DNA of 64,000 nt, taken from NCBI GenBank assembly GCA_024274705.1, contig JAJSAL010000135.1:1-64000 (forward strand). The letters are read 5' to 3'. Source of the DNA: Spirochaetota bacterium (GTDB lineage: Bacteria; Spirochaetota; Spirochaetia; SPDA01; JAJSAL01). The position numbers and the translations under genes were made by a program. The notes below the pieces were generated by a model that saw nothing but the letters and a program-made list of their open reading frames with translations, ran no database searches and was not told the DNA's origin. This document shows, piece after piece, positions 1-64,000 of this stretch (position 1 is the stretch's first letter; each line of letters starts with the position of its first letter).

Positions 1-5
1 CGTTT

Positions 6-82
<77 letters not shown>

Positions 83-123
83 AAAAAGCAGGCAGCACCT
101 TCCTGGTGCTGGTTGCTTTTTTT
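83..123 (+). terminator. Rho-independent terminator of the tRNA
   Basis: CAGCACC (93-99) pairs with GGTGCTG (105-111) around a short loop. The stem is extended by AAAAAGCA against TGCTTTTT and ends in a run of seven T. It begins directly after the tRNA acceptor stem, so the tRNA is probably a single-gene unit. Confidence 0.8.
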
Positions 124-258
124 GTGGTCGGACCCGGCTGGACTTGAAACGGAGAAGCGGCGCGAAAACATGGAGCGCAAACGACCAGGATGGTCGTTTA
201 GCTTCGGAGGCGGGTCGGAGGGAGACAAACTGGTTCATGGAAAGGCGTAATAAGAGGC

Positions 259-846
259 TTAAGAAAACTTTCGACGCACATGTCGACTGATATAGTTCCA
301 GGTAAGCTTTCTATCGCTGAAAAAGGCAATAATACCGCTGAAAACAATGCCGTTTAAAAAGTAAGCTGCCTGCATCCACCAGGGACAGTGGAAAATATTC
401 AATACCGGCCAACCGGCGTAACCTGTGCCGGAAGTAAGCCGGACACCGGCAAAATTATATCCAAGATATTCAGAGAGTATAAGGAAGAAGGAATAAATAA
501 GAGTAAATTTCAACCATTTGTACCAGCGATTCCTGCCATTAATATGGACGAAAACCAGGAAATACATACCCATGAGCATGGTAGGCCATGCAACGATCGG
601 AAATATAGAAACCCCATAAAAAGAATATTTAAAGACATTATAACCACTGTAGATCTCCTTCGCTGCATATACCCACAGCCAGGAAATGGCCAGTGCAGGG
701 ACCCAGGCCCATATCTTATCTCTTTCGGTAACGAAGCTGAGAATAAATATCATAGAAGGCACCATCAGTACACCTAATTCCATATTAAAGTAGAAGATGA
801 CAGCGGAAATTAACGCAGCAGGTCCCCAAAAAAATGCTTTTTTCAT
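259..846 (-). CDS. Hypothetical multi-pass membrane protein
   Basis: This 195-residue protein is strongly hydrophobic, with about five membrane-spanning stretches separated by short aromatic-rich loops. It ends in a basic tail (RHVRRKFS) that is probably cytoplasmic. The ATG at 846 is chosen as start because GAGGG lies 7 nt before it. The GTG four codons upstream sits inside that ribosome site. I do not recognise the family. The loop with GWPVLNIFHCPWW near residue 145 is a good handle for searches. It lies about 90 nt downstream of the RelA-TPR gene on the same strand, so co-transcription is possible. Confidence 0.65.
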   Translation of the reverse strand: MKKAFFWGPAALISAVIFYFNMELGVLMVPSMIFILSFVTERDKIWAWVPALAISWLWVYAAKEIYSGYNVFKYSFYGVSIFPIVAWPTMLMGMYFLVFVHINGRNRWYKWLKFTLIYSFFLILSEYLGYNFAGVRLTSGTGYAGWPVLNIFHCPWWMQAAYFLNGIVFSGIIAFFSDRKLTWNYISRHVRRKFS

Positions 847-933
847 AATATCCCTCACGAAAAACCTACAGCGAGCAGGTAAATTGGACGCAGCTCCAGC
901 GGTGAAAAAGAACTGCGCCTCGACAAAGTCATG

Positions 934-2196
934 TTACACGCCAAGGTGGGACTTCAGCAATTTACAGAACTGCTGGGCTTGAATCGAATCGGGATCAATA
1001 AGGAGCGCCTTTTCACAATCATCGAGCGCCCGAGAATAATCTCCGGAGTGATAATACGTCTGAGCACGTTGAAAGAGCGCGTCGAACTTAAAAGGATCCA
1101 ACCTCACGGCTCGGCTGAAATCCTCCCGAGCAGCTTCGTATTCCTCCAGTACCTGCAACACAACGCCTCGGTGGTACAATGCCTTTGCGTTATCCGGGTT
1201 CAATCTGATAGACTCATTGAAGTCTGCCAATGCTGCCTTGTAGTCATCTTTGGCAAAATACGCCATCCCCCGATGGACCCTAACGATAGCTTTTACTTGA
1301 TCCTGGGTTGCTATTTTAAGTATTGACGTGTAGAGGGAGATTGCAGATGTGTACTTCCCTGCGTTATGTGAAGAAAGAGCCTTGACCAAAAGCTCATCCA
1401 TAGTGTCACCACCGGCTGGCACAAGCGTCGCAATTACTTCGTCCTCTTCTTGTTTTTCAGCAGGACGCACGGCTGAGGCCTGCTCGTCCCCCATTCCACC
1501 ACTGCAACTCTCCTGGATCTTCCGGGAAAGACTCTCCCTTCTTTTTTTGAGCTCGAGATGTAGCCTGCGCTGGTAATCTCGGATTTCCTGAAATATAAGA
1601 TCAGACAAAGTGAGATTTGCATTCAAAGCGGCGAGCTTGCGCTTCAAGGGCTCATCAAATGGGGCAAACTCAGCCTTGTAAACAAGTTCGTGCTCAATTT
1701 CCGCCCATGCGTCCTGAAGAATTGTCCGCAATTGTATCTCACAGACGACAGAGGCTTCTCGTCCGCAGGACTCCAGGATGTGGTGTGGAACAGCAACGAG
1801 GAAATGGGTGGAACTGTAACCAAACTGATTGAAAGAGTGGTTCATTCCTTTCCGTTCGACCTCGATTACTTCGAAGCTCTCCTGGAGCACGGTTTCGGCT
1901 TTAATGAGGTCCTCAAGAAAATGACACACTATACGGAGACCGAGAACATCGCTGATACGGGGTGCCGGGTCTCCATTCTTTCCCTGATTCGCATTTCTTA
2001 AGCGCTTGAAATAGTAACTCTCGAAAGACTTCACACGCGCTTTTGTGGCAGCGCGTAGCTCCGCTCGCTGCAACCGCTTTGCAACCTCTGCCCTGAGTGC
2101 GGTCAGCACTTCCTCAGCTTTTAGCCGCAGTGCTTCATATTCTATCTGAATCTCCTCCAACTCAGGATATGGAATTTCTGATCTCTGTGTAATCAT
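934..2196 (-). CDS. RelA/SpoT-type (p)ppGpp synthetase with C-terminal TPR repeats
   Basis: A 420-residue protein. Residues 50-210 form a RelA/SpoT nucleotidyltransferase domain of the small alarmone synthetase type. Visible motifs are RVKSFES (54-60, ATP binding), ISDVLGLRIV with D83 (metal), GYSSTH (126-131, GTP-side contacts) and EIQLRT (153-158). No HD hydrolase domain precedes it, so it should make rather than degrade alarmone. A polar, charged linker follows, then about four TPR units (roughly 270-415). The ATG at 2196 overlaps the stop of the upstream cyclase gene by 4 nt, implying translational coupling. The TPRs presumably sense or bind a partner protein. Activity is inferred from motifs only. 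Confidence 0.85.
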   Translation of the reverse strand: MITQRSEIPYPELEEIQIEYEALRLKAEEVLTALRAEVAKRLQRAELRAATKARVKSFESYYFKRLRNANQGKNGDPAPRISDVLGLRIVCHFLEDLIKAETVLQESFEVIEVERKGMNHSFNQFGYSSTHFLVAVPHHILESCGREASVVCEIQLRTILQDAWAEIEHELVYKAEFAPFDEPLKRKLAALNANLTLSDLIFQEIRDYQRRLHLELKKRRESLSRKIQESCSGGMGDEQASAVRPAEKQEEDEVIATLVPAGGDTMDELLVKALSSHNAGKYTSAISLYTSILKIATQDQVKAIVRVHRGMAYFAKDDYKAALADFNESIRLNPDNAKALYHRGVVLQVLEEYEAAREDFSRAVRLDPFKFDALFQRAQTYYHSGDYSRALDDCEKALLIDPDSIQAQQFCKLLKSHLGV

Positions 2197-3542
2197 TTCT
2201 TTGATTTTTCCAGAGCAAAAATTCGCTTACCATTTCTGAATACACTCACCACACCTGTGGATTGCGATATTACGACCGAAAAGGCTGCTGTGGTTGCCGT
2301 TATTGCTGCAGCGGCGGTATGTCGGGCTCCAAGACCTGCCGGTAACTCTTCTGTAGCCTTCTCAGGCTTCAGGAAAACCCCTGCAGACATAACCACTCCA
2401 TCTCCCCGGATCACGAACGCCCCATCGATAGTGGCGAACTCCTTGATCGTCTCCTCCAGGAATGGATCCATGATTGACTTCTCGTCATCCCGATATCCGC
2501 GGAAAGGATTGATGACCATTTGCTGGCAAGACTTCACAACCTGCTCGTAGTCCCCAATTACAAAAATTGCACCAACCGGCCTGCCTTCCCGGCCCTCCCG
2601 GGCCAGATCCATGGCAATCTGTAGCGCTCTCTCCAATATCGGAGGTTTAAGGTCGCCAAGAACAGCGGAGGTAGAGCTGGATAGGAATGGTGAGAATTTG
2701 GTACCGACGTCAATCACCATCAGCGTGTCGAGAAACCCAGAGTCCGGGGCTCCAGAAACACTTACGACCCGGTCGCCGCTGCGGAACAGGCCTTCTGAGA
2801 CCCCAAAAAGGAGCGACATCTCTACCTGTTTAGTCCGATTTAGACCGGCAAACGGTGCCACAAGCACTCGAGCGAATCCCTCAGCGTGCTTCCGGTCACC
2901 AGCCTTACCGGGGATTACGACGATTATCTTCTCTCTATCTCTGATTCCATTGATGTAGTCTGTTACCCCCAGGGCGTTAGCGTGTACGAGAACTGCTTTC
3001 GCCCGGGCTTCCTGTGCCACTGCGAGAGCGTGGTTCACAATCATCAAAGTGAGTCTCTGCTTGTTTATCTCAGGGGGCTTGTGCGGGGCTTCAATGATGC
3101 CAAGAAATACCTGGTGGAACTCGTCTTTAGAACGCGCATCCAACAGCTGCTTCTGGAACGCCATATCCTTCAGCAGACGAGCAATCTCCGCTAACAGGAG
3201 GATGTGCTGATCAGGCTTCTCCTCGTCCCCCAGGATCATAAACAGCAGATGAACTGGTTTCGCATCGCCGGAATCATACACAATCCCTTCTCTGCTCCTA
3301 CCAACGGCAAGGATGAAACGTCCCAGGCTAGGCAAACGGGCATGAGGTATAGCAACCCCCGACGCGATCCATGAACTGATAATCTTCTCTCGCTTCCAAA
3401 TTGCCTCGAGAATCTTATGAGGACCCAACGAGGGCTCGTCTTTACACAACGAGTTTACCATCTCCTCCAGTGCTTCTTCTTTCGTACGGCTCCGAAGAAA
3501 AACGATTTTTAAAGGCGAGAGGAAATCAGACAGGTGCACCAT
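2193..3542 (-). CDS. PTS EIIA type-2 / pyruvate-kinase-C-like / diadenylate cyclase (DAC) fusion
   Basis: A 449-residue, three-part protein. Residues 1-150 are a PtsN-like EIIA domain with the phosphorylatable His in VAIPHARL (H67). Residues about 155-300 resemble the pyruvate-kinase C-terminal-like domain found in archaeal DacZ cyclases. Residues about 305-449 are a DisA_N/DAC domain with DGA (373-375) and GARHTAAAAIT (405-415). Most bacterial cyclases have RHR where this has RHT, so catalysis is likely but not certain. The product would be c-di-AMP from two ATP. The open frame extends to a TTG at 3713. I chose the ATG at 3542 because it starts exactly at the EIIA fold and a promoter lies between the two candidates. 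It overlaps the alarmone synthetase gene by 4 nt. Confidence 0.8.
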   Translation of the reverse strand: MVHLSDFLSPLKIVFLRSRTKEEALEEMVNSLCKDEPSLGPHKILEAIWKREKIISSWIASGVAIPHARLPSLGRFILAVGRSREGIVYDSGDAKPVHLLFMILGDEEKPDQHILLLAEIARLLKDMAFQKQLLDARSKDEFHQVFLGIIEAPHKPPEINKQRLTLMIVNHALAVAQEARAKAVLVHANALGVTDYINGIRDREKIIVVIPGKAGDRKHAEGFARVLVAPFAGLNRTKQVEMSLLFGVSEGLFRSGDRVVSVSGAPDSGFLDTLMVIDVGTKFSPFLSSSTSAVLGDLKPPILERALQIAMDLAREGREGRPVGAIFVIGDYEQVVKSCQQMVINPFRGYRDDEKSIMDPFLEETIKEFATIDGAFVIRGDGVVMSAGVFLKPEKATEELPAGLGARHTAAAAITATTAAFSVVISQSTGVVSVFRNGKRIFALEKSKK

Positions 3543-3556
3543 GCTCTTCTTTCTGC

Positions 3557-3586
3557 AATGTACCACGGATACAACCCGATAGTCAA
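3557..3586 (-). promoter_or_regulatory. Candidate promoter for the cyclase/alarmone operon
   Basis: Read on the minus strand, TTGACT (3586-3581) and TACATT (3562-3557) are separated by 18 nt. They sit 14 nt before the ATG at 3542. This supports the shorter start of the cyclase gene and a very short 5' leader. Confidence 0.4.
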
Positions 3587-3620
3587 TGATGAGGATTTCA
3601 AACGGATGGATCTTGTACTT

Positions 3621-3745
3621 TTTACTGTCCCGCAAGATGCCCGACTCGCAGAATGCCAAATCCCAATCAATCCATCTTCGAATACTCACAGGACAGTAAA
3701 TCGACCCTTGCAATCAGAAGCTTAACCGAAGTTTTGCTGGACAGT
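3621..3745. repeat. Three copies of GGACAGT/ACTGTCC upstream of the cyclase gene
   Basis: TTTACTGTCC at 3621-3630 is the exact reverse complement of GGACAGTAAA at 3691-3700. GGACAGT recurs at 3739-3745. The 10-bp inverted pair, 60 nt apart, flanks a region just upstream of the candidate promoter and could be a regulator binding array. Confidence 0.4.
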
Positions 3746-3750
3746 TGAGT

Positions 3751-4785
3751 TCACGGAAATGTCATGACTACTTTAATCGCATTATCCTTTTTAGTACTGG
3801 CAAGTTCAAACCCGAGTTGTGCCTTTTCAATCGGGAGCTCATGGGTGATAATACCGGCAACATCCACCTGACGTGAAGCTGCAAGTTTGATAGAACGCTG
3901 GAAATCAAAGAGGTTGGCCGAGTAAGTTCCTATTATGCTTACTTCCTTGTGAATCACATCATAAGCCGTAAACTTCAATTCCTCTTCAGGGAGGAAGGCA
4001 ACCACGACGATTATTCCTCGTCGTTTTACGATCTTAAGCCCAGTACCTAAAAGCGATGCATCATCCGCACAGATGACAACAACATCCACACCCGTTCCCT
4101 TTGTGATATCATCAACACCTGATATAAAATTCTTATCAGGCAGGAGAAAATCATGAGCGGCTCCTAACCGCTTACAGCCTATATCCAGACAATGCTGATG
4201 AATATCAGCAATAATAATGGGCCCGGCACCGAGGCTCTTTGAAACAGATGAAAAAAGCCCTCCGATGGAACCGCAACCCAGAATGACTACCGACTGCTCC
4301 GGTTTCAACTCTACTCTCCCGGCAATGTGCACAGCAACTGAAAGTGCTTCAACCGCCGCACCTTCTGCGAAGGAAAGAGCCCCAGGCAAAGAGAATACCG
4401 AACTCTCAGGAACAGCGACATACTCCCCGAAAGCGCCGGGCCATTCCGGAGTGCCTAGAAATTTTTTTGATGGGCACAAATTCGGATGGCCGGATAAGCA
4501 GAAACGACATGTTCCGCAGACCCGTTGCGGATCGATTACGACACGCGCACCCACTTCCACGCTTCTTACATCTCTGCCGATTTCAGTTACGACACCGGAC
4601 ATCTCATGACCCAGAACAACCGGGGCCTTACGGAACGGATGCGTACCGTTAAAAGCATGAACTTCTGAACCACAAATCCCCACTGTTCTCGTATTAACGA
4701 GGACCCAATCAGGGTTTGGAATAACAGGTACTGGAATATCGCTTATTTTAATCCGGCATTTCTCTTCAAGGATCGCAGCTTTCAT
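3751..4785 (-). CDS. Zinc-dependent medium-chain alcohol/polyol dehydrogenase
   Basis: A 344-residue MDR-family enzyme that oxidises an alcohol or polyol with NAD(P). The catalytic zinc motif is GICGSEVH (C38), with the downstream GHE (H60, E61). The structural zinc cysteines are C90, C93, C96 and C104. The Rossmann motif is ILGCGSIGG. The ATG at 4785 is preceded by GGGAG at 7 nt. An ATG six codons upstream is less well placed. The substrate cannot be read from sequence; sorbitol- or threonine-dehydrogenase-like relatives share this layout. It precedes the cyclase operon on the same strand, with a 200-nt gap that holds its own promoter signals. Confidence 0.88.
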   Translation of the reverse strand: MKAAILEEKCRIKISDIPVPVIPNPDWVLVNTRTVGICGSEVHAFNGTHPFRKAPVVLGHEMSGVVTEIGRDVRSVEVGARVVIDPQRVCGTCRFCLSGHPNLCPSKKFLGTPEWPGAFGEYVAVPESSVFSLPGALSFAEGAAVEALSVAVHIAGRVELKPEQSVVILGCGSIGGLFSSVSKSLGAGPIIIADIHQHCLDIGCKRLGAAHDFLLPDKNFISGVDDITKGTGVDVVVICADDASLLGTGLKIVKRRGIIVVVAFLPEEELKFTAYDVIHKEVSIIGTYSANLFDFQRSIKLAASRQVDVAGIITHELPIEKAQLGFELASTKKDNAIKVVMTFP

Positions 4786-4877
4786 AAACGTCTCCCATAT
4801 CACTTTCTCTGTTTGCCAACATCACTAATTGTATGTCGTCATCCTGTTTTGGACAACAAGCGCAGCTTTCTCCCTTC

Positions 4878-5579
4878 TTAAATACGATTTACTGTTTCTG
4901 TAATCAGATTACAGATTATTTCTGAGCTTTTTGACAGGAACGAATCAAACTCTCCCGTAGCCTTCTCTCCCGCACCATCGGAGATTATCCGGATAATTAC
5001 AAAAGGTACTTCGTTGCTTTTGCATGTATATCCAACGGCCCCGCCTTCCATTTCTGTACACGCCGCTCCGAATTCCCGCTGGAGCCATTTTATTGTTTCA
5101 GGATCTGAAACAAAGCTATCCCCGGAGACTATTGTGCCTACCAAGAAGGTAGGCGGTGAAGGCATGGTAGCGGCCATATCATCAAAAGTATCAGCAACTA
5201 TATTCACCAAAGCCGGATCAGCTTCTATAAGACGACTCTGATCAGCCAGTTCTCCGTGCCGTCTTCCAAAAGCCGTCAGGTTTACATCAAACTGAATGGC
5301 ATGGGAAGATACCACCACGTCGCCCTGCTTAAGTCCTGGAAGCAGACCCCCGGCTACACCACCGAAAATAATTTTCCCGCAATTGAACGTATCAATAAGA
5401 ATTTGTGTACATAAAGCGGCATTAACCTTGCCGACACCGCATTTAACGATCACAACATCCTTGCTCTTCAGTCTTCCCCTGTGAAAACTGTATACAGCCT
5501 TTTTCACGGTTTCATGCTCTATTAATGCATCATTGATAAGACGGATTTCTTCATCCAGAGCTCCAATAATTCCGATCAT
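4878..5579 (-). CDS. mtnN: 5'-methylthioadenosine/S-adenosylhomocysteine nucleosidase
   Basis: A 233-residue protein with the Pfs/MTAN signatures: IGIIGALDEEI at the N-terminus, CGVGKVNAA for ribose contacts, EMEGGAVG for the base and ribose site, and ISDGAGEKA with the catalytic Asp. It cleaves the glycosidic bond of MTA and SAH, recycling by-products of AdoMet-dependent reactions. AGGAGGAG lies 7 nt before the ATG at 5579; the TTG two codons earlier is too close to that site. The family usually has EMEGAAVA, so GGAVG is a mild variant. Confidence 0.92.
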   Translation of the reverse strand: MIGIIGALDEEIRLINDALIEHETVKKAVYSFHRGRLKSKDVVIVKCGVGKVNAALCTQILIDTFNCGKIIFGGVAGGLLPGLKQGDVVVSSHAIQFDVNLTAFGRRHGELADQSRLIEADPALVNIVADTFDDMAATMPSPPTFLVGTIVSGDSFVSDPETIKWLQREFGAACTEMEGGAVGYTCKSNEVPFVIIRIISDGAGEKATGEFDSFLSKSSEIICNLITETVNRI

Positions 5580-5657
5580 ATTCAAACTCCTCCTAGCTCA
5601 TAATAATACAATTAGGATAGCAAGTTTAAAGTCTTAACTGTTTTTCACCGCTGAAGA

Positions 5658-6254
5658 TTAAGATTCAGTTATTATGACGTTGCCCCTGGTTATATCCATC
5701 AGTTCCAACCTGAGCTGTTCCGACCTCTCTTCCTCAACTCTGCACACAAGACTGACGTCGGTCTCAAAATGTTCCTGTTCTACTGCAGCCCTGTGCTGCT
5801 TCAAAGCTTTTCGAATTCCATCGTAATCTGCATATCCGAACCGCATGTGCAGAACAGTTTCTGTTACCTGTTTTTTTACGGGTATACCATCGATAACAGC
5901 TTTCACACTCCCGGTATACGCCTTTACCAGGCCGCCTTTACCCAGTTTTATCCCGCCGAAATAACGTACCACGGTAACCAGAATATTGGTAAGACCGCTG
6001 TACTGAAGGACCGCAAGGACGGGTTTTCCTGCTGTACCTTTCGGTTCCCCGTCATCAGACAGACCCAGGGCCTGGCTCTTCTCATCTCCCAGGATGTACG
6101 CCCACACTACATGACTGCATTTCGGGTGTTCCGCCCTGGCATCACGGATCAAGCCTTTCGCCGCTTCTTCCGTTTTCACCGGATGTGCAGCTGCGATAAA
6201 GAGGGACTTTTTAATTTCCAGCTGACGGGTTCGTTCTTCTACGGGAATTAACAA
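5658..6254 (-). CDS. yigZ: YigZ/IMPACT family protein
   Basis: A 198-residue protein with the two-domain YigZ layout: an N-terminal IMPACT domain with KSLFIAAAHPV, SDDGEPKGTAGKP and VTVVRYFGGIKLGKGGLV, then a small ferredoxin-like C-terminal domain. Relatives are linked to translation or proline-peptide handling, but the biochemical role is not settled. The start is a TTG with AGGAG 7 nt upstream. It diverges from the pyrE-like gene across a 120-nt spacer. Confidence 0.88.
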   Translation of the reverse strand: MLIPVEERTRQLEIKKSLFIAAAHPVKTEEAAKGLIRDARAEHPKCSHVVWAYILGDEKSQALGLSDDGEPKGTAGKPVLAVLQYSGLTNILVTVVRYFGGIKLGKGGLVKAYTGSVKAVIDGIPVKKQVTETVLHMRFGYADYDGIRKALKQHRAAVEQEHFETDVSLVCRVEEERSEQLRLELMDITRGNVIITES

Positions 6255-6376
6255 AAAAATCTCCTGTTATCAGTTCATCCCGATTATAGTAAAAACAGAA
6301 GAACAACGCTATGGACACCGCGATACGGGTAGACAGAACGTGTCACTTTCTATTATAAGATGCATTGGAGTATTAC

Positions 6377-7306
6377 ATGGATAACGCTGAGAGTATGATA
6401 TCCCTCTTTCTCGATTCCGGCGGGTTTCGGGAACTGGATACTCCAGTGATCGTTACATCCGGAGAGTTTATCACTCCCTTTTTCTGTAACGCTGAAAAGG
6501 TGTGCGGAGACATTAATATCGAAAGCTTTTTGGCAGCCCACGGAGATGATCCTCAAGCTGTTATTGATCATGCCGTAAGCCTCTCCCGGTCACACCCTGC
6601 ATTTAAAAACGTGATCGATGCTATGGCAGTCAAAGCCGGGGAGCTGTTAGGAGAACCGGGTCCGGAAAGAAAACCCGCCGTTTCCGGGGGCCAGCGGAGA
6701 GACTGGATCTTTTCCGGTCCTGTAGCCAACAGGCTTCACCTCCCGCATATCTCCATATTCAAAGACCGGCAGGTGATCCTTCATCATCCCTCCGGGGAAA
6801 AGGACACCGAAGATCCCGACTTGAGTGGATACAAGGTGGTTCACGTCGCAGACCTCATTACCCGGGGATCCAGCATCTATTCAAAGGACACACCATCAGG
6901 AGGACACACCGGATGGGTTCCGGTGTTACGAAACCGGGGGGCGGAAATAAACGACCTGATCACCCTGGTCAGCAGGAACCAGGGAGGGGAGGAAATGCTT
7001 GCCCGGGAAGGAGTGAACGTGTATCCCTTTATAACCGTGGACAAGCAGTTTATAGCCGGATACGCCGAAAATCCGGAACCTTCACTCCTGTTTCTGAAAA
7101 ATCCCGCCGGCTGGACAAAGCATTATCTAAGGGAGAACGGTCCTGATATTCTGCTGGAGTATTGTTTACATGACGTAAAAAAGCTGCCGAGACTGGAAAA
7201 GTTCCTCCATCATTACCAGGAGTTCTTAGGGGATATGAAGTGGACAGGGATGATCCGGAAACGTATGAATGCGGTTAAACAAGGCGGAAACCATGGGGAT
7301 GTATGA
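6377..7306 (+). CDS. pyrE: Orotate phosphoribosyltransferase-like protein
   Basis: A 309-residue protein, longer than typical PyrE (about 210). Its central part contains a degenerate PRPP-binding loop VVHVADLITRGSS. Before it is FSGPVANRLHLPHISIF and after it a hydrophobic core typical of type-I PRTases. It overlaps pyrF by 14 nt, which supports a role in the UMP pathway (orotate + PRPP to OMP). GGAG lies 6 nt before the chosen ATG at 6377. The PRTase assignment rests on the loop and on the pyrF neighbour. The extra N- and C-terminal segments are unexplained. Confidence 0.68.
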   Translation: MDNAESMISLFLDSGGFRELDTPVIVTSGEFITPFFCNAEKVCGDINIESFLAAHGDDPQAVIDHAVSLSRSHPAFKNVIDAMAVKAGELLGEPGPERKPAVSGGQRRDWIFSGPVANRLHLPHISIFKDRQVILHHPSGEKDTEDPDLSGYKVVHVADLITRGSSIYSKDTPSGGHTGWVPVLRNRGAEINDLITLVSRNQGGEEMLAREGVNVYPFITVDKQFIAGYAENPEPSLLFLKNPAGWTKHYLRENGPDILLEYCLHDVKKLPRLEKFLHHYQEFLGDMKWTGMIRKRMNAVKQGGNHGDV

Positions 7307-8183
7307 GAAGTGGCTTAAGGTAGTTGATTTAAAAAACAGTGTTCTCTGTGCCGGGATAGACCCGGCTCCTTTTGAAATGGGGAGGGGGGAGAAAGGGCTG
7401 AAAAAGGGTACTGTGAAAAGAGACTGGGCCCTGACCTATCTGGAAGCAGTGGCACCGTTCTGTGGGGCTGTCAAACCGAATCTTCAGTACTGGAAGGATC
7501 CGGGAGATGCAGAAACATTGGAAGAAATTTATCAAGCCTCGAAGGATATGGATATCCTTGTGATAGAAGATAGCAAGATCGCCGACATCGGTCCGACCAA
7601 CGACGCCGGTATTTACTATACAGCGTACCGGGCAGACGGAGTGACCTTTTCCCCGTTTGCCGGCAACATAGGAGAAGCCTGCAAGAGCGCCAGCGCCCAT
7701 GGAATCGGCATTATTCCCATGTGCCTTATGAGTAATCCTGAGTACCTATCTGAAAAGAACAAGCTGGTCGCGGTGGAAGGGAGCAATAATGAATACCGGG
7801 ATAAAGACCTGGTCACACTGAAGAAGGGTATATGGGTGAGGCAGTATCTTCATCTTGCACACCAGGCGGCTGTCTTGGGAGCCGACGGGGTCGTCGTGGG
7901 AGCACCGAGTGATCAGAATCACATCACTATGAAAGACTTACAAGGTATAGGTTATTACTTAAGGTCAGACATGCTTATCCTGGCTCCGGGAATCGGTGCC
8001 CAGGGAGGTGAAGCTGACGCTCTTTTCGCCGCCTTCGGCAGCAGCCGGGTGATCATCAACGTGGGGAGATCTCTCATGCTGCCCGAGGGGAGCGGCTCCA
8101 CTCCGGAGGACCAGGCAGAAACTGCGAAATGGTTTTGCAACCTGTTGAATTCATCCAGAAATGAAACCTGCAGGGGCGGCTGA
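7293..8183 (+). CDS. pyrF: Orotidine 5'-phosphate decarboxylase
   Basis: A 296-residue OMP decarboxylase of the longer subfamily. KPNLQYW near residue 55 and VIEDSKIADIGPTND near residue 90 carry the Lys and the D-x-K-x-x-D catalytic set. GVVVGAP and ILAPGIGAQGG near the C-terminus bind phosphate. It makes UMP from OMP in the cytoplasm. The ATG at 7293 lies inside the end of the pyrE-like gene, with AGGCGG upstream. Another ATG two codons later is also possible. It is convergent with pyrB, 12 nt away. Confidence 0.92.
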   Translation: MGMYEKWLKVVDLKNSVLCAGIDPAPFEMGRGEKGLKKGTVKRDWALTYLEAVAPFCGAVKPNLQYWKDPGDAETLEEIYQASKDMDILVIEDSKIADIGPTNDAGIYYTAYRADGVTFSPFAGNIGEACKSASAHGIGIIPMCLMSNPEYLSEKNKLVAVEGSNNEYRDKDLVTLKKGIWVRQYLHLAHQAAVLGADGVVVGAPSDQNHITMKDLQGIGYYLRSDMLILAPGIGAQGGEADALFAAFGSSRVIINVGRSLMLPEGSGSTPEDQAETAKWFCNLLNSSRNETCRGG

Positions 8184-8195
8184 GCTGACCCATGA

Positions 8196-9122
8196 TCAAC
8201 TGACAGCACCGGTTACAAGAGCGAGAAGTGCCATCCGCAGGTAGACACCGTTGTGAGCCTGCCGGAAATAGGCGGCATTCGGAAGGTTATCCACATCGCG
8301 GGCTATTTCATCCACCCGGGGCAACGGGTGCAGGATGGAGACATCAGGATTACCCTGTTCGACGAGACTTCGCGTCAGGATATAGCTCCCCTTAAGCTTT
8401 TCGTACTCCGCAGTATCATCAAAACGTTCACGCTGGATCCGGGTCATATACACGATATCTGCGTCTAGAGCTTCCTCAATTTTATCCGTTTGAATCACCG
8501 GTACTTTTTTTTCTTCCATCTTACTTACGATGTGTTCCGGCATTCTAAGCGCCTCGGGAGCACAATAAATGTATTCAGGATTGAAAGGAGCAAGTGCATA
8601 GGATAACGAATGTACCGTGCGCCCGTATTTGAGGTCCCCCACCATTGCGACCTTCAGCCCTTCAAGAGTTCCCTTCTCTTTTTGAATGGTGTACAGATCG
8701 AGGAGAGCCTGGGTTGGATGCTGTCCTGCACCGTCCCCGCCGTTGATAACAGGAACATCAACCGCATCAGCCATAACGCCTGCACCGCCGATAGCAGGTT
8801 GCCGTACGACGATGCAATCCACGTATCCTGCAATGGTCCTGGCAGTATCGGCAAGATCTTCACCTTTGGATGCAGAGGAACTCTTGGCATCGGAAACAAT
8901 GATCGGACTGGCACCGAGTCTGTACACGGCGGTCTCGAAGGACAACCGGGTCCGGGTAGAAGGTTCTAGAAAAATGATGGCAATCACTTTATCCGACATA
9001 AGAGACGATACCCGTTCTTTCCGGACGATTGCCTCCATATCAGCACTTACCTGCATGATTTTCAAAATTTCTTCTCTGGTAAGATCAACTGTGGTCAGAA
9101 TATCTCTATCTTTAAAATTCAT
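8196..9122 (-). CDS. pyrB: Aspartate carbamoyltransferase catalytic chain
   Basis: A 308-residue ATCase catalytic chain. Visible motifs are the carbamoyl phosphate site EPSTRTRLSFE, DGAGQHPTQALLD, GDLKYGRTVHSL and HPLPRVDEI. It condenses aspartate with carbamoyl phosphate. No pyrI regulatory chain is seen in the window. Its ATG overlaps the stop of the upstream [2Fe-2S] hydroxylase subunit by 4 nt, so a biosynthetic gene is transcribed as the last gene of a purine- or pyrimidine-hydroxylase operon, an unusual pairing. Confidence 0.95.
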   Translation of the reverse strand: MNFKDRDILTTVDLTREEILKIMQVSADMEAIVRKERVSSLMSDKVIAIIFLEPSTRTRLSFETAVYRLGASPIIVSDAKSSSASKGEDLADTARTIAGYVDCIVVRQPAIGGAGVMADAVDVPVINGGDGAGQHPTQALLDLYTIQKEKGTLEGLKVAMVGDLKYGRTVHSLSYALAPFNPEYIYCAPEALRMPEHIVSKMEEKKVPVIQTDKIEEALDADIVYMTRIQRERFDDTAEYEKLKGSYILTRSLVEQGNPDVSILHPLPRVDEIARDVDNLPNAAYFRQAHNGVYLRMALLALVTGAVS

Positions 9123-9607
9123 TTATCCTTCTCCTGCATTATTCGTTGGGCGCTGAGCATAATCGCATTTTCAATATTCGTATAACCCGTACAACGGCAC
9201 ATGTTACCCCGCAGGGCCTCCTTGATATCCCGGCTGGAAGGGGATGAATTATTCTGCAGCAGTTCAACGGCGGTAAGCACCATGCCGGGAGTACAGAAGC
9301 CGCATTGAACTGCACCCTCATCTATGAAGGCTTCCTGTACAGGATGCAGTTTTCCGCCATCATCCAGGCCCTCGATTGTGAGTATTTTCTTTCCGGCTGC
9401 TGAAACGGCGAGCATCTGGCAGGAAAGAACGGTTCTTCCATCCAGGATAACCGTACATGCACTGCATTCTCCAATTCCGCATCCGTATTTCGTGCCAGTC
9501 AGGTGGAGCTTTTCCCTGATTACCTGAAGCAATGTTTCATTAGTTCGTACCGTTGCAGTATATTCCTTGCCGTTGACGTTGAGCGTAATCACCTTCTCCA
9601 TGGTCAT
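9119..9607 (-). CDS. Xanthine dehydrogenase family [2Fe-2S] subunit (operon 1)
   Basis: A 162-residue iron-sulfur subunit that passes electrons from the molybdenum site to FAD. The plant-type cluster cysteines are C43, C48, C51 and C63. The second cluster is held by CGFCTPG and CRCTGY. The GTG/ATG choice is between 9607, which overlaps the previous stop by 4 nt, and 9601, better spaced from GGGGGG. The enzyme belongs to the molybdenum hydroxylase family; the substrate could be a purine, a pyrimidine or nicotinate-like ring. Confidence 0.9.
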   Translation of the reverse strand: MTMEKVITLNVNGKEYTATVRTNETLLQVIREKLHLTGTKYGCGIGECSACTVILDGRTVLSCQMLAVSAAGKKILTIEGLDDGGKLHPVQEAFIDEGAVQCGFCTPGMVLTAVELLQNNSSPSSRDIKEALRGNMCRCTGYTNIENAIMLSAQRIMQEKDK

Positions 9608-10494
9608 CTTCCCCCCGATTGCGCCCAGGCTTCCGTTACAGCATCCCTGAGAAGTACCGCCGCAACCCTTTTTCTGTACTCCGCGGTGGAGCGTACATCA
9701 TCAATAGGCCTCAGTTCCCTGGCCACCTTTTCCACAGCACTGCTGATAAGCTTTTCGCTCATCTCCTCACCGGTAAGTAAATCCTCCACAGTCCCGAGCC
9801 GGACAGGAGTCGGGGCAACCGATCCGAAAGCAATACGGATTGTACATAGCTTGTTGCCGTCTCTCTCCAGATACACCGCACAGTTGACTTTAGCGATATC
9901 CAGGCCCACCCGCGAAACTCTTTTAAACGACTGTCCGGACCCCGTTTTTGCAAAAGGAACCCGGATAGCCGTTACCAGTTCTCCCGGGTTAATGATGGTT
10001 TTTTTCGGACCGGTAAAGAAGTTTTCCACGGAAACTGTTTTCACGGTTACCGTTCCGTCCTCTTTCAGTGATGAGATATCAACTTCACTCTTCAATACCA
10101 TGAGGACAGGAAGAGTATCAGCACCAGGGGAAGCATTACAGATGTTTCCGGCAAGGGTCGCCATGTTTCTGATTTGAGTACCGCCTATTACGTTAACCGC
10201 CGCTGCCAGGGCAGGACACTTCCGGACAACGGACGTATTGTGTTCGATATCCACGAGGATTACCGCGGCACCTATTTCCAGAAATCCAGTAACCCGCAGA
10301 AAATCAAGGCCCTTAATACCGAGGGTATACACCAGTGATTTCGGTTCTGCGTTGTCCATCTTGATGTTGTTGATCAGGTCGGTCCCTCCGGCAAGGGGCC
10401 GTGCATCTTCCCGGGTAAGCAGTTTCAGCGCTTCGGAAAGTTCCTCCGGCGCATAATAATCAAAATCAGTTGTTATTATTCTCGAGTTTGACAT
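9604..10494 (-). CDS. Xanthine dehydrogenase family FAD-binding subunit (operon 1)
   Basis: A 296-residue CoxM-like flavin subunit. PLAGGTDLINNIKM near residue 35 and GNICNASPGADTLPVL near residue 125 are the FAD pyrophosphate and flavin motifs. GGAAGG lies 10 nt before the ATG. The gene overlaps the large subunit by 29 nt and the [2Fe-2S] subunit by 4 nt, so the three subunits are translated together and assemble in the cytoplasm. Confidence 0.9.
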   Translation of the reverse strand: MSNSRIITTDFDYYAPEELSEALKLLTREDARPLAGGTDLINNIKMDNAEPKSLVYTLGIKGLDFLRVTGFLEIGAAVILVDIEHNTSVVRKCPALAAAVNVIGGTQIRNMATLAGNICNASPGADTLPVLMVLKSEVDISSLKEDGTVTVKTVSVENFFTGPKKTIINPGELVTAIRVPFAKTGSGQSFKRVSRVGLDIAKVNCAVYLERDGNKLCTIRIAFGSVAPTPVRLGTVEDLLTGEEMSEKLISSAVEKVARELRPIDDVRSTAEYRKRVAAVLLRDAVTEAWAQSGGR

Positions 10495-12868
10495 GCCGCA
10501 TCAACCTTCCTTTTTTATTTTTCAGGACTGAGAGGATATCTTCAGGGCGTATAGGGAGTGTGTTGAACCATATCCCTATTGCATTATAAACAGCATGTGC
10601 AACTGCTGCGGGAACCGGGTTGAGGGCGGCTTCTCCTATCCCCTTCGCCCCCATAGGCCCTGTCGGCTCAAAGGTGTCAGCGAAAAAAGTTATAAAGTTT
10701 TCTGAAGACGGCATCTCCGTTGCACCGAGCATTTTATAATCCATGAATTGAGCATTGTTGGTGAGCCTGCCGGTGTTTCTGTCATACTCCGTATCCTCCA
10801 GGAGTGCCATTCCGGCGCCGCGATAAAAGCCGCCCTGAAGCTGTCCCTCGGCAAGTTTCGGATTTACCACAACGCCTGCGTCACTCCCGGCTGCAACCCG
10901 CAGGATCCGGATACACCCGGTCCCGGTGTCCACCTCTAGTTCAACAAAAAAGGTAGTAAACGCCGGTGGACAATTCACTTTACGAATACTCTTCGAAACA
11001 ATCGCCGTTCCCCAATCGTTCTCCATGGCTGTGCGGGCGACATCTTTTATTGTTATATTTTTCTCAGGCATACCTTCGACGTAGATCACACCCTGCTCCA
11101 ATCCGGCACCTGGCCTGGTCTTGAGTGAATCTACAGGGGCATTCATGATCCGGGAGGCAAATCCCAGGAGAACCTCCTTCGTTTCCCTGGCAACATCAAG
11201 AACTGCTCCTGCACCGCAGTAGACCCCTCGGGTAGCATGAGTACAGACATCATAACCGGTAGACCTTGTATCCGCAGGGGAAATGCCTACTTTATCAATA
11301 GGAATGGAAAACTCTTCTGCAACGAGCTTTGCTGCTGCATCCAGGGTTCCGCCTCCGTGGTCCATCAAAGCTGTAAGAATATCGATACTACCGTCCTCAT
11401 TAACTTTGACCTGAACAGTAGTATAATCCTTAACTTCACCGGGAACCGGCGCACCGGTTCCGGAGGTGTGGAATCCCCGGGCAAAACCGATACCCCTTCT
11501 GAACCTGCCGGTTTTCCGGGCCGGCCCGGTTTCGGATTTCCATCCGATCAATTCTGCACCACGGTCGAGTAATTCCTTAACACCATCGGAATGGATAACC
11601 GACCTGATGGTAGGCCCCTGTCCCCAGAAAATTTCACCCAGCCCGACATAGTTCTTTTTCCGTATCTCAATAGGATCCATACCCAGTTTATCCGCCAGCA
11701 TGGACATCATGGTTTCGATACCGAACGTTATTTGTGGAGCACCGTATCCCTGCATTGCACAGGACGGCGCCTTATTAGTGTAGACAGCCAACCCTTCATA
11801 TTTCATGTGGGGAAGGCGATAGAGGGAATGCCACCATCCGGCGCATACCCCGAGGTACGCAATAGCCTGCACATGATGCGCCCCTATATCAACCCAGAGT
11901 TTCATCCGGCCTGCCACGAGAGTTCCATCTTTTTTCGCCCCGAGACTGACACTGTACCTGCTGGGATACCTGCAGTGACTGTAGAAATCTTCCTCCCGGC
12001 TCTGGACGATTTTTACCGATTTTCCGGATTTCAGGGCAAGGGCCACTGTTATCAGGTGTACCGGGTTTGTGTGAATTCCCGCTCCGAAGTGACCACCTCC
12101 GGTAAGACGGACGACATTCACCTTGTTAAGAGGTATACCGAAAATTTCCCCTATCAGTATTCTCGTGTTGTGGAGAGCCTGGGTGGTGGGCCACACGGTG
12201 ACACCTCCATCGGGTTCCGGCCTGCACACACAGGACTTCGTTTCCAGTTGTGCATGGTACACCCGGGGCGTTGTAAATTCCTCCTCTATTACTACATCAG
12301 CTTCGGAGAATCCCTTTTCCACATCCCCGTCCTCGACTTCCCGGGTACAGGCAATATTATTCTTGATTATAATCTCCCTGTCTTCTATATATACTTTCTC
12401 GTGAACAAGATTATCCTCGGCCTTCAGAGCCGATTCGATATCCAGGTATGACGGGAGTATTTCCCACTCGACTTTTACCCTTTCCAGTGCGGCTTCCGCA
12501 AGCTCTTCCGTCTCAGCAGCCAGGGCTCCGTAGAAATCTCCCACCTGCCGCATGTGGCTGCTGAGCACCTTCCAGTCCTTGTAGGTGCTTCGGGGTATTG
12601 AAACCTGGCGAACATTGAATACCGTATCCGGTACATCCTTGAAGCTGATGCACACAGCACCAAGTTCCTCGGCTTCTGAAAAATCAATACTCTTGATTCT
12701 TGCATGCGGGTAGGGGCTCCTCAAAACTTTACCATGGAGCATACCGAAAAACTGTAGATCTGAAGGATAGATTTCCTTCCCCGTTACCCGGGCCCTCCCC
12801 TCTTTTCTTGGAAAATTCTTCCCCACATAATGATAGTGTTTATTCTGCACAGAGGTTCTATTACTCAT
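10466..12868 (-). CDS. Xanthine dehydrogenase family molybdopterin-binding subunit (operon 1)
   Basis: An 800-residue large subunit that carries the molybdopterin cofactor and hydroxylates a heterocycle or aldehyde. It shows the aldehyde-oxidase-type N-terminal domain (GKEIYPSDL, GMLHGKVLRSPYPHA), GGGHFGAGIHT for cofactor contacts, and GAKGIGEAALNP with the presumed catalytic Glu near the C-terminus. Operon 2 has the canonical GGGFGGKED where this has GGGHFGAGI, so the two enzymes probably differ in substrate. GGGAAGGG precedes the ATG. It is first in an operon ending with pyrB. Confidence 0.9.
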   Translation of the reverse strand: MSNRTSVQNKHYHYVGKNFPRKEGRARVTGKEIYPSDLQFFGMLHGKVLRSPYPHARIKSIDFSEAEELGAVCISFKDVPDTVFNVRQVSIPRSTYKDWKVLSSHMRQVGDFYGALAAETEELAEAALERVKVEWEILPSYLDIESALKAEDNLVHEKVYIEDREIIIKNNIACTREVEDGDVEKGFSEADVVIEEEFTTPRVYHAQLETKSCVCRPEPDGGVTVWPTTQALHNTRILIGEIFGIPLNKVNVVRLTGGGHFGAGIHTNPVHLITVALALKSGKSVKIVQSREEDFYSHCRYPSRYSVSLGAKKDGTLVAGRMKLWVDIGAHHVQAIAYLGVCAGWWHSLYRLPHMKYEGLAVYTNKAPSCAMQGYGAPQITFGIETMMSMLADKLGMDPIEIRKKNYVGLGEIFWGQGPTIRSVIHSDGVKELLDRGAELIGWKSETGPARKTGRFRRGIGFARGFHTSGTGAPVPGEVKDYTTVQVKVNEDGSIDILTALMDHGGGTLDAAAKLVAEEFSIPIDKVGISPADTRSTGYDVCTHATRGVYCGAGAVLDVARETKEVLLGFASRIMNAPVDSLKTRPGAGLEQGVIYVEGMPEKNITIKDVARTAMENDWGTAIVSKSIRKVNCPPAFTTFFVELEVDTGTGCIRILRVAAGSDAGVVVNPKLAEGQLQGGFYRGAGMALLEDTEYDRNTGRLTNNAQFMDYKMLGATEMPSSENFITFFADTFEPTGPMGAKGIGEAALNPVPAAVAHAVYNAIGIWFNTLPIRPEDILSVLKNKKGRLMRHVKLENNNN

Positions 12869-12896
12869 ACACCCTTCCCTTTTGCGCGTATAATCG

Positions 12897-12925
12897 ATTA
12901 TAAAGTAGTATTCCCGGCGTGTAAA
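12897..12925 (-). promoter_or_regulatory. Promoter of hydroxylase operon 1 / pyrB
   Basis: On the minus strand TTTACA (12925-12920) and a perfect TATAAT (12902-12897) are separated by 17 nt, about 30 nt before the large-subunit ATG. Confidence 0.65.
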
Positions 12926-12930
12926 GGATA

Positions 12931-12951
12931 TATCGAAATTGCATTCCGATA
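12931..12951. promoter_or_regulatory. Candidate IclR-type operator
   Basis: TATCGAAAT-TGC-ATTCCGATA is a 21-bp inverted repeat with one mismatch, five bases upstream of the operon 1 -35 box. It resembles the GGAAAT-N-ATTTCC boxes known for IclR proteins. The divergent iclR gene at 13017 is the likely source of the regulator. Confidence 0.5.
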
Positions 12952-12978
12952 TTTAAGAATTTAAGAACATCCGCTCCC

Positions 12979-13008
12979 TTGACATGAAATGATACAAGCG
13001 GTTATCCT
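12979..13008 (+). promoter_or_regulatory. iclR promoter giving a near-leaderless transcript
   Basis: TTGACA (12979-12984) and TATCCT (13003-13008) are 18 nt apart. Only 8 nt separate the -10 box from the ATG at 13017, so transcription should begin at or within a base or two of the start codon. No ribosome site is present. Confidence 0.5.
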
Positions 13009-13016
13009 GCCCATGT

Positions 13017-13805
13017 ATGCCGTCAATTAAAAAAATTCATTCAATTCTCGATCTGCTTCGTAAGCAATACCGCAGCGGGCTCTCTAACAAGGAGATCAGC
13101 GACAGGCTGAATATCCCTCCCTCCACGTGTTACCGGATTCTGGCGGATTTACGAAAATACGATCTCGTATATCAACGAAAACCGGATTTACGGTATTTCC
13201 TGGGATTCGCCCATCTTCGATATGCAGAAGCGCTCCGCGAGGGAATGGATATCGCGTCAGAAAGCCTGCCCTACCTGGATCACCTGCATATCGAGACCGG
13301 AGAAACAGTATTCCTCACCCTCCTCAATGGTACGAGTTGTGTCGTGATGGAGATCTGCGGGTTCACCAATATGCGTGTTTCAGTAGGTTTAGGGGAGATG
13401 ATGCCGCTGCACTGTTCCGCCGCCGGAAAAGTGGTTTTTGCATTTCTTCAAAAGGGAATCCAGGAGAGGATATTCAGGCAGTTGAAGTTTGAAAAGCATA
13501 CGGAAAACACCAAAACCAGCCGGGAAGATCTGAAACGTGAACTACTGGAAATACAGAAAACCGGAGTAGCCTTCAACATAGAAGAGTTCAATGCGGGTAT
13601 CAACGCAATGGCGACACCTTTATTTAACCGCCAGGCAAAAGTCATGGGGAGCATCGCCCTTGTAGGAACATCGGCTTCCCTTACCAGGGAGCGGATGGAA
13701 CAATACGCGCCGCTGTTTATCGACGCGAGCATTCAAATCTCACGGAAAATCGGAGGGCCTTTCCCCAGGATGCCGGAAAGCACATTCCTTCCACCTGCAA
13801 AGTAA
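13017..13805 (+). CDS. IclR family transcriptional regulator 1
   Basis: A 262-residue regulator. It has an N-terminal winged helix (NKEISDRLNIPPSTCYRILADL, first half of that stretch at residues 25-40) and a C-terminal GAF-like effector domain with MPLHCSAAGKVV and NAGINAMATPLF. It is a close paralogue of the gene at 62653-63420; both share IPPSTCYRILA and LHCSAAGK. It diverges from hydroxylase operon 1, with a palindrome in the spacer, and probably controls that operon. It converges on the hydantoinase gene. No Shine-Dalgarno is seen. Confidence 0.9.
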   Translation: MPSIKKIHSILDLLRKQYRSGLSNKEISDRLNIPPSTCYRILADLRKYDLVYQRKPDLRYFLGFAHLRYAEALREGMDIASESLPYLDHLHIETGETVFLTLLNGTSCVVMEICGFTNMRVSVGLGEMMPLHCSAAGKVVFAFLQKGIQERIFRQLKFEKHTENTKTSREDLKRELLEIQKTGVAFNIEEFNAGINAMATPLFNRQAKVMGSIALVGTSASLTRERMEQYAPLFIDASIQISRKIGGPFPRMPESTFLPPAK

Positions 13806-13830
13806 AGAACAGGCAATCCAACACCCAACG

Positions 13831-15171
13831 TTACAGACGCCCTGCATCCGTCGGGAGATAGTCGGCATTACCCGGTGTACCGTAAAACGTATCCCCATCA
13901 ACCAGGATTTTACCTTTTGCCAGGACTTTTTTCACTCTCCCGGTAAGCCTCTTCCCCTCGAAAAGGGTGTATTCCGCATGGGTATGTTGATTCCCGGGAA
14001 ATACAGTCCATGATTCAGAAGGATCAAACAGGACCAGGTCCGCATCGGCCCCGGGTTCCATCCTCCCCTTTCTTGGATAAATCCCCATAATTTTCGCAGG
14101 GTTTTCCGCCATGAGTTCAACCAGGGTATTCGGAGTTACCAGCCCGGCATTGACTCCGTACTGCCAGACCACGGGGAGCATGGTCTCGACTTCCGGGGAG
14201 CCGTAAGGAGCTTTGAAAAAATCATCGGACACTTTCTTTGCCTTAGGGGCATGATCGCTGCCCAGGGTATCGAACAGGCCGCCGCCCACAGCCGTCCACA
14301 ATGCCTTCCTGTCTCCTTCGGTTTTTATCGAAGGGCCTACCTTCCCCAGGGGGCCGGACTGCTTAAGTTCATCCCAGGTTAATGCGAGGTACTGGGGACA
14401 GGTTTCACCGTAAACTTTCACTCCTTTGCCTTTTAGAAAACGTAAAACATCGACACCCTCTTTGGATGAAATATGAGGAATATATACAGGACAGTCAAAC
14501 AGCCGACCGATAGAGACAGCCCGAAAAATTCCTTCCGCCTCTGCCACATCAGGACTCGTCTCGAGGAATTTTTCCTTGAAATCCACCTGTTCAGCCAATA
14601 ACGTGTCCATGATGTAATCGATTGCCAACCCGGTCTCGGCGTGAACCGCAACCATTCCACCAAGTCCGCCGACGATATCCATTACCTTCGCCATTGCGTA
14701 GTCGTCTGTCATCCAGCCCAGCTTTGCATAAGCCATGAATACTTTGTACGATGTTACCCCCATCCCGAAGCATTCGGGAATTTCATCCGCCTGCTTCAAC
14801 GTTTCAAATAAGCCGCCATGAACAGCGAAATCGGTATATGAGGCCGCCTCACCGTTCTTCCTGAAATCCCGAATTGTTTCCGCCAGTTTATTCCCCGGCT
14901 TAGCATAAGCATAGTGTACCGAGCAGGTTACACCGCCGAAAGCGGCAGTCCGGGATGTCGCCTGAATATCATCCAGATAAACAGGATGAGAATGAGGATC
15001 GATCAGCCCCGGCAGTATATATAACCCCGATGCATCCAGTTTTTCGCCGCCCTCCGCCGAGCCCGGGGGCAGGAGCCTGGATATTTTTCCCCCGGAGATA
15101 ACGATATCCGCGGGGATCGTTTTTTCCGGATATACCAGCAGTCCGCCTTGAATAATCAATTCACTGTCCAT
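13831..15171 (-). CDS. Dihydropyrimidinase/hydantoinase family amidohydrolase
   Basis: A 446-residue cyclic amidohydrolase that opens dihydropyrimidine, hydantoin or allantoin-like rings. Metal ligands are visible as DPHSH (near residue 58), the Lys to be carboxylated in TSYKVFMAY, VHAETG, PHISS and the Asp in LGSDHAP. The spacing and GETCPQYLALT favour the hydantoinase branch over dihydroorotase. The product side is not defined, and a role in pyrimidine catabolism is inferred from the hydroxylase genes around it. The ATG at 15171 is preceded by GGAGGAGAAC. Confidence 0.88.
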   Translation of the reverse strand: MDSELIIQGGLLVYPEKTIPADIVISGGKISRLLPPGSAEGGEKLDASGLYILPGLIDPHSHPVYLDDIQATSRTAAFGGVTCSVHYAYAKPGNKLAETIRDFRKNGEAASYTDFAVHGGLFETLKQADEIPECFGMGVTSYKVFMAYAKLGWMTDDYAMAKVMDIVGGLGGMVAVHAETGLAIDYIMDTLLAEQVDFKEKFLETSPDVAEAEGIFRAVSIGRLFDCPVYIPHISSKEGVDVLRFLKGKGVKVYGETCPQYLALTWDELKQSGPLGKVGPSIKTEGDRKALWTAVGGGLFDTLGSDHAPKAKKVSDDFFKAPYGSPEVETMLPVVWQYGVNAGLVTPNTLVELMAENPAKIMGIYPRKGRMEPGADADLVLFDPSESWTVFPGNQHTHAEYTLFEGKRLTGRVKKVLAKGKILVDGDTFYGTPGNADYLPTDAGRL

Positions 15172-15575
15172 GTTCTCCTCCTTCCGATTTTACCCAGAGT
15201 TATAGCACCCCGGGGAGCATGGGCCCGGATCGTACACTCCGCCGGCCCTTTCCCACTGCGGGATTCGCCGGTTACTTATAGCTGCGTTCCTTTAACGCAT
15301 GGAACCGCAGTGTATCACTCCAATTGTACAATAGTAAGATGAAAAATGCAATTATTACCAAATTAAGCAATGCATATCTTAATTATTGAGAATTAATAGT
15401 AATCTTGGAATAGTAAAGTGAAAACAACCTTCCCTGCTCAACTCTGGGAAGGATACTGCAAACCTATATTCTCATTATTCAGAATACATAACTTAATATA
15501 AGGAATGAAACTATTGCGTTTACGGTTATTATTATTTATCATGAGGGGTACTTTTCTTAACATGGGAGGAAGTGT
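15172..15575. other. Intergenic region with AT-rich core and weak promoter for the aldehyde oxidoreductase
   Basis: This 404-bp divergent spacer holds no gene. Its centre (about 15340-15545) is very AT-rich with several imperfect inverted repeats. The best promoter toward the right is TTGCGT (15514-15519), 17 nt, TATCAT (15537-15542), about 35 nt before the start. I see no riboswitch-like fold. Confidence 0.35.
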
Positions 15576-17405
15576 ATGTATGCAGTAACCGGCAGCATTC
15601 TTGAAGTGAACCTAAAAAAAAGAACTTGTCATTTTTCAAACATCACTCATGACATGTACCGTAAGTTTCTTGGAGGATATGGACTTGGAGCAGCGCTGCT
15701 GCTTGAAAAGATGGATCCCTCCTGCGATCCCATGGGACCCGGGAATATGCTGGGATTTGCAACAGGATATTTGACCGGAACCGGTGCCTATATCGCCTCC
15801 CGTTTCATGTGCTTCGGAAAATCCCCACTCACCATGGGCTGGGGAGATGCCAATTGCGGTGGATATTTCGGCAAGGCCCTGAAACAGGCCGGTGTTGATG
15901 TAATACTGTTCTCTGACATTTCACAGGAGCCCGTCATCCTGGTCGTAGAGAACGGGGAAGCAACATTAGAAAGTGCCGGTCCTTTCTGGGGCAAAGACTG
16001 CTACGAATCGGAAGATCTACTCAAGGAAAAGTACGGCAAAAACTGCCGGACAGCGTGTATCGGACCTGCCGGTGAGTCCCTTTCCCTCTTTGCAGGGATC
16101 TCAACCGATAAAGGACGTTTCGCAGCGAGGTCGGGACTGGGAGCTGTTATGGGATCCAAAAAGCTGAAAGCCCTGGTGTTGAAAGGTAAAAGGGAAATCC
16201 CCGTTGCAAACCCGGAAAAAATGAAACGTCTCCGTAAAGAGCATCTCCCGTTGTTCAAATCGGGGTTTGGCGAAACTTTATCAACATTTGGAACGCCGAT
16301 GTTCTACGAAGGGGCACTGGAAACCGGAGATGCCCCGTGGAAAAACTGGTCTTCATCGGTTGAGGAAATGAAAGATTTCACAATAACCGCTGAAAAAGTG
16401 CTGAAGTACCAGGTAAAAAAATACGCCTGCAGCGGGTGCCCTGTCGGCTGCGGCGGGCATGTAGAAGTGAAAGATGGTGAGTTTAAAACCGATGGGCCCC
16501 TTCATAAAGTGGAGTATGAAACAATGGCGGTCTTCGGTTCGAATTTATTGAATGACAATGTCGAGTCCCTGATGAGGATAAATGACCTGTGCAACCGCTT
16601 CGGTATGGATACAATCACCTGCGGCGGACTCGTCGCGTACACGATGGAATGCTACCAGCAGGGACTCATCACCAGGGAACAATTGGACGGGCTGGACCTC
16701 GAATGGGGTAACCCACATGCTATCGTTACACTGGTGGAAAACATCGGGAAAAACGAAGGGATAGGGAAAGTTCTCTCCAGGGGCTTCGATGCAGCGATCA
16801 GGGTGTTCGGATCTGAAACAGCGCAGTATGCAATGGCAGTTGGAGGAGAAGGTCTGCCTGCACATGACCCGAGATGGAATGTGGGGTTGGCTTTAACCTA
16901 TTTCCTTGATCCCACACCTGCACGCCATACCCAGGGATCAACTGCATTCCCCCTGGCCGGTTATGAAATGCCGGAAATCGCTCCGGATCAGGTATCCCGG
17001 CGAGGAAAACATCATATGGAAAATGAAAGATGGACCCATGTGCTCAACGCAGCAGGGTTATGCCTTTTCGGTTATTTTATATTAAGTTACAAGACGTTAC
17101 CGGAGTACCTTACGGCTGCAGACGGTACCGAATGGACTATGAAAGAACTGGAAAAGCTGGGACATCGGCTGACTCTTATCAGGCGGATATTCAATCTCCA
17201 GGCGGGCCGGAATCTGGAAACGTGTACTTTTCCTGATAGAGTACTCGGCAAACCGCCGCTGGGAAGCGGACCGACAAAGGGAGTCGAGATAGATCTTAAA
17301 ACTATGGTAACCGATTACATGCGGGAGGCCGGGTTGGATGAGGTGACAGGGTTACCCGCAGAAGAAGTTCTCAAGGACCTTGAGTTAACCCGGTATCTGC
17401 CATAG
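15576..17405 (+). CDS. Aldehyde:ferredoxin oxidoreductase (tungsten-type)
   Basis: A 609-residue AOR-family enzyme that oxidises aldehydes to acids with ferredoxin and a tungsto- or molybdo-bispterin cofactor. The N-terminal domain has FLGGYGLGAALLLEKM. CSGCPVGCGG near residue 287, with a later Cys (LCLFG) near residue 490, supplies the [4Fe-4S] ligands. VGGEGLPAHDPR is the pterin-side motif. GGGAGG precedes the ATG. It is oxygen-sensitive and cytoplasmic. In this setting it could remove aldehydes formed from amino-acid or ring degradation. Confidence 0.92.
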   Translation: MYAVTGSILEVNLKKRTCHFSNITHDMYRKFLGGYGLGAALLLEKMDPSCDPMGPGNMLGFATGYLTGTGAYIASRFMCFGKSPLTMGWGDANCGGYFGKALKQAGVDVILFSDISQEPVILVVENGEATLESAGPFWGKDCYESEDLLKEKYGKNCRTACIGPAGESLSLFAGISTDKGRFAARSGLGAVMGSKKLKALVLKGKREIPVANPEKMKRLRKEHLPLFKSGFGETLSTFGTPMFYEGALETGDAPWKNWSSSVEEMKDFTITAEKVLKYQVKKYACSGCPVGCGGHVEVKDGEFKTDGPLHKVEYETMAVFGSNLLNDNVESLMRINDLCNRFGMDTITCGGLVAYTMECYQQGLITREQLDGLDLEWGNPHAIVTLVENIGKNEGIGKVLSRGFDAAIRVFGSETAQYAMAVGGEGLPAHDPRWNVGLALTYFLDPTPARHTQGSTAFPLAGYEMPEIAPDQVSRRGKHHMENERWTHVLNAAGLCLFGYFILSYKTLPEYLTAADGTEWTMKELEKLGHRLTLIRRIFNLQAGRNLETCTFPDRVLGKPPLGSGPTKGVEIDLKTMVTDYMREAGLDEVTGLPAEEVLKDLELTRYLP

Positions 17406-17481
17406 CGAAGGGTCAGCCGGGAGGACGCTTACACTATCACAGCTGGGCATACGATGTGAACTAACATGTTTTCTCATTATA

Positions 17482-17496
17482 TGAAATTATATTTCA
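17482..17496. promoter_or_regulatory. Candidate IclR-type operator before hydroxylase operon 2
   Basis: TGAAAT-TAT-ATTTCA is a perfect 15-bp palindrome with the same GAAAT-N3-ATTYC core as 12931-12951. It lies 8 nt upstream of the -35 box at 17505. Confidence 0.5.
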
Positions 17497-17504
17497 ATTT
17501 TTGA

Positions 17505-17534
17505 TAGACAACAGATTTGTCAGTGTGTTACAAT
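17505..17534 (+). promoter_or_regulatory. Promoter of the aminotransferase / hydroxylase operon 2
   Basis: TAGACA (17505-17510), 18 nt, TACAAT (17529-17534). A second small palindrome GACAA-CAGAT-TTGTC (17507-17521) overlaps the spacer. The start codon is 44 nt further on. Confidence 0.45.
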
Positions 17535-17578
17535 AAGCAGGCATCCCGAGATGTTTTATAGAAGGTAAGGAGGATTTT

Positions 17579-18916
17579 ATGGGGTTTTATGAAGATTATG
17601 CCGCCCGTACGCCAAAGTCGGCCGCGGCGGCAAAGCGGGCACAAGCGGTTATTCCGGGCGGAGTCGGGAGTGCGATTCAGTTCTGGCCACCCTATCCCAT
17701 CTACGTTGATGACAGCAGGGGTGCCTATATCTGGGACCTGGATGGCAACAAGTACATCGACTACAGCATGTGTTATGCTGCCATGGTCGCCGGACATGCA
17801 AATCCGGTAATAAATGAAGCAATCAAGGAGCAGACGGAAAGGGGGATTCTCTATGGAATGCCGGGGGAATCCGCAACCGACCTGGCACTGGAAATACAGA
17901 GACGGTACCCCGTTATCGATATGATACGTTTCACCCAGTCAGGAGTGGAAGCGACGATGTATGCCGTTAGGCTCGCCCGGGCTGCAACTGGAAACATGGG
18001 AATACTGAAAGTTGAAGGAGCTTATCACGGGGCGAATGACATGCTGCTTGTTTCTACTGCAGTTCCAAGCGATGTTGCGGCTGGACCTGCCTGGATGCCT
18101 TCTTCTGTTGTTGAAAGTGCCGGTATACCCGACGGTGCATGGCAGCATACTTACGTTGTACAATTCAACGATCTTGAAAGCCTGGAATATCAGCTTAAAA
18201 AGCATGAAGGTGATATTGCCTGCTTCATCCTGGAACCGTGCATGACAAACGGAGGTGTTATTCCCCCGGACACCGGTTATCTCGAGAAAGTAAGGGAATT
18301 GACGAAACGATATGGAGTTCTCCTGATTTTTGATGAAGTCAAGGTGGGCTGCCGGATAGCCGCAGGAGGCGCCTGCGAGAAATACGGCATCGAGCCGGAC
18401 CTGGTGACCCTGGCGAAAGCGATAGGAGGCGGAACACCCCTTGGCGCATTCGGTGGGAAGCGTGAACTCATGAACATGATAACGCCTTTAGGTCCTGCAG
18501 TACATTTCGGCACCTACAATGCCAACCCCCTGACTACCGCAGCCGGTTTGGCCTGCCTAAGGAAAGTTCTTACGAAAGATACATACAGGAAAATGGACCG
18601 GCTGGGAAACAAGTATGCAGCAGGCTTGAAAGAAATAATCGAGCGGTTGGGACTCCCTGCCTGTGTTACTCACGAAGGCCCCCTCGGCGGTATTCAGTTT
18701 GTTCCTGAAATTCCCCATACATACAGGCAGGCAAATAAAGGAAACAAGAAGATGTGGAATTAATACTGGTACGGTATGCTCAGTAAGGGTGTCGTTCCCA
18801 TGGGAAGCGGTTGGTTTGAAGAGTATTCTATCTCCGCTGCTCATACGGATAAAGACATAGATGATACCCTCAGTATTACAGAGGATGTACTGAAAGTCGT
18901 CAAGGATACGTTATAG
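17579..18916 (+). pseudogene. Class III (glutamate-1-semialdehyde-type) aminotransferase, interrupted by TAA
   Basis: Residues 1-394 match a PLP aminotransferase: GNKYIDYSMCYAAMVAGHA, GVEATMYAVRLARA, LIFDEVKVGCR and the PLP Lys in TLAKAIGGG. A TAA at 18761-18763 ends the frame. The same frame then continues for 50 more codons (YWYGMLSKGVVPMGSGW onward) to TAG at 18914-18916. Those codons look like the normal C-terminal domain, giving about 445 residues in all. One base change would restore it. It is either a true nonsense mutation or a sequencing error. AAGGAGG precedes the ATG. The substrate is unknown. Confidence 0.85.
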
Positions 18917-19049
18917 GAGGATATGTTATGGGAGAAGATCGAATGCCCTTCCTGTCTGATCAGGGGTGTATTCGATGAATACAACAGCGGGAAAACTTCG
19001 ACAGAGACGTATGGGGTGCTGCCGCTGTACAATCCATTGAGGAGGGATT

Positions 19050-19703
19050 ATGAGAACAAGCCCGGTAGAAATCATCGTCATCTACTTCATTGGAATGATA
19101 GTGATCGGTATCCTGGTCTCACGTAAGATTAAAAGTAGTGACGACTACCTGGCAGCCGGAAGGCGCCTGCCGATCTGGCTGGTCACAGCGACGCTGTTTG
19201 CAACATGGTGGGGCGGTGGAACCGTACTTGGGGGTTCCGGTGAGGCTTTTCACTCCGGATTCCATGGTGTCATTTACGATCCTTACGGAGCAGGGCTAAC
19301 CCTCATTCTGGCCGGGTTCCTGTTCATGAAAATCGTTCATGACGCCAAGGTAAATACTGCAGCACAGTTCTTTTCCTGCCGTTACGGATCCTGGGGAGCC
19401 AGATGGTCCGGAATCCTGATGGTACCGACCTACTGTCTGTGGGGTGCCGTACAACTGGTTGCCATCGGAAAGATCTTTGAATACATTCTCGGCTGGCCCT
19501 ATGCCGTAACCATCCTTATCGGTACCGGCATTATCCTGGCATACACTGTTCTCGGCGGTATGCTTGCCGTGGCCTGGACCGATTTTTTCCAGGTTATTAT
19601 CCTGCTGGTCGGCCTTATCATTATCTTCCCGCTGTCGGTAAAAATGGCGGGCGGATGGGGGGAAATCAAAGCAGCCACCCCTATGGCATACGGGAGACGG
19701 TAA
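19050..19703 (+). pseudogene. Sodium:solute symporter, truncated after six helices
   Basis: The 217 residues match the N-terminal half of the SSS family: SSDDYLAAGRRLP, TATLFATWWGGGTVLGGSGEA, and about six membrane spans. Members normally have 450-550 residues and 13 spans. Here the frame ends 14 residues after helix six (AATPMAYGRR), and the next gene begins 17 nt later. The missing part is not found nearby, so a deletion has joined the symporter to the hydroxylase operon. AGGAGGGATT precedes the ATG. The intact protein may have imported the substrate of operon 2. The 130 bp before it hold only short, unsupported frames. Confidence 0.8.
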
Positions 19704-19720
19704 TACAGAGGAGGGAAGAT

Positions 19721-20578
19721 ATGAAAAGCTTTACTTATAAAAAACCTTCCACCCTGGAGGAACTCCTCCGGATAAAAAAGGAATTGAAAAAAAAGGCCCT
19801 TTTACTTGCAGGAGGGACCAACCTGATGGTGTATATCAAGGATGATGTGTACCGTGAAGGGATGATTGTTGATATCAAGTATTTAGAAGAACTTAAAGGA
19901 ATACGGGAAGAAGGAATGCACATAGAAATCGGCGCTTCCGAGACGATGGCCGCCCTCATAAACTCTTCCCTTCTTAAAAAGACGGTACCACTGTTACCGG
20001 AATCTCTCAATATTTTTGCGAATCCTGTTGTCAGGGAAATGTCTACGATAGGAGGAAACATAGCAGATGCTTCGCCTATTGCCGATACCGCCCCGGTACT
20101 CCTGGTTCTTAATGCACAGGTAATTGCAACCGGCCCCTCCGGGGAGAGGGTGATCCCCCTGGAAAATTTTTTTAAAGGACCGGGAACGACAGCTCTGGAA
20201 TCCGATGAAATCATCCTGAAAATCCGTATTCCGAAGGAGACGAACGGAACTGGTGCGTTTATCAAGTTAGGCCTGCGTAAAGGGACATCCTGTTCCGTCA
20301 CTTCCGCCGCAACCTGGGTAGTTGTGAAAGAGAGGCGGATCGAAAAAATACGCATCGCCCTCGGTGGTGTCGCACCGGCCCCCATACGGGCAAACAAAAC
20401 CGAGAACCGCTTCAGAGGCTGGACACTCGACAAGGGATCCCTTGCCGGCATGTGCGAATCGTTACGAGAAGATATCAGTCCCATTACCGATGTACGTGCT
20501 TCCGCCCGGTACCGCTTGGAAGTGTCCGCCGGACTCCTGGCGAAAGCTATACGCTGCAGTACAAACCTGGAGGAATAA
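19721..20578 (+). CDS. Xanthine dehydrogenase family FAD-binding subunit (operon 2)
   Basis: A 285-residue flavin subunit. LLAGGTNLMVYIKD near residue 28 and GGNIADASPIADTAPVL near residue 110 are the flavin-binding motifs. GAGGGAAGAT precedes the ATG; a longer frame upstream runs back into the truncated symporter and is not used. It carries electrons from the [2Fe-2S] subunit to NAD or another acceptor. The subunit order FAD, [2Fe-2S], molybdenum is the reverse of operon 1. Confidence 0.92.
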   Translation: MKSFTYKKPSTLEELLRIKKELKKKALLLAGGTNLMVYIKDDVYREGMIVDIKYLEELKGIREEGMHIEIGASETMAALINSSLLKKTVPLLPESLNIFANPVVREMSTIGGNIADASPIADTAPVLLVLNAQVIATGPSGERVIPLENFFKGPGTTALESDEIILKIRIPKETNGTGAFIKLGLRKGTSCSVTSAATWVVVKERRIEKIRIALGGVAPAPIRANKTENRFRGWTLDKGSLAGMCESLREDISPITDVRASARYRLEVSAGLLAKAIRCSTNLEE

Positions 20579-20579
20579 C

Positions 20580-21080
20580 ATGGAAACGGTGGAATACGAT
20601 ATTACTTTAACGGTAAATGACAGGGAAGTTAAAAGCCGGGTACTAGCTGAAACGACCCTTCTGGATTTTCTGAGAAATACGCATCATATCGAGGTCAAGC
20701 GAGGCTGCGATCACGGCGATTGCGGGGCCTGTACCGTCATACTCGACGATACCGCGGTGCTCTCATGTCTTACGTCGGTTATGCAGGCCCGGGGGAAAAA
20801 AATCTATACGGCAAAGAGCCTGGGGACCTGGGACCTCCTGCACCCCATCCAGGAAGCCTTTGTTAAACACGAGGCCCTGCAGTGCGGTTTCTGTACACCC
20901 GGAATGCTGATGACAGCGAAGTCATTTCTCGATAAAAACCCCAATCCCACCAGGGAAGAAATCCGTGATGCGATCGCAGGCAATCTCTGCCGCTGCACGG
21001 GCTACCAGAAAATCGTAGACGCGATCGAGGACGCAAGTAAGATTATCGCAGAAGTTTGCAGGACGGGAGGCACAACATGA
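20580..21080 (+). CDS. Xanthine dehydrogenase family [2Fe-2S] subunit (operon 2)
   Basis: A 166-residue iron-sulfur subunit with CDHGDCGACTVILDD and a downstream Cys for the first cluster, then CGFCTPGM and CRCTGYQKI for the second. The ATG follows AGGAATAAC directly after the FAD-subunit stop, so the genes are closely coupled. Its own stop overlaps the start of the large subunit by 4 nt. Confidence 0.93.
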   Translation: METVEYDITLTVNDREVKSRVLAETTLLDFLRNTHHIEVKRGCDHGDCGACTVILDDTAVLSCLTSVMQARGKKIYTAKSLGTWDLLHPIQEAFVKHEALQCGFCTPGMLMTAKSFLDKNPNPTREEIRDAIAGNLCRCTGYQKIVDAIEDASKIIAEVCRTGGTT

Positions 21081-23389
21081 AAAATGCTTTCAAGATTATA
21101 GGGAAGAGAATTCCCGGCCTCGATGAACGGGACAAGGTCCTGGGGAATGTTATTTTTGCAGACGACTATGAAATGCCAGGCATGCTGCATGGAAAAGTTT
21201 TTCGTTCCACCAAACCTTCCGCCGGGATCAAGCGGATTGACCTGTCAAAAGCGAAAGCACTGCCCGGTGTTGTCTGCATAATAACCGCGGATGATGTACC
21301 GAATAACGAATCTGTAAAGAATGTCGTGGGGCAGACCACCGAAGTGGGCCTGCTGGAAGCGAAGAACCGGGTCCTAGCGAAAGACGTGGTACGGTTCTAC
21401 GGGGAGCCTATCGCGCTGGTAGCCGCGGAAACTCTTGCGACAGCCGAGGAAGCCCTTTCTCTTATCGATATCGAATACAAGGACCTTCCGGCGGTATTCG
21501 ACCCTGTTGAGGCGATGAAACCGGAGGCCCCAAAGGTACACGGCGGTAATAACGTGATCGCGTCATGGAAACTGCGCAAAGGGGACGCAGAAGACGGTTT
21601 CTCCAAAGCTGATGTCATCGTGGAGAACACCTACCGCACCCCGAGGCAGGAACACGCACACCTGGAACCGGAGTCCGGTGTGGCATGGACTGATGACATC
21701 GGGGTAATCAATATCCGCTATTCCACACAGGTGATCGAGCATTACCGCGATATCGCTACTGTTCTGGGTCTGCCTGAAAGCAGGGTGAGGGTTATCGGCA
21801 CGATCCTCGGGGGCGGTTTCGGGGGTAAGGAAGACATCAGCGTGGAACTCTTCCTTGGCCTCCTGGCATGGAAAACAGGAAGACCGGTAAAACTCACATT
21901 TACACGCAAGGAAATGGGATACGGGCGTCAGAAACGTCCCCCGGTTTTCATGCGTTACAAGCACGGCGCTACGAAGGACGGCAAGCTGGTAGCCCTTGAA
22001 GCGGAAATCATCAGCGACGCCGGGGCCTATGTCTACCTGACCCCCTGGATTCTCATTTATTCGACCATACACGCCCCTGGACCCTATGAAATTCCGAATG
22101 TCAAGGTGGACGCATACTCGGTACTTACCAACAACATCATGACCAGTGCATTCCGCGGATTCGGCGGTCCGGAAGTGGCGGCAGCTTACGAGTCGCAGAT
22201 GGATGAACTTGCACGGAAACTTGGTATGGACCCCGTTGCCTTCAGGGCGAAAAATTTCCTTAAACGGGGAAGCGAGACCGCTAATTTCCAGGAGATAACA
22301 TCCGATGTGCTGTTGGAAGAAGCGGCTGGAAAAGCTTTCGCAGCATTGGGAGATAAAACCCCCGCCCCTCCCAATAAGCTTATAGGACGGGGTATAGCCT
22401 GTTTCTGGCAGTCCTACGGCAGGATGACGTATCTCCACGATACTTCCAACTCCTGGGTCAACCTGGAAATGGATGGAAGTGCGGTTGTCCGGTGCGGCAT
22501 TCCCGACCTGGGCGGGGGACAGAGGGAAAGCCTCCGTGCGATAACCGCCGAAGTCCTTGGTCTGAACCTCGACGAGGTCCATGTAATCAACTCGGATTCC
22601 CAGGTTACCCCTCTCGGGGGAACGGTTACGGCCACCAGGGGGTTGTACATGTCCGGTAATGCCACCAAAATGGCCGCTGAAAATGTCCGGAGAATCATCC
22701 TGAAAGAGGCTTCTGAAATCCTTTCCGTCCCCCTGGATACCCTGAACCTCAGGGATAAAAAAGTCGTTATCATCTCCGGAGGAAAAGCCGGTGAAAGCAT
22801 CTCCCTCGTTTCCGTCATCAAACAGTGCGCATCTTTACAGAATCTGCCCCAGAACCTGACAACGTTCAAAGCCCCGGTAACTGAACCGATTACCGGCTCA
22901 CTTATCCAGGACCCGGTCTTCGCCGATTTTACTTTCGGAGCCCAGGCCGCGGAAGTTGAAATAGATACCGAAACCGGTGAAACAAAGCTTCTCAAGTTCG
23001 CTACAGCCATGGATGTGGGACAGGCGATAAATGTAAACCGTGTGGAAGGTCAACTGGAAGGGGGAGCGGCCCAGGGAATCGGTCTGGGCCTGATGGAGGA
23101 TTACGTGGAAATCGACGGAATACCCATCACCTGGGATCTTCATGAATACATGGTCCCTACATCGAAAGACCTTCCCGATATTCAAACGATTGTGCTGGAA
23201 TCCCATTCCGGCAAAGGGCCCTATGGAGCGAAAGGGATAGGCGAACCGTCGGTAGGTGCGGCTGCTCCCGCCGTGACAAATGCGATACGGGACGCGACCG
23301 GGATACGATTGACATATTTACCGGTAACTGCGGAACGGGTTTTCTTTGCCATGAGAGAAAAGGAAAAAAAAGGTGGCTCCAGAGGGTAG
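21077..23389 (+). CDS. Xanthine dehydrogenase family molybdopterin-binding subunit (operon 2)
   Basis: A 770-residue catalytic subunit. GGGFGGKEDI near residue 250 and TSAFRGFGGPE near residue 355 contact the molybdenum cofactor. GPYGAKGIGEPSVGA near residue 725 holds the catalytic Glu. It is a closer match to canonical xanthine/hypoxanthine-type hydroxylases than the operon 1 large subunit. The start overlaps the previous stop (ATGA), with GGGAGG upstream. Substrate inferred only as an N-heterocycle or aldehyde. Confidence 0.93.
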   Translation: MKNAFKIIGKRIPGLDERDKVLGNVIFADDYEMPGMLHGKVFRSTKPSAGIKRIDLSKAKALPGVVCIITADDVPNNESVKNVVGQTTEVGLLEAKNRVLAKDVVRFYGEPIALVAAETLATAEEALSLIDIEYKDLPAVFDPVEAMKPEAPKVHGGNNVIASWKLRKGDAEDGFSKADVIVENTYRTPRQEHAHLEPESGVAWTDDIGVINIRYSTQVIEHYRDIATVLGLPESRVRVIGTILGGGFGGKEDISVELFLGLLAWKTGRPVKLTFTRKEMGYGRQKRPPVFMRYKHGATKDGKLVALEAEIISDAGAYVYLTPWILIYSTIHAPGPYEIPNVKVDAYSVLTNNIMTSAFRGFGGPEVAAAYESQMDELARKLGMDPVAFRAKNFLKRGSETANFQEITSDVLLEEAAGKAFAALGDKTPAPPNKLIGRGIACFWQSYGRMTYLHDTSNSWVNLEMDGSAVVRCGIPDLGGGQRESLRAITAEVLGLNLDEVHVINSDSQVTPLGGTVTATRGLYMSGNATKMAAENVRRIILKEASEILSVPLDTLNLRDKKVVIISGGKAGESISLVSVIKQCASLQNLPQNLTTFKAPVTEPITGSLIQDPVFADFTFGAQAAEVEIDTETGETKLLKFATAMDVGQAINVNRVEGQLEGGAAQGIGLGLMEDYVEIDGIPITWDLHEYMVPTSKDLPDIQTIVLESHSGKGPYGAKGIGEPSVGAAAPAVTNAIRDATGIRLTYLPVTAERVFFAMREKEKKGGSRG

Positions 23390-23530
23390 ACACACGGCTG
23401 TTATTGCGATATACTCCTGACAATTTACTGTCATAGGGGGGATGTACAGCAGATGTGTCACGGAAAGGTACGGGTTAAAGCGGCAAGGAGTGATGAGTTT
23501 CTCTTCCTGCCGGGGTTATATAGTAGGGTA

Positions 23531-23553
23531 AAATTCCGGGGGGTCCGGAATTT
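23531..23553 (+). repeat. Hairpin before the operon 2 terminator
   Basis: AAATTCCGG (23531-23539) pairs perfectly with CCGGAATTT (23545-23553) around a 5-nt loop. It lies two bases before the main terminator. Confidence 0.55.
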
Positions 23554-23555
23554 TT

Positions 23556-23598
23556 AAAAGCACATGTTTCAGGTTTCTGAAACATGTGCTTTTTTTTT
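23556..23598 (+). terminator. Strong rho-independent terminator of hydroxylase operon 2
   Basis: A perfect 17-bp stem, AAAAGCACATGTTTCAG against its complement with a GTTT loop, ends in a run of T (23590-23598). Confidence 0.9.
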
Positions 23599-23634
23599 GC
23601 ATAAAAAAGACTGTAATAACAAGCGGGAGTTTGG

Positions 23635-25536
23635 ATGATGAATACGAAAGAGGATGTAATAAACGCCATCAGGAACAGGAGGATCCGGTTTGCAACCGTT
23701 TCCGGAGTCATGACAACGAAACCCGGTATTATCGATTGGGTGGACAGGAAAATCCCGGAAATAGGGATCATCACCACCAAGAGCTACCAGGTTTTGCCTA
23801 ATCCCGGAAATAGTGAACCTATCATTGTTGAAGACCGTTACGGATGCTTCGGCAACGCAGTCGGGCTGCGCAATCCCGGGATGAACGAGGGTATTCTCGA
23901 ACTTTCCGGACTGCGCCGGAGACGGTCCCTCCGGGCGATTCTGAATGTTTCTCTTTCCGCTTCCAACCCTGAAGATTTCATCACCCTTGTAACCGGATTT
24001 GGCGATATAGCCGACATGTTCGAGTTGAATTTCTCATGTCCCCATGCGGCCCCGGGATTCGGATCCAGTATAGGAGCCCATCCCGCCCTGGTATCGGAAT
24101 ACGTCACAGCCGTACGTGCCGCAACAGAGCGGCCCCTCTTCGTAAAGCTCACTCCCAACACGGAGGACATCGGTTTCGCTGCGGAGGCCGCGGTATCTGC
24201 CGGGGCCGACGGCATATCGGCAATCAATACGGCCGGCCCGGAAGTCTACTACGAACCGGTAACAGGAGAACCGGTCCTGTCGAATCCGAATGGCCGTAAA
24301 GGGGGGAAATCCGGTATATGGATCAGGGAGACGGCACTGCAATGCGTCTCCCGGGTAAGGACCGCGGTGGGCAACGGCGTACCGATAATAGGAATGGGCG
24401 GCGTATTCACCACCGAAGATGTTCAACGAATGACCGCCGCAGGAGCCGACGTAATTGGCCTGGGCAGCGTATTCGCCCAGGTTACCCAGTCGAATATCCC
24501 GGAATTCGTCAAAGGGCTAACGCATGGTATGGAGCGGTCGGTTCCCGGCATCCTCCGTCCCCGATGTTCGGATGAGGTGGCATACCTGAACCGAAAACGG
24601 GTTGCCCGGTATAAACCATATCAAGTAGAAGCAGTAGGCGAGGAAGGGGACCTGCGTGTCATCTCCTTACGCGGCAAGATGCATGCGGAGCCGAGCCAGT
24701 ATGCCTTCCTCTGGATACCCGGAACAGGAGAAAAACCGTTCTCCATAGTCAAAACCGACCCCCTCACCTTTGTAATCAGGAAACGGGAGCACGATCCGGG
24801 TTCCGGCAAAGGACTGGTCAGCAACGCCCTTTTCAACCTTCTTCCGGGAGACAGCATCATGGTGCGCGGACCCTACGGGAAGGGCATTTCGCCGGGATCC
24901 CGGGAGGACAAGATCTTTCTCGTGGCAGGAGGAACCGGGACCGTGGTGATCCCGCTGCTGTACCGCTACTTCGTAAACATGGGAAGAGAAGTTGAAGTAT
25001 GGATCGGTACACGGGATGCAGCCGACAAGAAGCTGATGCAACGGTGGGTCCTGCAGCACGTTCAGGCAAACATATTTATCGACGACAATGGTGTCTGCAA
25101 GGTGCTTAAGGAAATGGAAAAGAAACTGCACTCCTCTCCGGATGCTCGTCAGCCGGCTTTCCCGGGTGAAGCCGCCGCTCCCCTCAAAAAGCCGGTCTTC
25201 TTCAACATCGGTCCCCTGCCCTTCATGGAACACGCCGCGGCAATCGAGAGGGAAGCGGGTGCCAGCCCCAAGTCCATCTATCTCTCCCTGGAAACCAATA
25301 CCATGTGCGGTATCGGCTTGTGCGGTGAGTGCGCCTGCGGGGATACCCTGACCTGCCAGGAAGGCACGTTTCTTTCCCTTGCCTATCTGGAGCATCATGA
25401 AATCGATCTGGGGAACCTGTACCATACCCATCCATCGACGATGAAGCCTGCCGGGACCGTGCAAGGGGCGGGCCGGGAACCGCTGAAGCAGGCCCCGCCT
25501 GTTAAGGAACCCACCGCCCCCGTATCAGCGACATGA
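23635..25536 (+). CDS. Fused dihydroorotate/dihydropyrimidine dehydrogenase and PyrK-like electron-transfer protein
   Basis: A 633-residue fusion. Residues 1-310 form a class-1 DHOD barrel with FELNFSCPHAAPGFG, KLTPNTEDIG, NTAGPEVYYE and IIGMGGVFT. Residues about 320-600 are a PyrK-like reductase with an FAD/NAD fold (VAGGTGTVVIPLLYRY) and a C-terminal [2Fe-2S] motif CGIGLCGECACGDTLTC. The two chains are separate (PyrD and PyrK) in most anaerobes. SCPH, instead of the SCPN of biosynthetic DHODs, recalls dihydropyrimidine dehydrogenase, so the enzyme may work in orotate synthesis or in pyrimidine reduction. GGGAG lies 5 nt before the ATG. The tail after residue 605 is Pro/Ala-rich. Confidence 0.85.
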   Translation: MMNTKEDVINAIRNRRIRFATVSGVMTTKPGIIDWVDRKIPEIGIITTKSYQVLPNPGNSEPIIVEDRYGCFGNAVGLRNPGMNEGILELSGLRRRRSLRAILNVSLSASNPEDFITLVTGFGDIADMFELNFSCPHAAPGFGSSIGAHPALVSEYVTAVRAATERPLFVKLTPNTEDIGFAAEAAVSAGADGISAINTAGPEVYYEPVTGEPVLSNPNGRKGGKSGIWIRETALQCVSRVRTAVGNGVPIIGMGGVFTTEDVQRMTAAGADVIGLGSVFAQVTQSNIPEFVKGLTHGMERSVPGILRPRCSDEVAYLNRKRVARYKPYQVEAVGEEGDLRVISLRGKMHAEPSQYAFLWIPGTGEKPFSIVKTDPLTFVIRKREHDPGSGKGLVSNALFNLLPGDSIMVRGPYGKGISPGSREDKIFLVAGGTGTVVIPLLYRYFVNMGREVEVWIGTRDAADKKLMQRWVLQHVQANIFIDDNGVCKVLKEMEKKLHSSPDARQPAFPGEAAAPLKKPVFFNIGPLPFMEHAAAIEREAGASPKSIYLSLETNTMCGIGLCGECACGDTLTCQEGTFLSLAYLEHHEIDLGNLYHTHPSTMKPAGTVQGAGREPLKQAPPVKEPTAPVSAT

Positions 25537-25552
25537 ACAACCTTGAAAGCCG

Positions 25553-27601
25553 CTATTGCAACAGGCGCATGTCTCCGATGAGATACCCTTTGGTAAGACT
25601 GAAGACCGGGTTTAAATCGAGTTCCTTGATAGCAGGATAGGTTACGGCGAGCCTGGACAGGGAGGACAGCATTTCCGCCAGAGCTTCACTATCCAGAACG
25701 GGACCGCCCCGGAACCCGCCGTAGAGACGCTTCGAAATTTTCAGTTCCGAGAGCATGACGAGCGCCTGGTTCTTGTCGATTGGGGCTATGCGTAGAGCCA
25801 CATCTTCCAACAGTTCCGTATAGATTCCCCCTGCACCGGCCAGGATAACCGGGCCGAAGTCAGGATCACGTTTTATCCCGGCAATGATCTCCAGGGACGG
25901 CCCGACCTGCCGGTACAGCATCACTCCCCTGAAATCGCAGTGGGAAAACTTTCTACGCATCTCCTCAAAAGCGGAATTCAGCCGGTCCTTATCCCGGATG
26001 TTCAGCACCACCCCCCCCTCGTCGCTCTTATGAAGAATCTCCGGGGAAACGACTTTCATGACCATGGGAAACCCGATTCCGGAAACGACGGTTTCCCAAT
26101 CCCCGGGGGACTGTACAAAACGGTGTTCCGGGAAACAGAACCCCTCCCCTTCCAGAAACCGCACACCATCGGGTTCGAGTACCGGCCGCCTTAAGGAAAG
26201 TTCCCTGGTCTCTCCCGGAACTTCCGTCCGGCGTTGCTTCTCCCGCCCATGGTATGCAGACAGTTTTGAAAACACGTATGCAGCCCGCTCACCTGTCGGA
26301 AAGTGGGCGACCCCCTTCGCCTCCAGCGCCTCTTTTCCATCTTCCACGATTTCCCCTGCCATAAACACCGCGGCGACCGGCTTTTCCGTGCTATGAACGG
26401 CACCGGCAATACCTCCTGCAAGGGAAACGGAATCGAGAAAAGGAGTAGCCACATTGATGGCTATTGCCCCGTCATAACCGGCCTCCAGTAGTATCTCCAG
26501 GGTCTTCTGATAGTTTTCTCCGCTTCCTTCCACGGTAAGGTCTACGGGATTCGTAAAAGCGCAATGGGACGGCAGGAAAGCTCGAAGTTTATCCTGAACA
26601 GACTGATACGTTTCCTTCACATCCAGCCGGAGCTCCTCCGCCCGGTCCGCCGTGAGAATGCCGGGACCTCCGGAATTCGTCACTATGGCGATCCGGTTCC
26701 CTCCCATGGGAGGCAACCGGTGTATGCCGTAACAGAGATCGAGCATCTCCTCAATCCCTTCAACCCGGATGGCGCCCGCCTGCCTGACCATTGAGTCGAA
26801 AACCTTGTCCGAACCAGCCATGGACCCGGTGTGGGAGCCCGCCGCCCTTTGACCGGAACCGCTTCTTCCTGCTTTTATGATAAGCAGGGGTTTAGTATCA
26901 GCCACTTTTCTGGCGGTTTCCATGAACATCCTTCCATTCTGGAGGCTTTCCACGTACAAGGCGATAACATCCGTGTCCGTATCATTCCGCAGATAGTCCA
27001 GAAGCTCATTTTCACCAACATCGCTCCTGTTTCCAAAGCTGACGAACTTGGAAAATCCTATCCCCCGAAGTTTCGCCATGGCCAGGACAGCTCCGCCGAC
27101 AGCTCCACTTTGGGTGATAAAGGCGGTTCTTCCCGCCAGGGCCCGGATCTCAATACTTGGAAAGAAACTGTGCCCGGTGTTCATGATACCGGCGCAATTC
27201 GGACCGATGATCCTTATACCGTACCTGCGGGCGCATTCGAGTACCTCCCTTTCCCCTTCCCCATTACCTGCTTCGGAGAAACCGGAAGTGATGACAACCG
27301 CGGCGGGCACCTTAACGCCGCCGCACTCCTCTATCACCTGGCGGACCACGTGGGACGGAGTACAGATGACTGACAGATCAATGGGTCCCCCGATTTCGTG
27401 AATACTTGAAAACCCGGAAACCTGTGGGAAACCGTCGGGTTTTTCGGCTTTCGGATTGACTGCATACAACGAGCCTTGATAACCTCCCTCGACAACCTGG
27501 GTTATTATCTGGTGGGCTATCTTCCCCTTTTTAACCGAACCGACAACCGCGACAGCTTCCGGTTTGAAGAGACAATCAAGTGGATGCGATTTGCCGGCCA
27601 T
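25553..27601 (-). CDS. ADP-forming acyl-CoA synthetase (fused alpha-beta)
   Basis: A 682-residue protein. It has a CoA-binding Rossmann domain (VAVVGSVKKGK), a succinyl-CoA-ligase-like domain with the phosphorylated His in GSHTGSMAGSD, and a C-terminal ATP-grasp domain (GFPMVMKVVSPEILHKSDEGG). It converts an acyl-CoA plus ADP and phosphate to the acid, CoA and ATP. With IorAB upstream it would harvest ATP from aryl- or branched-acyl-CoA made by amino-acid fermentation. GGGGGG lies 7 nt before the ATG at 27601; longer starts overlap the IorB gene more deeply. The two genes overlap by 26 nt. Confidence 0.92.
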   Translation of the reverse strand: MAGKSHPLDCLFKPEAVAVVGSVKKGKIAHQIITQVVEGGYQGSLYAVNPKAEKPDGFPQVSGFSSIHEIGGPIDLSVICTPSHVVRQVIEECGGVKVPAAVVITSGFSEAGNGEGEREVLECARRYGIRIIGPNCAGIMNTGHSFFPSIEIRALAGRTAFITQSGAVGGAVLAMAKLRGIGFSKFVSFGNRSDVGENELLDYLRNDTDTDVIALYVESLQNGRMFMETARKVADTKPLLIIKAGRSGSGQRAAGSHTGSMAGSDKVFDSMVRQAGAIRVEGIEEMLDLCYGIHRLPPMGGNRIAIVTNSGGPGILTADRAEELRLDVKETYQSVQDKLRAFLPSHCAFTNPVDLTVEGSGENYQKTLEILLEAGYDGAIAINVATPFLDSVSLAGGIAGAVHSTEKPVAAVFMAGEIVEDGKEALEAKGVAHFPTGERAAYVFSKLSAYHGREKQRRTEVPGETRELSLRRPVLEPDGVRFLEGEGFCFPEHRFVQSPGDWETVVSGIGFPMVMKVVSPEILHKSDEGGVVLNIRDKDRLNSAFEEMRRKFSHCDFRGVMLYRQVGPSLEIIAGIKRDPDFGPVILAGAGGIYTELLEDVALRIAPIDKNQALVMLSELKISKRLYGGFRGGPVLDSEALAEMLSSLSRLAVTYPAIKELDLNPVFSLTKGYLIGDMRLLQ

Positions 27602-28178
27602 TCGCATACCCCCCCTGAAAGGCATCGAGGTTTTCTTCAAGGTTCCGCATCAGGTTGGTACGTAGCGAGTTTTCGAACTTTTCCCCGGTAAAACCCGGGA
27701 GAACCTCGGGCATCGCTTCCAGGATTGCGCTAAAAAAACCTAAAAGAAATATATTATGGGGACTTCCGGGACGCAACACGCCGAAACAGAAATCCGTTTT
27801 CCCGGCAAAGATATTCAGGGCCCGGTCAATACCCGGGTACTCTTCTTTTTTAAGGATCATGGAAGCCGGGATAACAGCGTGATCAAGGAGGATGACAAGC
27901 CCCCCTTTCCTGAGAATCGGATAGGAATTGACGGCTTCCCCGATTTCCATTCCGACAAGGATATCGCTTCCCCCTCCTGAAAGGCGGGAGCCGAACCTTA
28001 CGCTTACGTCCGAAGAAATTCGAATTTCCGAGGTTACCCTTCCCCCCCTCTGCGCCATTCCCTTCGAATTGAACAGAGACACCTTGCAGCCCTGTTCTGA
28101 TGCGGAGGCGGCCAGCAGTTTGGCAAACGTGACGACTCCCTGACCGCCGAGGCCGGCAATGAATATACTCGCAAACAT
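27576..28178 (-). CDS. iorB: Indolepyruvate:ferredoxin oxidoreductase beta subunit
   Basis: A 200-residue gamma-type POR subunit. The N-terminal IAGLGGQGVVTFAKLLA binds cofactor and NSKGMAQRGGRVTSEIR follows near residue 38. It pairs with the alpha subunit just upstream to decarboxylate aryl-pyruvates to aryl-acetyl-CoA, reducing ferredoxin. AGAGGAGG precedes the ATG by 6 nt. It starts 3 nt after the IorA stop and overlaps the acyl-CoA synthetase gene. Confidence 0.92.
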   Translation of the reverse strand: MFASIFIAGLGGQGVVTFAKLLAASASEQGCKVSLFNSKGMAQRGGRVTSEIRISSDVSVRFGSRLSGGGSDILVGMEIGEAVNSYPILRKGGLVILLDHAVIPASMILKKEEYPGIDRALNIFAGKTDFCFGVLRPGSPHNIFLLGFFSAILEAMPEVLPGFTGEKFENSLRTNLMRNLEENLDAFQGGYANGRQIAST

Positions 28179-28181
28179 CTT

Positions 28182-30023
28182 CTACCTCCTCTTTGCACTT
28201 ATGGCATCGAAACTGCAGCAGGAAAAACACAATCCGCAGCCGGTACAGAGTTCCGGGGCGATCCACATGACCTGCTTCCCTTCCCGGCTTTTCACCAATA
28301 AAGCCGGGCATCCGGTCTCCCGCAGGCAGGCCTTGCAGAACGCGCATACCCCGGGTTCTATATCATATATCTTTTCCCATGGCCCTCTCCGGCCCCTGGT
28401 AAGGGCGCATTCTTCACGAGCAATGATGACCCTCACCCCCTCTCCAAGCAAAGCCGCACTGATCACATCTACCGCCTGCTCCTGGTCGAAAGGATGGATG
28501 ACCTTCAAGGCATCCACACCGATCCCTTGGACAATACGGTCGATGCTTACCTTCTTAGCAGGCCCTCGCTGAAATTGTTCTTCCGTTCCCGGGTTCACCT
28601 GGAAGCCGGTCATACTGGTCCACCCGTTATCCAGAATAATCAGCAGCAGGTCTGCTCTGTGCTGGACCGCGTTTATCAAGGGGGGAATTCCCGCGTGAAA
28701 AAACGTGGAATCACCTATGGTTGCTACTACGGGTTTTTCGACTCCCGCCCTGAAAAATCCCTGGGCCAGCCCGATGCTGGAACCCATGGATACCTCGGTC
28801 CAGCAGGAGTCGAAGGGTGGATTCATTCCCAGTATGGTGCACCCGATATCCCCGGTTACAATGGTTTCCCCTTTACCCAGCTTGGTTTTTTTCAACGCCC
28901 GGTTCAGGGACATATACGTCCCCCGGTGGGGGCAGCCTGCGCAGAAAGTGATGGGATGCTTCACCGTAAGTTCGACAGCATCGGTCTCTTCACATACCGG
29001 TTCCCCTTTAAGAGATGCCAATCCTTTCAGAATCTCCTTCCCGGTGTATTTTCCGACCCGCGGCAGGCATCCGTCCATCTTCCCTATGATCGAACCCTTA
29101 AAATTCTTCCGCTCCGCTTCGCTTCGGATGAGCATCTCCACCACCGGTTCTAGTTCTTCGAAGACGACAATACGCTCCGCGTGTTCGAGGACTTCCCCAA
29201 TGAGGAGACTATCGAGGGGATAGGAAGACTCCATGTATACCGCGCTTATCTCACCCTCAGGTGGCAGCGATTCCATGAGATAAGGATTGACGCTCCCGAC
29301 ACCGACAGCGAAAAGGGTGCCTCCAGGCCGAACAACCCGGTTAATGCCCCGCCGGTGGATAATGCTCCCGGCCTTGTCGAGTTTGGATAAAAGCTCCCTG
29401 TGCTGGTTAAGGCAAATAACGGAACCTGCCTTTGTAAAACGGGAAATGTCCCGTTCGAATTCGGGAGTTCTTTCCCGGGGATGATAGGAAACATCGGCTT
29501 CCACCACCTCCTGGGCATGGGCCACAGATGTAACGGAACGGAGGATGACCGGGAGCCCTGTATCCTCGGAAAGCTCGAAGGCGAACCGGCACATAGTAAA
29601 AGCCTGGGCGGGACTTGTCGTTTCCAGGACCGGAAGCCCCGCCCAGAGGGCGAACACCCGTGTATCCTGCTCCGGCATGCCCGCTTCCGCCCCAGGATCG
29701 TCCGCAATGTATAGTACCAGCCCCCCCTTGGTGCCGGAATAGGCTACGGATAGGATGGAGTCGGCGGCTACATTGGCCCCGGACATTTTCATGGTTGCCA
29801 GGGCCCGTTTGCCTGTCCATGCCGCGGCGGTAGCTATCTCGAACGCTACCTTTTCGTTTACACTCCACTCCACGTAAGGCGCCTGGTTATTCCGTTTAGA
29901 ATATGCAAACAACTCATTTAGAACTTCCGAAGAAGGAGTCCCGGGATACCCCACGGCAACATCGACTCCCGCAGCCAGGGCACCGTAGGCTATTGCCTGG
30001 TTGCCGATGATCATTCTTTTCAT
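28182..30023 (-). CDS. iorA: Indolepyruvate:ferredoxin oxidoreductase alpha subunit
   Basis: A 613-residue subunit with a POR N-terminal domain (GVDVAVGYPGTPSSEVL), a ThDP-binding core (VTGDIGCTILG, TIGDSTFFHAGI) and a C-terminal two-cluster ferredoxin (CAFCKACLRETGC, then CTGCGLCFSCC). It oxidises indole-, phenyl- or hydroxyphenyl-pyruvate. GGAG lies 6 nt before the ATG at 30023; a GTG four codons earlier is less likely. It lies 17 nt after the aminotransferase gene in one operon. Confidence 0.94.
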   Translation of the reverse strand: MKRMIIGNQAIAYGALAAGVDVAVGYPGTPSSEVLNELFAYSKRNNQAPYVEWSVNEKVAFEIATAAAWTGKRALATMKMSGANVAADSILSVAYSGTKGGLVLYIADDPGAEAGMPEQDTRVFALWAGLPVLETTSPAQAFTMCRFAFELSEDTGLPVILRSVTSVAHAQEVVEADVSYHPRERTPEFERDISRFTKAGSVICLNQHRELLSKLDKAGSIIHRRGINRVVRPGGTLFAVGVGSVNPYLMESLPPEGEISAVYMESSYPLDSLLIGEVLEHAERIVVFEELEPVVEMLIRSEAERKNFKGSIIGKMDGCLPRVGKYTGKEILKGLASLKGEPVCEETDAVELTVKHPITFCAGCPHRGTYMSLNRALKKTKLGKGETIVTGDIGCTILGMNPPFDSCWTEVSMGSSIGLAQGFFRAGVEKPVVATIGDSTFFHAGIPPLINAVQHRADLLLIILDNGWTSMTGFQVNPGTEEQFQRGPAKKVSIDRIVQGIGVDALKVIHPFDQEQAVDVISAALLGEGVRVIIAREECALTRGRRGPWEKIYDIEPGVCAFCKACLRETGCPALLVKSREGKQVMWIAPELCTGCGLCFSCCSFDAISAKRR

Positions 30024-30040
30024 ATGCAGCTCCACCTCGA

Positions 30041-31156
30041 TTAGTTTTTCTTATGCCTTGATACCAGATGTTTAAGTGTATCCAGAAAAAGAAGGTTCTC
30101 TTCATGGGTGCCGATAGTCACCCTTATGCAAGTGGGAAGACCGTATCCGCTGCAGGGCCGTACGATAATACCTTCCTGTAATATCTCTTCGAAAACCTGC
30201 TTTGCATCGAGACCCGTATCAACCAGGATGAAGTTCGTGTGAGACGTTACGTATTCCAATCCTAACTGGTCCAGAATCCGATAATAGAGCTCTTTCTCCC
30301 GCCGGATTTCATCGACGGTCCTGGCCATGAATTGATGATCATCCAGTGCAGCCGCCGCCACGTGCTCTGCGATGATGGAAACATTGAAAGGGGGCTTGAT
30401 CCTGTGAATTAGTGAAACCAGGTCTTCGTGGCAGATACCGTACCCTATCCTGGCTCCCGCCAAACCGAAAATCTTGGAGAACGTTCGAAGAATGAAAAGG
30501 TTATCCCTGCCGCTTGTAAAAAGAGTAACACTGCAAGGGTCCTCTTCCGGGGCGATGAAATCAATATAAGCTTCATCGATTACCACCAGAACTTCTTCCG
30601 GAACCGAAGCAATGAAATCATGAATTTCTTTTTTTTCAACGGCATCGCCTGTGGGATTGTTCGGATTGCACAGGTATATGATCTTCGTTTTCCCGGTAAT
30701 CGCCCTTCGCATTGCATCGAGATCGATCCTGAAACCGTCCATCCCGGTTTTCACCGGCTTACCCCGCATGATCTTGACGATGGTTTCATACAGGGGAAAA
30801 GTCGTTTCCGGTATAATCGCCTCATCACCTTCGCCGATAACAGCCATCCCCAGGTTGTAGATGACCCCGTCCGCGCCGTTGCCCATAGTGATATTACCGG
30901 GTGAACAACTCAATAGCCGGGCCAGTTTTTCCCGAAGATCCCGGCTTACCGGATCCGGATAGATATGCAGCAGGCCGCTTATTTCATGATACGCTTCCTC
31001 CGCCCGGACGGAAACACCGATTGCGCTTTCATTCGATGCCATTTTTGTCACCTTCGACAGCCCGAGCTCGCATTTCACCTCCTGTTTTGATTTTCCCGGA
31101 ATATATACCTTGGTTTTCAATGCCCCGGAATTGGCCAAACGTTCAATGTCCACCAT
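30041..31156 (-). CDS. Histidinol-phosphate/aromatic aminotransferase family protein
   Basis: A 371-residue class II-type PLP aminotransferase. Motifs include MASNES near residue 40, GNGADGVIYNL, LCNPNNPTGDAV, DEAYIDF and the PLP Lys in RTFSKIFGLAGARIGYG. HisC-like enzymes also act on aromatic amino acids. No other his genes are present and IorAB lies directly downstream, so it probably makes aryl-pyruvates for that enzyme. AGGGGGT precedes the ATG. Confidence 0.88.
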   Translation of the reverse strand: MVDIERLANSGALKTKVYIPGKSKQEVKCELGLSKVTKMASNESAIGVSVRAEEAYHEISGLLHIYPDPVSRDLREKLARLLSCSPGNITMGNGADGVIYNLGMAVIGEGDEAIIPETTFPLYETIVKIMRGKPVKTGMDGFRIDLDAMRRAITGKTKIIYLCNPNNPTGDAVEKKEIHDFIASVPEEVLVVIDEAYIDFIAPEEDPCSVTLFTSGRDNLFILRTFSKIFGLAGARIGYGICHEDLVSLIHRIKPPFNVSIIAEHVAAAALDDHQFMARTVDEIRREKELYYRILDQLGLEYVTSHTNFILVDTGLDAKQVFEEILQEGIIVRPCSGYGLPTCIRVTIGTHEENLLFLDTLKHLVSRHKKN

Positions 31157-31165
31157 GTACCCCCT

Positions 31166-31247
31166 GGAAAGAAAATATTTCCCTTTATAGAACCATGGAG
31201 TTGTCTATTTGTCAATAAATTAATTCTGTTATTGATTATTAATCAAT
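31166..31247. promoter_or_regulatory. Two palindromes and a -35 box before the aminotransferase/ior operon
   Basis: GGAAA-N7-TTTCC (31166-31182) lies next to the start codon. ATTGATTA-T-TAATCAAT (31231-31247) is a perfect 17-bp palindrome. On the minus strand TTGACA occupies 31215-31210, between the two, with only a poor -10 match after it. Both palindromes are candidate sites for the IclR protein encoded just upstream. Confidence 0.4.
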
Positions 31248-31291
31248 TTTTGAGACTAATCCGGACCGTTCCAGGTGAGGACCAAATAAGT

Positions 31292-32095
31292 TCAAGGGAC
31301 GTCGGACCCTGAAATTTCGGACCGGGTGTACCCTAACCACGCGGAGATTTCCAATGCGGCTTGACTGATGTACTTTCCATACTTTACAACGAGGCTTGAC
31401 GGGAGGCGCTCCTTCGGCGCTGAAATTCCGATGGCCGCGACAGGTTGACCGGATTGGTTCATAACAGGAGCGGCGACGCACCGGACACCGCTGATATACT
31501 CCTCATTATCCACGGAGTAACCTTGTTCCCGGACCGTATCGAGCTCTTTCTGAAAGCGCTCAATGGTTTCAATCGAATTCGCCGTGTATTTTTTCAATGG
31601 CCCATCCAGCAGGTTCTTCCTATCTTCATCGGGGGTAAAAGCCAAAAAAGCCTTTCCAAGTGCCGTACAGTGAAGGGGTTCCCGCCCGCCGATCTGGACA
31701 TTTACCGGATTGGGTGCCCCCCCAATAACTTTATCGATAAAAACCACACTCTTTTCGAATAGAAAAGCCAGGTGTGTGGATTCCCGGGTTTCCCTTTCTA
31801 TCCGTTCCAGGTAAGGTTTAGCCATTTTCTGGACATCGATGTGTTTTATTATGGATTCGTAAAGCCCGAAGATTTTTAATCCCAGGCTGTATTGCTTGGT
31901 GGATGGATCTCTACGGATATAATCCCGCCGTTCCAGGGTGTTGCACATACGAAGAATGGTTGCTTTATCCCATCCGAGCTTTTTCCAGAGTGTGTTTAAC
32001 GTGACGGGATACGTCTCATGTTCAATAATTTCCAAAAGGAGAAGTCCTTTATCGAGGGACTGAATGATACGTGTATCTTTCTGCTTCTTATTCAA
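31292..32095 (-). CDS. IclR family transcriptional regulator 2
   Basis: A 267-residue regulator with a winged helix (LNTLWKKLGWDKATILRMCN) and an IclR effector domain (GREPLHCTALGKAFLAF, ISGVRCVAAPVMNQSG). I take the TTG at 32095 because GGAGGT lies 7 nt before it; the longer frame begins inside that site. It lies upstream of, and on the same strand as, the aminotransferase/ior/acyl-CoA synthetase operon and diverges from IclR 3, so control of amino-acid fermentation is likely. Confidence 0.9.
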   Translation of the reverse strand: MNKKQKDTRIIQSLDKGLLLLEIIEHETYPVTLNTLWKKLGWDKATILRMCNTLERRDYIRRDPSTKQYSLGLKIFGLYESIIKHIDVQKMAKPYLERIERETRESTHLAFLFEKSVVFIDKVIGGAPNPVNVQIGGREPLHCTALGKAFLAFTPDEDRKNLLDGPLKKYTANSIETIERFQKELDTVREQGYSVDNEEYISGVRCVAAPVMNQSGQPVAAIGISAPKERLPSSLVVKYGKYISQAALEISAWLGYTRSEISGSDVP

Positions 32096-32124
32096 TCCGT
32101 CGACCTCCAAGGATTATCAGAACA

Positions 32125-32153
32125 ATAATAGTGATCGGAGAGAAAACAATCAA
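32125..32153 (-). promoter_or_regulatory. Promoter of iclR 2
   Basis: On the minus strand TTGATT (32153-32148), 17 nt, TATTAT (32130-32125). It gives a leader of about 23 nt containing GGAGGT. Confidence 0.55.
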
Positions 32154-32210
32154 TAAAAAACCGGCAAGCTGATTAGTATAAAAAATGATAAAAAAAAAAC
32201 AAAAAGGTAG

Positions 32211-32239
32211 TTGACAGGGCGTATATTCTCAAGTATTAT
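32211..32239 (+). promoter_or_regulatory. Promoter of iclR 3
   Basis: TTGACA (32211-32216), 17 nt, TATTAT (32234-32239). The predicted start near 32246 falls at the edge of the palindrome at 32247. Confidence 0.7.
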
Positions 32240-32246
32240 CCAACAG

Positions 32247-32261
32247 TTGCGCATAGTGCAA
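32247..32261. promoter_or_regulatory. Operator-like palindrome at the iclR 3 start site
   Basis: TTGCGCATAGTGCAA is an inverted repeat of TTGC/GCAA half-sites with minor mismatches, and TTGCG recurs at 32267-32271. Its position at the transcription start suggests autorepression. Confidence 0.4.
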
Positions 32262-32288
32262 TCATGTTGCGTAATAAGAGATAAGAGA

Positions 32289-33044
32289 ATGCAGATCATC
32301 AATTCCGTTAAGAATGCAATCGACTTGCTCATGCTCTTCTCTGTTAGCCGCCCGGAGCTAAGCTTAACGGAAATCAGTTCCTACATAGACCTTCATAAAA
32401 GTTCTATACACAGAACTTTGAGTACCCTGGTTTTGTCGGGCTTCCTGGAAAAAGACAAAGCAACCAGTAAATATCGCCTAGGTCTCGTATTTCTCGAACT
32501 GGCGAGCCAGGTATTAAGCCGGTACGATTTTCGGGACCAGGCACGGCCTTACCTGGAGGGGCTGGCAGATAAAACCGGGGAAATTTTTCATCTGTCGGTT
32601 CTGAACGGTGCCGATATTATCTACCTCGATAAAGTCGGCCAGGGTCAACCCCTCACAGTAGCGACGAAAATAGGTGGACGCAGCCCGGCTTACTGTTCCG
32701 CTATGGGCAAGGTGATGCTGGCCGATGTAAGTCTCCCGGAATTAAAACGATTATTAGGTGACGGCCCTTTCCCCAGGGCGACGGTCAACACAATCACGGA
32801 AATGCCCCGGCTTATCGAGGAACTTGAAAAGGTAAAAAAACAGGGTTTTGCAGTGGATGATGAGGAAGCATTCCCAGGTATCCGCTGCATTGCTGCTCCA
32901 TTGAGAAACAAGAACGGAAAAGTAGTTGCCGCAATAAGCGCAACCGTGCCTGCCCAGAGAATGAACGGAGATCGAATAGAAGAGATATGCCGGATGGTTA
33001 CGGAAACTGCAAGACTGATATCTGAACGGGATTTCAAGAGTTAA
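32289..33044 (+). CDS. IclR family transcriptional regulator 3
   Basis: A 251-residue regulator with the helix-turn-helix LTEISSYIDLHKSSIHRTLS near residue 30 and an effector domain with GGRSPAYCSAMGKVMLAD and FPGIRCIAAPLRNKNG. The ATG at 32289 follows AAGAGATAAGAGA; the promoter lies inside the longer open frame, which rules that out. It lies 97 nt before the first corrinoid protein gene on the same strand and is the best candidate to control the methyltransferase cluster. Confidence 0.9.
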   Translation: MQIINSVKNAIDLLMLFSVSRPELSLTEISSYIDLHKSSIHRTLSTLVLSGFLEKDKATSKYRLGLVFLELASQVLSRYDFRDQARPYLEGLADKTGEIFHLSVLNGADIIYLDKVGQGQPLTVATKIGGRSPAYCSAMGKVMLADVSLPELKRLLGDGPFPRATVNTITEMPRLIEELEKVKKQGFAVDDEEAFPGIRCIAAPLRNKNGKVVAAISATVPAQRMNGDRIEEICRMVTETARLISERDFKS

Positions 33045-33141
33045 GGGTGACACGGAATTATCTGGATTGGGAAAAGTGCTTACACGCCCTTGTCAGGGTG
33101 CAGAACATATGAGAAATCTTTGTTAGAAAAAGGAGAATAGC

Positions 33142-33780
33142 ATGTCAGTTGAAAATCTATGTAAGGCAGTGGAAAAGGGAGATCAGGAAGAGAGTAAGCG
33201 TCTTGCCCGGGAACTGATCGACCAGGGGTCGGATCCCCTTGAAATCATTTCAGCCCTCACAGGTATAATGGGACAGATCGGCGAAAAATTCGCCCGTCTC
33301 GAGATTTTTCTCCCGGAGATGATGATGTCCGGAGAGGCGATGTCCGGCGTGATCCAGATCATTACGCCTCTTCTGAAAGAGAAGGGGAGCGGAGAAAGTA
33401 AAGGTAAAATCGTGCTGGGTACGGTTAAGGGAGACTTGCACGAAATCGGTAAGAATATTGTGAAGCTGATGCTGGAAAGTAACTTTTATGAAGTCAAGGA
33501 CCTTGGGGTCGATGCCGATCCGGTTGCTTTTATAAAAGAAGCGGAAGCCATGGGTGCGACGGTTATCGGAGCCTCATCCTTGATGAGTACCACTCTTCCT
33601 CATCAGAAGGAGATCATCGATATTCTGAAGGATCAGGGCTTACGGGATAAGTATAAAATCATCATCGGCGGGGCGCCTACAACCAAGGAATGGGCTGAGG
33701 AAATAGGGGCGGATTTATACTGTCCCAATGCAGGATCCGCTCCTGCAATGATTGCCGACTTTTTCAAGGAAAATACCTAA
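33142..33780 (+). CDS. Corrinoid (B12-binding) methyltransferase protein, cluster 1
   Basis: A 212-residue protein of the MtmC/MtbC/MttC type. It has an N-terminal four-helix cap (residues 1-85) and a cobalamin domain with the lower-ligand motif GDLHEIGKN (D98, H100, G103) and IIIGGAPTT near residue 175. It would take a methyl group on cobalt from the downstream methyltransferases. AAAAGGAGAATAGC precedes the ATG. It lies 17 nt before the MtmB-like gene. Confidence 0.94.
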   Translation: MSVENLCKAVEKGDQEESKRLARELIDQGSDPLEIISALTGIMGQIGEKFARLEIFLPEMMMSGEAMSGVIQIITPLLKEKGSGESKGKIVLGTVKGDLHEIGKNIVKLMLESNFYEVKDLGVDADPVAFIKEAEAMGATVIGASSLMSTTLPHQKEIIDILKDQGLRDKYKIIIGGAPTTKEWAEEIGADLYCPNAGSAPAMIADFFKENT

Positions 33781-33797
33781 ACCAAGGAGGAAATAGT

Positions 33798-35180
33798 ATG
33801 TCAAATCCATATCGTCTCTGGGAGGTCCAGGAAAGATCAAACACCGGACCTTATTGCGATGAAAATGATTTTCTGCCGAAAATTTTTGCTCCAAAATTAC
33901 AGGAAGTAGTCAAGAAATATGAAATACAATACGATCCCAATACGCCCGTGCCGGCGGATGATGATCTTGCCGATAGGGTTTGGAAGGCCGGCTGGGAACT
34001 TTTCCGTGAAGTAGGTTTGTACAATACCGATACTCACCGTATCATCAATGTTTCCGACGAAGAAATCAAGGAAGCTCTGTACAACGCTTCGGACCGGTAC
34101 TGGGTCGGAGCAGGGAAAGACGCAGTACTGTGGAAACACCGCAGAGTGGAAGACACCGAACCTCCCTTTTGCCTGTTCAGCCCGGATATCACCATCGACG
34201 AAGACCTGTTTTACTCCATGTGTCTTGCCTACATGAAAGAGCCCCTGCTTGACGGATTCTGCGCACCCATCCTTGAAGATGCAATGGGACAGAAGATCAG
34301 GTCCGGATCACCTTCCGAGATAAATGGATGTACCGAGCATATCTACAAAATGCGGCTTGCAGCCAAACAGGTTGGGCGTCCGGGAACTTTTTTTGTGGCG
34401 GTGGGAACTGCTGAACACGACAGCGGGCAGATCGCGGTTTCAAACAACGAATGGGGAGTGCGGCAGACAGATGCCAGGATCATCGGTACCCTGACTGAAT
34501 TCAAGACTGCGGATACCCTGTTGAACCGTGTCATACACTGCAACCAGTACGGCTGCTACTCCGGGAACCTGACAGGTGCAATCTACGGCGGCTGGTGCGG
34601 AGGCTCCGAAGGTGTTGCAGTTGCTACCGTGGCATACAGCCTGAACGGCTTGTGCATATACGGTTCGATCTTCAACCAGCATTTCCCCTTCCACCTGAAC
34701 TGGGGTTCCAATACTACCCGTGAATTGTTATGGCCTATCGCTGTTTCCGGCCAGGCAATGGCCAGGAACAGCAAACTGCTCTACACCTCAAACGGGTTCT
34801 CCAATGCGGGACCCATGACCGAAATGGTTTTCTGGGAAACAGCCTGTCACGCCATGGTAAGTACTGTCAGCGGATGGCATCTCTGGGAAATGGCATCCAC
34901 CAGGAACAAGTACCGTAACAGGGCTACCCCCCTGGAGGCACGGATAGGTATGGAGGTAGGCCATGCAGTAGCCCGCCAGGGAATGACCCGTAAGCAGGCG
35001 AATGAAATAGCGCTCAAAATGCTTTCCAAGTACGAACACATGGCTGCTGATGCCTCCATGGGTTCCCAGTACCAGGAGTGCTACGATGTAACAAAGGGCC
35101 TGCCCACCCGGGAGCACTATGATATGTTCCGTAAAGTAAAAGATGAAGTTGCGGCCCTGGGGGTGGAATTTCCATATTAA
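33798..35180 (+). CDS. MtmB-family methylamine-type methyltransferase lacking pyrrolysine, cluster 1
   Basis: A 460-residue homologue of archaeal monomethylamine methyltransferase. Shared landmarks from memory of MtmB are PADDDLADRVWKAGWELF with NTDTHRIINVS, WGSNTTRELLW, GPMTEMVFWE, ATPLEARIGMEV and YQECYDVTKG. MtmB has an amber-encoded pyrrolysine near residue 202. By hand alignment that position falls near S209 (AEHDSGQIAV), and the frame has no TAG. It therefore probably demethylates a different, perhaps quaternary or N-methylated, compound, as non-pyrrolysine MttB relatives do. AAGGAGGAAATAGT precedes the ATG. The substrate is unknown. Confidence 0.85.
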   Translation: MSNPYRLWEVQERSNTGPYCDENDFLPKIFAPKLQEVVKKYEIQYDPNTPVPADDDLADRVWKAGWELFREVGLYNTDTHRIINVSDEEIKEALYNASDRYWVGAGKDAVLWKHRRVEDTEPPFCLFSPDITIDEDLFYSMCLAYMKEPLLDGFCAPILEDAMGQKIRSGSPSEINGCTEHIYKMRLAAKQVGRPGTFFVAVGTAEHDSGQIAVSNNEWGVRQTDARIIGTLTEFKTADTLLNRVIHCNQYGCYSGNLTGAIYGGWCGGSEGVAVATVAYSLNGLCIYGSIFNQHFPFHLNWGSNTTRELLWPIAVSGQAMARNSKLLYTSNGFSNAGPMTEMVFWETACHAMVSTVSGWHLWEMASTRNKYRNRATPLEARIGMEVGHAVARQGMTRKQANEIALKMLSKYEHMAADASMGSQYQECYDVTKGLPTREHYDMFRKVKDEVAALGVEFPY

Positions 35181-35205
35181 ATCACGTTGCAATCTTAATG
35201 AGTAC

Positions 35206-35237
35206 AGGCATTCAGCCGCAATCGGGGCTGAATGCCT
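35206..35237 (+). terminator. Hairpin between the MtmB-like and MttB-like genes
   Basis: AGGCATTCAGCC (35206-35217) pairs perfectly with GGCTGAATGCCT (35226-35237). A weak T stretch follows 6 nt later. It may be a partial terminator or a processing site that lowers expression of the downstream MttB-like gene. Confidence 0.5.
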
Positions 35238-35332
35238 CTCGATTGGTTTTTCTGTCCACGACAACCGTACGGTACGGTCAGGGGAATAGTTACTTCTTAA
35301 TAGTATTCAAACAATAGCCGAAAGGAGGAACC

Positions 35333-36685
35333 ATGAAACTTCGACTCCTGAACAAGGAAGATTCCCGTCGGATATTCCAATCAGCCCTCGAAATTCTTCG
35401 TTCTGTAGGTATGCATGTTGCGGATGAAGATACCCGGAAACTCCTTAAAAGAGCAGGCTCTAAGGAAAACGAAGAAGGACGCATCCTTTTCAAGGAAGAC
35501 CTGGTACGGAACACCATCTCAAGCGTCCCCGGAAAGCTGGTTCTCTTCGACCGTAGCGGTCGTCCGGCAGTGGACACCTCGGACACGGTACCCCGCTTCA
35601 GCCCCGGCCTCAACTGTATTTATGTTCTTGATTATACGACAGGGGAGCACCGGCTTTGTTCCCTGAATGATATTACCGAAACGGCACGGGTGTGTGACCG
35701 TCTGCACAATATCGATCTTGTCGCCGGTTTAGGAAATCCAAGCGACATTCCCGCCCGTGAGCAACCTCTGGAAACAGTCAAGGCCATGGTCCGCGAAACT
35801 GGAAAACCTCTCGCTTTTATCGCCCACAACGAGGTAGAGGGGGAAGAGATATGGAATTACCTGGTGGATGTCGCCGGAGGCTGGGAAGCTTTTTCAGCAA
35901 AACCCTTCGCTCTCGATCTGACCGGCCCATATTCGCCCCTGGAACTGGGGGAAGAAGCCTGCAGGCGCCTCCGGTTTGCCGCCAGGAACCGGTTACCCGT
36001 GGTTTGTTACCCTGCGTTATTGACAGGGGCAGCAGGGCCGGTAACATTGGCAGGGGCTTTAGCCCAGTCTTCTGCAGAGATACTGGGAGGGATTACCGTC
36101 CACCAGCTTGAGCAGCCGGGCGCACCGGTTATTTCAGGTTCGTCTATTCTCCCTATGGATCTACTTTCCGGGAATATAGCCTACGGTTCGCCGGAGTATA
36201 CCCTGGCCTGCCTTGGAGCCGTGGATGTGTTCAGTGACCTCGGTGTGCCTTCATGGTTCGGTGCGGGTTGTTCCGATGCCCATACGGTTGATATCCAGGC
36301 CGCATCCGAAGCAGGAATGAGTATTCAAACAGCCGCCCTTTCCGGCACCTCCTTTATCCACAATCTGGGATATCTCTCCGCCGGGAAGACCGGCTCTCTT
36401 GAAATGCTGGTACTGTGTGATGAACTGGCGGGTATGGCCAGACGGTGCGCATCTGGTATCACGGTGGATGATGAAACCCTGGCAGTGGATATAACAAAAA
36501 GGGCGTATAAAGACCGTACCTTTCTTATGGATGAGCATACCTTGAAACATATGCGTACTGCGCTTCGTAATTCCCGGCTTTTCGAACGCACCGCTATTGT
36601 AGAAAAAAAACCAAATCCAGGATCGGAAACGCTTAAGAAAAGAATCCGTGAAAAACTCCTGGATCTTGTGCGGCAGAAAGGATAA
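35333..36685 (+). CDS. MttB-family methyltransferase lacking pyrrolysine, cluster 1
   Basis: A 450-residue TIM-barrel methyltransferase of the trimethylamine methyltransferase superfamily. Typical motifs are LTGAAGPVTLAGALAQSSAE, GSPEYTLACLGAVD, GAGCSDAHTVDIQAASEAG and LGYLSAGKTGSLEMLVL. The Pyl-containing loop of MttB aligns with GYLSAG, where Ala replaces it, and there is no in-frame TAG. Characterised relatives demethylate glycine betaine, proline betaine, carnitine or butyrobetaine. AAAGGAGGAACC precedes the ATG. It likely shares the corrinoid protein at 33142. Confidence 0.9.
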   Translation: MKLRLLNKEDSRRIFQSALEILRSVGMHVADEDTRKLLKRAGSKENEEGRILFKEDLVRNTISSVPGKLVLFDRSGRPAVDTSDTVPRFSPGLNCIYVLDYTTGEHRLCSLNDITETARVCDRLHNIDLVAGLGNPSDIPAREQPLETVKAMVRETGKPLAFIAHNEVEGEEIWNYLVDVAGGWEAFSAKPFALDLTGPYSPLELGEEACRRLRFAARNRLPVVCYPALLTGAAGPVTLAGALAQSSAEILGGITVHQLEQPGAPVISGSSILPMDLLSGNIAYGSPEYTLACLGAVDVFSDLGVPSWFGAGCSDAHTVDIQAASEAGMSIQTAALSGTSFIHNLGYLSAGKTGSLEMLVLCDELAGMARRCASGITVDDETLAVDITKRAYKDRTFLMDEHTLKHMRTALRNSRLFERTAIVEKKPNPGSETLKKRIREKLLDLVRQKG

Positions 36686-36696
36686 GGAGAAGAATC

Positions 36697-36831
36697 ATGG
36701 CCCGGGAAGGGATAACAGATTTCTTTTTGATTCTTGATTCTCAACAATTGGAATCAGAAGGGGTGATGTTGAGGAAATATTTGTTTATATTTCCTCATCT
36801 TTCTGTTATCCTACTACGTGCCTATGCCTGA
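36697..36831 (+). CDS. Small ORF coupled to the ABC permease
   Basis: A 44-codon frame (MAREGITDFFLILDSQQ at its start, FPHLSVILLRAYA at its end). AAGGAGAAGAATC gives it a good ribosome site. Its stop overlaps the ATG of the permease at 36824 by 8 nt. The permease itself has no ribosome site, so this frame may act as a translational coupler or encode a small membrane-associated peptide. A 10-bp hairpin (36771-36796) lies within it. No homology is recognised. Confidence 0.4.
   Translation: MAREGITDFFLILDSQQLESEGVMLRKYLFIFPHLSVILLRAYA
36771..36796 (+). repeat. Perfect hairpin upstream of the ABC permease
   Basis: GAGGAAATAT (36771-36780) pairs with ATATTTCCTC (36787-36796) around TTGTTT. There is no strong T run, so a regulatory or mRNA-stability role is more likely than termination. 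Confidence 0.5.
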
Positions 36832-37669
36832 TAGCAAAAACATGATGGAAGTACGATATTCTTTTCTTCATAAATTGAGGAACAAAGTATTCATATTCCG
36901 CTCTCCATGGATCGATATTATCGAGTATATTTCGATAATTGTACTGGTTATATGGTTCATGTGGACGAGTACCTCCAGGCTTGGGTACTACTGGCAATGG
37001 TACCGGATCCCGAAGTATCTTTTCAGAATCGAGGACGGACGCCTTTTCGCCGGAGCGTTGATTAAAGGCCTGTTTTTTACTTTTAAAATTTCGGGGATCA
37101 GCCTGGTCATCGCTTTTACTCTTGGACTGGTAACAGCCCTGGTCAGGCTTTCCGGTTCCTTCATGGGTCGGCTTATCGCCCGGGTATATCTTGAGATAAT
37201 CCGCAACACACCGCTTATTGTGCAAATTTACCTGATCTACTTTGTGGTGGGTCCGATTCTCGGGCTGGGACGTTTCGGTTCGGCTGTACTGGCTTTATCC
37301 CTGTTCGAGGGTGCGTACGTATCGGAAATATTCAGGGCAGGAATAACTTCACTCCATAAGGGGCAATGGGAGGCCGCTCACAGCCTGGGATTGAACACCT
37401 TCTACACCTACAGAGACATTATCCTCCCCCAGGCACTTCGGAGGATCCTGCCCCCCCTGACCAGCCAGGTAATAACATTGTTCAAGAACTCGGCACTTGT
37501 AAGTGTTGTCTCTCTAAGTGATCTCGCATTACAGGCCCGAATAATTGCAGCTGATACGTTCCTCACCTTCGAGGTATGGTTTACAACGGCAGCGATTTAT
37601 CTGGTATTCACGATAACTCTTTCGACCATCGTCTATTCCATGGAGAAGCGTTTCAAGATCCTCACGTGA
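36824..37669 (+). CDS. Amino-acid-type ABC transporter permease 1
   Basis: A 281-residue HisM/GlnP-type inner-membrane subunit. A longer N-terminal segment with one span is followed by the permease core (LYLEIIRNTPLIVQIYLIYF-like segment near residue 125 and the EAA loop GQWEAAHSLGLNTF near residue 185). Five to six spans are visible. The start is uncertain: GTG 36818, ATG 36824 or ATG near 36842. None has a ribosome site, but the upstream 44-codon frame overlaps. It works with the ATPase, binding protein and second permease that follow. Confidence 0.88.
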   Translation: MPDSKNMMEVRYSFLHKLRNKVFIFRSPWIDIIEYISIIVLVIWFMWTSTSRLGYYWQWYRIPKYLFRIEDGRLFAGALIKGLFFTFKISGISLVIAFTLGLVTALVRLSGSFMGRLIARVYLEIIRNTPLIVQIYLIYFVVGPILGLGRFGSAVLALSLFEGAYVSEIFRAGITSLHKGQWEAAHSLGLNTFYTYRDIILPQALRRILPPLTSQVITLFKNSALVSVVSLSDLALQARIIAADTFLTFEVWFTTAAIYLVFTITLSTIVYSMEKRFKILT

Positions 37670-37693
37670 TTTAGGGAAAGGAGAGCTCATTAC

Positions 37694-38446
37694 ATGAGTG
37701 AAAAGAAGCTTGGTGATGATATCATCATAGTAGAAAATGTAAGAAAAACTTTTATCGGCGGCATCCAGGCAGTTAAAGATTTCTCAACCAGGATCAAGCG
37801 AAGTGAGGTGGTTGTAATCATGGGCCCCTCGGGTTCCGGAAAATCAACATTGCTTCGCTGCCTGAATGGCCTGGAAGAACCGGACAACGGATATATTATT
37901 ATCGATGGTATTCCCCTCGACGACAATAAAAAAAACCGCCTGGAAATCCGGAAAGAGGTAGGAATGGTCTTTCAATCTTTCAATCTCTTCCCACATCTGA
38001 CCGCAATGGAAAATGTGAATCTTTCTCAAATCCGGGTACGAAAAAAAAGCAGGCCGGAAGCCGATGAGATGACCATGGAGATGTTGAGAAAAGTCGGTAT
38101 AGCCGATAAAGCGAACAGCTATCCCGCCCAACTTTCGGGAGGGCAGCAGCAGAGAGTAGCTATAGCCAGGGCTCTTGCGATGATGCCGAAAATCATGCTT
38201 TTTGATGAACCAACCAGTGCGCTGGATCCGGAGATGATAAACGAAGTTCTTGACGTTATGAAAAACCTTGCCAGGGAGGGGATGACCATGGTAGTAGTTA
38301 CCCATGAAATGGGTTTCGCCCGGGAGGTCAGTGACGGTGTTATTTTCATGGACGACGGTCAGATCGTTGAAACCGGAACGGTTGAACATTTCTTTCAAGA
38401 CCCCCAGGAAGAACGGACAAAACTCTTCCTGAGCCAGATATTATAA
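37694..38446 (+). CDS. Amino-acid-type ABC transporter ATP-binding protein
   Basis: A 250-residue GlnQ-like ATPase. It has the Walker A motif GPSGSGKST near residue 45, the Q-loop [17 protein letters not shown], the signature [15 protein letters not shown] and Walker [14 protein letters not shown], then the switch His in [13 protein letters not shown]. It drives import with the two permeases. GGAAAGGAGAG precedes the ATG. An isolated AAAGGAGGT lies just after its stop with no start codon at a useful distance. Confidence 0.95.
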
Positions 38447-38524
38447 ATAAAGAAAAGGAGGTAAAGAAAAATCTGTAGAACGCGTATTGTACACGAAAAT
38501 AAAAAACCATAGAAGGAGAAGGTA

Positions 38525-39382
38525 ATGAGTAAACGATGGAATCTAGTAAAAGTGCTGACAGTACTGCTGATGGCTGCGGTTATAGTTGGATTTTTTTCCT
38601 CCTGCGCTGCAGAGAAAACGGAAACAGCCGCCGCACAGCAAACTGTTGGAAAAGAGACAGCGATTGACCGCATCATGAAACGCGGGGCTTTAAAGGTGGG
38701 TCTGGATATTTTTGTGCCCTGGGCTTTTAAAGACAAGGACGGTAATCTTGTCGGTTTTGAAGTCGATGTGGCTACAAAACTGGCTGAGGATATGGGTATA
38801 GAAGTAGAATTTGTTCCCACCGAATGGTCGGGCATTATTCCCGCCCTTCTCACCGGTAAATTCGATGTAATCATAGGAGGAATGGGTATTACAACCGAGC
38901 GGGCTCTTAAAGTCAATTACTCCATCCCTTATGAATACAGCGGTATGGACTGCGTTGTCAACAAGAAGATGCTTGAAGGTGTAACTTCACTGGAAGAGCT
39001 GAACAAAAAGGATATCATTATCGCAGTCAGAATGGGTGCAACCCCTGTTGCCGCAGCCAAGAAGTTCGTTCCTAACGCGCAACTGCACCAGTTCGATACT
39101 GATGAAGCAGTACTCCAGGATGTCCTTAACGGAAACTCACATGCGGCTTTCTCCTCCTCTCCAAAGCCGGCTTTCTGGACAGCGGACTACCCGGATGTAC
39201 TGTACCGGCCCCTTGGGGGAGAACTCTTCACCAAGGAACCTTCCGGTTTTGTTGTACCGAAAGGGGATCCGGATACAGTATTCTTCTTCAATGCATGGAT
39301 CAGGGATAATGAGGGTTTTCTTGAAGACAAGGCGGATTACTGGTACGGTACCAAGGACTGGGAATATCTCTTAGGAGAATAG
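38525..39382 (+). CDS. Family 3 extracellular solute-binding lipoprotein
   Basis: A 285-residue polar-amino-acid-type binding protein. The N-terminus is a lipoprotein signal: basic SKRWNLVKV, a hydrophobic stretch, and the lipobox FFSSC with C27. The mature domain has LKVGLDIFVPWAFKDKDG, GFEVDVATKLAEDMG and GMGITTERALKVNYS, typical of the family. The ligand may be an amino acid or a methylated amine feeding the methyltransferases beside it; that link is inference. GAAGGAGAAGGTA precedes the ATG. Confidence 0.93.
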   Translation: MSKRWNLVKVLTVLLMAAVIVGFFSSCAAEKTETAAAQQTVGKETAIDRIMKRGALKVGLDIFVPWAFKDKDGNLVGFEVDVATKLAEDMGIEVEFVPTEWSGIIPALLTGKFDVIIGGMGITTERALKVNYSIPYEYSGMDCVVNKKMLEGVTSLEELNKKDIIIAVRMGATPVAAAKKFVPNAQLHQFDTDEAVLQDVLNGNSHAAFSSSPKPAFWTADYPDVLYRPLGGELFTKEPSGFVVPKGDPDTVFFFNAWIRDNEGFLEDKADYWYGTKDWEYLLGE

Positions 39383-39400
39383 TTCCTGCATACATACAAG

Positions 39401-39438
39401 GTTAGCCGCCTCCTGCTTCCAAGTGGGCGACGGCTAAC
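39401..39438 (+). repeat. Hairpin between binding protein and second permease
   Basis: GTTAGCCG (39401-39408) pairs with CGGCTAAC (39431-39438), with extra pairing CGCC/GGCG inside. It has no T run. Such hairpins often stabilise the mRNA of an abundant binding protein. Confidence 0.45.
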
Positions 39439-39464
39439 TTCATCATTATTGACGGGGAGTTCTC

Positions 39465-40346
39465 GTGATTGCCAGGAAGGTGAAATTTCAGCCTCTTGAT
39501 ATTATACTCATTTTTCTCTGCATTGGAGCCGGTATATATATTTATTATCGGATTAACTATCGGCTTGAATACAAAGGAGATTGGTCGGCAATACCGCAAT
39601 ACCTGATTCACCACGACCCGGAAACAGGCAGGCTTGCTCCCAACTTTCTCATGGATGGCCTGATTGTAACGTTGAAGCTGTCTATCTGGGCTGCTATCCT
39701 GGCTACTATCCTGGGTATTGTTTTCGGTCTATGCCGCACCAGTAAGAACCTTTTCCTACGTATGCTCGGCAGGACTTACGTGGAGATAGTACGGAATTTA
39801 CCTCCCCTGGTGCTGATCTTCATCTTCTACTTCTTTGTCGTGGACCAGATCATGCCCCTACTCGGGGTGGAGGATTTCATCCGAAGCCGTACGGAAGGCT
39901 CAAAAGCAATCCTGGCGGTTTTCTTCGCCCGGGAATCCCTCTTTGTTCAATTCATTTCCGGGGTAATCACGATAGCGTTTTTCGAAGGAGCCTATATCAC
40001 CGAGATTATCCGGTCGGGAATTGAATCCGTCGAAAGGGGACAAAGAGAGGCGGCCTATTCCCTGGGATTATCATGGTTCGATCAAATGCGGTTTATAATC
40101 ATGCCTCAGGCTCTCAAAAGGGTCCTTCCCCCTCTCGCCAATGAGTTTATCAATACAATTAAGTATTCGTCCCTGGCATCGATAATATCCATTCAGGAAC
40201 TGACATTTATGGGCAGGCAGGTGGTGGTTGCCACCGGATACATCTTTGAGACCTGGATAACCGTCTCAATCATGTACCTGGTACTTACGCTGAGTCTTTC
40301 ACTCGGTGTCAGCCGGTTGGAAAAGAAGATGAGAAAAAGCGATTAG
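39465..40346 (+). CDS. Amino-acid-type ABC transporter permease 2
   Basis: A 293-residue permease paralogous to the one at 36824, with the core TYVEIVRNLPPLVLIFIFYFF and the EAA loop GQREAAYSLGLSWFDQM. About six spans are visible. The start is GTG with GGGGAG 7 nt upstream. With permease 1 it would form a heterodimer. GluK/HisM-type systems commonly use two different permeases. Confidence 0.92.
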   Translation: MIARKVKFQPLDIILIFLCIGAGIYIYYRINYRLEYKGDWSAIPQYLIHHDPETGRLAPNFLMDGLIVTLKLSIWAAILATILGIVFGLCRTSKNLFLRMLGRTYVEIVRNLPPLVLIFIFYFFVVDQIMPLLGVEDFIRSRTEGSKAILAVFFARESLFVQFISGVITIAFFEGAYITEIIRSGIESVERGQREAAYSLGLSWFDQMRFIIMPQALKRVLPPLANEFINTIKYSSLASIISIQELTFMGRQVVVATGYIFETWITVSIMYLVLTLSLSLGVSRLEKKMRKSD

Positions 40347-40440
40347 CCCTTATGATGCCTGGAACTTTCACCCTGCCCGGCACATGGGAGAGATACTTGC
40401 TCAACCAGCGGAGTTCGCCTGCGGACGGGGCGGGTTGATA

Positions 40441-41655
40441 ATGGGATTCTTCATCCCCAGGCGTGAACGCTTCCGTATTGTTTTTTCAGGGATCGGTAAA
40501 TCAGCAGTAATCTATCCTTCCACACTCCTGGTCGCTCTGGGAAGCGGGATGCTGAATCTAGGTTTGATCTTCTTTATGAGGGACGTATACGGCGCATCAC
40601 CCGGTCTCATCGGCTGGTTCATGAGTTTCGGTACCCTGGTTTATGTAGCGGGATGTATTTTCCTCGGGCCGCTTTTCGATCGGTATAAACCCAGGTACCT
40701 GATGATAGGCGCCACCGCCGGGTCGGCATTGTTCCTTGTCCTCCTCCACGTATTCCGTTTCTTACCCCTGACCTTTCTTTTCTTCGGCCTGCAGCAACTC
40801 TCGGTCTCCTTTTTCTGGCCCCCGGTGATGGGGTGGCTGTCCCAGAACATGGAAGGGAAGACATTGAATAAAGCCATGTCCCGCTTCAACCTGTCCTGGA
40901 GTTTTGGTTTGCTCATCAGCCCTTCCCTGGCAGGATTTTTAAGTGAACGCAATCCCGCCCTCCCTGTCTCGGGCGCCATTATCCTGTTTGCCGGCACCCT
41001 GCTGCTCATCACGGGGGCCGCCCTGGCTGTTCCGGCCATTAGCAGGAATATCTCCGGAGGGAAGATTACCGCCACAGATACCGGAGAAAAACCGGAAGAT
41101 TCCAGTACGCCTCTCAGGTTTTCGGCATGGATCGGCCTTTTCGCAGGTTTTATCGTAACCGGTATGATAATAACCGTTTTCCCCCTCTTCGCCCGGGATA
41201 CATTACTGTTAAGTAAAAGCATGGTAGGCAACCTCCTCTCATTACGTGTTTTCGCCAGGATCATCGGGTTTTTTCTTCTCGGGCGCCTCAGTTTCTGGCA
41301 TTTCCGGGGCAGGTACCAGGTTGCAAGTATCGGTTCCCTCATGATCCTGATGCTGCTAATGACCCGTGTACAGACGACTGCATTCTTCGCGTTACTCATC
41401 GCTGTTGCATCAATGAGCAACGCCTTTAATTACGCAAACAGCATGTTTCACAGCGTCGCAGGCAGCAGCCGCAGGGCGGGGCGTCTGGCAATACATGAAT
41501 CCCTGTTAGCCGGAGGATATATCGTCGGTTCCGCCGCCGGGGGAACCCTTTACCAGCATTACTCCTTTATGTCGGTGGTGGTTTTCTGCGCCGCCAGTTG
41601 CGGTGCGGCAATGATTGCACAAGTTGTCTTCCTGGTAAGGATAAGGAAAAGGTGA
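40441..41655 (+). CDS. Major facilitator superfamily transporter
   Basis: A 404-residue protein with twelve hydrophobic spans in two halves and a charged central loop near residues 205-225 (ending KPEDSSTPLRF). The MFS signature between spans 2 and 3 reads GPLFDRYKPRYLM. It is an inner-membrane carrier of unknown substrate. GGCGGG lies 7 nt before the chosen ATG; an earlier ATG at 40384 is possible. It ends 3 nt before the next gene. Confidence 0.85.
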   Translation: MGFFIPRRERFRIVFSGIGKSAVIYPSTLLVALGSGMLNLGLIFFMRDVYGASPGLIGWFMSFGTLVYVAGCIFLGPLFDRYKPRYLMIGATAGSALFLVLLHVFRFLPLTFLFFGLQQLSVSFFWPPVMGWLSQNMEGKTLNKAMSRFNLSWSFGLLISPSLAGFLSERNPALPVSGAIILFAGTLLLITGAALAVPAISRNISGGKITATDTGEKPEDSSTPLRFSAWIGLFAGFIVTGMIITVFPLFARDTLLLSKSMVGNLLSLRVFARIIGFFLLGRLSFWHFRGRYQVASIGSLMILMLLMTRVQTTAFFALLIAVASMSNAFNYANSMFHSVAGSSRRAGRLAIHESLLAGGYIVGSAAGGTLYQHYSFMSVVVFCAASCGAAMIAQVVFLVRIRKR

Positions 41656-41658
41656 TGT

Positions 41659-42534
41659 ATGATGAGTGAAAGAATCCTATGGGGAGTGCCTTCTTTTTGG
41701 ATCGAGCGTCTCCCCCTGTACTTTGGAAGGCATAAAGGGTTTTTCAGGGAACTGGGTATCGATCTTACGATCAGGTACTTTTGGGGGGGGCCGGAATTGG
41801 CGGCGGCAGTTGAAAAGGGAGAAATCCGGATCGGTGATATGGGTCTTCTTCCCTTCTCTAAGGCTTTTTCGCAGGGATTACCCGCCAGGGTCATCGGGAG
41901 CAGCGTGATACAGCAGCTCGATCACTACTTTGTGGGCGCCCCGGGGTTGAGAAACATCCAAAGCCTCAAGGGGAAAAGGGTCGGTATCCTTTCATACGGA
42001 AGCTGTGACGATTACTTTCTCCGAATCATGCTTAAGCGGAATGGGATGGACGCCGCGAAGGATATTACAACCGTACCTCTAGGCGACTCCTACGGTAAGC
42101 TAGAAAGTTTTTCTTCGGGTTTAGTCGACGCCGGTTTTCTGGTAGAGCCCTTCGTAGCACTCGGGGAAAGCAAGGGTTTAATCAAAGTGATTACCTCGGT
42201 AAAAAACTATTTTCCCCGGTATCAGTGGGGTGTGCTGTTCGCCGGAAATCATTTTATACAAGAAAGCAAGGATGTACTGCTGCGGGCGTTACAGGCGTAC
42301 CGGAAGTCCTGTAACGAGATCCGAAAAAACCAGGATGAAGCTGTGGCTTTCGGAGCACAGGTTTTCCAACTGAAGAAAGGGATATTCAGGAAAGCGTTGC
42401 TGCGGGACCTGGCCAATTGGGAGTTCGAAACACGGATAGACATGGAAGGCATGGAGAACTGCATTCGCATTCAAAAGGAGATTGGTGCTGTTTCCCACGG
42501 CGTGGAGGCCCTATCGATGATATGGAATCCGTGA
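41659..42534 (+). CDS. NMT1/ThiY-like periplasmic-binding-fold protein without signal peptide
   Basis: A 291-residue protein with the NMT1/ABC-type taurine-nitrate binding fold: LPLYFGRHKGFFRELGID, the ligand-side GSCDDYFLRIML, and SLKGKRVGILSYGS. It has no signal peptide, lipobox or membrane span, so it should be cytoplasmic. It may be an enzyme or sensor related to pyrimidine-precursor synthases rather than a transporter part. AAGGTGATGT precedes the ATG, 3 nt after the MFS stop. Confidence 0.75.
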   Translation: MMSERILWGVPSFWIERLPLYFGRHKGFFRELGIDLTIRYFWGGPELAAAVEKGEIRIGDMGLLPFSKAFSQGLPARVIGSSVIQQLDHYFVGAPGLRNIQSLKGKRVGILSYGSCDDYFLRIMLKRNGMDAAKDITTVPLGDSYGKLESFSSGLVDAGFLVEPFVALGESKGLIKVITSVKNYFPRYQWGVLFAGNHFIQESKDVLLRALQAYRKSCNEIRKNQDEAVAFGAQVFQLKKGIFRKALLRDLANWEFETRIDMEGMENCIRIQKEIGAVSHGVEALSMIWNP

Positions 42535-42627
42535 ACAAACAGTTCCAGAAGGTATCCATTTTTAAAAGGATAAGCGCCGAAAATGCGCCATCAGGGTAAT
42601 CAAAGAGCATAACCGATGCCGCCGACA

Positions 42628-43120
42628 CTACAGGAAGCTGCGAATCCCACCAGGAAAGGCTTTTCCCCGGGCAACAAGGCTTACATCACCGATCGACCGG
42701 AATGCTGCGAAAAATAAGAACCCGATGATAAAATAAGGCAATAGGTGCTTTACTTTAACCCTCTTCCCCGTAAGCGTTTTTACATCATGTATGTCCTTTC
42801 CCCAGCGCGAATACGCCAGCGCCATAAGGGGTATAACACCCACCATGAACACATTTCGAACCAGCTTGGCTATGGTGACAGCGGATAAACCCCGCGGTTC
42901 CGAAAACAACTCCGAGTAGACCAGCCCGGCGCCGGCGACCTGTGAAGTATCATGGATTGAAGTTCAGAGGAAAAGTCCGGTTTTTACCGGATCGCCGGCG
43001 AACAACGATCTTGCCAGGTAAGACGACAACCGCCAGTCCGGGTACCAACAGGTAGACCCTACGGATTTGAATGACCAAAGCTTGCTTCTTCCGGGTTGTT
43101 CGCGGAGGTATCTCGTGCAT
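42628..43120 (-). pseudogene. Decayed YeiH/UPF0324-family membrane protein
   Basis: On the minus strand an ATG at 43120 starts a short N-terminal segment (RRVYLLVPGLAVVVLPG). One frame over, LARSLFAGDPVKTGLFL is followed by TGA and then TSIHDTSQVAGAGLVYSEL. This runs on to SEPRGLSAVTIAKLVRNVF, a charged stretch, and the final hydrophobic span LLPYFIIGFLFFAAFRS. SIHDTSQV and the C-terminal span are family hallmarks of YeiH (Cons_hypoth698). About half of the normal 330 residues, most helices included, are missing. A nonsense codon (TGA where Trp fits), a frameshift and a deletion are visible. The flanks 42535-42627 and 43121-43337 hold no gene. Confidence 0.7.
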
Positions 43121-43337
43121 GCTGTCTTTCCTTACTCTTTTACTCCTAAATACAAAAGTGTAACATTTTAAAGATGCAGTTCAAAGGATGATGATCTCCC
43201 GGGTATTCCATATGATGAGAAAGAAGCAATGCGTAGCGGCGCATTGTTCACTTTTTCACCTTGCTTCCTTGCATAATAGGGACAATGATTCTATAACTAC
43301 AGGGAAACCGGCTTACCGGTACATCGGAGGTAAACAG

Positions 43338-44525
43338 GTGGCAGGTTCGTACCGGATCAACCCGGCAATAACCGGCATCCCGGAAGGCGACAGGAAGATA
43401 ATAAATGATTTTATTATCGGCAGGGAGGGTTTGATAAACCTGTCTTCCGGAAACCCGGCGGTGGAAGTCCCCCGGTTTATCAGGGAGCGGGTGAAAGAGG
43501 AGCTGGATGCCGGGTATATGGGATACACGAACTTCTGGGGTATTCCCGAGCTTAGAAAAAAGCTTGCAGATAAACTGAAAGCCGAGTGCGGGATAGGTGC
43601 GGACCCGGATAAGGAAATCCTTTTCACCCATGGTGTCCAGGAGGGGCTGTATATTGTCATGAGAACTCTCCTGTGTCCCGGCGATGAGGTTCTTATTCCG
43701 ACACCCCATTACGGAAATTTCCTGTTTAATACCATCGCATGCGGAGCTGTCCCGGTATTCGTACCTTTGCGAGAAGAACTGGGATTCCTTCCGGACATAC
43801 GCATGTTAGAAGAGGCGATTACGCCAAGGACTAAAATCCTCATTTACTCCAACCCGAATAACCCATTAGGCGTAACCTGGCCGGAGGAGACCATACAGGA
43901 ACTCGCCCGGCTTTCCTGTGAATATGATCTCCTGGTAATTGCGGATGAAATTTACCGCAATTTCCCCTTCCCCGGGCCCCCTTTAAGTATCGCGTCCCTG
44001 CCGGGTATGAAGGACCGTTCCTTTACCCTGCAAGGATTTTCAAAGAGCTATTTCATGATGGGGATACGCGCAGGGTACGTTACAGGTCCCGCTGAAATCA
44101 TGAGCCATGTCAAGCACCTCCACTATGTCATCCTGTTAAGCCCGGCAAGGCTGGCCCAGTACGCAGCCCTTGCTTCGCTGGATTGTCCCCCGGGGCAGGT
44201 GGAACCCCTTTGGCAGGAATTCCGGGACAGGCTGTCGCTTCTCCACGAAGGGGTAAAAGAAGTTCAGGGAATGAGCTGCGTACACCCGAATGGTACTCTT
44301 TTTCTTTTTGCCAATATTAAGAGCTACGGCATGCCATCCCTGGAGCTGTCGAAAAAACTCATCCTGGAGGCGGGGGTTGTGACCCTCCCGGGAACCGAGT
44401 TTGGTTCAGCCGGGGAAGGATTCCTGCGCCTTTCCGTATCCTCTTCCCGTGAACATATCCGGGAAGGAATAGAACGCCTCAAAGTCTTTGGGAAACAATA
44501 TCAAAAAAAACGGAAGGAGGGCTGA
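43338..44525 (+). CDS. Class I PLP aminotransferase
   Basis: A 395-residue aspartate-aminotransferase-fold enzyme. Motifs are INLSSGNPAVEVP near residue 35, GYTNFWGIPELRKKLA, YSNPNNPLGVTWP, ADEIYRNFPF and the PLP Lys in QGFSKSYFMMGIRAGYV. The GTG at 43338 is chosen because GGAGGT lies 6 nt before it; a longer frame from ATG 43188 has no ribosome site and adds 50 residues unlike the family. It is followed after 6 nt by a ferredoxin and flavoprotein pair. Confidence 0.88.
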   Translation: MAGSYRINPAITGIPEGDRKIINDFIIGREGLINLSSGNPAVEVPRFIRERVKEELDAGYMGYTNFWGIPELRKKLADKLKAECGIGADPDKEILFTHGVQEGLYIVMRTLLCPGDEVLIPTPHYGNFLFNTIACGAVPVFVPLREELGFLPDIRMLEEAITPRTKILIYSNPNNPLGVTWPEETIQELARLSCEYDLLVIADEIYRNFPFPGPPLSIASLPGMKDRSFTLQGFSKSYFMMGIRAGYVTGPAEIMSHVKHLHYVILLSPARLAQYAALASLDCPPGQVEPLWQEFRDRLSLLHEGVKEVQGMSCVHPNGTLFLFANIKSYGMPSLELSKKLILEAGVVTLPGTEFGSAGEGFLRLSVSSSREHIREGIERLKVFGKQYQKKRKEG

Positions 44526-44531
44526 AAGTCT

Positions 44532-44843
44532 ATGCCGCCTGTTATCGATAAGAAAAGATGTAATAGTTGCGGGATCTGTCACCGGATTTGTCCCCAGGAT
44601 GTGTTCGGTTTCGTCGCAGGTACTCCTCCCGGGATTGCCTACCCGAAGGAATGCTGGTACTGCGGAGGCTGCGTCATTGACTGCCCGCAAGGGGCCGTTT
44701 CCTTAAGACTCCCCCTCCCCTTACATATCGTTCCAAGCCCGGCCCTTTACGGCCCGCCCGGACCGGGCATGGAGGATCAACTGAAACGGGCCGCGGCGTT
44801 CTCCATGTCCATCATCCCTGAGGAAAATAATGAAAAAGATTGA
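44532..44843 (+). CDS. Ferredoxin-type protein with two [4Fe-4S] motifs
   Basis: A 103-residue protein. CNSCGICHRICP (residues 10-21) is a full [4Fe-4S] motif; the second, CWYCGGCVIDCP (41-52), is also canonical. The layout resembles the beta subunit of adenylylsulfate reductase, and the next gene encodes an AprA-like flavoprotein. It probably carries electrons to that flavoprotein. GGAGGG lies 12 nt before the ATG. It overlaps the next gene by 14 nt. Confidence 0.9.
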   Translation: MPPVIDKKRCNSCGICHRICPQDVFGFVAGTPPGIAYPKECWYCGGCVIDCPQGAVSLRLPLPLHIVPSPALYGPPGPGMEDQLKRAAAFSMSIIPEENNEKD

Positions 44844-46533
44844 AAAAGTAGAGCACAGTTGTGATATCTGTATTGTCGGCGGGGGCCTGGCCGGTTGCAT
44901 GGCTGCAATCCGGGCGAAGGAATTGACGGAGAATATTATCCTACTGGATAAATCCCATCCGGATCGTTCAGGCTGCGCAGGTACGGGACTCGATCATATC
45001 TGGGGCTACTTTCCGGAGGTTCAGCGGAAAGAAGGAGTCCGTTTAGATGACATGGTGGAGGATCACATCCGGAATGTCGCTAAAGGCCTGATCAATAAAA
45101 AGATAGTCCGGTACATCGCTGAAACGAGCTTGCCCCGAATCCTCGATCTCGAACGTTTCGGAGCGAAAATCCGTTACCCGGATTCAACCATGCCCGGGAA
45201 TTTCCGGCTGCAGTACCAGATACATAACTGCAGGAACACCCTGCATTTCGATGGAAGAGATATTAAGCGTATTCTATCCAGTGCCGCCGGAAAACTAGGT
45301 GTCCACATCATAGACCGGGTAATGGGAACGGACCTTCTCGTCCGGGACGGCCAGGCGGCAGGCGCCGTGGGGTATGGAACCCGGGACGGCAAGCTTCACC
45401 TGGTGCGTGCAAAAGCTGTTATTATGGCCAGCGGGCGGCCTAACCGGCTTTACCGCCCGAACCCGGGGAATATATTCGCAATCCGGATGGCACCCGCATT
45501 AACCGGAGACGGGAAGGCCGCCATGTTCCGTGCCGGGGTCGAACTGATCAACATGGAATTCCTGTCCATCCCGGGACGGTGGTCCTCCAGGAATTTTATC
45601 CGGGGAGGAGGACTTCCAGGCGGTTCGTACCAGCCGCCGGGAATAGGTGTAAACGCCTTAGGCGAGGTGATCCGTCCACGCAACCATGACATTAATGGAA
45701 AAGGGATCTACGGAACAACCCTCACCTATGGCACCGGAAAAAGTTTTCAGTCCGAACTTGAAGCCGGCAGGGGTCCCATATACGCAGATATGTCCTGGGG
45801 AAGCGATGCGGATCAGGAATACATGCGCTGGGCCGTTGTCAACGAAGGCCTTGGACCCGGTTTCCTGCACGTAATGGACCGGTACGGGTTGGATTTCCGG
45901 AAGCACAAGATCGAAATCTGGCCCATCGAGCCAGAGCACTCCGCCGCAGCAGCGGGTGGTCCCATCGTGGACGAAAGCTGTCAGACAAGCCTTCCCGGTC
46001 TGTTTGCAGCGGGCGATGAAGCGGGGGGCATACCAGGCAGCGTCGCACCAGGGGCGTTCACCATGGGCTACCTGTCGGCGGAGTCGGCGGCGGGTTTCGC
46101 TGAAGGGATGTCCTCAACACCGGTTGGAACCGGTTACGAGGCTGTAGAAGCATTCTGTAACGAAATCCTTTCCCGGTCTGAAGGTGATTCCTGGGAAGAA
46201 GCCCAACAGGCTATACAGAATATAATGACCGACTATAACGTCGCAGTGAGATCCGAGACGATGGCCAACCGGGGGCTGGAGTGCCTTGAATACCTGAAAA
46301 CTGTAATGCGTCTTACAGCAGCTAATCCTCACGAAATGACCCATTGCCTCGAAATGCGGAACCTCATCGAATGCGGTCAAATCATCTTCCGTTCCACCGT
46401 TATGAGAAAAGAGAGCCGGGGTAACATCTTCCGGCGAAAAGATTTTCCCCACCAGGATAACGTAAACTGGTTTTGTTTCCTGGGTCAGCGGTGTCAAAAC
46501 GGCAGGATTGTTTTCGAGAAACGTTTACCGTAA
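44830..46533 (+). CDS. AprA/FrdA-like FAD-dependent oxidoreductase
   Basis: A 567-residue flavoprotein. The FAD dinucleotide motif is CIVGGGLAGCMAAIRA near residue 15, and GLFAAGDEAGG near residue 395 is the second FAD contact. The FrdA/SdhA/AprA superfamily layout is clear, with AprA-like features (SGCAGTGLDHIWGYF, RNVAKGLINKKIVRYIAE). Sulfate-reducer genes for APS are not nearby, so the substrate may differ. With the ferredoxin and aminotransferase it forms a compact three-gene unit. The ATG overlaps the ferredoxin end. Confidence 0.85.
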   Translation: MKKIEKVEHSCDICIVGGGLAGCMAAIRAKELTENIILLDKSHPDRSGCAGTGLDHIWGYFPEVQRKEGVRLDDMVEDHIRNVAKGLINKKIVRYIAETSLPRILDLERFGAKIRYPDSTMPGNFRLQYQIHNCRNTLHFDGRDIKRILSSAAGKLGVHIIDRVMGTDLLVRDGQAAGAVGYGTRDGKLHLVRAKAVIMASGRPNRLYRPNPGNIFAIRMAPALTGDGKAAMFRAGVELINMEFLSIPGRWSSRNFIRGGGLPGGSYQPPGIGVNALGEVIRPRNHDINGKGIYGTTLTYGTGKSFQSELEAGRGPIYADMSWGSDADQEYMRWAVVNEGLGPGFLHVMDRYGLDFRKHKIEIWPIEPEHSAAAAGGPIVDESCQTSLPGLFAAGDEAGGIPGSVAPGAFTMGYLSAESAAGFAEGMSSTPVGTGYEAVEAFCNEILSRSEGDSWEEAQQAIQNIMTDYNVAVRSETMANRGLECLEYLKTVMRLTAANPHEMTHCLEMRNLIECGQIIFRSTVMRKESRGNIFRRKDFPHQDNVNWFCFLGQRCQNGRIVFEKRLP

Positions 46534-46670
46534 GTACATGGTGAAAAAGGATCAATAAAAGGCTCGTTCACTTTTCAAAAGCATCAACTTTTGTTTCCCC
46601 TGCGGTGTAGCTGTTCGCTTTACCGGCCACGGCAAATCGGGGTTCCTGCGGTATGGCAGGAATAGAATAA

Positions 46671-46700
46671 AAGGGGGGCCGTGTGGTTACCCTTCTTTTT
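46671..46700 (+). terminator. Candidate terminator after the flavoprotein
   Basis: AAGGG (46671-46675) pairs with CCCTT (46690-46694), with weaker pairing inside, followed by CTTTTTT. The rest of the 276-bp convergent gap shows one more hairpin (46643-46662) and no gene. Confidence 0.4.
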
Positions 46701-46809
46701 TGAAAAGCGGGTTTGACAATGTGGGGAAACTTGTTCCTGCTCTGTTTTTAAGCCGCACTAGTAAAGAATTATCCGGCAAACGGGACTGACTCCGGAAGGG
46801 ATTGATCTG

Positions 46810-48897
46810 TTATCCCCTTCCCCCCCCGCGGGGGCGCTCCTTTTCTACCCTCACGGGAATTGATGTCAGTTGGGGAAAGCCGCTTACAGGATCTGTTACC
46901 TGGTCGAAGGTGAGCCGGTTTACATTACTCTCCTGTTCCCATCCGTGGGTAACCTGGATGACTCCCTCCCGTATCTCTTCAGGCTCAACGACCTTTGCAG
47001 GAACGACAATCGACCCTGTCTCCGAAATAATACGGACCCGGTCACCTTCTTCCATATCCAACCTATCCGCGTCGGAAGGGTGAAACTCCGCTTCCGGGTG
47101 GGGATGGAGTTTACGGAAACGGGGAATATTACGAAACCGGGAATGATAATACACGGCTTTGCGGGCCCCTGTTACCAGGATATACGGATACTCACTGGAA
47201 TCTTCCCTGAGGTATACAGGCTCCCGGTACACCGGGAGTGGTGGAAGACCGAGTTTTTCCAGGTAGCCGGACCGCAATTCCAGTTTGCCCGACGGAGTGG
47301 GAAACGGAGTAGTCCTGTACTTCCTGTACCTGACCGGCTTGTATTGTATACCCTCCGGGCGGGCTTCCAGCGTTTCCAGGTCTATACCTGAGGGCTCCAA
47401 AAGCCAGCGGTTGACATCGGATTCCGTTTCCCATGGAAAGTATTCCCTGCCGAACCCGAGGCGGTGGGATAAGTCCCTCCAGAAGGTGTATTCATCGAGC
47501 ACACCTTCTATCTCCATTACTTTCCTGGAGACCGAGACATGCTGGTAATGGCTATAGAAGTGCAGCTCAGTCCGTTCCAGGAAAGACGCAGCGGGAAGTA
47601 CATAGTGGGCCAGCCGGGTGGTCTCGGTCAGGAACATGTCCCGGACGACGAAAAGATCCAACCCGGCCAGGGCTCGTGCGACTTTTCCGGAATTGGGATT
47701 GGTGTTTGCTGGGTTGCCACCGGACAGGATCATCGCCTTGATAGGGTACCTGCCGTTACCGAGCATGTACTCCATACCGGTAGGCGTGTGACACTCTTTT
47801 ATCATATCGTACAGAACAGGAAACGAATCCGCTCCCACCGGCTGTATCTCTTTCAAAGGAAGTTCCCTGTACAGGGTCAGGTCCCGCTCCCCCATTCCCT
47901 CGGGCCATAAGTCTCCCCCTTTAATATCCACGGCGCCGCAGAGCGCCCCCAGGCAGGCGATGGTCCTAACGTTGTTCACACCGTTATCCTGGTGCTCTAT
48001 CGAAACGCCTGTATAATTGACCACTCTCGGCAGGTTGTCCGCTACCATCCTGCAGCAATCCCTTAGTTCCTGCCGTGTTAAACCCGTCCGCTTTGCCACG
48101 AACCCGGTAGTGAATCGCCGCGCGTAAACTGCGAGGTCTTCGAACCCGATTGTATGCTTTGTAACGAACTCCTTGTCGAAACAGTCGTGCTCCAGGAGGT
48201 ACCGTATCAATCCCCATGCAAGGGCGCCGTCACTGCCGGGTAAGGGTTTCAGGTGCAGGTCGGCCTGTTTCGCTATTCGCGTCAGGCGCGGGTCGATCAC
48301 GATCAGTTTACCCCCCTTCTTCCGGCCTTCTCCCAGAGGGACCATGAAAGTAGGGTGGGACACCGGGGGATTGGAGCCCCAGAACAGCACCAGGTCTGCG
48401 TTTTTAAAATCGGGACATGCGTTCCAGTACCCCTGGACGAGACTGTATGCCAGGTGCCTGCCTGCCCAGCACAGGGAATCACAGGAAAAAAAATTCGGAG
48501 AGCCGAAAGCGTGTATGAATCTTCTCGCGTATTTTTCCTGCTGGGCGAAACCGAGAGCCTCTCCCTGCCAGCAGGAAACAGTTTCCGCCCCGTGCAGTTC
48601 CTTGATGGACACTAACCTGGCAGCTATTTCGTCCATGGCACGGACCAATGGAATTTCCCGAAAGGAACCATCTTCAGCCCGTTTCAGCGGTTTTACGACA
48701 CGATCCGGGTGATACACGGTTTCAATAGCGGCTGGTCCTTTGGGACACAGCCTCCCCTTGTTCTGGGGATGCTCTTTAAGCCCGGAAATTTTCACCAACT
48801 TCCCGTTTTCGATATGGACATTGATTCCACAATGCATGTCACATTGCCTGCAGATGGTGGGCAGAATACCCGTATCTATAGTCGTTTTTCCATACAT
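46810..48897 (-). CDS. Molybdopterin oxidoreductase (DMSO-reductase family), paralogue A
   Basis: A 695-residue enzyme. CRQCDMHCGINV, with a Cys in GRLCPKG, binds one [4Fe-4S] cluster. The Mo/W ligand is probably the Cys in CDSLCWAGRH near residue 145. GNPANTNPNS and FLTETTRLAHYVLPAASF are cofactor contacts. It has no Tat signal, so it is cytoplasmic. Formate dehydrogenase, acetylene hydratase and other relatives share this form; the reaction is unknown. A TTG at 48918 would overlap the AhpD-like gene by 4 nt, but I choose ATG 48897. Paralogue B is at 58052-60094. Confidence 0.88.
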   Translation of the reverse strand: MYGKTTIDTGILPTICRQCDMHCGINVHIENGKLVKISGLKEHPQNKGRLCPKGPAAIETVYHPDRVVKPLKRAEDGSFREIPLVRAMDEIAARLVSIKELHGAETVSCWQGEALGFAQQEKYARRFIHAFGSPNFFSCDSLCWAGRHLAYSLVQGYWNACPDFKNADLVLFWGSNPPVSHPTFMVPLGEGRKKGGKLIVIDPRLTRIAKQADLHLKPLPGSDGALAWGLIRYLLEHDCFDKEFVTKHTIGFEDLAVYARRFTTGFVAKRTGLTRQELRDCCRMVADNLPRVVNYTGVSIEHQDNGVNNVRTIACLGALCGAVDIKGGDLWPEGMGERDLTLYRELPLKEIQPVGADSFPVLYDMIKECHTPTGMEYMLGNGRYPIKAMILSGGNPANTNPNSGKVARALAGLDLFVVRDMFLTETTRLAHYVLPAASFLERTELHFYSHYQHVSVSRKVMEIEGVLDEYTFWRDLSHRLGFGREYFPWETESDVNRWLLEPSGIDLETLEARPEGIQYKPVRYRKYRTTPFPTPSGKLELRSGYLEKLGLPPLPVYREPVYLREDSSEYPYILVTGARKAVYYHSRFRNIPRFRKLHPHPEAEFHPSDADRLDMEEGDRVRIISETGSIVVPAKVVEPEEIREGVIQVTHGWEQESNVNRLTFDQVTDPVSGFPQLTSIPVRVEKERPRGGGRG

Positions 48898-48914
48898 GGT
48901 ACAATCATTCCCTT

Positions 48915-49496
48915 TCAATGGTCTGCATAATAACCGATGACATCTTCCCCGAGTTTAATTCCAAGACCATTTATCAGACGGTTGGCATAGTTAAATAACG
49001 AACAAACCTGGTTTACTTCGAGTATTTCTCCGTCAACCGCCCCTGTATCCCGAAGGGAAATTATATCCGACTCAGCGATGAGGTCCGGATGGCAGGTGAG
49101 TTTTTCAGTGTAACGCAGTAGTTCGAGCTGTTTCCCCAAAAAGACCTCTTCCGGATGTCCGGACTTCAGTGCGTTCAGGATAGTCCTGGACGTACTGTCG
49201 TTATTTATAAGTCGCTTCATATTGGTAAAGTGATGCGTCACCGCATAATCACAGCCGTTGAGCAGGCTGGTATACACTGCAACAGTTTCAAGAAATTCCT
49301 TCGGAAGGGTATTGTCGCTGCAATGAAGTACGCTTTTATACAGGTTATCGTGGGCCTGCATGGTCTCGGGCCGCAGGCTCTGTGCCTGATACACATTGTC
49401 GACTGTGCCGTGAGGAGTTTGAACGGCATTATACACACTGCGAAGATGACCATCCGTCTCTTCCGGAGGTATGGATTTAATCCAGCAGATTGGCAT
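48915..49496 (-). CDS. AhpD/carboxymuconolactone-decarboxylase-like protein without resolving Cys
   Basis: A 193-residue all-helical protein of the AhpD-like, peroxidase-related family (SLLNGCDYAVTHHF near residue 80). The family active site is C-x-Y-C plus a downstream His. Here Ala occupies the second Cys position, so disulfide reductase activity is unlikely while the fold and His pair remain. It lies between the MttB-like gene and the molybdopterin oxidoreductase on one transcript. GGGGAAAAGC precedes the ATG. Confidence 0.8.
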   Translation of the reverse strand: MPICWIKSIPPEETDGHLRSVYNAVQTPHGTVDNVYQAQSLRPETMQAHDNLYKSVLHCSDNTLPKEFLETVAVYTSLLNGCDYAVTHHFTNMKRLINNDSTSRTILNALKSGHPEEVFLGKQLELLRYTEKLTCHPDLIAESDIISLRDTGAVDGEILEVNQVCSLFNYANRLINGLGIKLGEDVIGYYADH

Positions 49497-49530
49497 TGCT
49501 TTTCCCCTTTCCCGTTTCTTCCGGGGACAC

Positions 49531-50973
49531 TTACTTCGATTCTCTCCTGGCAGTTACGTCCTGAACAGCCCTGATAATTTCCGGCGGCAGCTCATCCACC
49601 TGGTGTATTTCCAGGATCTCACGGACCTTTTTATTCGCCCGCTGTCCGAAATCTTCCGCCCCATCCTCCTTCCACCTGTCGAAATCGGACCGGTTAAGAA
49701 GTTCTGAAAAATGCAGATGCTCCCTGAAGTTCTCGATCGTGTGATCCTCGGACAGGAAGTTGCCCCCGGGCCCCGCTTTCCTGATCACATCCATAGCCTT
49801 GGTAACCGGGGATATTTCGACTCCTCCGGCTATGTGCCGTACCATGGAAGCAACCTCGTCGGCGAGTATGAGCATTTCCATGGAGGATATCATACCGGCG
49901 CCAAGGTAACCAAGATCGTGGACAAGGGTACCTCCCGCCAGGCTGAGGAGGAGCATGCTGAAGGCGGCTTCCATTCCCGCTTGCTGGTCGAATACCTGGG
50001 AATCGGAACACCCGGCAGTACAGAAGGTCGGCATATTGTAGTAGCGGGACATGGCGATAACGGCCGCATCATTCAATACGGCTTCCGGAGCACCGTAGGA
50101 GCATACCGTCGTCCTCATATCCATCGGGGGGGCGCTTCCCCCGAAGATAAAGGGTGCCCCTTCGGCTTTCAACTGGTGAATGACCAGTCCCGATAAGATT
50201 TCCGCATTTGCTATGATAAGTGAACCGGCTGAGGTAACGGGGCCGCTCGCCCCCAGCATGACCGTGGGGATATACATGACAGGAAGCCGCTTCTCCGCAC
50301 ACAGAATCATTTTCTGAATCGCCGTTTCGCTGTGCTGCAGGGGTGATGACGGTTCGGCATACAGGATGAGGAACGGATTGGCCCGGAGCGCTTCCGGGCT
50401 ACCGGCGATAATTTCCGATATTTCTATCATATCCGCTACGTCCTGCCGATCGTTAGCTGTATAAATGACCGGCTTGACCGTGTTCAGTACCATCGCTTCG
50501 AATTGATGTAGAAACGAACTCATCACCGGCACATCCGAGGCGATTCCCATGGACATGATAAAATCTATATGTTCCAGGGAACCCGCGATCTTCGCGGCAT
50601 TAACGACATCCTGCTTGGTTGTAGCTCGGTGTTTCCCGGTGTACACATCGATAGTAGTTTGCGTGTCCGACCCTGTGCCGAAATAAACATGCCCCCTTTC
50701 CAGCAGCATCGCCCTGCCCCCGTCCCGGCTGCCTATAGGCACCCTGCGGGGTACCGTTGCAAGGGCTTTCTGGACCATCCACGCCGGGATACATACAAGG
50801 TTCCCCTCCACCACGGCGCCGCCCCGGCGAAGCAGTTCCAGGGCCTCCTTTTCAAAGACTCTAACCCCGATACTGTCCAACACCTCCATGGAAGAAACAT
50901 GGATCTCTTCGCATTGATCATTGCTGAAAATATTAAGACCGATAGTATTGCGGTATACCGTATTTATTCTCAC
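49531..50973 (-). CDS. MttB-family methyltransferase lacking pyrrolysine, cluster 2
   Basis: A 480-residue member of the trimethylamine methyltransferase superfamily. Motifs are TVMLGASGPVTSAGSLIIAN, TAGCSDSQVFDQQAGMEAA and LGYLGAGMISSMEMLIL, where Ala occupies the pyrrolysine position. There is no in-frame TAG. It would methylate the corrinoid protein at 52426. The start is GTG with AAGGAGCTGTT upstream. It lies 76 nt downstream of the MtmB-like gene, mirroring cluster 1. Confidence 0.9.
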   Translation of the reverse strand: MRINTVYRNTIGLNIFSNDQCEEIHVSSMEVLDSIGVRVFEKEALELLRRGGAVVEGNLVCIPAWMVQKALATVPRRVPIGSRDGGRAMLLERGHVYFGTGSDTQTTIDVYTGKHRATTKQDVVNAAKIAGSLEHIDFIMSMGIASDVPVMSSFLHQFEAMVLNTVKPVIYTANDRQDVADMIEISEIIAGSPEALRANPFLILYAEPSSPLQHSETAIQKMILCAEKRLPVMYIPTVMLGASGPVTSAGSLIIANAEILSGLVIHQLKAEGAPFIFGGSAPPMDMRTTVCSYGAPEAVLNDAAVIAMSRYYNMPTFCTAGCSDSQVFDQQAGMEAAFSMLLLSLAGGTLVHDLGYLGAGMISSMEMLILADEVASMVRHIAGGVEISPVTKAMDVIRKAGPGGNFLSEDHTIENFREHLHFSELLNRSDFDRWKEDGAEDFGQRANKKVREILEIHQVDELPPEIIRAVQDVTARRESK

Positions 50974-51049
50974 AACAGCTCCTTCGATAAAAAAGACTGC
51001 GCATACTCAAAAGAAGGCAGAGGGCCCTCCGGGTATGCGCAGACGATTA

Positions 51050-52429
51050 TTACAGAACCGGGTAATTCACTCCGAACCGGGACAGCTTCTCCTTGCACTT
51101 GGAATAGATATCCAGGTATTCCCGGGTGGGACGCACGGTTTCCAGGTCATAGCACTCGTCGAACCGCTTCCCAAGGGGAGCATCACTGATCCGGGATTCG
51201 TATTCACCCAGTATTTTCTTTACGATCTCGTTGGCTTCTGCCCGGGTAATACCCTGCCTGGCTGCGATGTGTCCCGCCTCAGCGCTGATACGCGCTTCCA
51301 TGCCGCTTGATCTTTCAGGATGTTTATTCCTTGCAATGGCCGCCGGATTGAGGTGCAGGCCGGATACGACAGCAGCTAGAACGATGGCCGTAAGTTCGTA
51401 CACAACCATCTCGGTACAAGGACCGGCTGCGGTAAAAGGGCTTACACCGATAAGGAGATGTGTATTCCGGGCAATCGCCTGCCCTGTAATGCTGATCAGC
51501 CACAGCAGGTCCCTCGTGCTGTTGCACCCCTGCATGAGATGGAGGGGAAACCCGTCGTGCCACTGGGCCCGAAAGGCGAGAAGCCCCAGGAAATGGTGGG
51601 CTACATGGACGACGGCTGTCGCTTCGGGTCCCCCGGCATACCCTCCCATGATGGGCCCGTACAGGCCGTACTTGTTGTATCCCTTGTTATGCAAAAAAGG
51701 CACCTTTTTAAGCCGTTCATAATCAACTTTCATTTCCGCCATGGCTGCCACGGCGAGGCCGTCATTCGGGTGAGCGCCGAACTCCGGGTGGACAGCCGCC
51801 ATTGTGGCGTCCGCACGTTCCGCATTGGAAACGAGATTATGAATTCCTATCAAGGGGCGTCCTGCGGCGTGGGACGCCTCTCTCAGCTTGATAACATTCC
51901 AGATTGCGGCTTCCACTTCCTGGGGTGTTCCCGATTTAATCGGCCGGCCATGTACGGTTTTACTGAACGCACTGGAGAAAGTATCCGAAAGCGGCTCCTG
52001 AGCATAACTCTGCACCATGGCAACGAAGCGTTCTTCCGCCACGGTACAGCCTACTGGAGTGTTACAGCAGAAAGGCGGTTTCGAATCTTCCACGGTCCGG
52101 TGGGTCATAACACGTAAATCCGGACCTTCACCGTAGGTAACGGAAACCGGAGCATGCTTCAGCGCCCAGTCAAGTTCCTCGGAGCTGTACTGGACAATAC
52201 GCCCTGTATCTTTACAGTAAACACCAAGTTCCAGGAAAAGATCGTAACCTGCCTGGTACATCCGGTCCGCCAAGTCATCATCCGCAGGAATAACCTGCTC
52301 CCGGTTGAACTGGATGTTATATTTTTTTACCATCCCTGCAGCAACTTGGGCGACCCTGCGGTCGAAATCTTCCTCTTTTAGGTAGGGTCCGGATTCACAC
52401 CGTTTTGCGGTATCCCAGAAATCTATCAT
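51050..52429 (-). CDS. MtmB-family methylamine-type methyltransferase lacking pyrrolysine, cluster 2
   Basis: A 459-residue paralogue of the protein at 33798-35180. Shared features are the start-side IPADDDLADRMYQAGYDLF, CKDTGRIVQYSSEE, GCNSTRDLLW, AAGPCTEMVVYE, SSGMEARISAEAG and FDECYDLETVRPTREYLDIY. The region aligned with the pyrrolysine of MtmB (about residues 198-208, LVSNAERADAT) has only ordinary residues and no TAG. Sequence divergence from the cluster 1 protein suggests a different methylated substrate. GGAGGGG precedes the ATG, which overlaps the corrinoid protein stop by 4 nt. Confidence 0.85.
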   Translation of the reverse strand: MIDFWDTAKRCESGPYLKEEDFDRRVAQVAAGMVKKYNIQFNREQVIPADDDLADRMYQAGYDLFLELGVYCKDTGRIVQYSSEELDWALKHAPVSVTYGEGPDLRVMTHRTVEDSKPPFCCNTPVGCTVAEERFVAMVQSYAQEPLSDTFSSAFSKTVHGRPIKSGTPQEVEAAIWNVIKLREASHAAGRPLIGIHNLVSNAERADATMAAVHPEFGAHPNDGLAVAAMAEMKVDYERLKKVPFLHNKGYNKYGLYGPIMGGYAGGPEATAVVHVAHHFLGLLAFRAQWHDGFPLHLMQGCNSTRDLLWLISITGQAIARNTHLLIGVSPFTAAGPCTEMVVYELTAIVLAAVVSGLHLNPAAIARNKHPERSSGMEARISAEAGHIAARQGITRAEANEIVKKILGEYESRISDAPLGKRFDECYDLETVRPTREYLDIYSKCKEKLSRFGVNYPVL

Positions 52430-53085
52430 TGTTCCACCCCTCCATCGTTTTCCTGCATGAGACGCCTGGCCACCTTTACAGCTTCCGCTGCATTTTCACC
52501 ATAGCCGTCTGCTCCGGCCTCCTTTGCGTAGTCAGGCGTTACCGGGCCGCCCCCGACGATAATTTTAAATCTCTCACGTGCATTTGTTTCCCCTAACAAT
52601 CCTGCAATATCAGGCATATAGGCCATTGTCGTTGTAAGAATCGCAGACGCCGCAATAATGTCCGCCTGTACTTCCTCGGCTTTTTCGATAAACTGCCTGA
52701 CCGGTACATCGCACCCTAAGTCGTGTACCGTGAAACTGGATGCTTCAAGCATTGTTCTGACGATGTTCTTTCCAAGATCGTGCAAGTCTCCCTGGATAGT
52801 TCCCAGGACAACTGTTCCCCTGGTGCTGCTGTCAATACCTTTCCTAAGATGAGGCTTCAGCACATCCATAGCAGCTTTCATGGCATCTCCGCACATCATG
52901 AGTTCCGGCAGAAAAATTTCCATCTTCTCAAATTTATCACCCACGAATTCCATCCCCCGGCTGAACCCCTGCTGGATTACTTCGAATGGGTCGATACCCT
53001 GGTCTATGGCCTGCCCGGCCAGAGATGTGCATTGTTCTGCGTCGCCGGCGGCGACAGCTTCGATTATTTTTTCGAATAATTTCAT
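52426..53085 (-). CDS. Corrinoid (B12-binding) methyltransferase protein, cluster 2
   Basis: A 219-residue MtxC protein with helical cap and cobalamin domain. The base-off His motif is GDLHDLGKN (D100, H102, G105) and IIVGGGPVTPDYA lies near residue 180. The ATG at 53085 has GGAGG 8 nt upstream; longer frames start in the leader. It is first in the operon corrinoid protein, MtmB-like, MttB-like, AhpD-like, molybdopterin oxidoreductase. Confidence 0.94.
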   Translation of the reverse strand: MKLFEKIIEAVAAGDAEQCTSLAGQAIDQGIDPFEVIQQGFSRGMEFVGDKFEKMEIFLPELMMCGDAMKAAMDVLKPHLRKGIDSSTRGTVVLGTIQGDLHDLGKNIVRTMLEASSFTVHDLGCDVPVRQFIEKAEEVQADIIAASAILTTTMAYMPDIAGLLGETNARERFKIIVGGGPVTPDYAKEAGADGYGENAAEAVKVARRLMQENDGGVEQ

Positions 53086-53105
53086 AATTCTATCCTCCAT
53101 ATACA

Positions 53106-53152
53106 GAAAAAACATAAACACGTTTACTACTCATCTTTGAACGATGTTTATG
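53106..53152 (-). terminator. Attenuator-like hairpin in the leader of the cluster 2 operon
   Basis: On the minus strand CATAAACA (53152-53145) pairs with TGTTTATG (53120-53113), directly followed by TTTTTT. It lies between the promoter and the ribosome site of the corrinoid gene, so read-through must be controlled or partial. Confidence 0.6.
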
Positions 53153-53269
53153 TATAAAGAAACTGCGTTATCGGTTAAGGAGGAAACTTATTAGGGAAAC
53201 CATTTTGGATACCAAAGGAGGAATACATCCGGTTTTGGCGGTGTTCGTATTTTTTTTAACACAATCGTG

Positions 53270-53298
53270 AGGATACCACACAAGGTTGGAGCTGTCAA
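53270..53298 (-). promoter_or_regulatory. Promoter of the cluster 2 methyltransferase operon
   Basis: On the minus strand TTGACA (53298-53293), 17 nt, TATCCT (53275-53270). It gives an untranslated leader of about 180 nt that ends in the attenuator-like hairpin. The gap 53299-53373 shows nothing further. Confidence 0.65.
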
Positions 53299-53373
53299 AT
53301 TATTCCCGGCGCCCCGGGTTGCTGCACAAGCCTGATTATTCCATATAGTGATAAAAAGCACTGACTTTTTTTA

Positions 53374-53401
53374 TTGATATCGCTTTGTAAAAGATTATAA
53401 T
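53374..53401 (+). promoter_or_regulatory. Plus-strand promoter facing the SDR remnant
   Basis: TTGATA (53374-53379), 16 nt, TATAAT (53396-53401). Confidence 0.55.
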
Positions 53402-53423
53402 ATGCTACGGAACGGGAGGCTCA

Positions 53424-53450
53424 GCGGATACTTGGGGTTCCGCGTTTTTT
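53424..53450 (+). terminator. Terminator-like hairpin just after the promoter
   Basis: GCGGA (53424-53428) pairs with TCCGC (53439-53443), followed by GTTTTTT. With the promoter at 53374 it would give an RNA of only about 40-45 nt, or act as an attenuator for the genes to the right. Confidence 0.45.
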
Positions 53451-53516
53451 CCTATCCTTTTCGGGTGGGGGGAGACTATTGCGTCCCGCAACGTATTACA
53501 TGTCATCCGAAAAACG

Positions 53517-53789
53517 TTGCTGGAGGATTCGGTTGAACTATGTACGGTCCGGACCATAACGAGTAATTTGCTGGCGATGTACGTGCCTTTCCTGAAATGG
53601 GCCAATCTGCCGGAAACAGAGAAATTTTTTGCGGAGGCGTCCAGGGAAATTATGAATATGCAGACGAAAGATGAGATCATCGAACTCCTTGGGGAGATGA
53701 TTCTTTACACAGGACGGTTAAACTACCGGATCGAACCGATATTGCCCTGGAATGAACTTATCGCGGCATTCAATTCCGCCGGGGCCTGA
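53517..53789 (+). CDS. Small hypothetical protein or gene remnant
   Basis: A 90-codon frame from a TTG, open further upstream to 53391 without a good start. Its amphipathic helices (TITSNLLAMYVPFLKWANL, EIIELLGEMILYTG) look protein-like. There is no ribosome site and I recognise no family. It lies 14 nt before the broken SDR gene and may be the tail of a decayed gene. Confidence 0.3.
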   Translation: MLEDSVELCTVRTITSNLLAMYVPFLKWANLPETEKFFAEASREIMNMQTKDEIIELLGEMILYTGRLNYRIEPILPWNELIAAFNSAGA

Positions 53790-53803
53790 TTATTAGAAAA
53801 CAG

Positions 53804-54296
53804 ATGCAGGATTTTACAAAACAAGTCGTTTTTCTTACCGGAGCAGGTGGACATATCGCCGCAGTTACTGCTGCCCTCTTCGTGAAGCGGGGCGCCAAGG
53901 TCATCAGTACCGATGTATCTTTTTCGAAGCATGACCCCTCCGGGATCGATTTCGGATCGAACCCTGTCCAAATCCATCTGGATGTTACTGAAAAGAATGA
54001 GGTACAGGAGCTCATCGGGCTCATTATTCGTAAGCTTCACCGTCTTGATGTGGTGGTAAATGCGGCGGGTGTGCTGAACATTACACCTTTCCTCGAATTA
54101 TCGGAAACCGAATGGGACCGTGTATTCGCGATTAATGTAAAAGGGACGTTTCTCATCTGCTAGGCGGCGTTACGAGTCATGATCAGCCGGAAAAGCGGAG
54201 GAAGTAGCTGCCGCTGTTACCTTCCTGGCTTCCCGGGAAGCATCTTTTATCACCGGGGCATGCCTGGACATCAACGGGGGCACCTTGATGGATTGA
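53804..54296 (+). pseudogene. Short-chain dehydrogenase remnant
   Basis: Residues 1-119 are a normal SDR N-terminus (VVFLTGAGGHIAAVTAALF, VVNAAGVLNITPFLEL, VFAINVKGTFLIC). A TAG at 54161 follows where Gln fits, then [13 protein letters not shown] in frame. One frame over, from 54201 to 54296, is a perfect SDR C-terminus ([16 protein letters not shown] to the end, NGGTLMD). About 85 residues between them, including the catalytic Tyr-x3-Lys, are deleted. The junction GGAGGAAGT fits both flanks. Not functional. Confidence 0.85.
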
Positions 54297-54335
54297 CCTA
54301 CGGGCCCGGAAAGGAGATACCAGCAAGGAGGATCA

Positions 54336-55523
54336 ATGGAAAAAAATATGTACCTCGAAGAGGCGCAGAAAAACCGTGAACGGATAAGAGAGATACGGAG
54401 GGATTTTCATAAACACCCGGAAATCGGATTCCGGGAAACGAGGACCGCCGCAAAGGTCGCCGAATACCTTGAGCAACTGGGCCTCGAGGTACAAACAGGA
54501 ATCGCGAAAACAGGGGTCGTCGGTATTCTGCACATAAGCAAGGAGGGTAAAACCGCAGCTCTCCGTGCGGACATGGATGCCCTTCCCATGCAGGAAGAAA
54601 ACGATACGGCTTACGCATCCATCAATCCCGGGGTGATGCACTCCTGCGGGCACGACGGGCACACGGCCATGCTGATGGAGACCGCCCGGCTCCTGGCCAA
54701 TAACAAAGACCATCTCAAGGGCAAAGTAAAATTCATCTTTCAGCCCTGCGAGGATATAATCCCCAGCGGGGCAAAACCCATGATCGACGCCGGTGTACTG
54801 GAAGATCCGAAGGTGGATGGTATTTTCACCGTGCACCTGATGTCCGTCTTTCCTGAAGGAACATTCTGGGTCAAACCCGGAAATAGTTCCATTTCCGGAA
54901 CGGATTTCAAGGTTGTTCTGAAAGGGAAAGGGGGACACGTGGGGTCTCCCCACGAGGTGGTGGACCCGATCATGATGGCCGGCATGCTTATAACAGGAAG
55001 CCAGACATTGATGCTGAAAACCACGGCCCCGGGTAAAACCATGGTGTTCGCATTCGGCACGGTACACGGTGGTACCGCAACCAACATCGTTCCCGCCGAC
55101 GTTACATTATCCGGAAGTATACGAACAGAAACACCGGAAAGCCTTGAAACGGCTATCGCGGATTTCGAAAGGATGGTTAAGGGTATTACGATGACAGCCG
55201 GGGGAACGTACGACCTGGAAATAACCCTCTCAAATCCTTCGATTTATAACGACCCCGATCTTGTCCGCTTGTTGAAAGGGGCCGCCGGAAAAGTGCTGGG
55301 CCAGGAAAAGGTCCACGAGTTTACTTCGGTATTTCCCGGCGGGGATGATGCCGCACTCTTCCAGCAGAAAGTTCACGGAGCCTACTGGTACTTTGGAACG
55401 GGAAATAAGGAAAAAGGGTTCGATAAACCTCATCATAACCCCTTTTATGATTTTGACGACGATATCCTGCCTCTAGGAGCAGCGGTCCAGGCCCAGGGTG
55501 TAACCGATTTTCTCTTATCCTGA
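54336..55523 (+). CDS. M20 family amidohydrolase (N-acyl-amino-acid hydrolase type)
   Basis: A 395-residue metallopeptidase-fold amidohydrolase. Metal ligands are HSCGHDGHTAM near residue 105 and the Glu/Asp of FQPCEDIIPSGAKPMIDAG near residue 135; usual members have EE where this has ED. GGKGGHVGSPH is the lid-side motif and HHNPFYDFDDD the C-terminal His. It releases an amino acid from an N-acyl or indole-3-acetyl conjugate. AAGGAGGATCA precedes the ATG. Its last 9 nt overlap the convergent ParB/Lrp-like gene. Confidence 0.9.
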   Translation: MEKNMYLEEAQKNRERIREIRRDFHKHPEIGFRETRTAAKVAEYLEQLGLEVQTGIAKTGVVGILHISKEGKTAALRADMDALPMQEENDTAYASINPGVMHSCGHDGHTAMLMETARLLANNKDHLKGKVKFIFQPCEDIIPSGAKPMIDAGVLEDPKVDGIFTVHLMSVFPEGTFWVKPGNSSISGTDFKVVLKGKGGHVGSPHEVVDPIMMAGMLITGSQTLMLKTTAPGKTMVFAFGTVHGGTATNIVPADVTLSGSIRTETPESLETAIADFERMVKGITMTAGGTYDLEITLSNPSIYNDPDLVRLLKGAAGKVLGQEKVHEFTSVFPGGDDAALFQQKVHGAYWYFGTGNKEKGFDKPHHNPFYDFDDDILPLGAAVQAQGVTDFLLS

Positions 55524-56540
55524 TAGGTCCCTGGTTTTCGAAATACTCGGGATGAGGGTCTGGGAGCTGATGATTCCCGGTATCTTCCGCACTTTTTCCT
55601 GTACAAGGCGGCCGATGACCTCCGCATCCGAAGAGATCAGGTCTCTGGTGAGGACGATTTTAACGAGAATATCGATATTACCGTGGACCGAATGAACTTC
55701 CCGGACCTCCTTCAGGTTGAACAATTTGTCGATAATCTGATTTTCTTTTTTCGTAGCCACGTTAAGCAATACAAAAGCCGTTATTTCCCGGAGCATGTCC
55801 TGGTAGGATGCATCTTCGTTTCCCATCATTTTCTTTCTGAATACCTCCATATTTCTGGCTATCAAGGTGTCGATCTGTTCACCCTCTTCCAGCTCCCTCC
55901 AGTTCCCCCATTGGTGAAAAGATATATATACATAAAAATCGGCAACCGTGCGGGTAGGGAAAAATGTAAGAAACCTTCCCCGTTCGATGATCGATGCCAA
56001 TGGGGAATAAATAGTATTATACCAGTCCAGTGCCGCTTGTTCCAGGGAAAATGATCTTCCCGTCTCTTTTTTTAAAAAATCACCATGGGCTACTATTTGC
56101 TTTAACAACCGGGGATACTGACCGACTTCAGTAATTTTCATAGAATGCGGAAGGGCTGTCTCCTCGAAGAAGTATGTTTGTTCATTGTATAGAATATTTT
56201 CCCACGTCTTTTTCTGGGGTATACACTCGACTATACGGGCCCGAATATCTTTAAGACCGAACTCTTTGGCGGCAGCCACCCTGTGGTTACCGTCAAGTAT
56301 AAAGTATTCATCTTTTATCTGGTACAGATCCACCGGTGGCAGCGGTTTCCCGGATTCCATGGCCTTCCTTATCCTGTCAATCCTCTCCCGGGGAAGATGC
56401 TGCTTCAGCCGGAATTTATTGTCGAAATCATGGTACCGCCTGACACTTCCGACAATCTGGTCCAGTGGAACCGAACCGACACCCCTCTTACGGTAATCGA
56501 AGGCTTCCTCTAACTGCTGCTTCTCTTCGAAGCTTTGCAC
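55515..56540 (-). CDS. ParB-like / DUF4032-like / Lrp-ligand-domain fusion protein
   Basis: A 341-residue protein. Residues 15-110 are a ParB/sulfiredoxin-type domain with ILDGNHRVAAAKEFG (DGNHR at 83-87). Residues about 130-220 resemble DUF4032 (YPRLLKQIVAHGDFL, WYNTIYSPLASIIERGRFL, FPTRTVADFYVYI). Residues about 260-341 look like an Lrp/AsnC ligand-binding domain (FVLLNVATKKENQIIDKLF, IDILVKIVLT). It has no HTH that I can see. It may sense a small molecule and act on nucleotides or DNA. AAGGA lies 6 nt before the GTG at 56540; the longer frame begins inside the upstream gene. Confidence 0.75.
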   Translation of the reverse strand: MQSFEEKQQLEEAFDYRKRGVGSVPLDQIVGSVRRYHDFDNKFRLKQHLPRERIDRIRKAMESGKPLPPVDLYQIKDEYFILDGNHRVAAAKEFGLKDIRARIVECIPQKKTWENILYNEQTYFFEETALPHSMKITEVGQYPRLLKQIVAHGDFLKKETGRSFSLEQAALDWYNTIYSPLASIIERGRFLTFFPTRTVADFYVYISFHQWGNWRELEEGEQIDTLIARNMEVFRKKMMGNEDASYQDMLREITAFVLLNVATKKENQIIDKLFNLKEVREVHSVHGNIDILVKIVLTRDLISSDAEVIGRLVQEKVRKIPGIISSQTLIPSISKTRDLSG

Positions 56541-56574
56541 GGGTGTTCCTTTGCGGGAGCGCCTCCCATGCCGT

Positions 56575-57198
56575 TTATCCGGGGAGCTTTTCACCAGGGT
56601 ACTCCATGTAATAATAACCACAGCAGTTTACGACCCTTGTACCGTGTACCCGTGTGACACGGTCAGCCGGATCGGGAAAATGTTCGTGGAGATGCCCGTG
56701 AAAGAACCAGGAAGGATTGTACTTATTTATCAGCCAGCGAAATACTTTGAACCCCAGGTGGCACTGATCTTCCCCGTCATGAATATAACGGGGAGCTGCG
56801 TGGCTGATGATAATATCCACGCCGTTTCTCTTCCTCAACCCGGACGTTAATGAACGGACCATCCGCTTCATCCCCCTTTCAGTATATTGATGGGGACCGC
56901 CGTTATACCAGTGAGACCCTTCAAAACCGAGTATGTTTATATCCCGGAAACGTATAAGGTTCATATGGATGTCTACACATCCGTCCAGTGCGGAAGTATC
57001 ATCACGAATATCATGGTTGCCTTTTACAAAATATAAGGGAGCTTTAAAAGTACGGCTCAATGCTGAAAGATACTCCCTGGCCAGGTCGCCACAGGATAGA
57101 ACCAGGTCAACCCGGCCGATACCCTCTGTTTGTATACGGCCATTTCTAAAAAACACCGGGTAGTCCGATACCGCAAGGATGTTCAGCCTGTCAGGCAT
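56575..57198 (-). CDS. Calcineurin-like metallophosphoesterase
   Basis: A 207-residue phosphoesterase with SCGDLA (near 36), VKGNHD (near 58), IISHAAPRY and FFHGHLH (near 165), the two-metal site of the family. The first motif reads AVSDYP instead of the usual D-x-H, so one metal ligand may be missing. The substrate could be a nucleotide, cyclic nucleotide or phosphoprotein. It overlaps the methyltransferase gene by 8 nt and precedes the ParB/Lrp-like gene. Confidence 0.85.
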   Translation of the reverse strand: MPDRLNILAVSDYPVFFRNGRIQTEGIGRVDLVLSCGDLAREYLSALSRTFKAPLYFVKGNHDIRDDTSALDGCVDIHMNLIRFRDINILGFEGSHWYNGGPHQYTERGMKRMVRSLTSGLRKRNGVDIIISHAAPRYIHDGEDQCHLGFKVFRWLINKYNPSWFFHGHLHEHFPDPADRVTRVHGTRVVNCCGYYYMEYPGEKLPG

Positions 57199-58036
57199 TC
57201 TGCACTGTACGGATATGAGTCAGAAAACGTTTTCCGTAGGAGTCCCGGCCCAACAGGAGGTCACATGCCAGGATCGTCGATGACAGCTTTTCCGGATCGG
57301 TGATTACACAGCTCGCACCGGCACCGAATGATAAGGCGAGAAAAGCCTGGTTGATGGTCTGTCTTTCCGGGAGCCCGAAGGAGACATTACTCGCCCCCAG
57401 GTTGATATTGACCCCGAACTCTTTACGAACCAACCGGATCGTTTCTAGAGTAACCCTGGCGGCGTTCTGATCGGCGCCTACAGTCAGAACAAGAGGGTCG
57501 ATGACCACGTTCTCCGTTCGAATGCCCATTTTCACCGCTCGGTCGATGATCCTCCCTGCAATGGCAAGGCGCGCCTCCGGATCTTTTGGAATTCCTTCAT
57601 CGTCCATTGTCAGGGCGATTACCGCTGTATCGAACTCTTTTACCAGGGGCAGGATACTATCAAGCTTGCTTTTCTCTCCGTTTACCGAATTGATAAGCGG
57701 TGTACCGGGAGTTACTTCCAGGGCGGCAGCCAGAGCTTCGGAATCATTCGAATCCAGGCAAAGGGGAACATCGGTGCAGGAATTCACTGTTTTTACAACC
57801 TCGGGCAACATGACCTTCTCTTCGACACCAGGAGCACCGACATTCACATCCAGCACCTGAGCACCGGCTTGAACCTGCCTTAATGCAAGCTTACGAATAA
57901 ACTCGAAATCTTTTTTCTTAAGAGCATCAGCGAGCTTTTTACGTCCCGTCGGGTTAATCTTCTCCCCGATAATCGTAACAGTCCCTTCCGTTTCGATTCG
58001 TACTTCTTGTTCTTTACTTTTCAACACAGTTTGCAT
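57191..58036 (-). CDS. Methyltetrahydrofolate:corrinoid methyltransferase-like protein (DHPS fold)
   Basis: A 281-residue protein of the MtgA/MtvA/AcsE group. VTIIGEKINPTGRKKL near residue 20, DVNVGAPG near residue 60, LCLDSNDSEALAAAL and INLGASNVSFGLP match pterin-binding TIM barrels that move methyl between corrinoid protein and tetrahydrofolate. It is the only such gene in the window and would be the second-step enzyme for both MtmB-like/MttB-like sets. AACAGGAGGATACA precedes the ATG. Confidence 0.88.
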   Translation of the reverse strand: MQTVLKSKEQEVRIETEGTVTIIGEKINPTGRKKLADALKKKDFEFIRKLALRQVQAGAQVLDVNVGAPGVEEKVMLPEVVKTVNSCTDVPLCLDSNDSEALAAALEVTPGTPLINSVNGEKSKLDSILPLVKEFDTAVIALTMDDEGIPKDPEARLAIAGRIIDRAVKMGIRTENVVIDPLVLTVGADQNAARVTLETIRLVRKEFGVNINLGASNVSFGLPERQTINQAFLALSFGAGASCVITDPEKLSSTILACDLLLGRDSYGKRFLTHIRTVQNA

Positions 58037-58051
58037 TGTATCCTCCTGTTA

Positions 58052-60094
58052 TCAATGGTTGACTTTTTCGACGCGTACTTCAACCGCCTTCATCAAAGGG
58101 AACCCGCTTATCGGGTCGAACCGATCGTCGTACGTTACCAGGTTTACATTAGCCTCTTTCCACCCATGGGTTATTTGCAGGTTGCCGGGCAAAATCTCGT
58201 TCGGTGCCATGATTGCAACGGGGATCTCCATGGAACCGATCCGGGAAGTGACCCGGACGGTATCACCGTTTTTTACACCGCAGTCGGCAGCGTCACAGGG
58301 ATGCATTTCAACCTCCGCGAAAGGTATCGCGGTTCGAAACCGCTTGATGTTCCGAAATCTACTGTGATAATACAGGAGCTTGCGGGCACCGGTAATCAAC
58401 ACGTAGGGATACCTGGTCGAAGGACACCGTTTATACGAAGGGGGTTTATACTCCGGGATGCTCTCGTATCCCAGCTCCTTCAGGTACCGGGACTCGAACT
58501 CGATTTTACCCGAGGGAGTACGGAAACCCTCATCTTTCCATTTTTGATAACGTACCGGTGCATAATTGACGCCTTCCGGATGAGCTTCCAACTGTTCGAG
58601 AGTGATCCCGGAAGGTTCGATGATCCACCGAACCAGTTCGGGTTCACTTTGCCAGGGGAAATACGAACCTATCCCGACCCGGTGAGCCAGGTCATGCCAG
58701 AACCGGTATTCGTCCTGGCAATCGGGGTAGGAAAGAATTTCCCTGGCCAGGGTCACTGTCTGGCAGACACCATGGTAGTGTATTTCGGTGCGTTCAAGAA
58801 AGGATGCAGCAGGCAGGACATAATCCGCCAGTTTCGCGGTCTCGGTCATGAACAAGTCCCGTACAACGAAAAGGTCGAGAGACTCGAAAGCCTTACGCAC
58901 TTTCAGGGAGTTGGGATTTGTCATGGCCGGATTCGCCCCGGTTAATACCATGGCCCGCAGCGGGTATGGTTCACTGTTCAGGATCGTGCTCATGGCAGTC
59001 ATGGTGTGGCACTCCTGCCTGAAATCGTAGAGAACCGGGAACCGTTCCGCTCCGATCGGTCCTAAGTTCCGCAGGGGAATTTCTTCGTACAAGGTCATAT
59101 TATTCTTCTTCATGCCCTCTACTGTTCTGTTTCCCCCTTCATGGTCCACCGCCCCCAGGAGTCCGTACAGGCAAGCGACAGCCCGTATATTGTTAACCCC
59201 ATTCTCATGGTGCTCGGGCCCGTTGCCCATGTAGATGGCCACCTTAGGCGCTGCACATGCCATGGTTCGGGCGATGTCCCGTACCATACCGGACGCTACA
59301 CTTGTTTCCGCCTCTACGTACTCCGGTGTAAACTTTTCCGCGTATTCCGCAATGGTAGGGAACCCGATCGTGTATTGTTCAACAAAATTGCGGTCGTAGG
59401 ACTGTTCTTTGATAAGCTGGTGGATGATGCCCCATACGAGGGCACCGTCTGTTCCGGGGAGTACGGCTGCATGAATGTATGCCTGCCGGGCTATTGCCGA
59501 AAGCCTGGGATCAACGACGATCAGCTTTGCCCCTTTTTTCCTTGCCCGCATAATCTTCCGGGTCATGTTAGGATGGGCATAGGGAGGGTTGGCGCCCCAG
59601 AGACAGATACACCGGGAGTTTTCATAATCCGGAACAGGCCAGGTACCTTCGACGAGACGGTAACCGAAATATCGTCCGTTATAGCACTGGGAATCGTTGG
59701 AGAAGTAGTTCGGCGTTCCAAAGGCATGTAAAAAACGCCTCACCATGTCCTCCTGCTGGGCGAAGCCGAGGGCCTCCCCCTTCCAGGCGCTTATGCTTCG
59801 CGCCCCGAACTTCTCCCTGATGGAAAGAAGCCGGTCGGCTATTTCATCCAACGCCCGGGAAAGGGGTATTTCCTGGAAACCGTCTTTTGTTTTCTTAAGA
59901 GGCTTCATCAACCTGTCAGCATGGTAAACCATGTCGATAGCCGCCCGGGCCTTAACGCACAGCCGGCCCTGATTCCAGGGATGGGGGGCGAAACCGTCGA
60001 TATCCACCATCCGGCCATTTTCCAGATATACATTGATGGCACAGCGATCATCGCACATCCGGCACAGGGTCTGCATGACTTTTCGTTCAGCCAT
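58052..60094 (-). CDS. Molybdopterin oxidoreductase (DMSO-reductase family), paralogue B
   Basis: A 680-residue cytoplasmic enzyme close to paralogue A (46810-48897). CRMCDDRCAINV and RLCVKA ligate one [4Fe-4S] cluster. The probable Mo/W ligand is the Cys in SNDSQCYNGRYFG near residue 140. GANPAMTNPNS and FMTETAKLADYVLPAASF are shared with A. In A the FGTPNYFSNDS region reads FGSPNFFSCDS. The reaction is unknown; formate dehydrogenase-like chemistry is one option. AAAGGAG precedes the ATG, which overlaps the ferredoxin gene by 8 nt. Confidence 0.9.
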   Translation of the reverse strand: MAERKVMQTLCRMCDDRCAINVYLENGRMVDIDGFAPHPWNQGRLCVKARAAIDMVYHADRLMKPLKKTKDGFQEIPLSRALDEIADRLLSIREKFGARSISAWKGEALGFAQQEDMVRRFLHAFGTPNYFSNDSQCYNGRYFGYRLVEGTWPVPDYENSRCICLWGANPPYAHPNMTRKIMRARKKGAKLIVVDPRLSAIARQAYIHAAVLPGTDGALVWGIIHQLIKEQSYDRNFVEQYTIGFPTIAEYAEKFTPEYVEAETSVASGMVRDIARTMACAAPKVAIYMGNGPEHHENGVNNIRAVACLYGLLGAVDHEGGNRTVEGMKKNNMTLYEEIPLRNLGPIGAERFPVLYDFRQECHTMTAMSTILNSEPYPLRAMVLTGANPAMTNPNSLKVRKAFESLDLFVVRDLFMTETAKLADYVLPAASFLERTEIHYHGVCQTVTLAREILSYPDCQDEYRFWHDLAHRVGIGSYFPWQSEPELVRWIIEPSGITLEQLEAHPEGVNYAPVRYQKWKDEGFRTPSGKIEFESRYLKELGYESIPEYKPPSYKRCPSTRYPYVLITGARKLLYYHSRFRNIKRFRTAIPFAEVEMHPCDAADCGVKNGDTVRVTSRIGSMEIPVAIMAPNEILPGNLQITHGWKEANVNLVTYDDRFDPISGFPLMKAVEVRVEKVNH

Positions 60095-60575
60095 CTCTTC
60101 TCCTTTCGGAAAAGAGGAAATGCTTTATCTTTGCGTCGAACGCTTCACGCTTGTACGTGTATGCATCCTCCTCCTCTGTAAATTCGAGGGCACCGGAAAT
60201 ACAGAACTTGACGCAGGAGGGGTCTCCCCCACAGAGATCACATTTTTTAGACCTTTGTTCCTCCGCATCGAAATGGATACTGCCCGAGGGACATGCAAGC
60301 ATGCACATTTTGCATCCGGCACAACGGTTGGAATCTATCTCAACGGCTCCTGACGCTTCATTACGGCTGACGGCATCCGCCGGACAAATATTCATACACC
60401 ATGCATCGGCACAGTGGGTGCATGTCCAGGGAATGCAGACCTTTTCCCCGGGATAGAAGTTTACACGGATATTTGAGGTGTTTCTCCCAAAATCACCGCT
60501 TTGTTTAAAGGCACAAGCATATTCGCAGTTTCTGCACGCGACGCAGGAATCGGGATCGACTGTCACAATCCTCAT
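60087..60575 (-). CDS. Four-cluster ferredoxin-type electron-transfer protein
   Basis: A 162-residue HycB/CooF-like protein. Sixteen cysteines fall in four motifs: CVACRNCEYAC, CTHCADAWCMNIC, CAGCKMCMLAC and CDLCGGDPSCVKFC. It would link the molybdopterin oxidoreductase to the FAD protein encoded upstream. No Tat signal or membrane anchor is seen. There is no strong ribosome site. It overlaps the oxidoreductase gene by 8 nt. Confidence 0.92.
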   Translation of the reverse strand: MRIVTVDPDSCVACRNCEYACAFKQSGDFGRNTSNIRVNFYPGEKVCIPWTCTHCADAWCMNICPADAVSRNEASGAVEIDSNRCAGCKMCMLACPSGSIHFDAEEQRSKKCDLCGGDPSCVKFCISGALEFTEEEDAYTYKREAFDAKIKHFLFSERRRDG

Positions 60576-60622
60576 CGCTTCTTCTTTCCCTGTTTCATAG
60601 CTGTATCACCTCACTCCGGGCA

Positions 60623-61870
60623 TCACGCCGTCAGCTTCCGAAAGAGTACCTTATTCTCCATTACATCCCGCAGCAAATCCCCACCGCCTAATGCTCCGGT
60701 CTTCCGCAAGATAAGGGGCCGTAATGCTCCGAAGATGTTGACATCCTCGGGAGAACCCAGGAGCACGGCTCCCACAGGCTTTCGATTCCGTAACAGTACT
60801 TTCAGGTAGGTTCCGTTCCCGGGATTGCTGTGTTGATATTCTTCCAGGTCTTTCTCATACTGAAATAATCCCATAGATGCCACGGTGATCCCGAACATCT
60901 CGGCAACGTTCATGTTCAGGCTGCCCCGGTAGACCGATTCTTTACCGGCCATGTTTGCACCTGCGATTTTACCATGTTCCACGGCGGTAGGCCAAAGAGC
61001 GTGAACGGCATGAGCTTCCCCGAGAAAAGTCGGTCCCGAGGCAACGTCTCCTGCGGCATATATGCCCTGGACGCTGCTTTCCATCCCCTGACCGACGAGA
61101 ATCCCGCGGTCCATTTCAATCCCGGTATTCTCTATAAACTCTATATTCGGGTGGACCCCGGCTGCCACGATAATGATATCCGCATCAAGGGATGGATATC
61201 CCTTAGGGAACACCTTGATGCCTCCTCCCCTCTTTCTATCTATACCTTCCGTGATAATACCCGTATAAACATCGACCCCGTAGCCGGCAATTCTTCTGTG
61301 AAGTACCCGGGCCCCCTGCTCGTCAAGAGCTTTCGGCATGATACGCTGCATCAATTCGAATATGGTAACATCGAGACCCCGGCTTTTTGCCGCCCATGCA
61401 GCCTGCAGAGCGACAAACCCGGATCCCAGGATGAGGGCTCTTTTCCCCGGGCACAAAAGAGGTTCGATATTTTCCGCATCCCTTAAGGTCCATAAATGGA
61501 ACACTCCCGGTCCCGCCAGGTTGTGAATCCGGGGCATAACAGGGCACGCCCCTGTTGCGATAAGCAGGCGATCATAGTCGATTACTGTTCCGTCTTCAAG
61601 CCTTAGGATCCCGAGGTGTATATCAATCTGCCTTACGGGATTACCGAAATGGGTCTCCACTTTCATCAGGCGGTAATACTCCGGGCTTCGAATAAACAGG
61701 TTTGAATAGGGCACCTTTTTTCGCAGGTAATAAGGCAGCAGGACCCGGGAGTACGCAGGGCCCTCTTCTTTCGAGATAAGGGTAATTCGTGAATACGGAT
61801 CATGGCTCCGCAAGCTTTCAAGTGCGCTTAAGGCGGCGGCGCTGTTTCCAATAATTACTATATTTATCAT
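60623..61870 (-). CDS. NAD(P)/FAD-dependent oxidoreductase (NADH:acceptor type)
   Basis: A 415-residue two-dinucleotide-fold flavoprotein. FAD site: NIVIIGNSAAALSALESL; NAD site: ALILGSGFVALQAAWAA; second FAD contact: QGIYAAGDVASGPT. It resembles the N-terminal part of nitrite reductase and rubredoxin reductases. It would pass electrons between NAD(P)H and the four-cluster ferredoxin. The ATG at 61870 matches the start of the FAD fold, though no clear ribosome site precedes it. The gap of 124 nt before it is the largest in the operon. Confidence 0.88.
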   Translation of the reverse strand: MINIVIIGNSAAALSALESLRSHDPYSRITLISKEEGPAYSRVLLPYYLRKKVPYSNLFIRSPEYYRLMKVETHFGNPVRQIDIHLGILRLEDGTVIDYDRLLIATGACPVMPRIHNLAGPGVFHLWTLRDAENIEPLLCPGKRALILGSGFVALQAAWAAKSRGLDVTIFELMQRIMPKALDEQGARVLHRRIAGYGVDVYTGIITEGIDRKRGGGIKVFPKGYPSLDADIIIVAAGVHPNIEFIENTGIEMDRGILVGQGMESSVQGIYAAGDVASGPTFLGEAHAVHALWPTAVEHGKIAGANMAGKESVYRGSLNMNVAEMFGITVASMGLFQYEKDLEEYQHSNPGNGTYLKVLLRNRKPVGAVLLGSPEDVNIFGALRPLILRKTGALGGGDLLRDVMENKVLFRKLTA

Positions 61871-61994
61871 ATTCAAATACCGGGTATCGTTTATAATAAA
61901 CACAGTAATCCATGAAGTCAATTTCCGCTATTCAGAGATATTCGATGAATACCCTGAAAAAGCGGATAATTATCACTATGTGAAACGAAAATTT

Positions 61995-62633
61995 TTATAT
62001 GTTGTTATCGAATCCCACGAGTATCGTCGCGTATTCCGGATTTTGTAATAATCTATACTCATTTCGAAGATAAACATCTGCTGTAGTCGGAGGGCTGACG
62101 GAAATAACATTCTTGATGGAAAAAAAACTTCGTTTCGCTTCCAGTTCCTGAAACCGTACAGGCGGAATGAGAAAATACGCCGGTATATTTCTGGATTGCT
62201 TCCTCCTTTCAGGAAAAAGGACAAAGCAATCGGTAAAAAAAACATGCTTTTCCATATACACCTTGTCCCTGTCGAGAACCTCCTCTCCGATAACATGATA
62301 CAGCTTATTATCTATTTCAATACATTCATGGGAGGGCGCATTATTACAACTCATATCTTCTACCATGTATATAGTCGGTGAGGGAGGTGGACGAAAGGAA
62401 CGATCTTTAATAAACACGAATATACTATCCCGTTCCAGCACACGCTCCATACCGATACTTACAAGTTTTACAAGTTGCATCCCATCACTTTTACTCTGTG
62501 CTTGTCTAATGGCATACAGGTCTTTCTTTAAAACTTGTGCAACGTCTATCACGCCGGGAATTTGTAAGAGTAACTCCTTGATGTTGTCTATAATACCCAT
62601 GTAATACCCATCAGACATCGCGAGGGATGACAT
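61995..62633 (-). CDS. Hypothetical protein in the molybdopterin operon
   Basis: A 212-residue soluble protein that I do not recognise. The N-terminal 35 residues (MGIIDNIKELLLQIPGVIDV from the 12th residue) look helical. The rest is mixed with many beta-type stretches (DSIFVFIKDRSF, YHVIGEEVLD, AYFLIPPVRFQEL). Possible starts are 62633, 62618 and 62600; AGAGG lies 4-5 nt before the first. It is co-directional with the IclR gene and may be a sensor or accessory protein. Confidence 0.6.
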   Translation of the reverse strand: MSSLAMSDGYYMGIIDNIKELLLQIPGVIDVAQVLKKDLYAIRQAQSKSDGMQLVKLVSIGMERVLERDSIFVFIKDRSFRPPPSPTIYMVEDMSCNNAPSHECIEIDNKLYHVIGEEVLDRDKVYMEKHVFFTDCFVLFPERRKQSRNIPAYFLIPPVRFQELEAKRSFFSIKNVISVSPPTTADVYLRNEYRLLQNPEYATILVGFDNNI

Positions 62634-62652
62634 GCTCCCTCTGCCTGAGATT

Positions 62653-63420
62653 TCATATATTTACATACTCGGGAAATCTGCCGCCGATCCGGTCAGACAC
62701 ATCACTGCTGGCTTCGAGAAGGGATTCCGCGTATTCCTCCATCGTTTCCTTGTCCAGGTCCACCGACGTTACGACAATTGCGAGACTTCCTATTACCCTC
62801 TGTGCATTCGCGAAAATAGGTGTTGCTATGGCATTGATTCCGTTATGGAATTCATGCATATTGTAAGCAACACCCGTTTTCCGGATCCTGTCAATATCCT
62901 GTTGCAGCTGCTCCCGGTTAGTAAACGTGGCGGATGTATATTTCTGAAAGTCCAGGTCTTTCATTATATCCATCTGTTCCCTTTTCGGAAGGAATGCCAG
63001 GACCGCTTTACCAGCGGCAGAACAGTGGAGGGGCATGATCTCCCCCCTCCCGATGGAAATCCGTGTATTGGTAAAGCCGCACATTTCCATGGCAACGCAG
63101 TTCCTTCCATTGAGGAGAGCAAAAAAAGTCGTCTCCTCTGTCTCCCGGTGAATATCTTCCAGGTAGGGCAGACAGATCGCGGATACGTCCATCCCTTCCA
63201 GCACCGCCTCGGCAAAACGGAGATGCGCGAAACCCAGGAGGTAGTGAAGATCCCGGTTTCTTTGAAATACAAGATCATACTTTTTAAGTGCAGCCAGGAT
63301 CCGGTAACAAGTAGAAGGGGGTATGTTGAGTTGATGACTGATCTGCTTATTTGTAAGACCGGTGCGGTAATTACTCCTCAGGAGCTCAAAAATCTGAACA
63401 ATCTTATCAATCGATAACAT
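62653..63420 (-). CDS. IclR family transcriptional regulator 4
   Basis: A 255-residue regulator and paralogue of IclR 1. It shares NKQISHQLNIPPSTCYRILA near residue 25, LGFAHLRFAEAVLEGMD, MPLHCSAAGKAVLAF and HNGINAIATPIF. It is the first gene of an eight-gene operon that ends with the ParB/Lrp-like gene. The ATG at 63420 has no ribosome site, and a promoter ends 8 nt before it. Confidence 0.9.
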   Translation of the reverse strand: MLSIDKIVQIFELLRSNYRTGLTNKQISHQLNIPPSTCYRILAALKKYDLVFQRNRDLHYLLGFAHLRFAEAVLEGMDVSAICLPYLEDIHRETEETTFFALLNGRNCVAMEMCGFTNTRISIGRGEIMPLHCSAAGKAVLAFLPKREQMDIMKDLDFQKYTSATFTNREQLQQDIDRIRKTGVAYNMHEFHNGINAIATPIFANAQRVIGSLAIVVTSVDLDKETMEEYAESLLEASSDVSDRIGGRFPEYVNI

Positions 63421-63428
63421 ACGGATAC

Positions 63429-63458
63429 AATATAGCTCGTTTTATTCCATTATGACAA
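63429..63458 (-). promoter_or_regulatory. Promoter giving a near-leaderless iclR 4 transcript
   Basis: On the minus strand TTGTCA (63458-63453), 18 nt, TATATT (63434-63429), then 8 nt to ATG. The geometry is identical to that before iclR 1. Confidence 0.5.
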
Positions 63459-63625
63459 CTTCTATTCTCAATATTTTAGAATATAGATTCCAGGTCCATG
63501 TAACGCGTGCATACAATGTACAATCATGCTATGCATTAAACCTTTACAACTATACCGGAACAACCTATTATCTTCACAGAAACCGGGGGTTCCTTTGCTC
63601 CATCAAGTTTTACAGGAGGTCGAAA

Positions 63626-63976
63626 ATGAAAGTAACAAAGCTCGAAGACAGGGAACGCATGTTTCTTGCAGGATGTATAAAGAACGATATCATAGCAGAC
63701 GGCACCATCAATGATGAGGAACTCAAGGACCTGGACGTGATTTTGAAGAAACTCGGTTTCCATGACTTCGACGGTATGCTGGAAGATTTTGAAGGCACAA
63801 TAAAAGATGAAGAAAGCTTTTGGGAACTCGCGGAATCGATAACCTCAAAGGATGTTCAGAACATTATCCTGGAGGTCCTTTACGAGTTATCCATACAGGA
63901 CGGATTCGTCGCTCCGGGACAAAAGAAACTGATGGAAGATCTCCAGGCGGCCTGGGGAATCGGGGATGAAAAGTAA
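63626..63976 (+). CDS. TerB-like protein
   Basis: A 116-residue acidic, helical protein of the TerB/DjlA-like fold. FLAGCIKNDIIADGTINDEEL near the N-terminus and LYELSIQDGFVAPGQKKLM near residue 90 are the paired metal-proximal motifs of the family. Its role is unclear; relatives occur in tellurite-resistance and stress systems. ACAGGAGGTCGAAA precedes the ATG. It diverges from iclR 4 across a 205-bp spacer with no other gene. Confidence 0.8.
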   Translation: MKVTKLEDRERMFLAGCIKNDIIADGTINDEELKDLDVILKKLGFHDFDGMLEDFEGTIKDEESFWELAESITSKDVQNIILEVLYELSIQDGFVAPGQKKLMEDLQAAWGIGDEK

Positions 63977-64000
63977 AAGACTGTTACTGCCGAACCAGGG

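Follow-up and report, generated by a model that had tools for sequence, protein, structure and literature searches.

The DacZ / DacY-CdaZ branch of diadenylate cyclases includes H. volcanii DacZ and M. jannaschii CdaZ; bacterial members of the branch have been reported, and one spirochaete and several deltaproteobacteria are listed under a DacC class (PMC6741144). Among small alarmone synthetases of the DsRel/SAS-TPR type, T. denticola Tde-SAS (TDE1711) synthesises ppGpp, with its TPR domain acting as a brake on the catalytic domain; the partner binding that would release this brake is the authors' speculation (PMC10434055). In Caulobacter, free EIIANtr binds SpoT and acts on it when phosphorylated (PMC4848567). 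In Firmicutes, c-di-AMP controls Rel via DarB/CbpB, a CBS-domain c-di-AMP receptor that binds Rel (PMC7900238, PMC8549634); according to part of the first of these reports, DarB does not interact with other small alarmone synthetases.

The window (the whole 64,000-nucleotide stretch of Spirochaetota DNA analysed here) carries overlapping genes for a predicted cyclase and a predicted alarmone synthetase. As in DacZ / DacY-CdaZ proteins (PMC6741144), the DAC domain of the cyclase is preceded by a PK_C-like (DacZ_P) domain; unlike them, it has an extra N-terminal EIIA domain with a conserved phospho-histidine, and no MscS-like gene was present among the EIIA-DAC neighbours scanned. The synthetase resembles Tde-SAS (PMC10434055) in its N-terminal synthetase with all motifs, its C-terminal TPR region, its length (~410-420 aa) and its spirochaete host, whereas its gene overlaps a DAC gene. 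A PtsN-type EIIA is associated with an alarmone enzyme, as in Caulobacter PTSNtr, but is here fused to DAC. The pairing of c-di-AMP and (p)ppGpp likewise recalls DarB/CbpB-Rel crosstalk, but the window unit encodes no such receptor. No work on EIIA together with a diadenylate cyclase was found in the literature searched, nor was such a two-gene unit, but the RelA-TPR family itself is already known as DsRel.

Architecture of the two overlapping genes

Both genes lie on the minus strand. The EIIA-DAC open reading frame (3542-2193) begins with ATG and encodes 449 aa; an in-frame TTG could lengthen it to 3713, and a start near 3542 is supported because a homologue at another locus, L003, aligns from codon 2 (GTG). 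The RelA-TPR frame (2196-934, 420 aa) shares with it a 4-nt ATGA stop/start overlap at 2193-2196. The overlap was thus confirmed as originally predicted, as were the domain assignments for both proteins, with Pfam matches and intact key catalytic motifs, and from the overlap we infer one operon. The single promoter proposed for it fared less well: the promoter-like TTGACT-N18-TACATT is present upstream of EIIA-DAC (3586-3557, minus strand), but it matches the consensus at only 9/12 positions, and 16 such matches occur in the region against 7.2 expected. Its sole further support is that DNA homology with L003 begins there.

The cyclase protein starts with an EIIA domain (PTS_EIIA_2, PF00359; residues 15-146, positions 3105-3500; Pfam E 2e-29) of the PtsN/fructose type, whose nearest PDB matches are PtsN proteins. 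Its phospho-acceptor, His67 in the motif 'IPH67' (3342-3344), is conserved in 26/26 EIIA-bearing homologues. Directly N-terminal of DAC lies a probable sensor domain, DacZ_P (PF21755; residues 164-281, positions 2700-3053; E 9e-11), which scores above its own cut-off; the PK_C match is sub-threshold (1.6e-4). The DAC catalytic domain (residues 314-439, positions 2226-2603; E 2e-23) carries the DGA and RHxxA motifs of DacZ/CdaZ proteins intact, from D373 (2418-2426) and at R407H408 (2319-2324). The top NCBIfam match of the protein is DacZ (E 1e-35); it scores 123 bits where the haloarchaeal equivalog model requires 430, so the protein is DacZ-like rather than an equivalog. Across an alignment of 26 full-length homologues the EIIA histidine is invariant and the DGA and RH motifs are conserved; four relatives have no EIIA domain at all. 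An AlphaFold2 model built from a 2-sequence alignment was unusable (pLDDT 34).

RelA-TPR contains a RelA_SpoT synthetase domain (residues 54-175, positions 1672-2037; Pfam E 5e-19) with intact motifs (R54xK56, D83..R88, 'GYSSTH' and 'EIQLRT..QDAW..IEHEL.YK'), has no hydrolase domain, and ends in a TPR region (residues about 264-404, positions 985-1407; Pfam/NCBIfam searches). Full-length homologues of the same architecture, to which the window copy is ~34-50% identical, occur throughout Spirochaetia, and the match to Tde-SAS is by architecture. The gene is flanked by the DAC gene and, on the same strand downstream, by a frame for a 199-aa probable membrane protein without a Pfam match (259-858). 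A defence or toxSAS role was rejected: the only hint was a weak PADLOC match (PDC-S33, 4e-9), and no small antitoxin gene adjoins RelA-TPR at the locus. The contig opens with a tRNA-Met (CAT) gene on the plus strand (9-82).

Elsewhere in the same genome, sequence reading and Pfam matches identified a housekeeping CdaA, with a YbbR/CdaR-like frame after it, as well as a long Rel that has both a hydrolase and a synthetase region; each member of the pair would therefore be an accessory enzyme. Genes for EI (contig C166) and two HPr proteins (C37 and C95) are also present, so that a phosphorelay to the EIIA domain is possible.

Distribution and neighbourhood in Spirochaetota

EIIA-DAC relatives were detected in 16/393 phylum-sampled genomes (E<=1e-30) and in 60/395 class-sampled genomes (E<=1e-60), and RelA-TPR in 143/393 of the phylum sample. 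At the threshold used, EIIA-DAC was not detected in 131 of the 143 RelA-TPR genomes of the phylum sample; RelA-TPR was detected in 16 of 30 EIIA-DAC genomes tested and was not detectable in the other 14. EI is nearly universal (371/393 phylum-sampled genomes), so its co-occurrence with EIIA-DAC is uninformative. Many of the genomes are incomplete MAGs, which makes the absences soft. The sample is at species level and incomplete, with only two other genomes from the window's order, and unsampled relatives could hold intact pairs.

In the conserved-neighbourhood search called for by the original prediction, RelA-TPR adjoins EIIA-DAC in one of 44 genomes inspected, that of the window (flanks up to about 1.5 kb), and among 30 loci with ~6 kb flanks where available, no EIIA-DAC neighbour was conserved beyond close relatives. 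Instead, the neighbours vary by clade; co-directional ones include fumarase, SbcC, alpha-amylase, a glycosyltransferase-EIIA fusion and a chromate transporter, and 4-nt overlaps also occur with SbcD-SbcC and with alpha-amylase, in two genomes each. In genomes with both genes on one contig but apart, they lie at 0.56 and 1.41 Mb (847 kb between; G371), at 0.44 and 1.25 Mb (807 kb between; G130) and, at the smallest distance, 32 kb from each other (G375). With adjacency in 1/44 genomes and different neighbours almost everywhere, a conserved neighbourhood of the two genes was rejected; conserved coupling of c-di-AMP and (p)ppGpp is not supported either, given the genomes in which one family was detected and the other was not. 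The pairing is thus lineage-restricted rather than a conserved two-messenger unit.

Two of these neighbourhoods were noted in their own right. At L026:3833-9446 and at L027, genes for SbcD-like and SbcC-like proteins (SbcD and SbcC being DNA-repair genes) and EIIA-DAC stand in a row with 4-nt overlaps, which is another lineage-specific operon of the cyclase. At L003, a family-2 glycosyltransferase (GpgS-like by eye) with a C-terminal EIIA lies directly upstream of EIIA-DAC (1922-3466). An ancestral osmolyte link through this GpgS-EIIA gene was rejected: the arrangement is absent from all other EIIA-DAC loci scanned, and the GpgS-like relative in the window's own genome (C196; 48% over residues 3-321) lies elsewhere, in a frame of 339 aa that leaves no room for a fused EIIA.

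Origin of the pair

The L003 locus (the same contig stretch as L124/G484) preserves a trace of the pair. Its EIIA-DAC is 83% identical to that of the window in protein and 84% in DNA, and the match is confined to window positions 2149-3586 (L003:3493-4930). It passes the EIIA-DAC stop into the first 48 nt of RelA-TPR, of which 37 are identical; there the RelA-TPR ATG has become ATA, the frame is broken and the remainder of the gene is missing. The encoded N-terminus resembles the family (IPxxxxLExxY), and the stretch is therefore best read as a remnant and not as a precursor of the start. By sequence comparison, the pair existed in the common ancestor of the window and L003 copies, and L003 has since lost the synthetase, whereas dN 0.09 and dS 0.48 (dN/dS ~0.19) point to continued purifying selection on EIIA-DAC. 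The intact pair is thus found in this genome only, an outcome that the original prediction had counted against itself, but a second lineage carries a broken remnant.

The L003 genome belongs to another order than the window's. Members of its own family carry EIIA-DAC copies of 47-48% identity that group in the tree with the window's order-mate G393, whereas the L003 copy clusters with that of the window, with full support and in discordance with its order. By contrast, the genes for PyrB and the large molybdenum-hydroxylase subunit adjoining the window locus are only ~72-75% identical in protein between the two genomes, and the L003 genome has another RelA-TPR elsewhere (44%). The discordance of the L003 copy is likely due to transfer or to mis-binning of its contig.

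Taken together, these results make it quite probable that the locus comprises two accessory messenger enzymes, from families with their own distributions, that now stand in one short operon in the window's lineage. A join produced by MAG assembly or contamination is very improbable. The window genome is MAG-like, with 198 contigs and an estimated contamination of 7.72%, but the junction sits within a 71.7-kb contig, and the independent MAG contig of L003 has the same stop/start junction and 44 nt beyond it. A more serious possibility, which we nevertheless regard as less than even, is that the operon was assembled by chance without shared regulation, EIIA-DAC landing beside many genes and here beside RelA-TPR. 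The clade-to-clade change of flanking genes fits this reading, as does the apparently transferred or mis-binned L003 copy, with its 83% identity across orders against 47-48% in its own family. A wholly unlinked pair, however, requires an overlap without effect, and a 4-nt gene overlap usually gives some translational coupling.

The opposite reading, a dedicated switch in which EIIA phosphorylation sets c-di-AMP and also the (p)ppGpp of the overlapping synthetase, whether by co-expression, by complex formation or by way of c-di-AMP itself, appears unlikely. It gains from the overlap of two genes with intact active sites, from a pairing older than the split of the window locus and L003, and from the Caulobacter and Firmicutes precedents, in which EIIANtr~P acts on SpoT and c-di-AMP controls Rel. 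Against it are adjacency in a single genome of 44, the loss of the partner in L003 despite purifying selection on the cyclase there, and the 14 of 30 EIIA-DAC genomes without RelA-TPR. As for the original idea that a phosphorelay sets two messengers together, the input is possible, given the conserved EIIA histidine and the presence of EI and HPr, but no conserved coupling was found, and support for a dedicated two-messenger unit is weak. That one PTS signal sets c-di-AMP via EIIA-DAC and (p)ppGpp via the DsRel synthetase, with EIIA or c-di-AMP directly engaging the TPR brake and not by co-expression only, likewise seems to us unlikely.

Under the preferred reading of two accessory enzymes in a short operon, the cyclase would be a DacZ/CdaZ-like enzyme that additionally bears a PtsN/fructose-type EIIA domain at its N-terminus. 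EI and HPr would phosphorylate His67, and the phosphorylation state would most likely set c-di-AMP output; the PK_C-like DacZ_P domain would provide a second input, possibly by binding a metabolite, and the enzyme would work beside CdaA. RelA-TPR would be a DsRel-type small alarmone synthetase working beside the long bifunctional Rel and controlled by its own TPR domain, which probably holds catalysis back until partner binding. In the window organism only, the overlap would cause the two genes to be expressed together, probably through translational coupling. Whereas the sequences, domains, motifs, overlap, distribution and remnant are direct observations, we infer the enzyme activities, phospho-gating, co-transcription and the absence of an obligate functional link. 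Phospho-gating is suggested by conservation of the histidine and the presence of EI and HPr; an alternative would be that EIIA works through protein-protein contact.

The EIIA-bearing cyclase

The EIIA-DAC protein is the more interesting object of the pair and the part worth testing, as a candidate for a PTS-gated c-di-AMP cyclase alongside the housekeeping CdaA. If it is gated in this way, PTS phosphorylation, and with it carbon/nitrogen state, would be linked directly to c-di-AMP, a link of which the literature searched gave no description and which would extend to many Spirochaetia (60/395 sampled genomes). The pairing with a (p)ppGpp synthetase is of less importance, being restricted to a lineage and lost from the one close copy. 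The EIIA-DacZ_P-DAC architecture may correspond to the DacC class.

Two further loci depart from this architecture. In a 610-aa EIIA-DAC variant (L030:8186-10018), ~160 additional residues separate EIIA from DAC, and no DacZ_P is recognised. At L035:6891-8843, a class III nucleotide cyclase gene (Guanylate_cyc domain) precedes the gene of an EIIA-less DAC protein at a distance of 3 nt, possibly another two-messenger pair.
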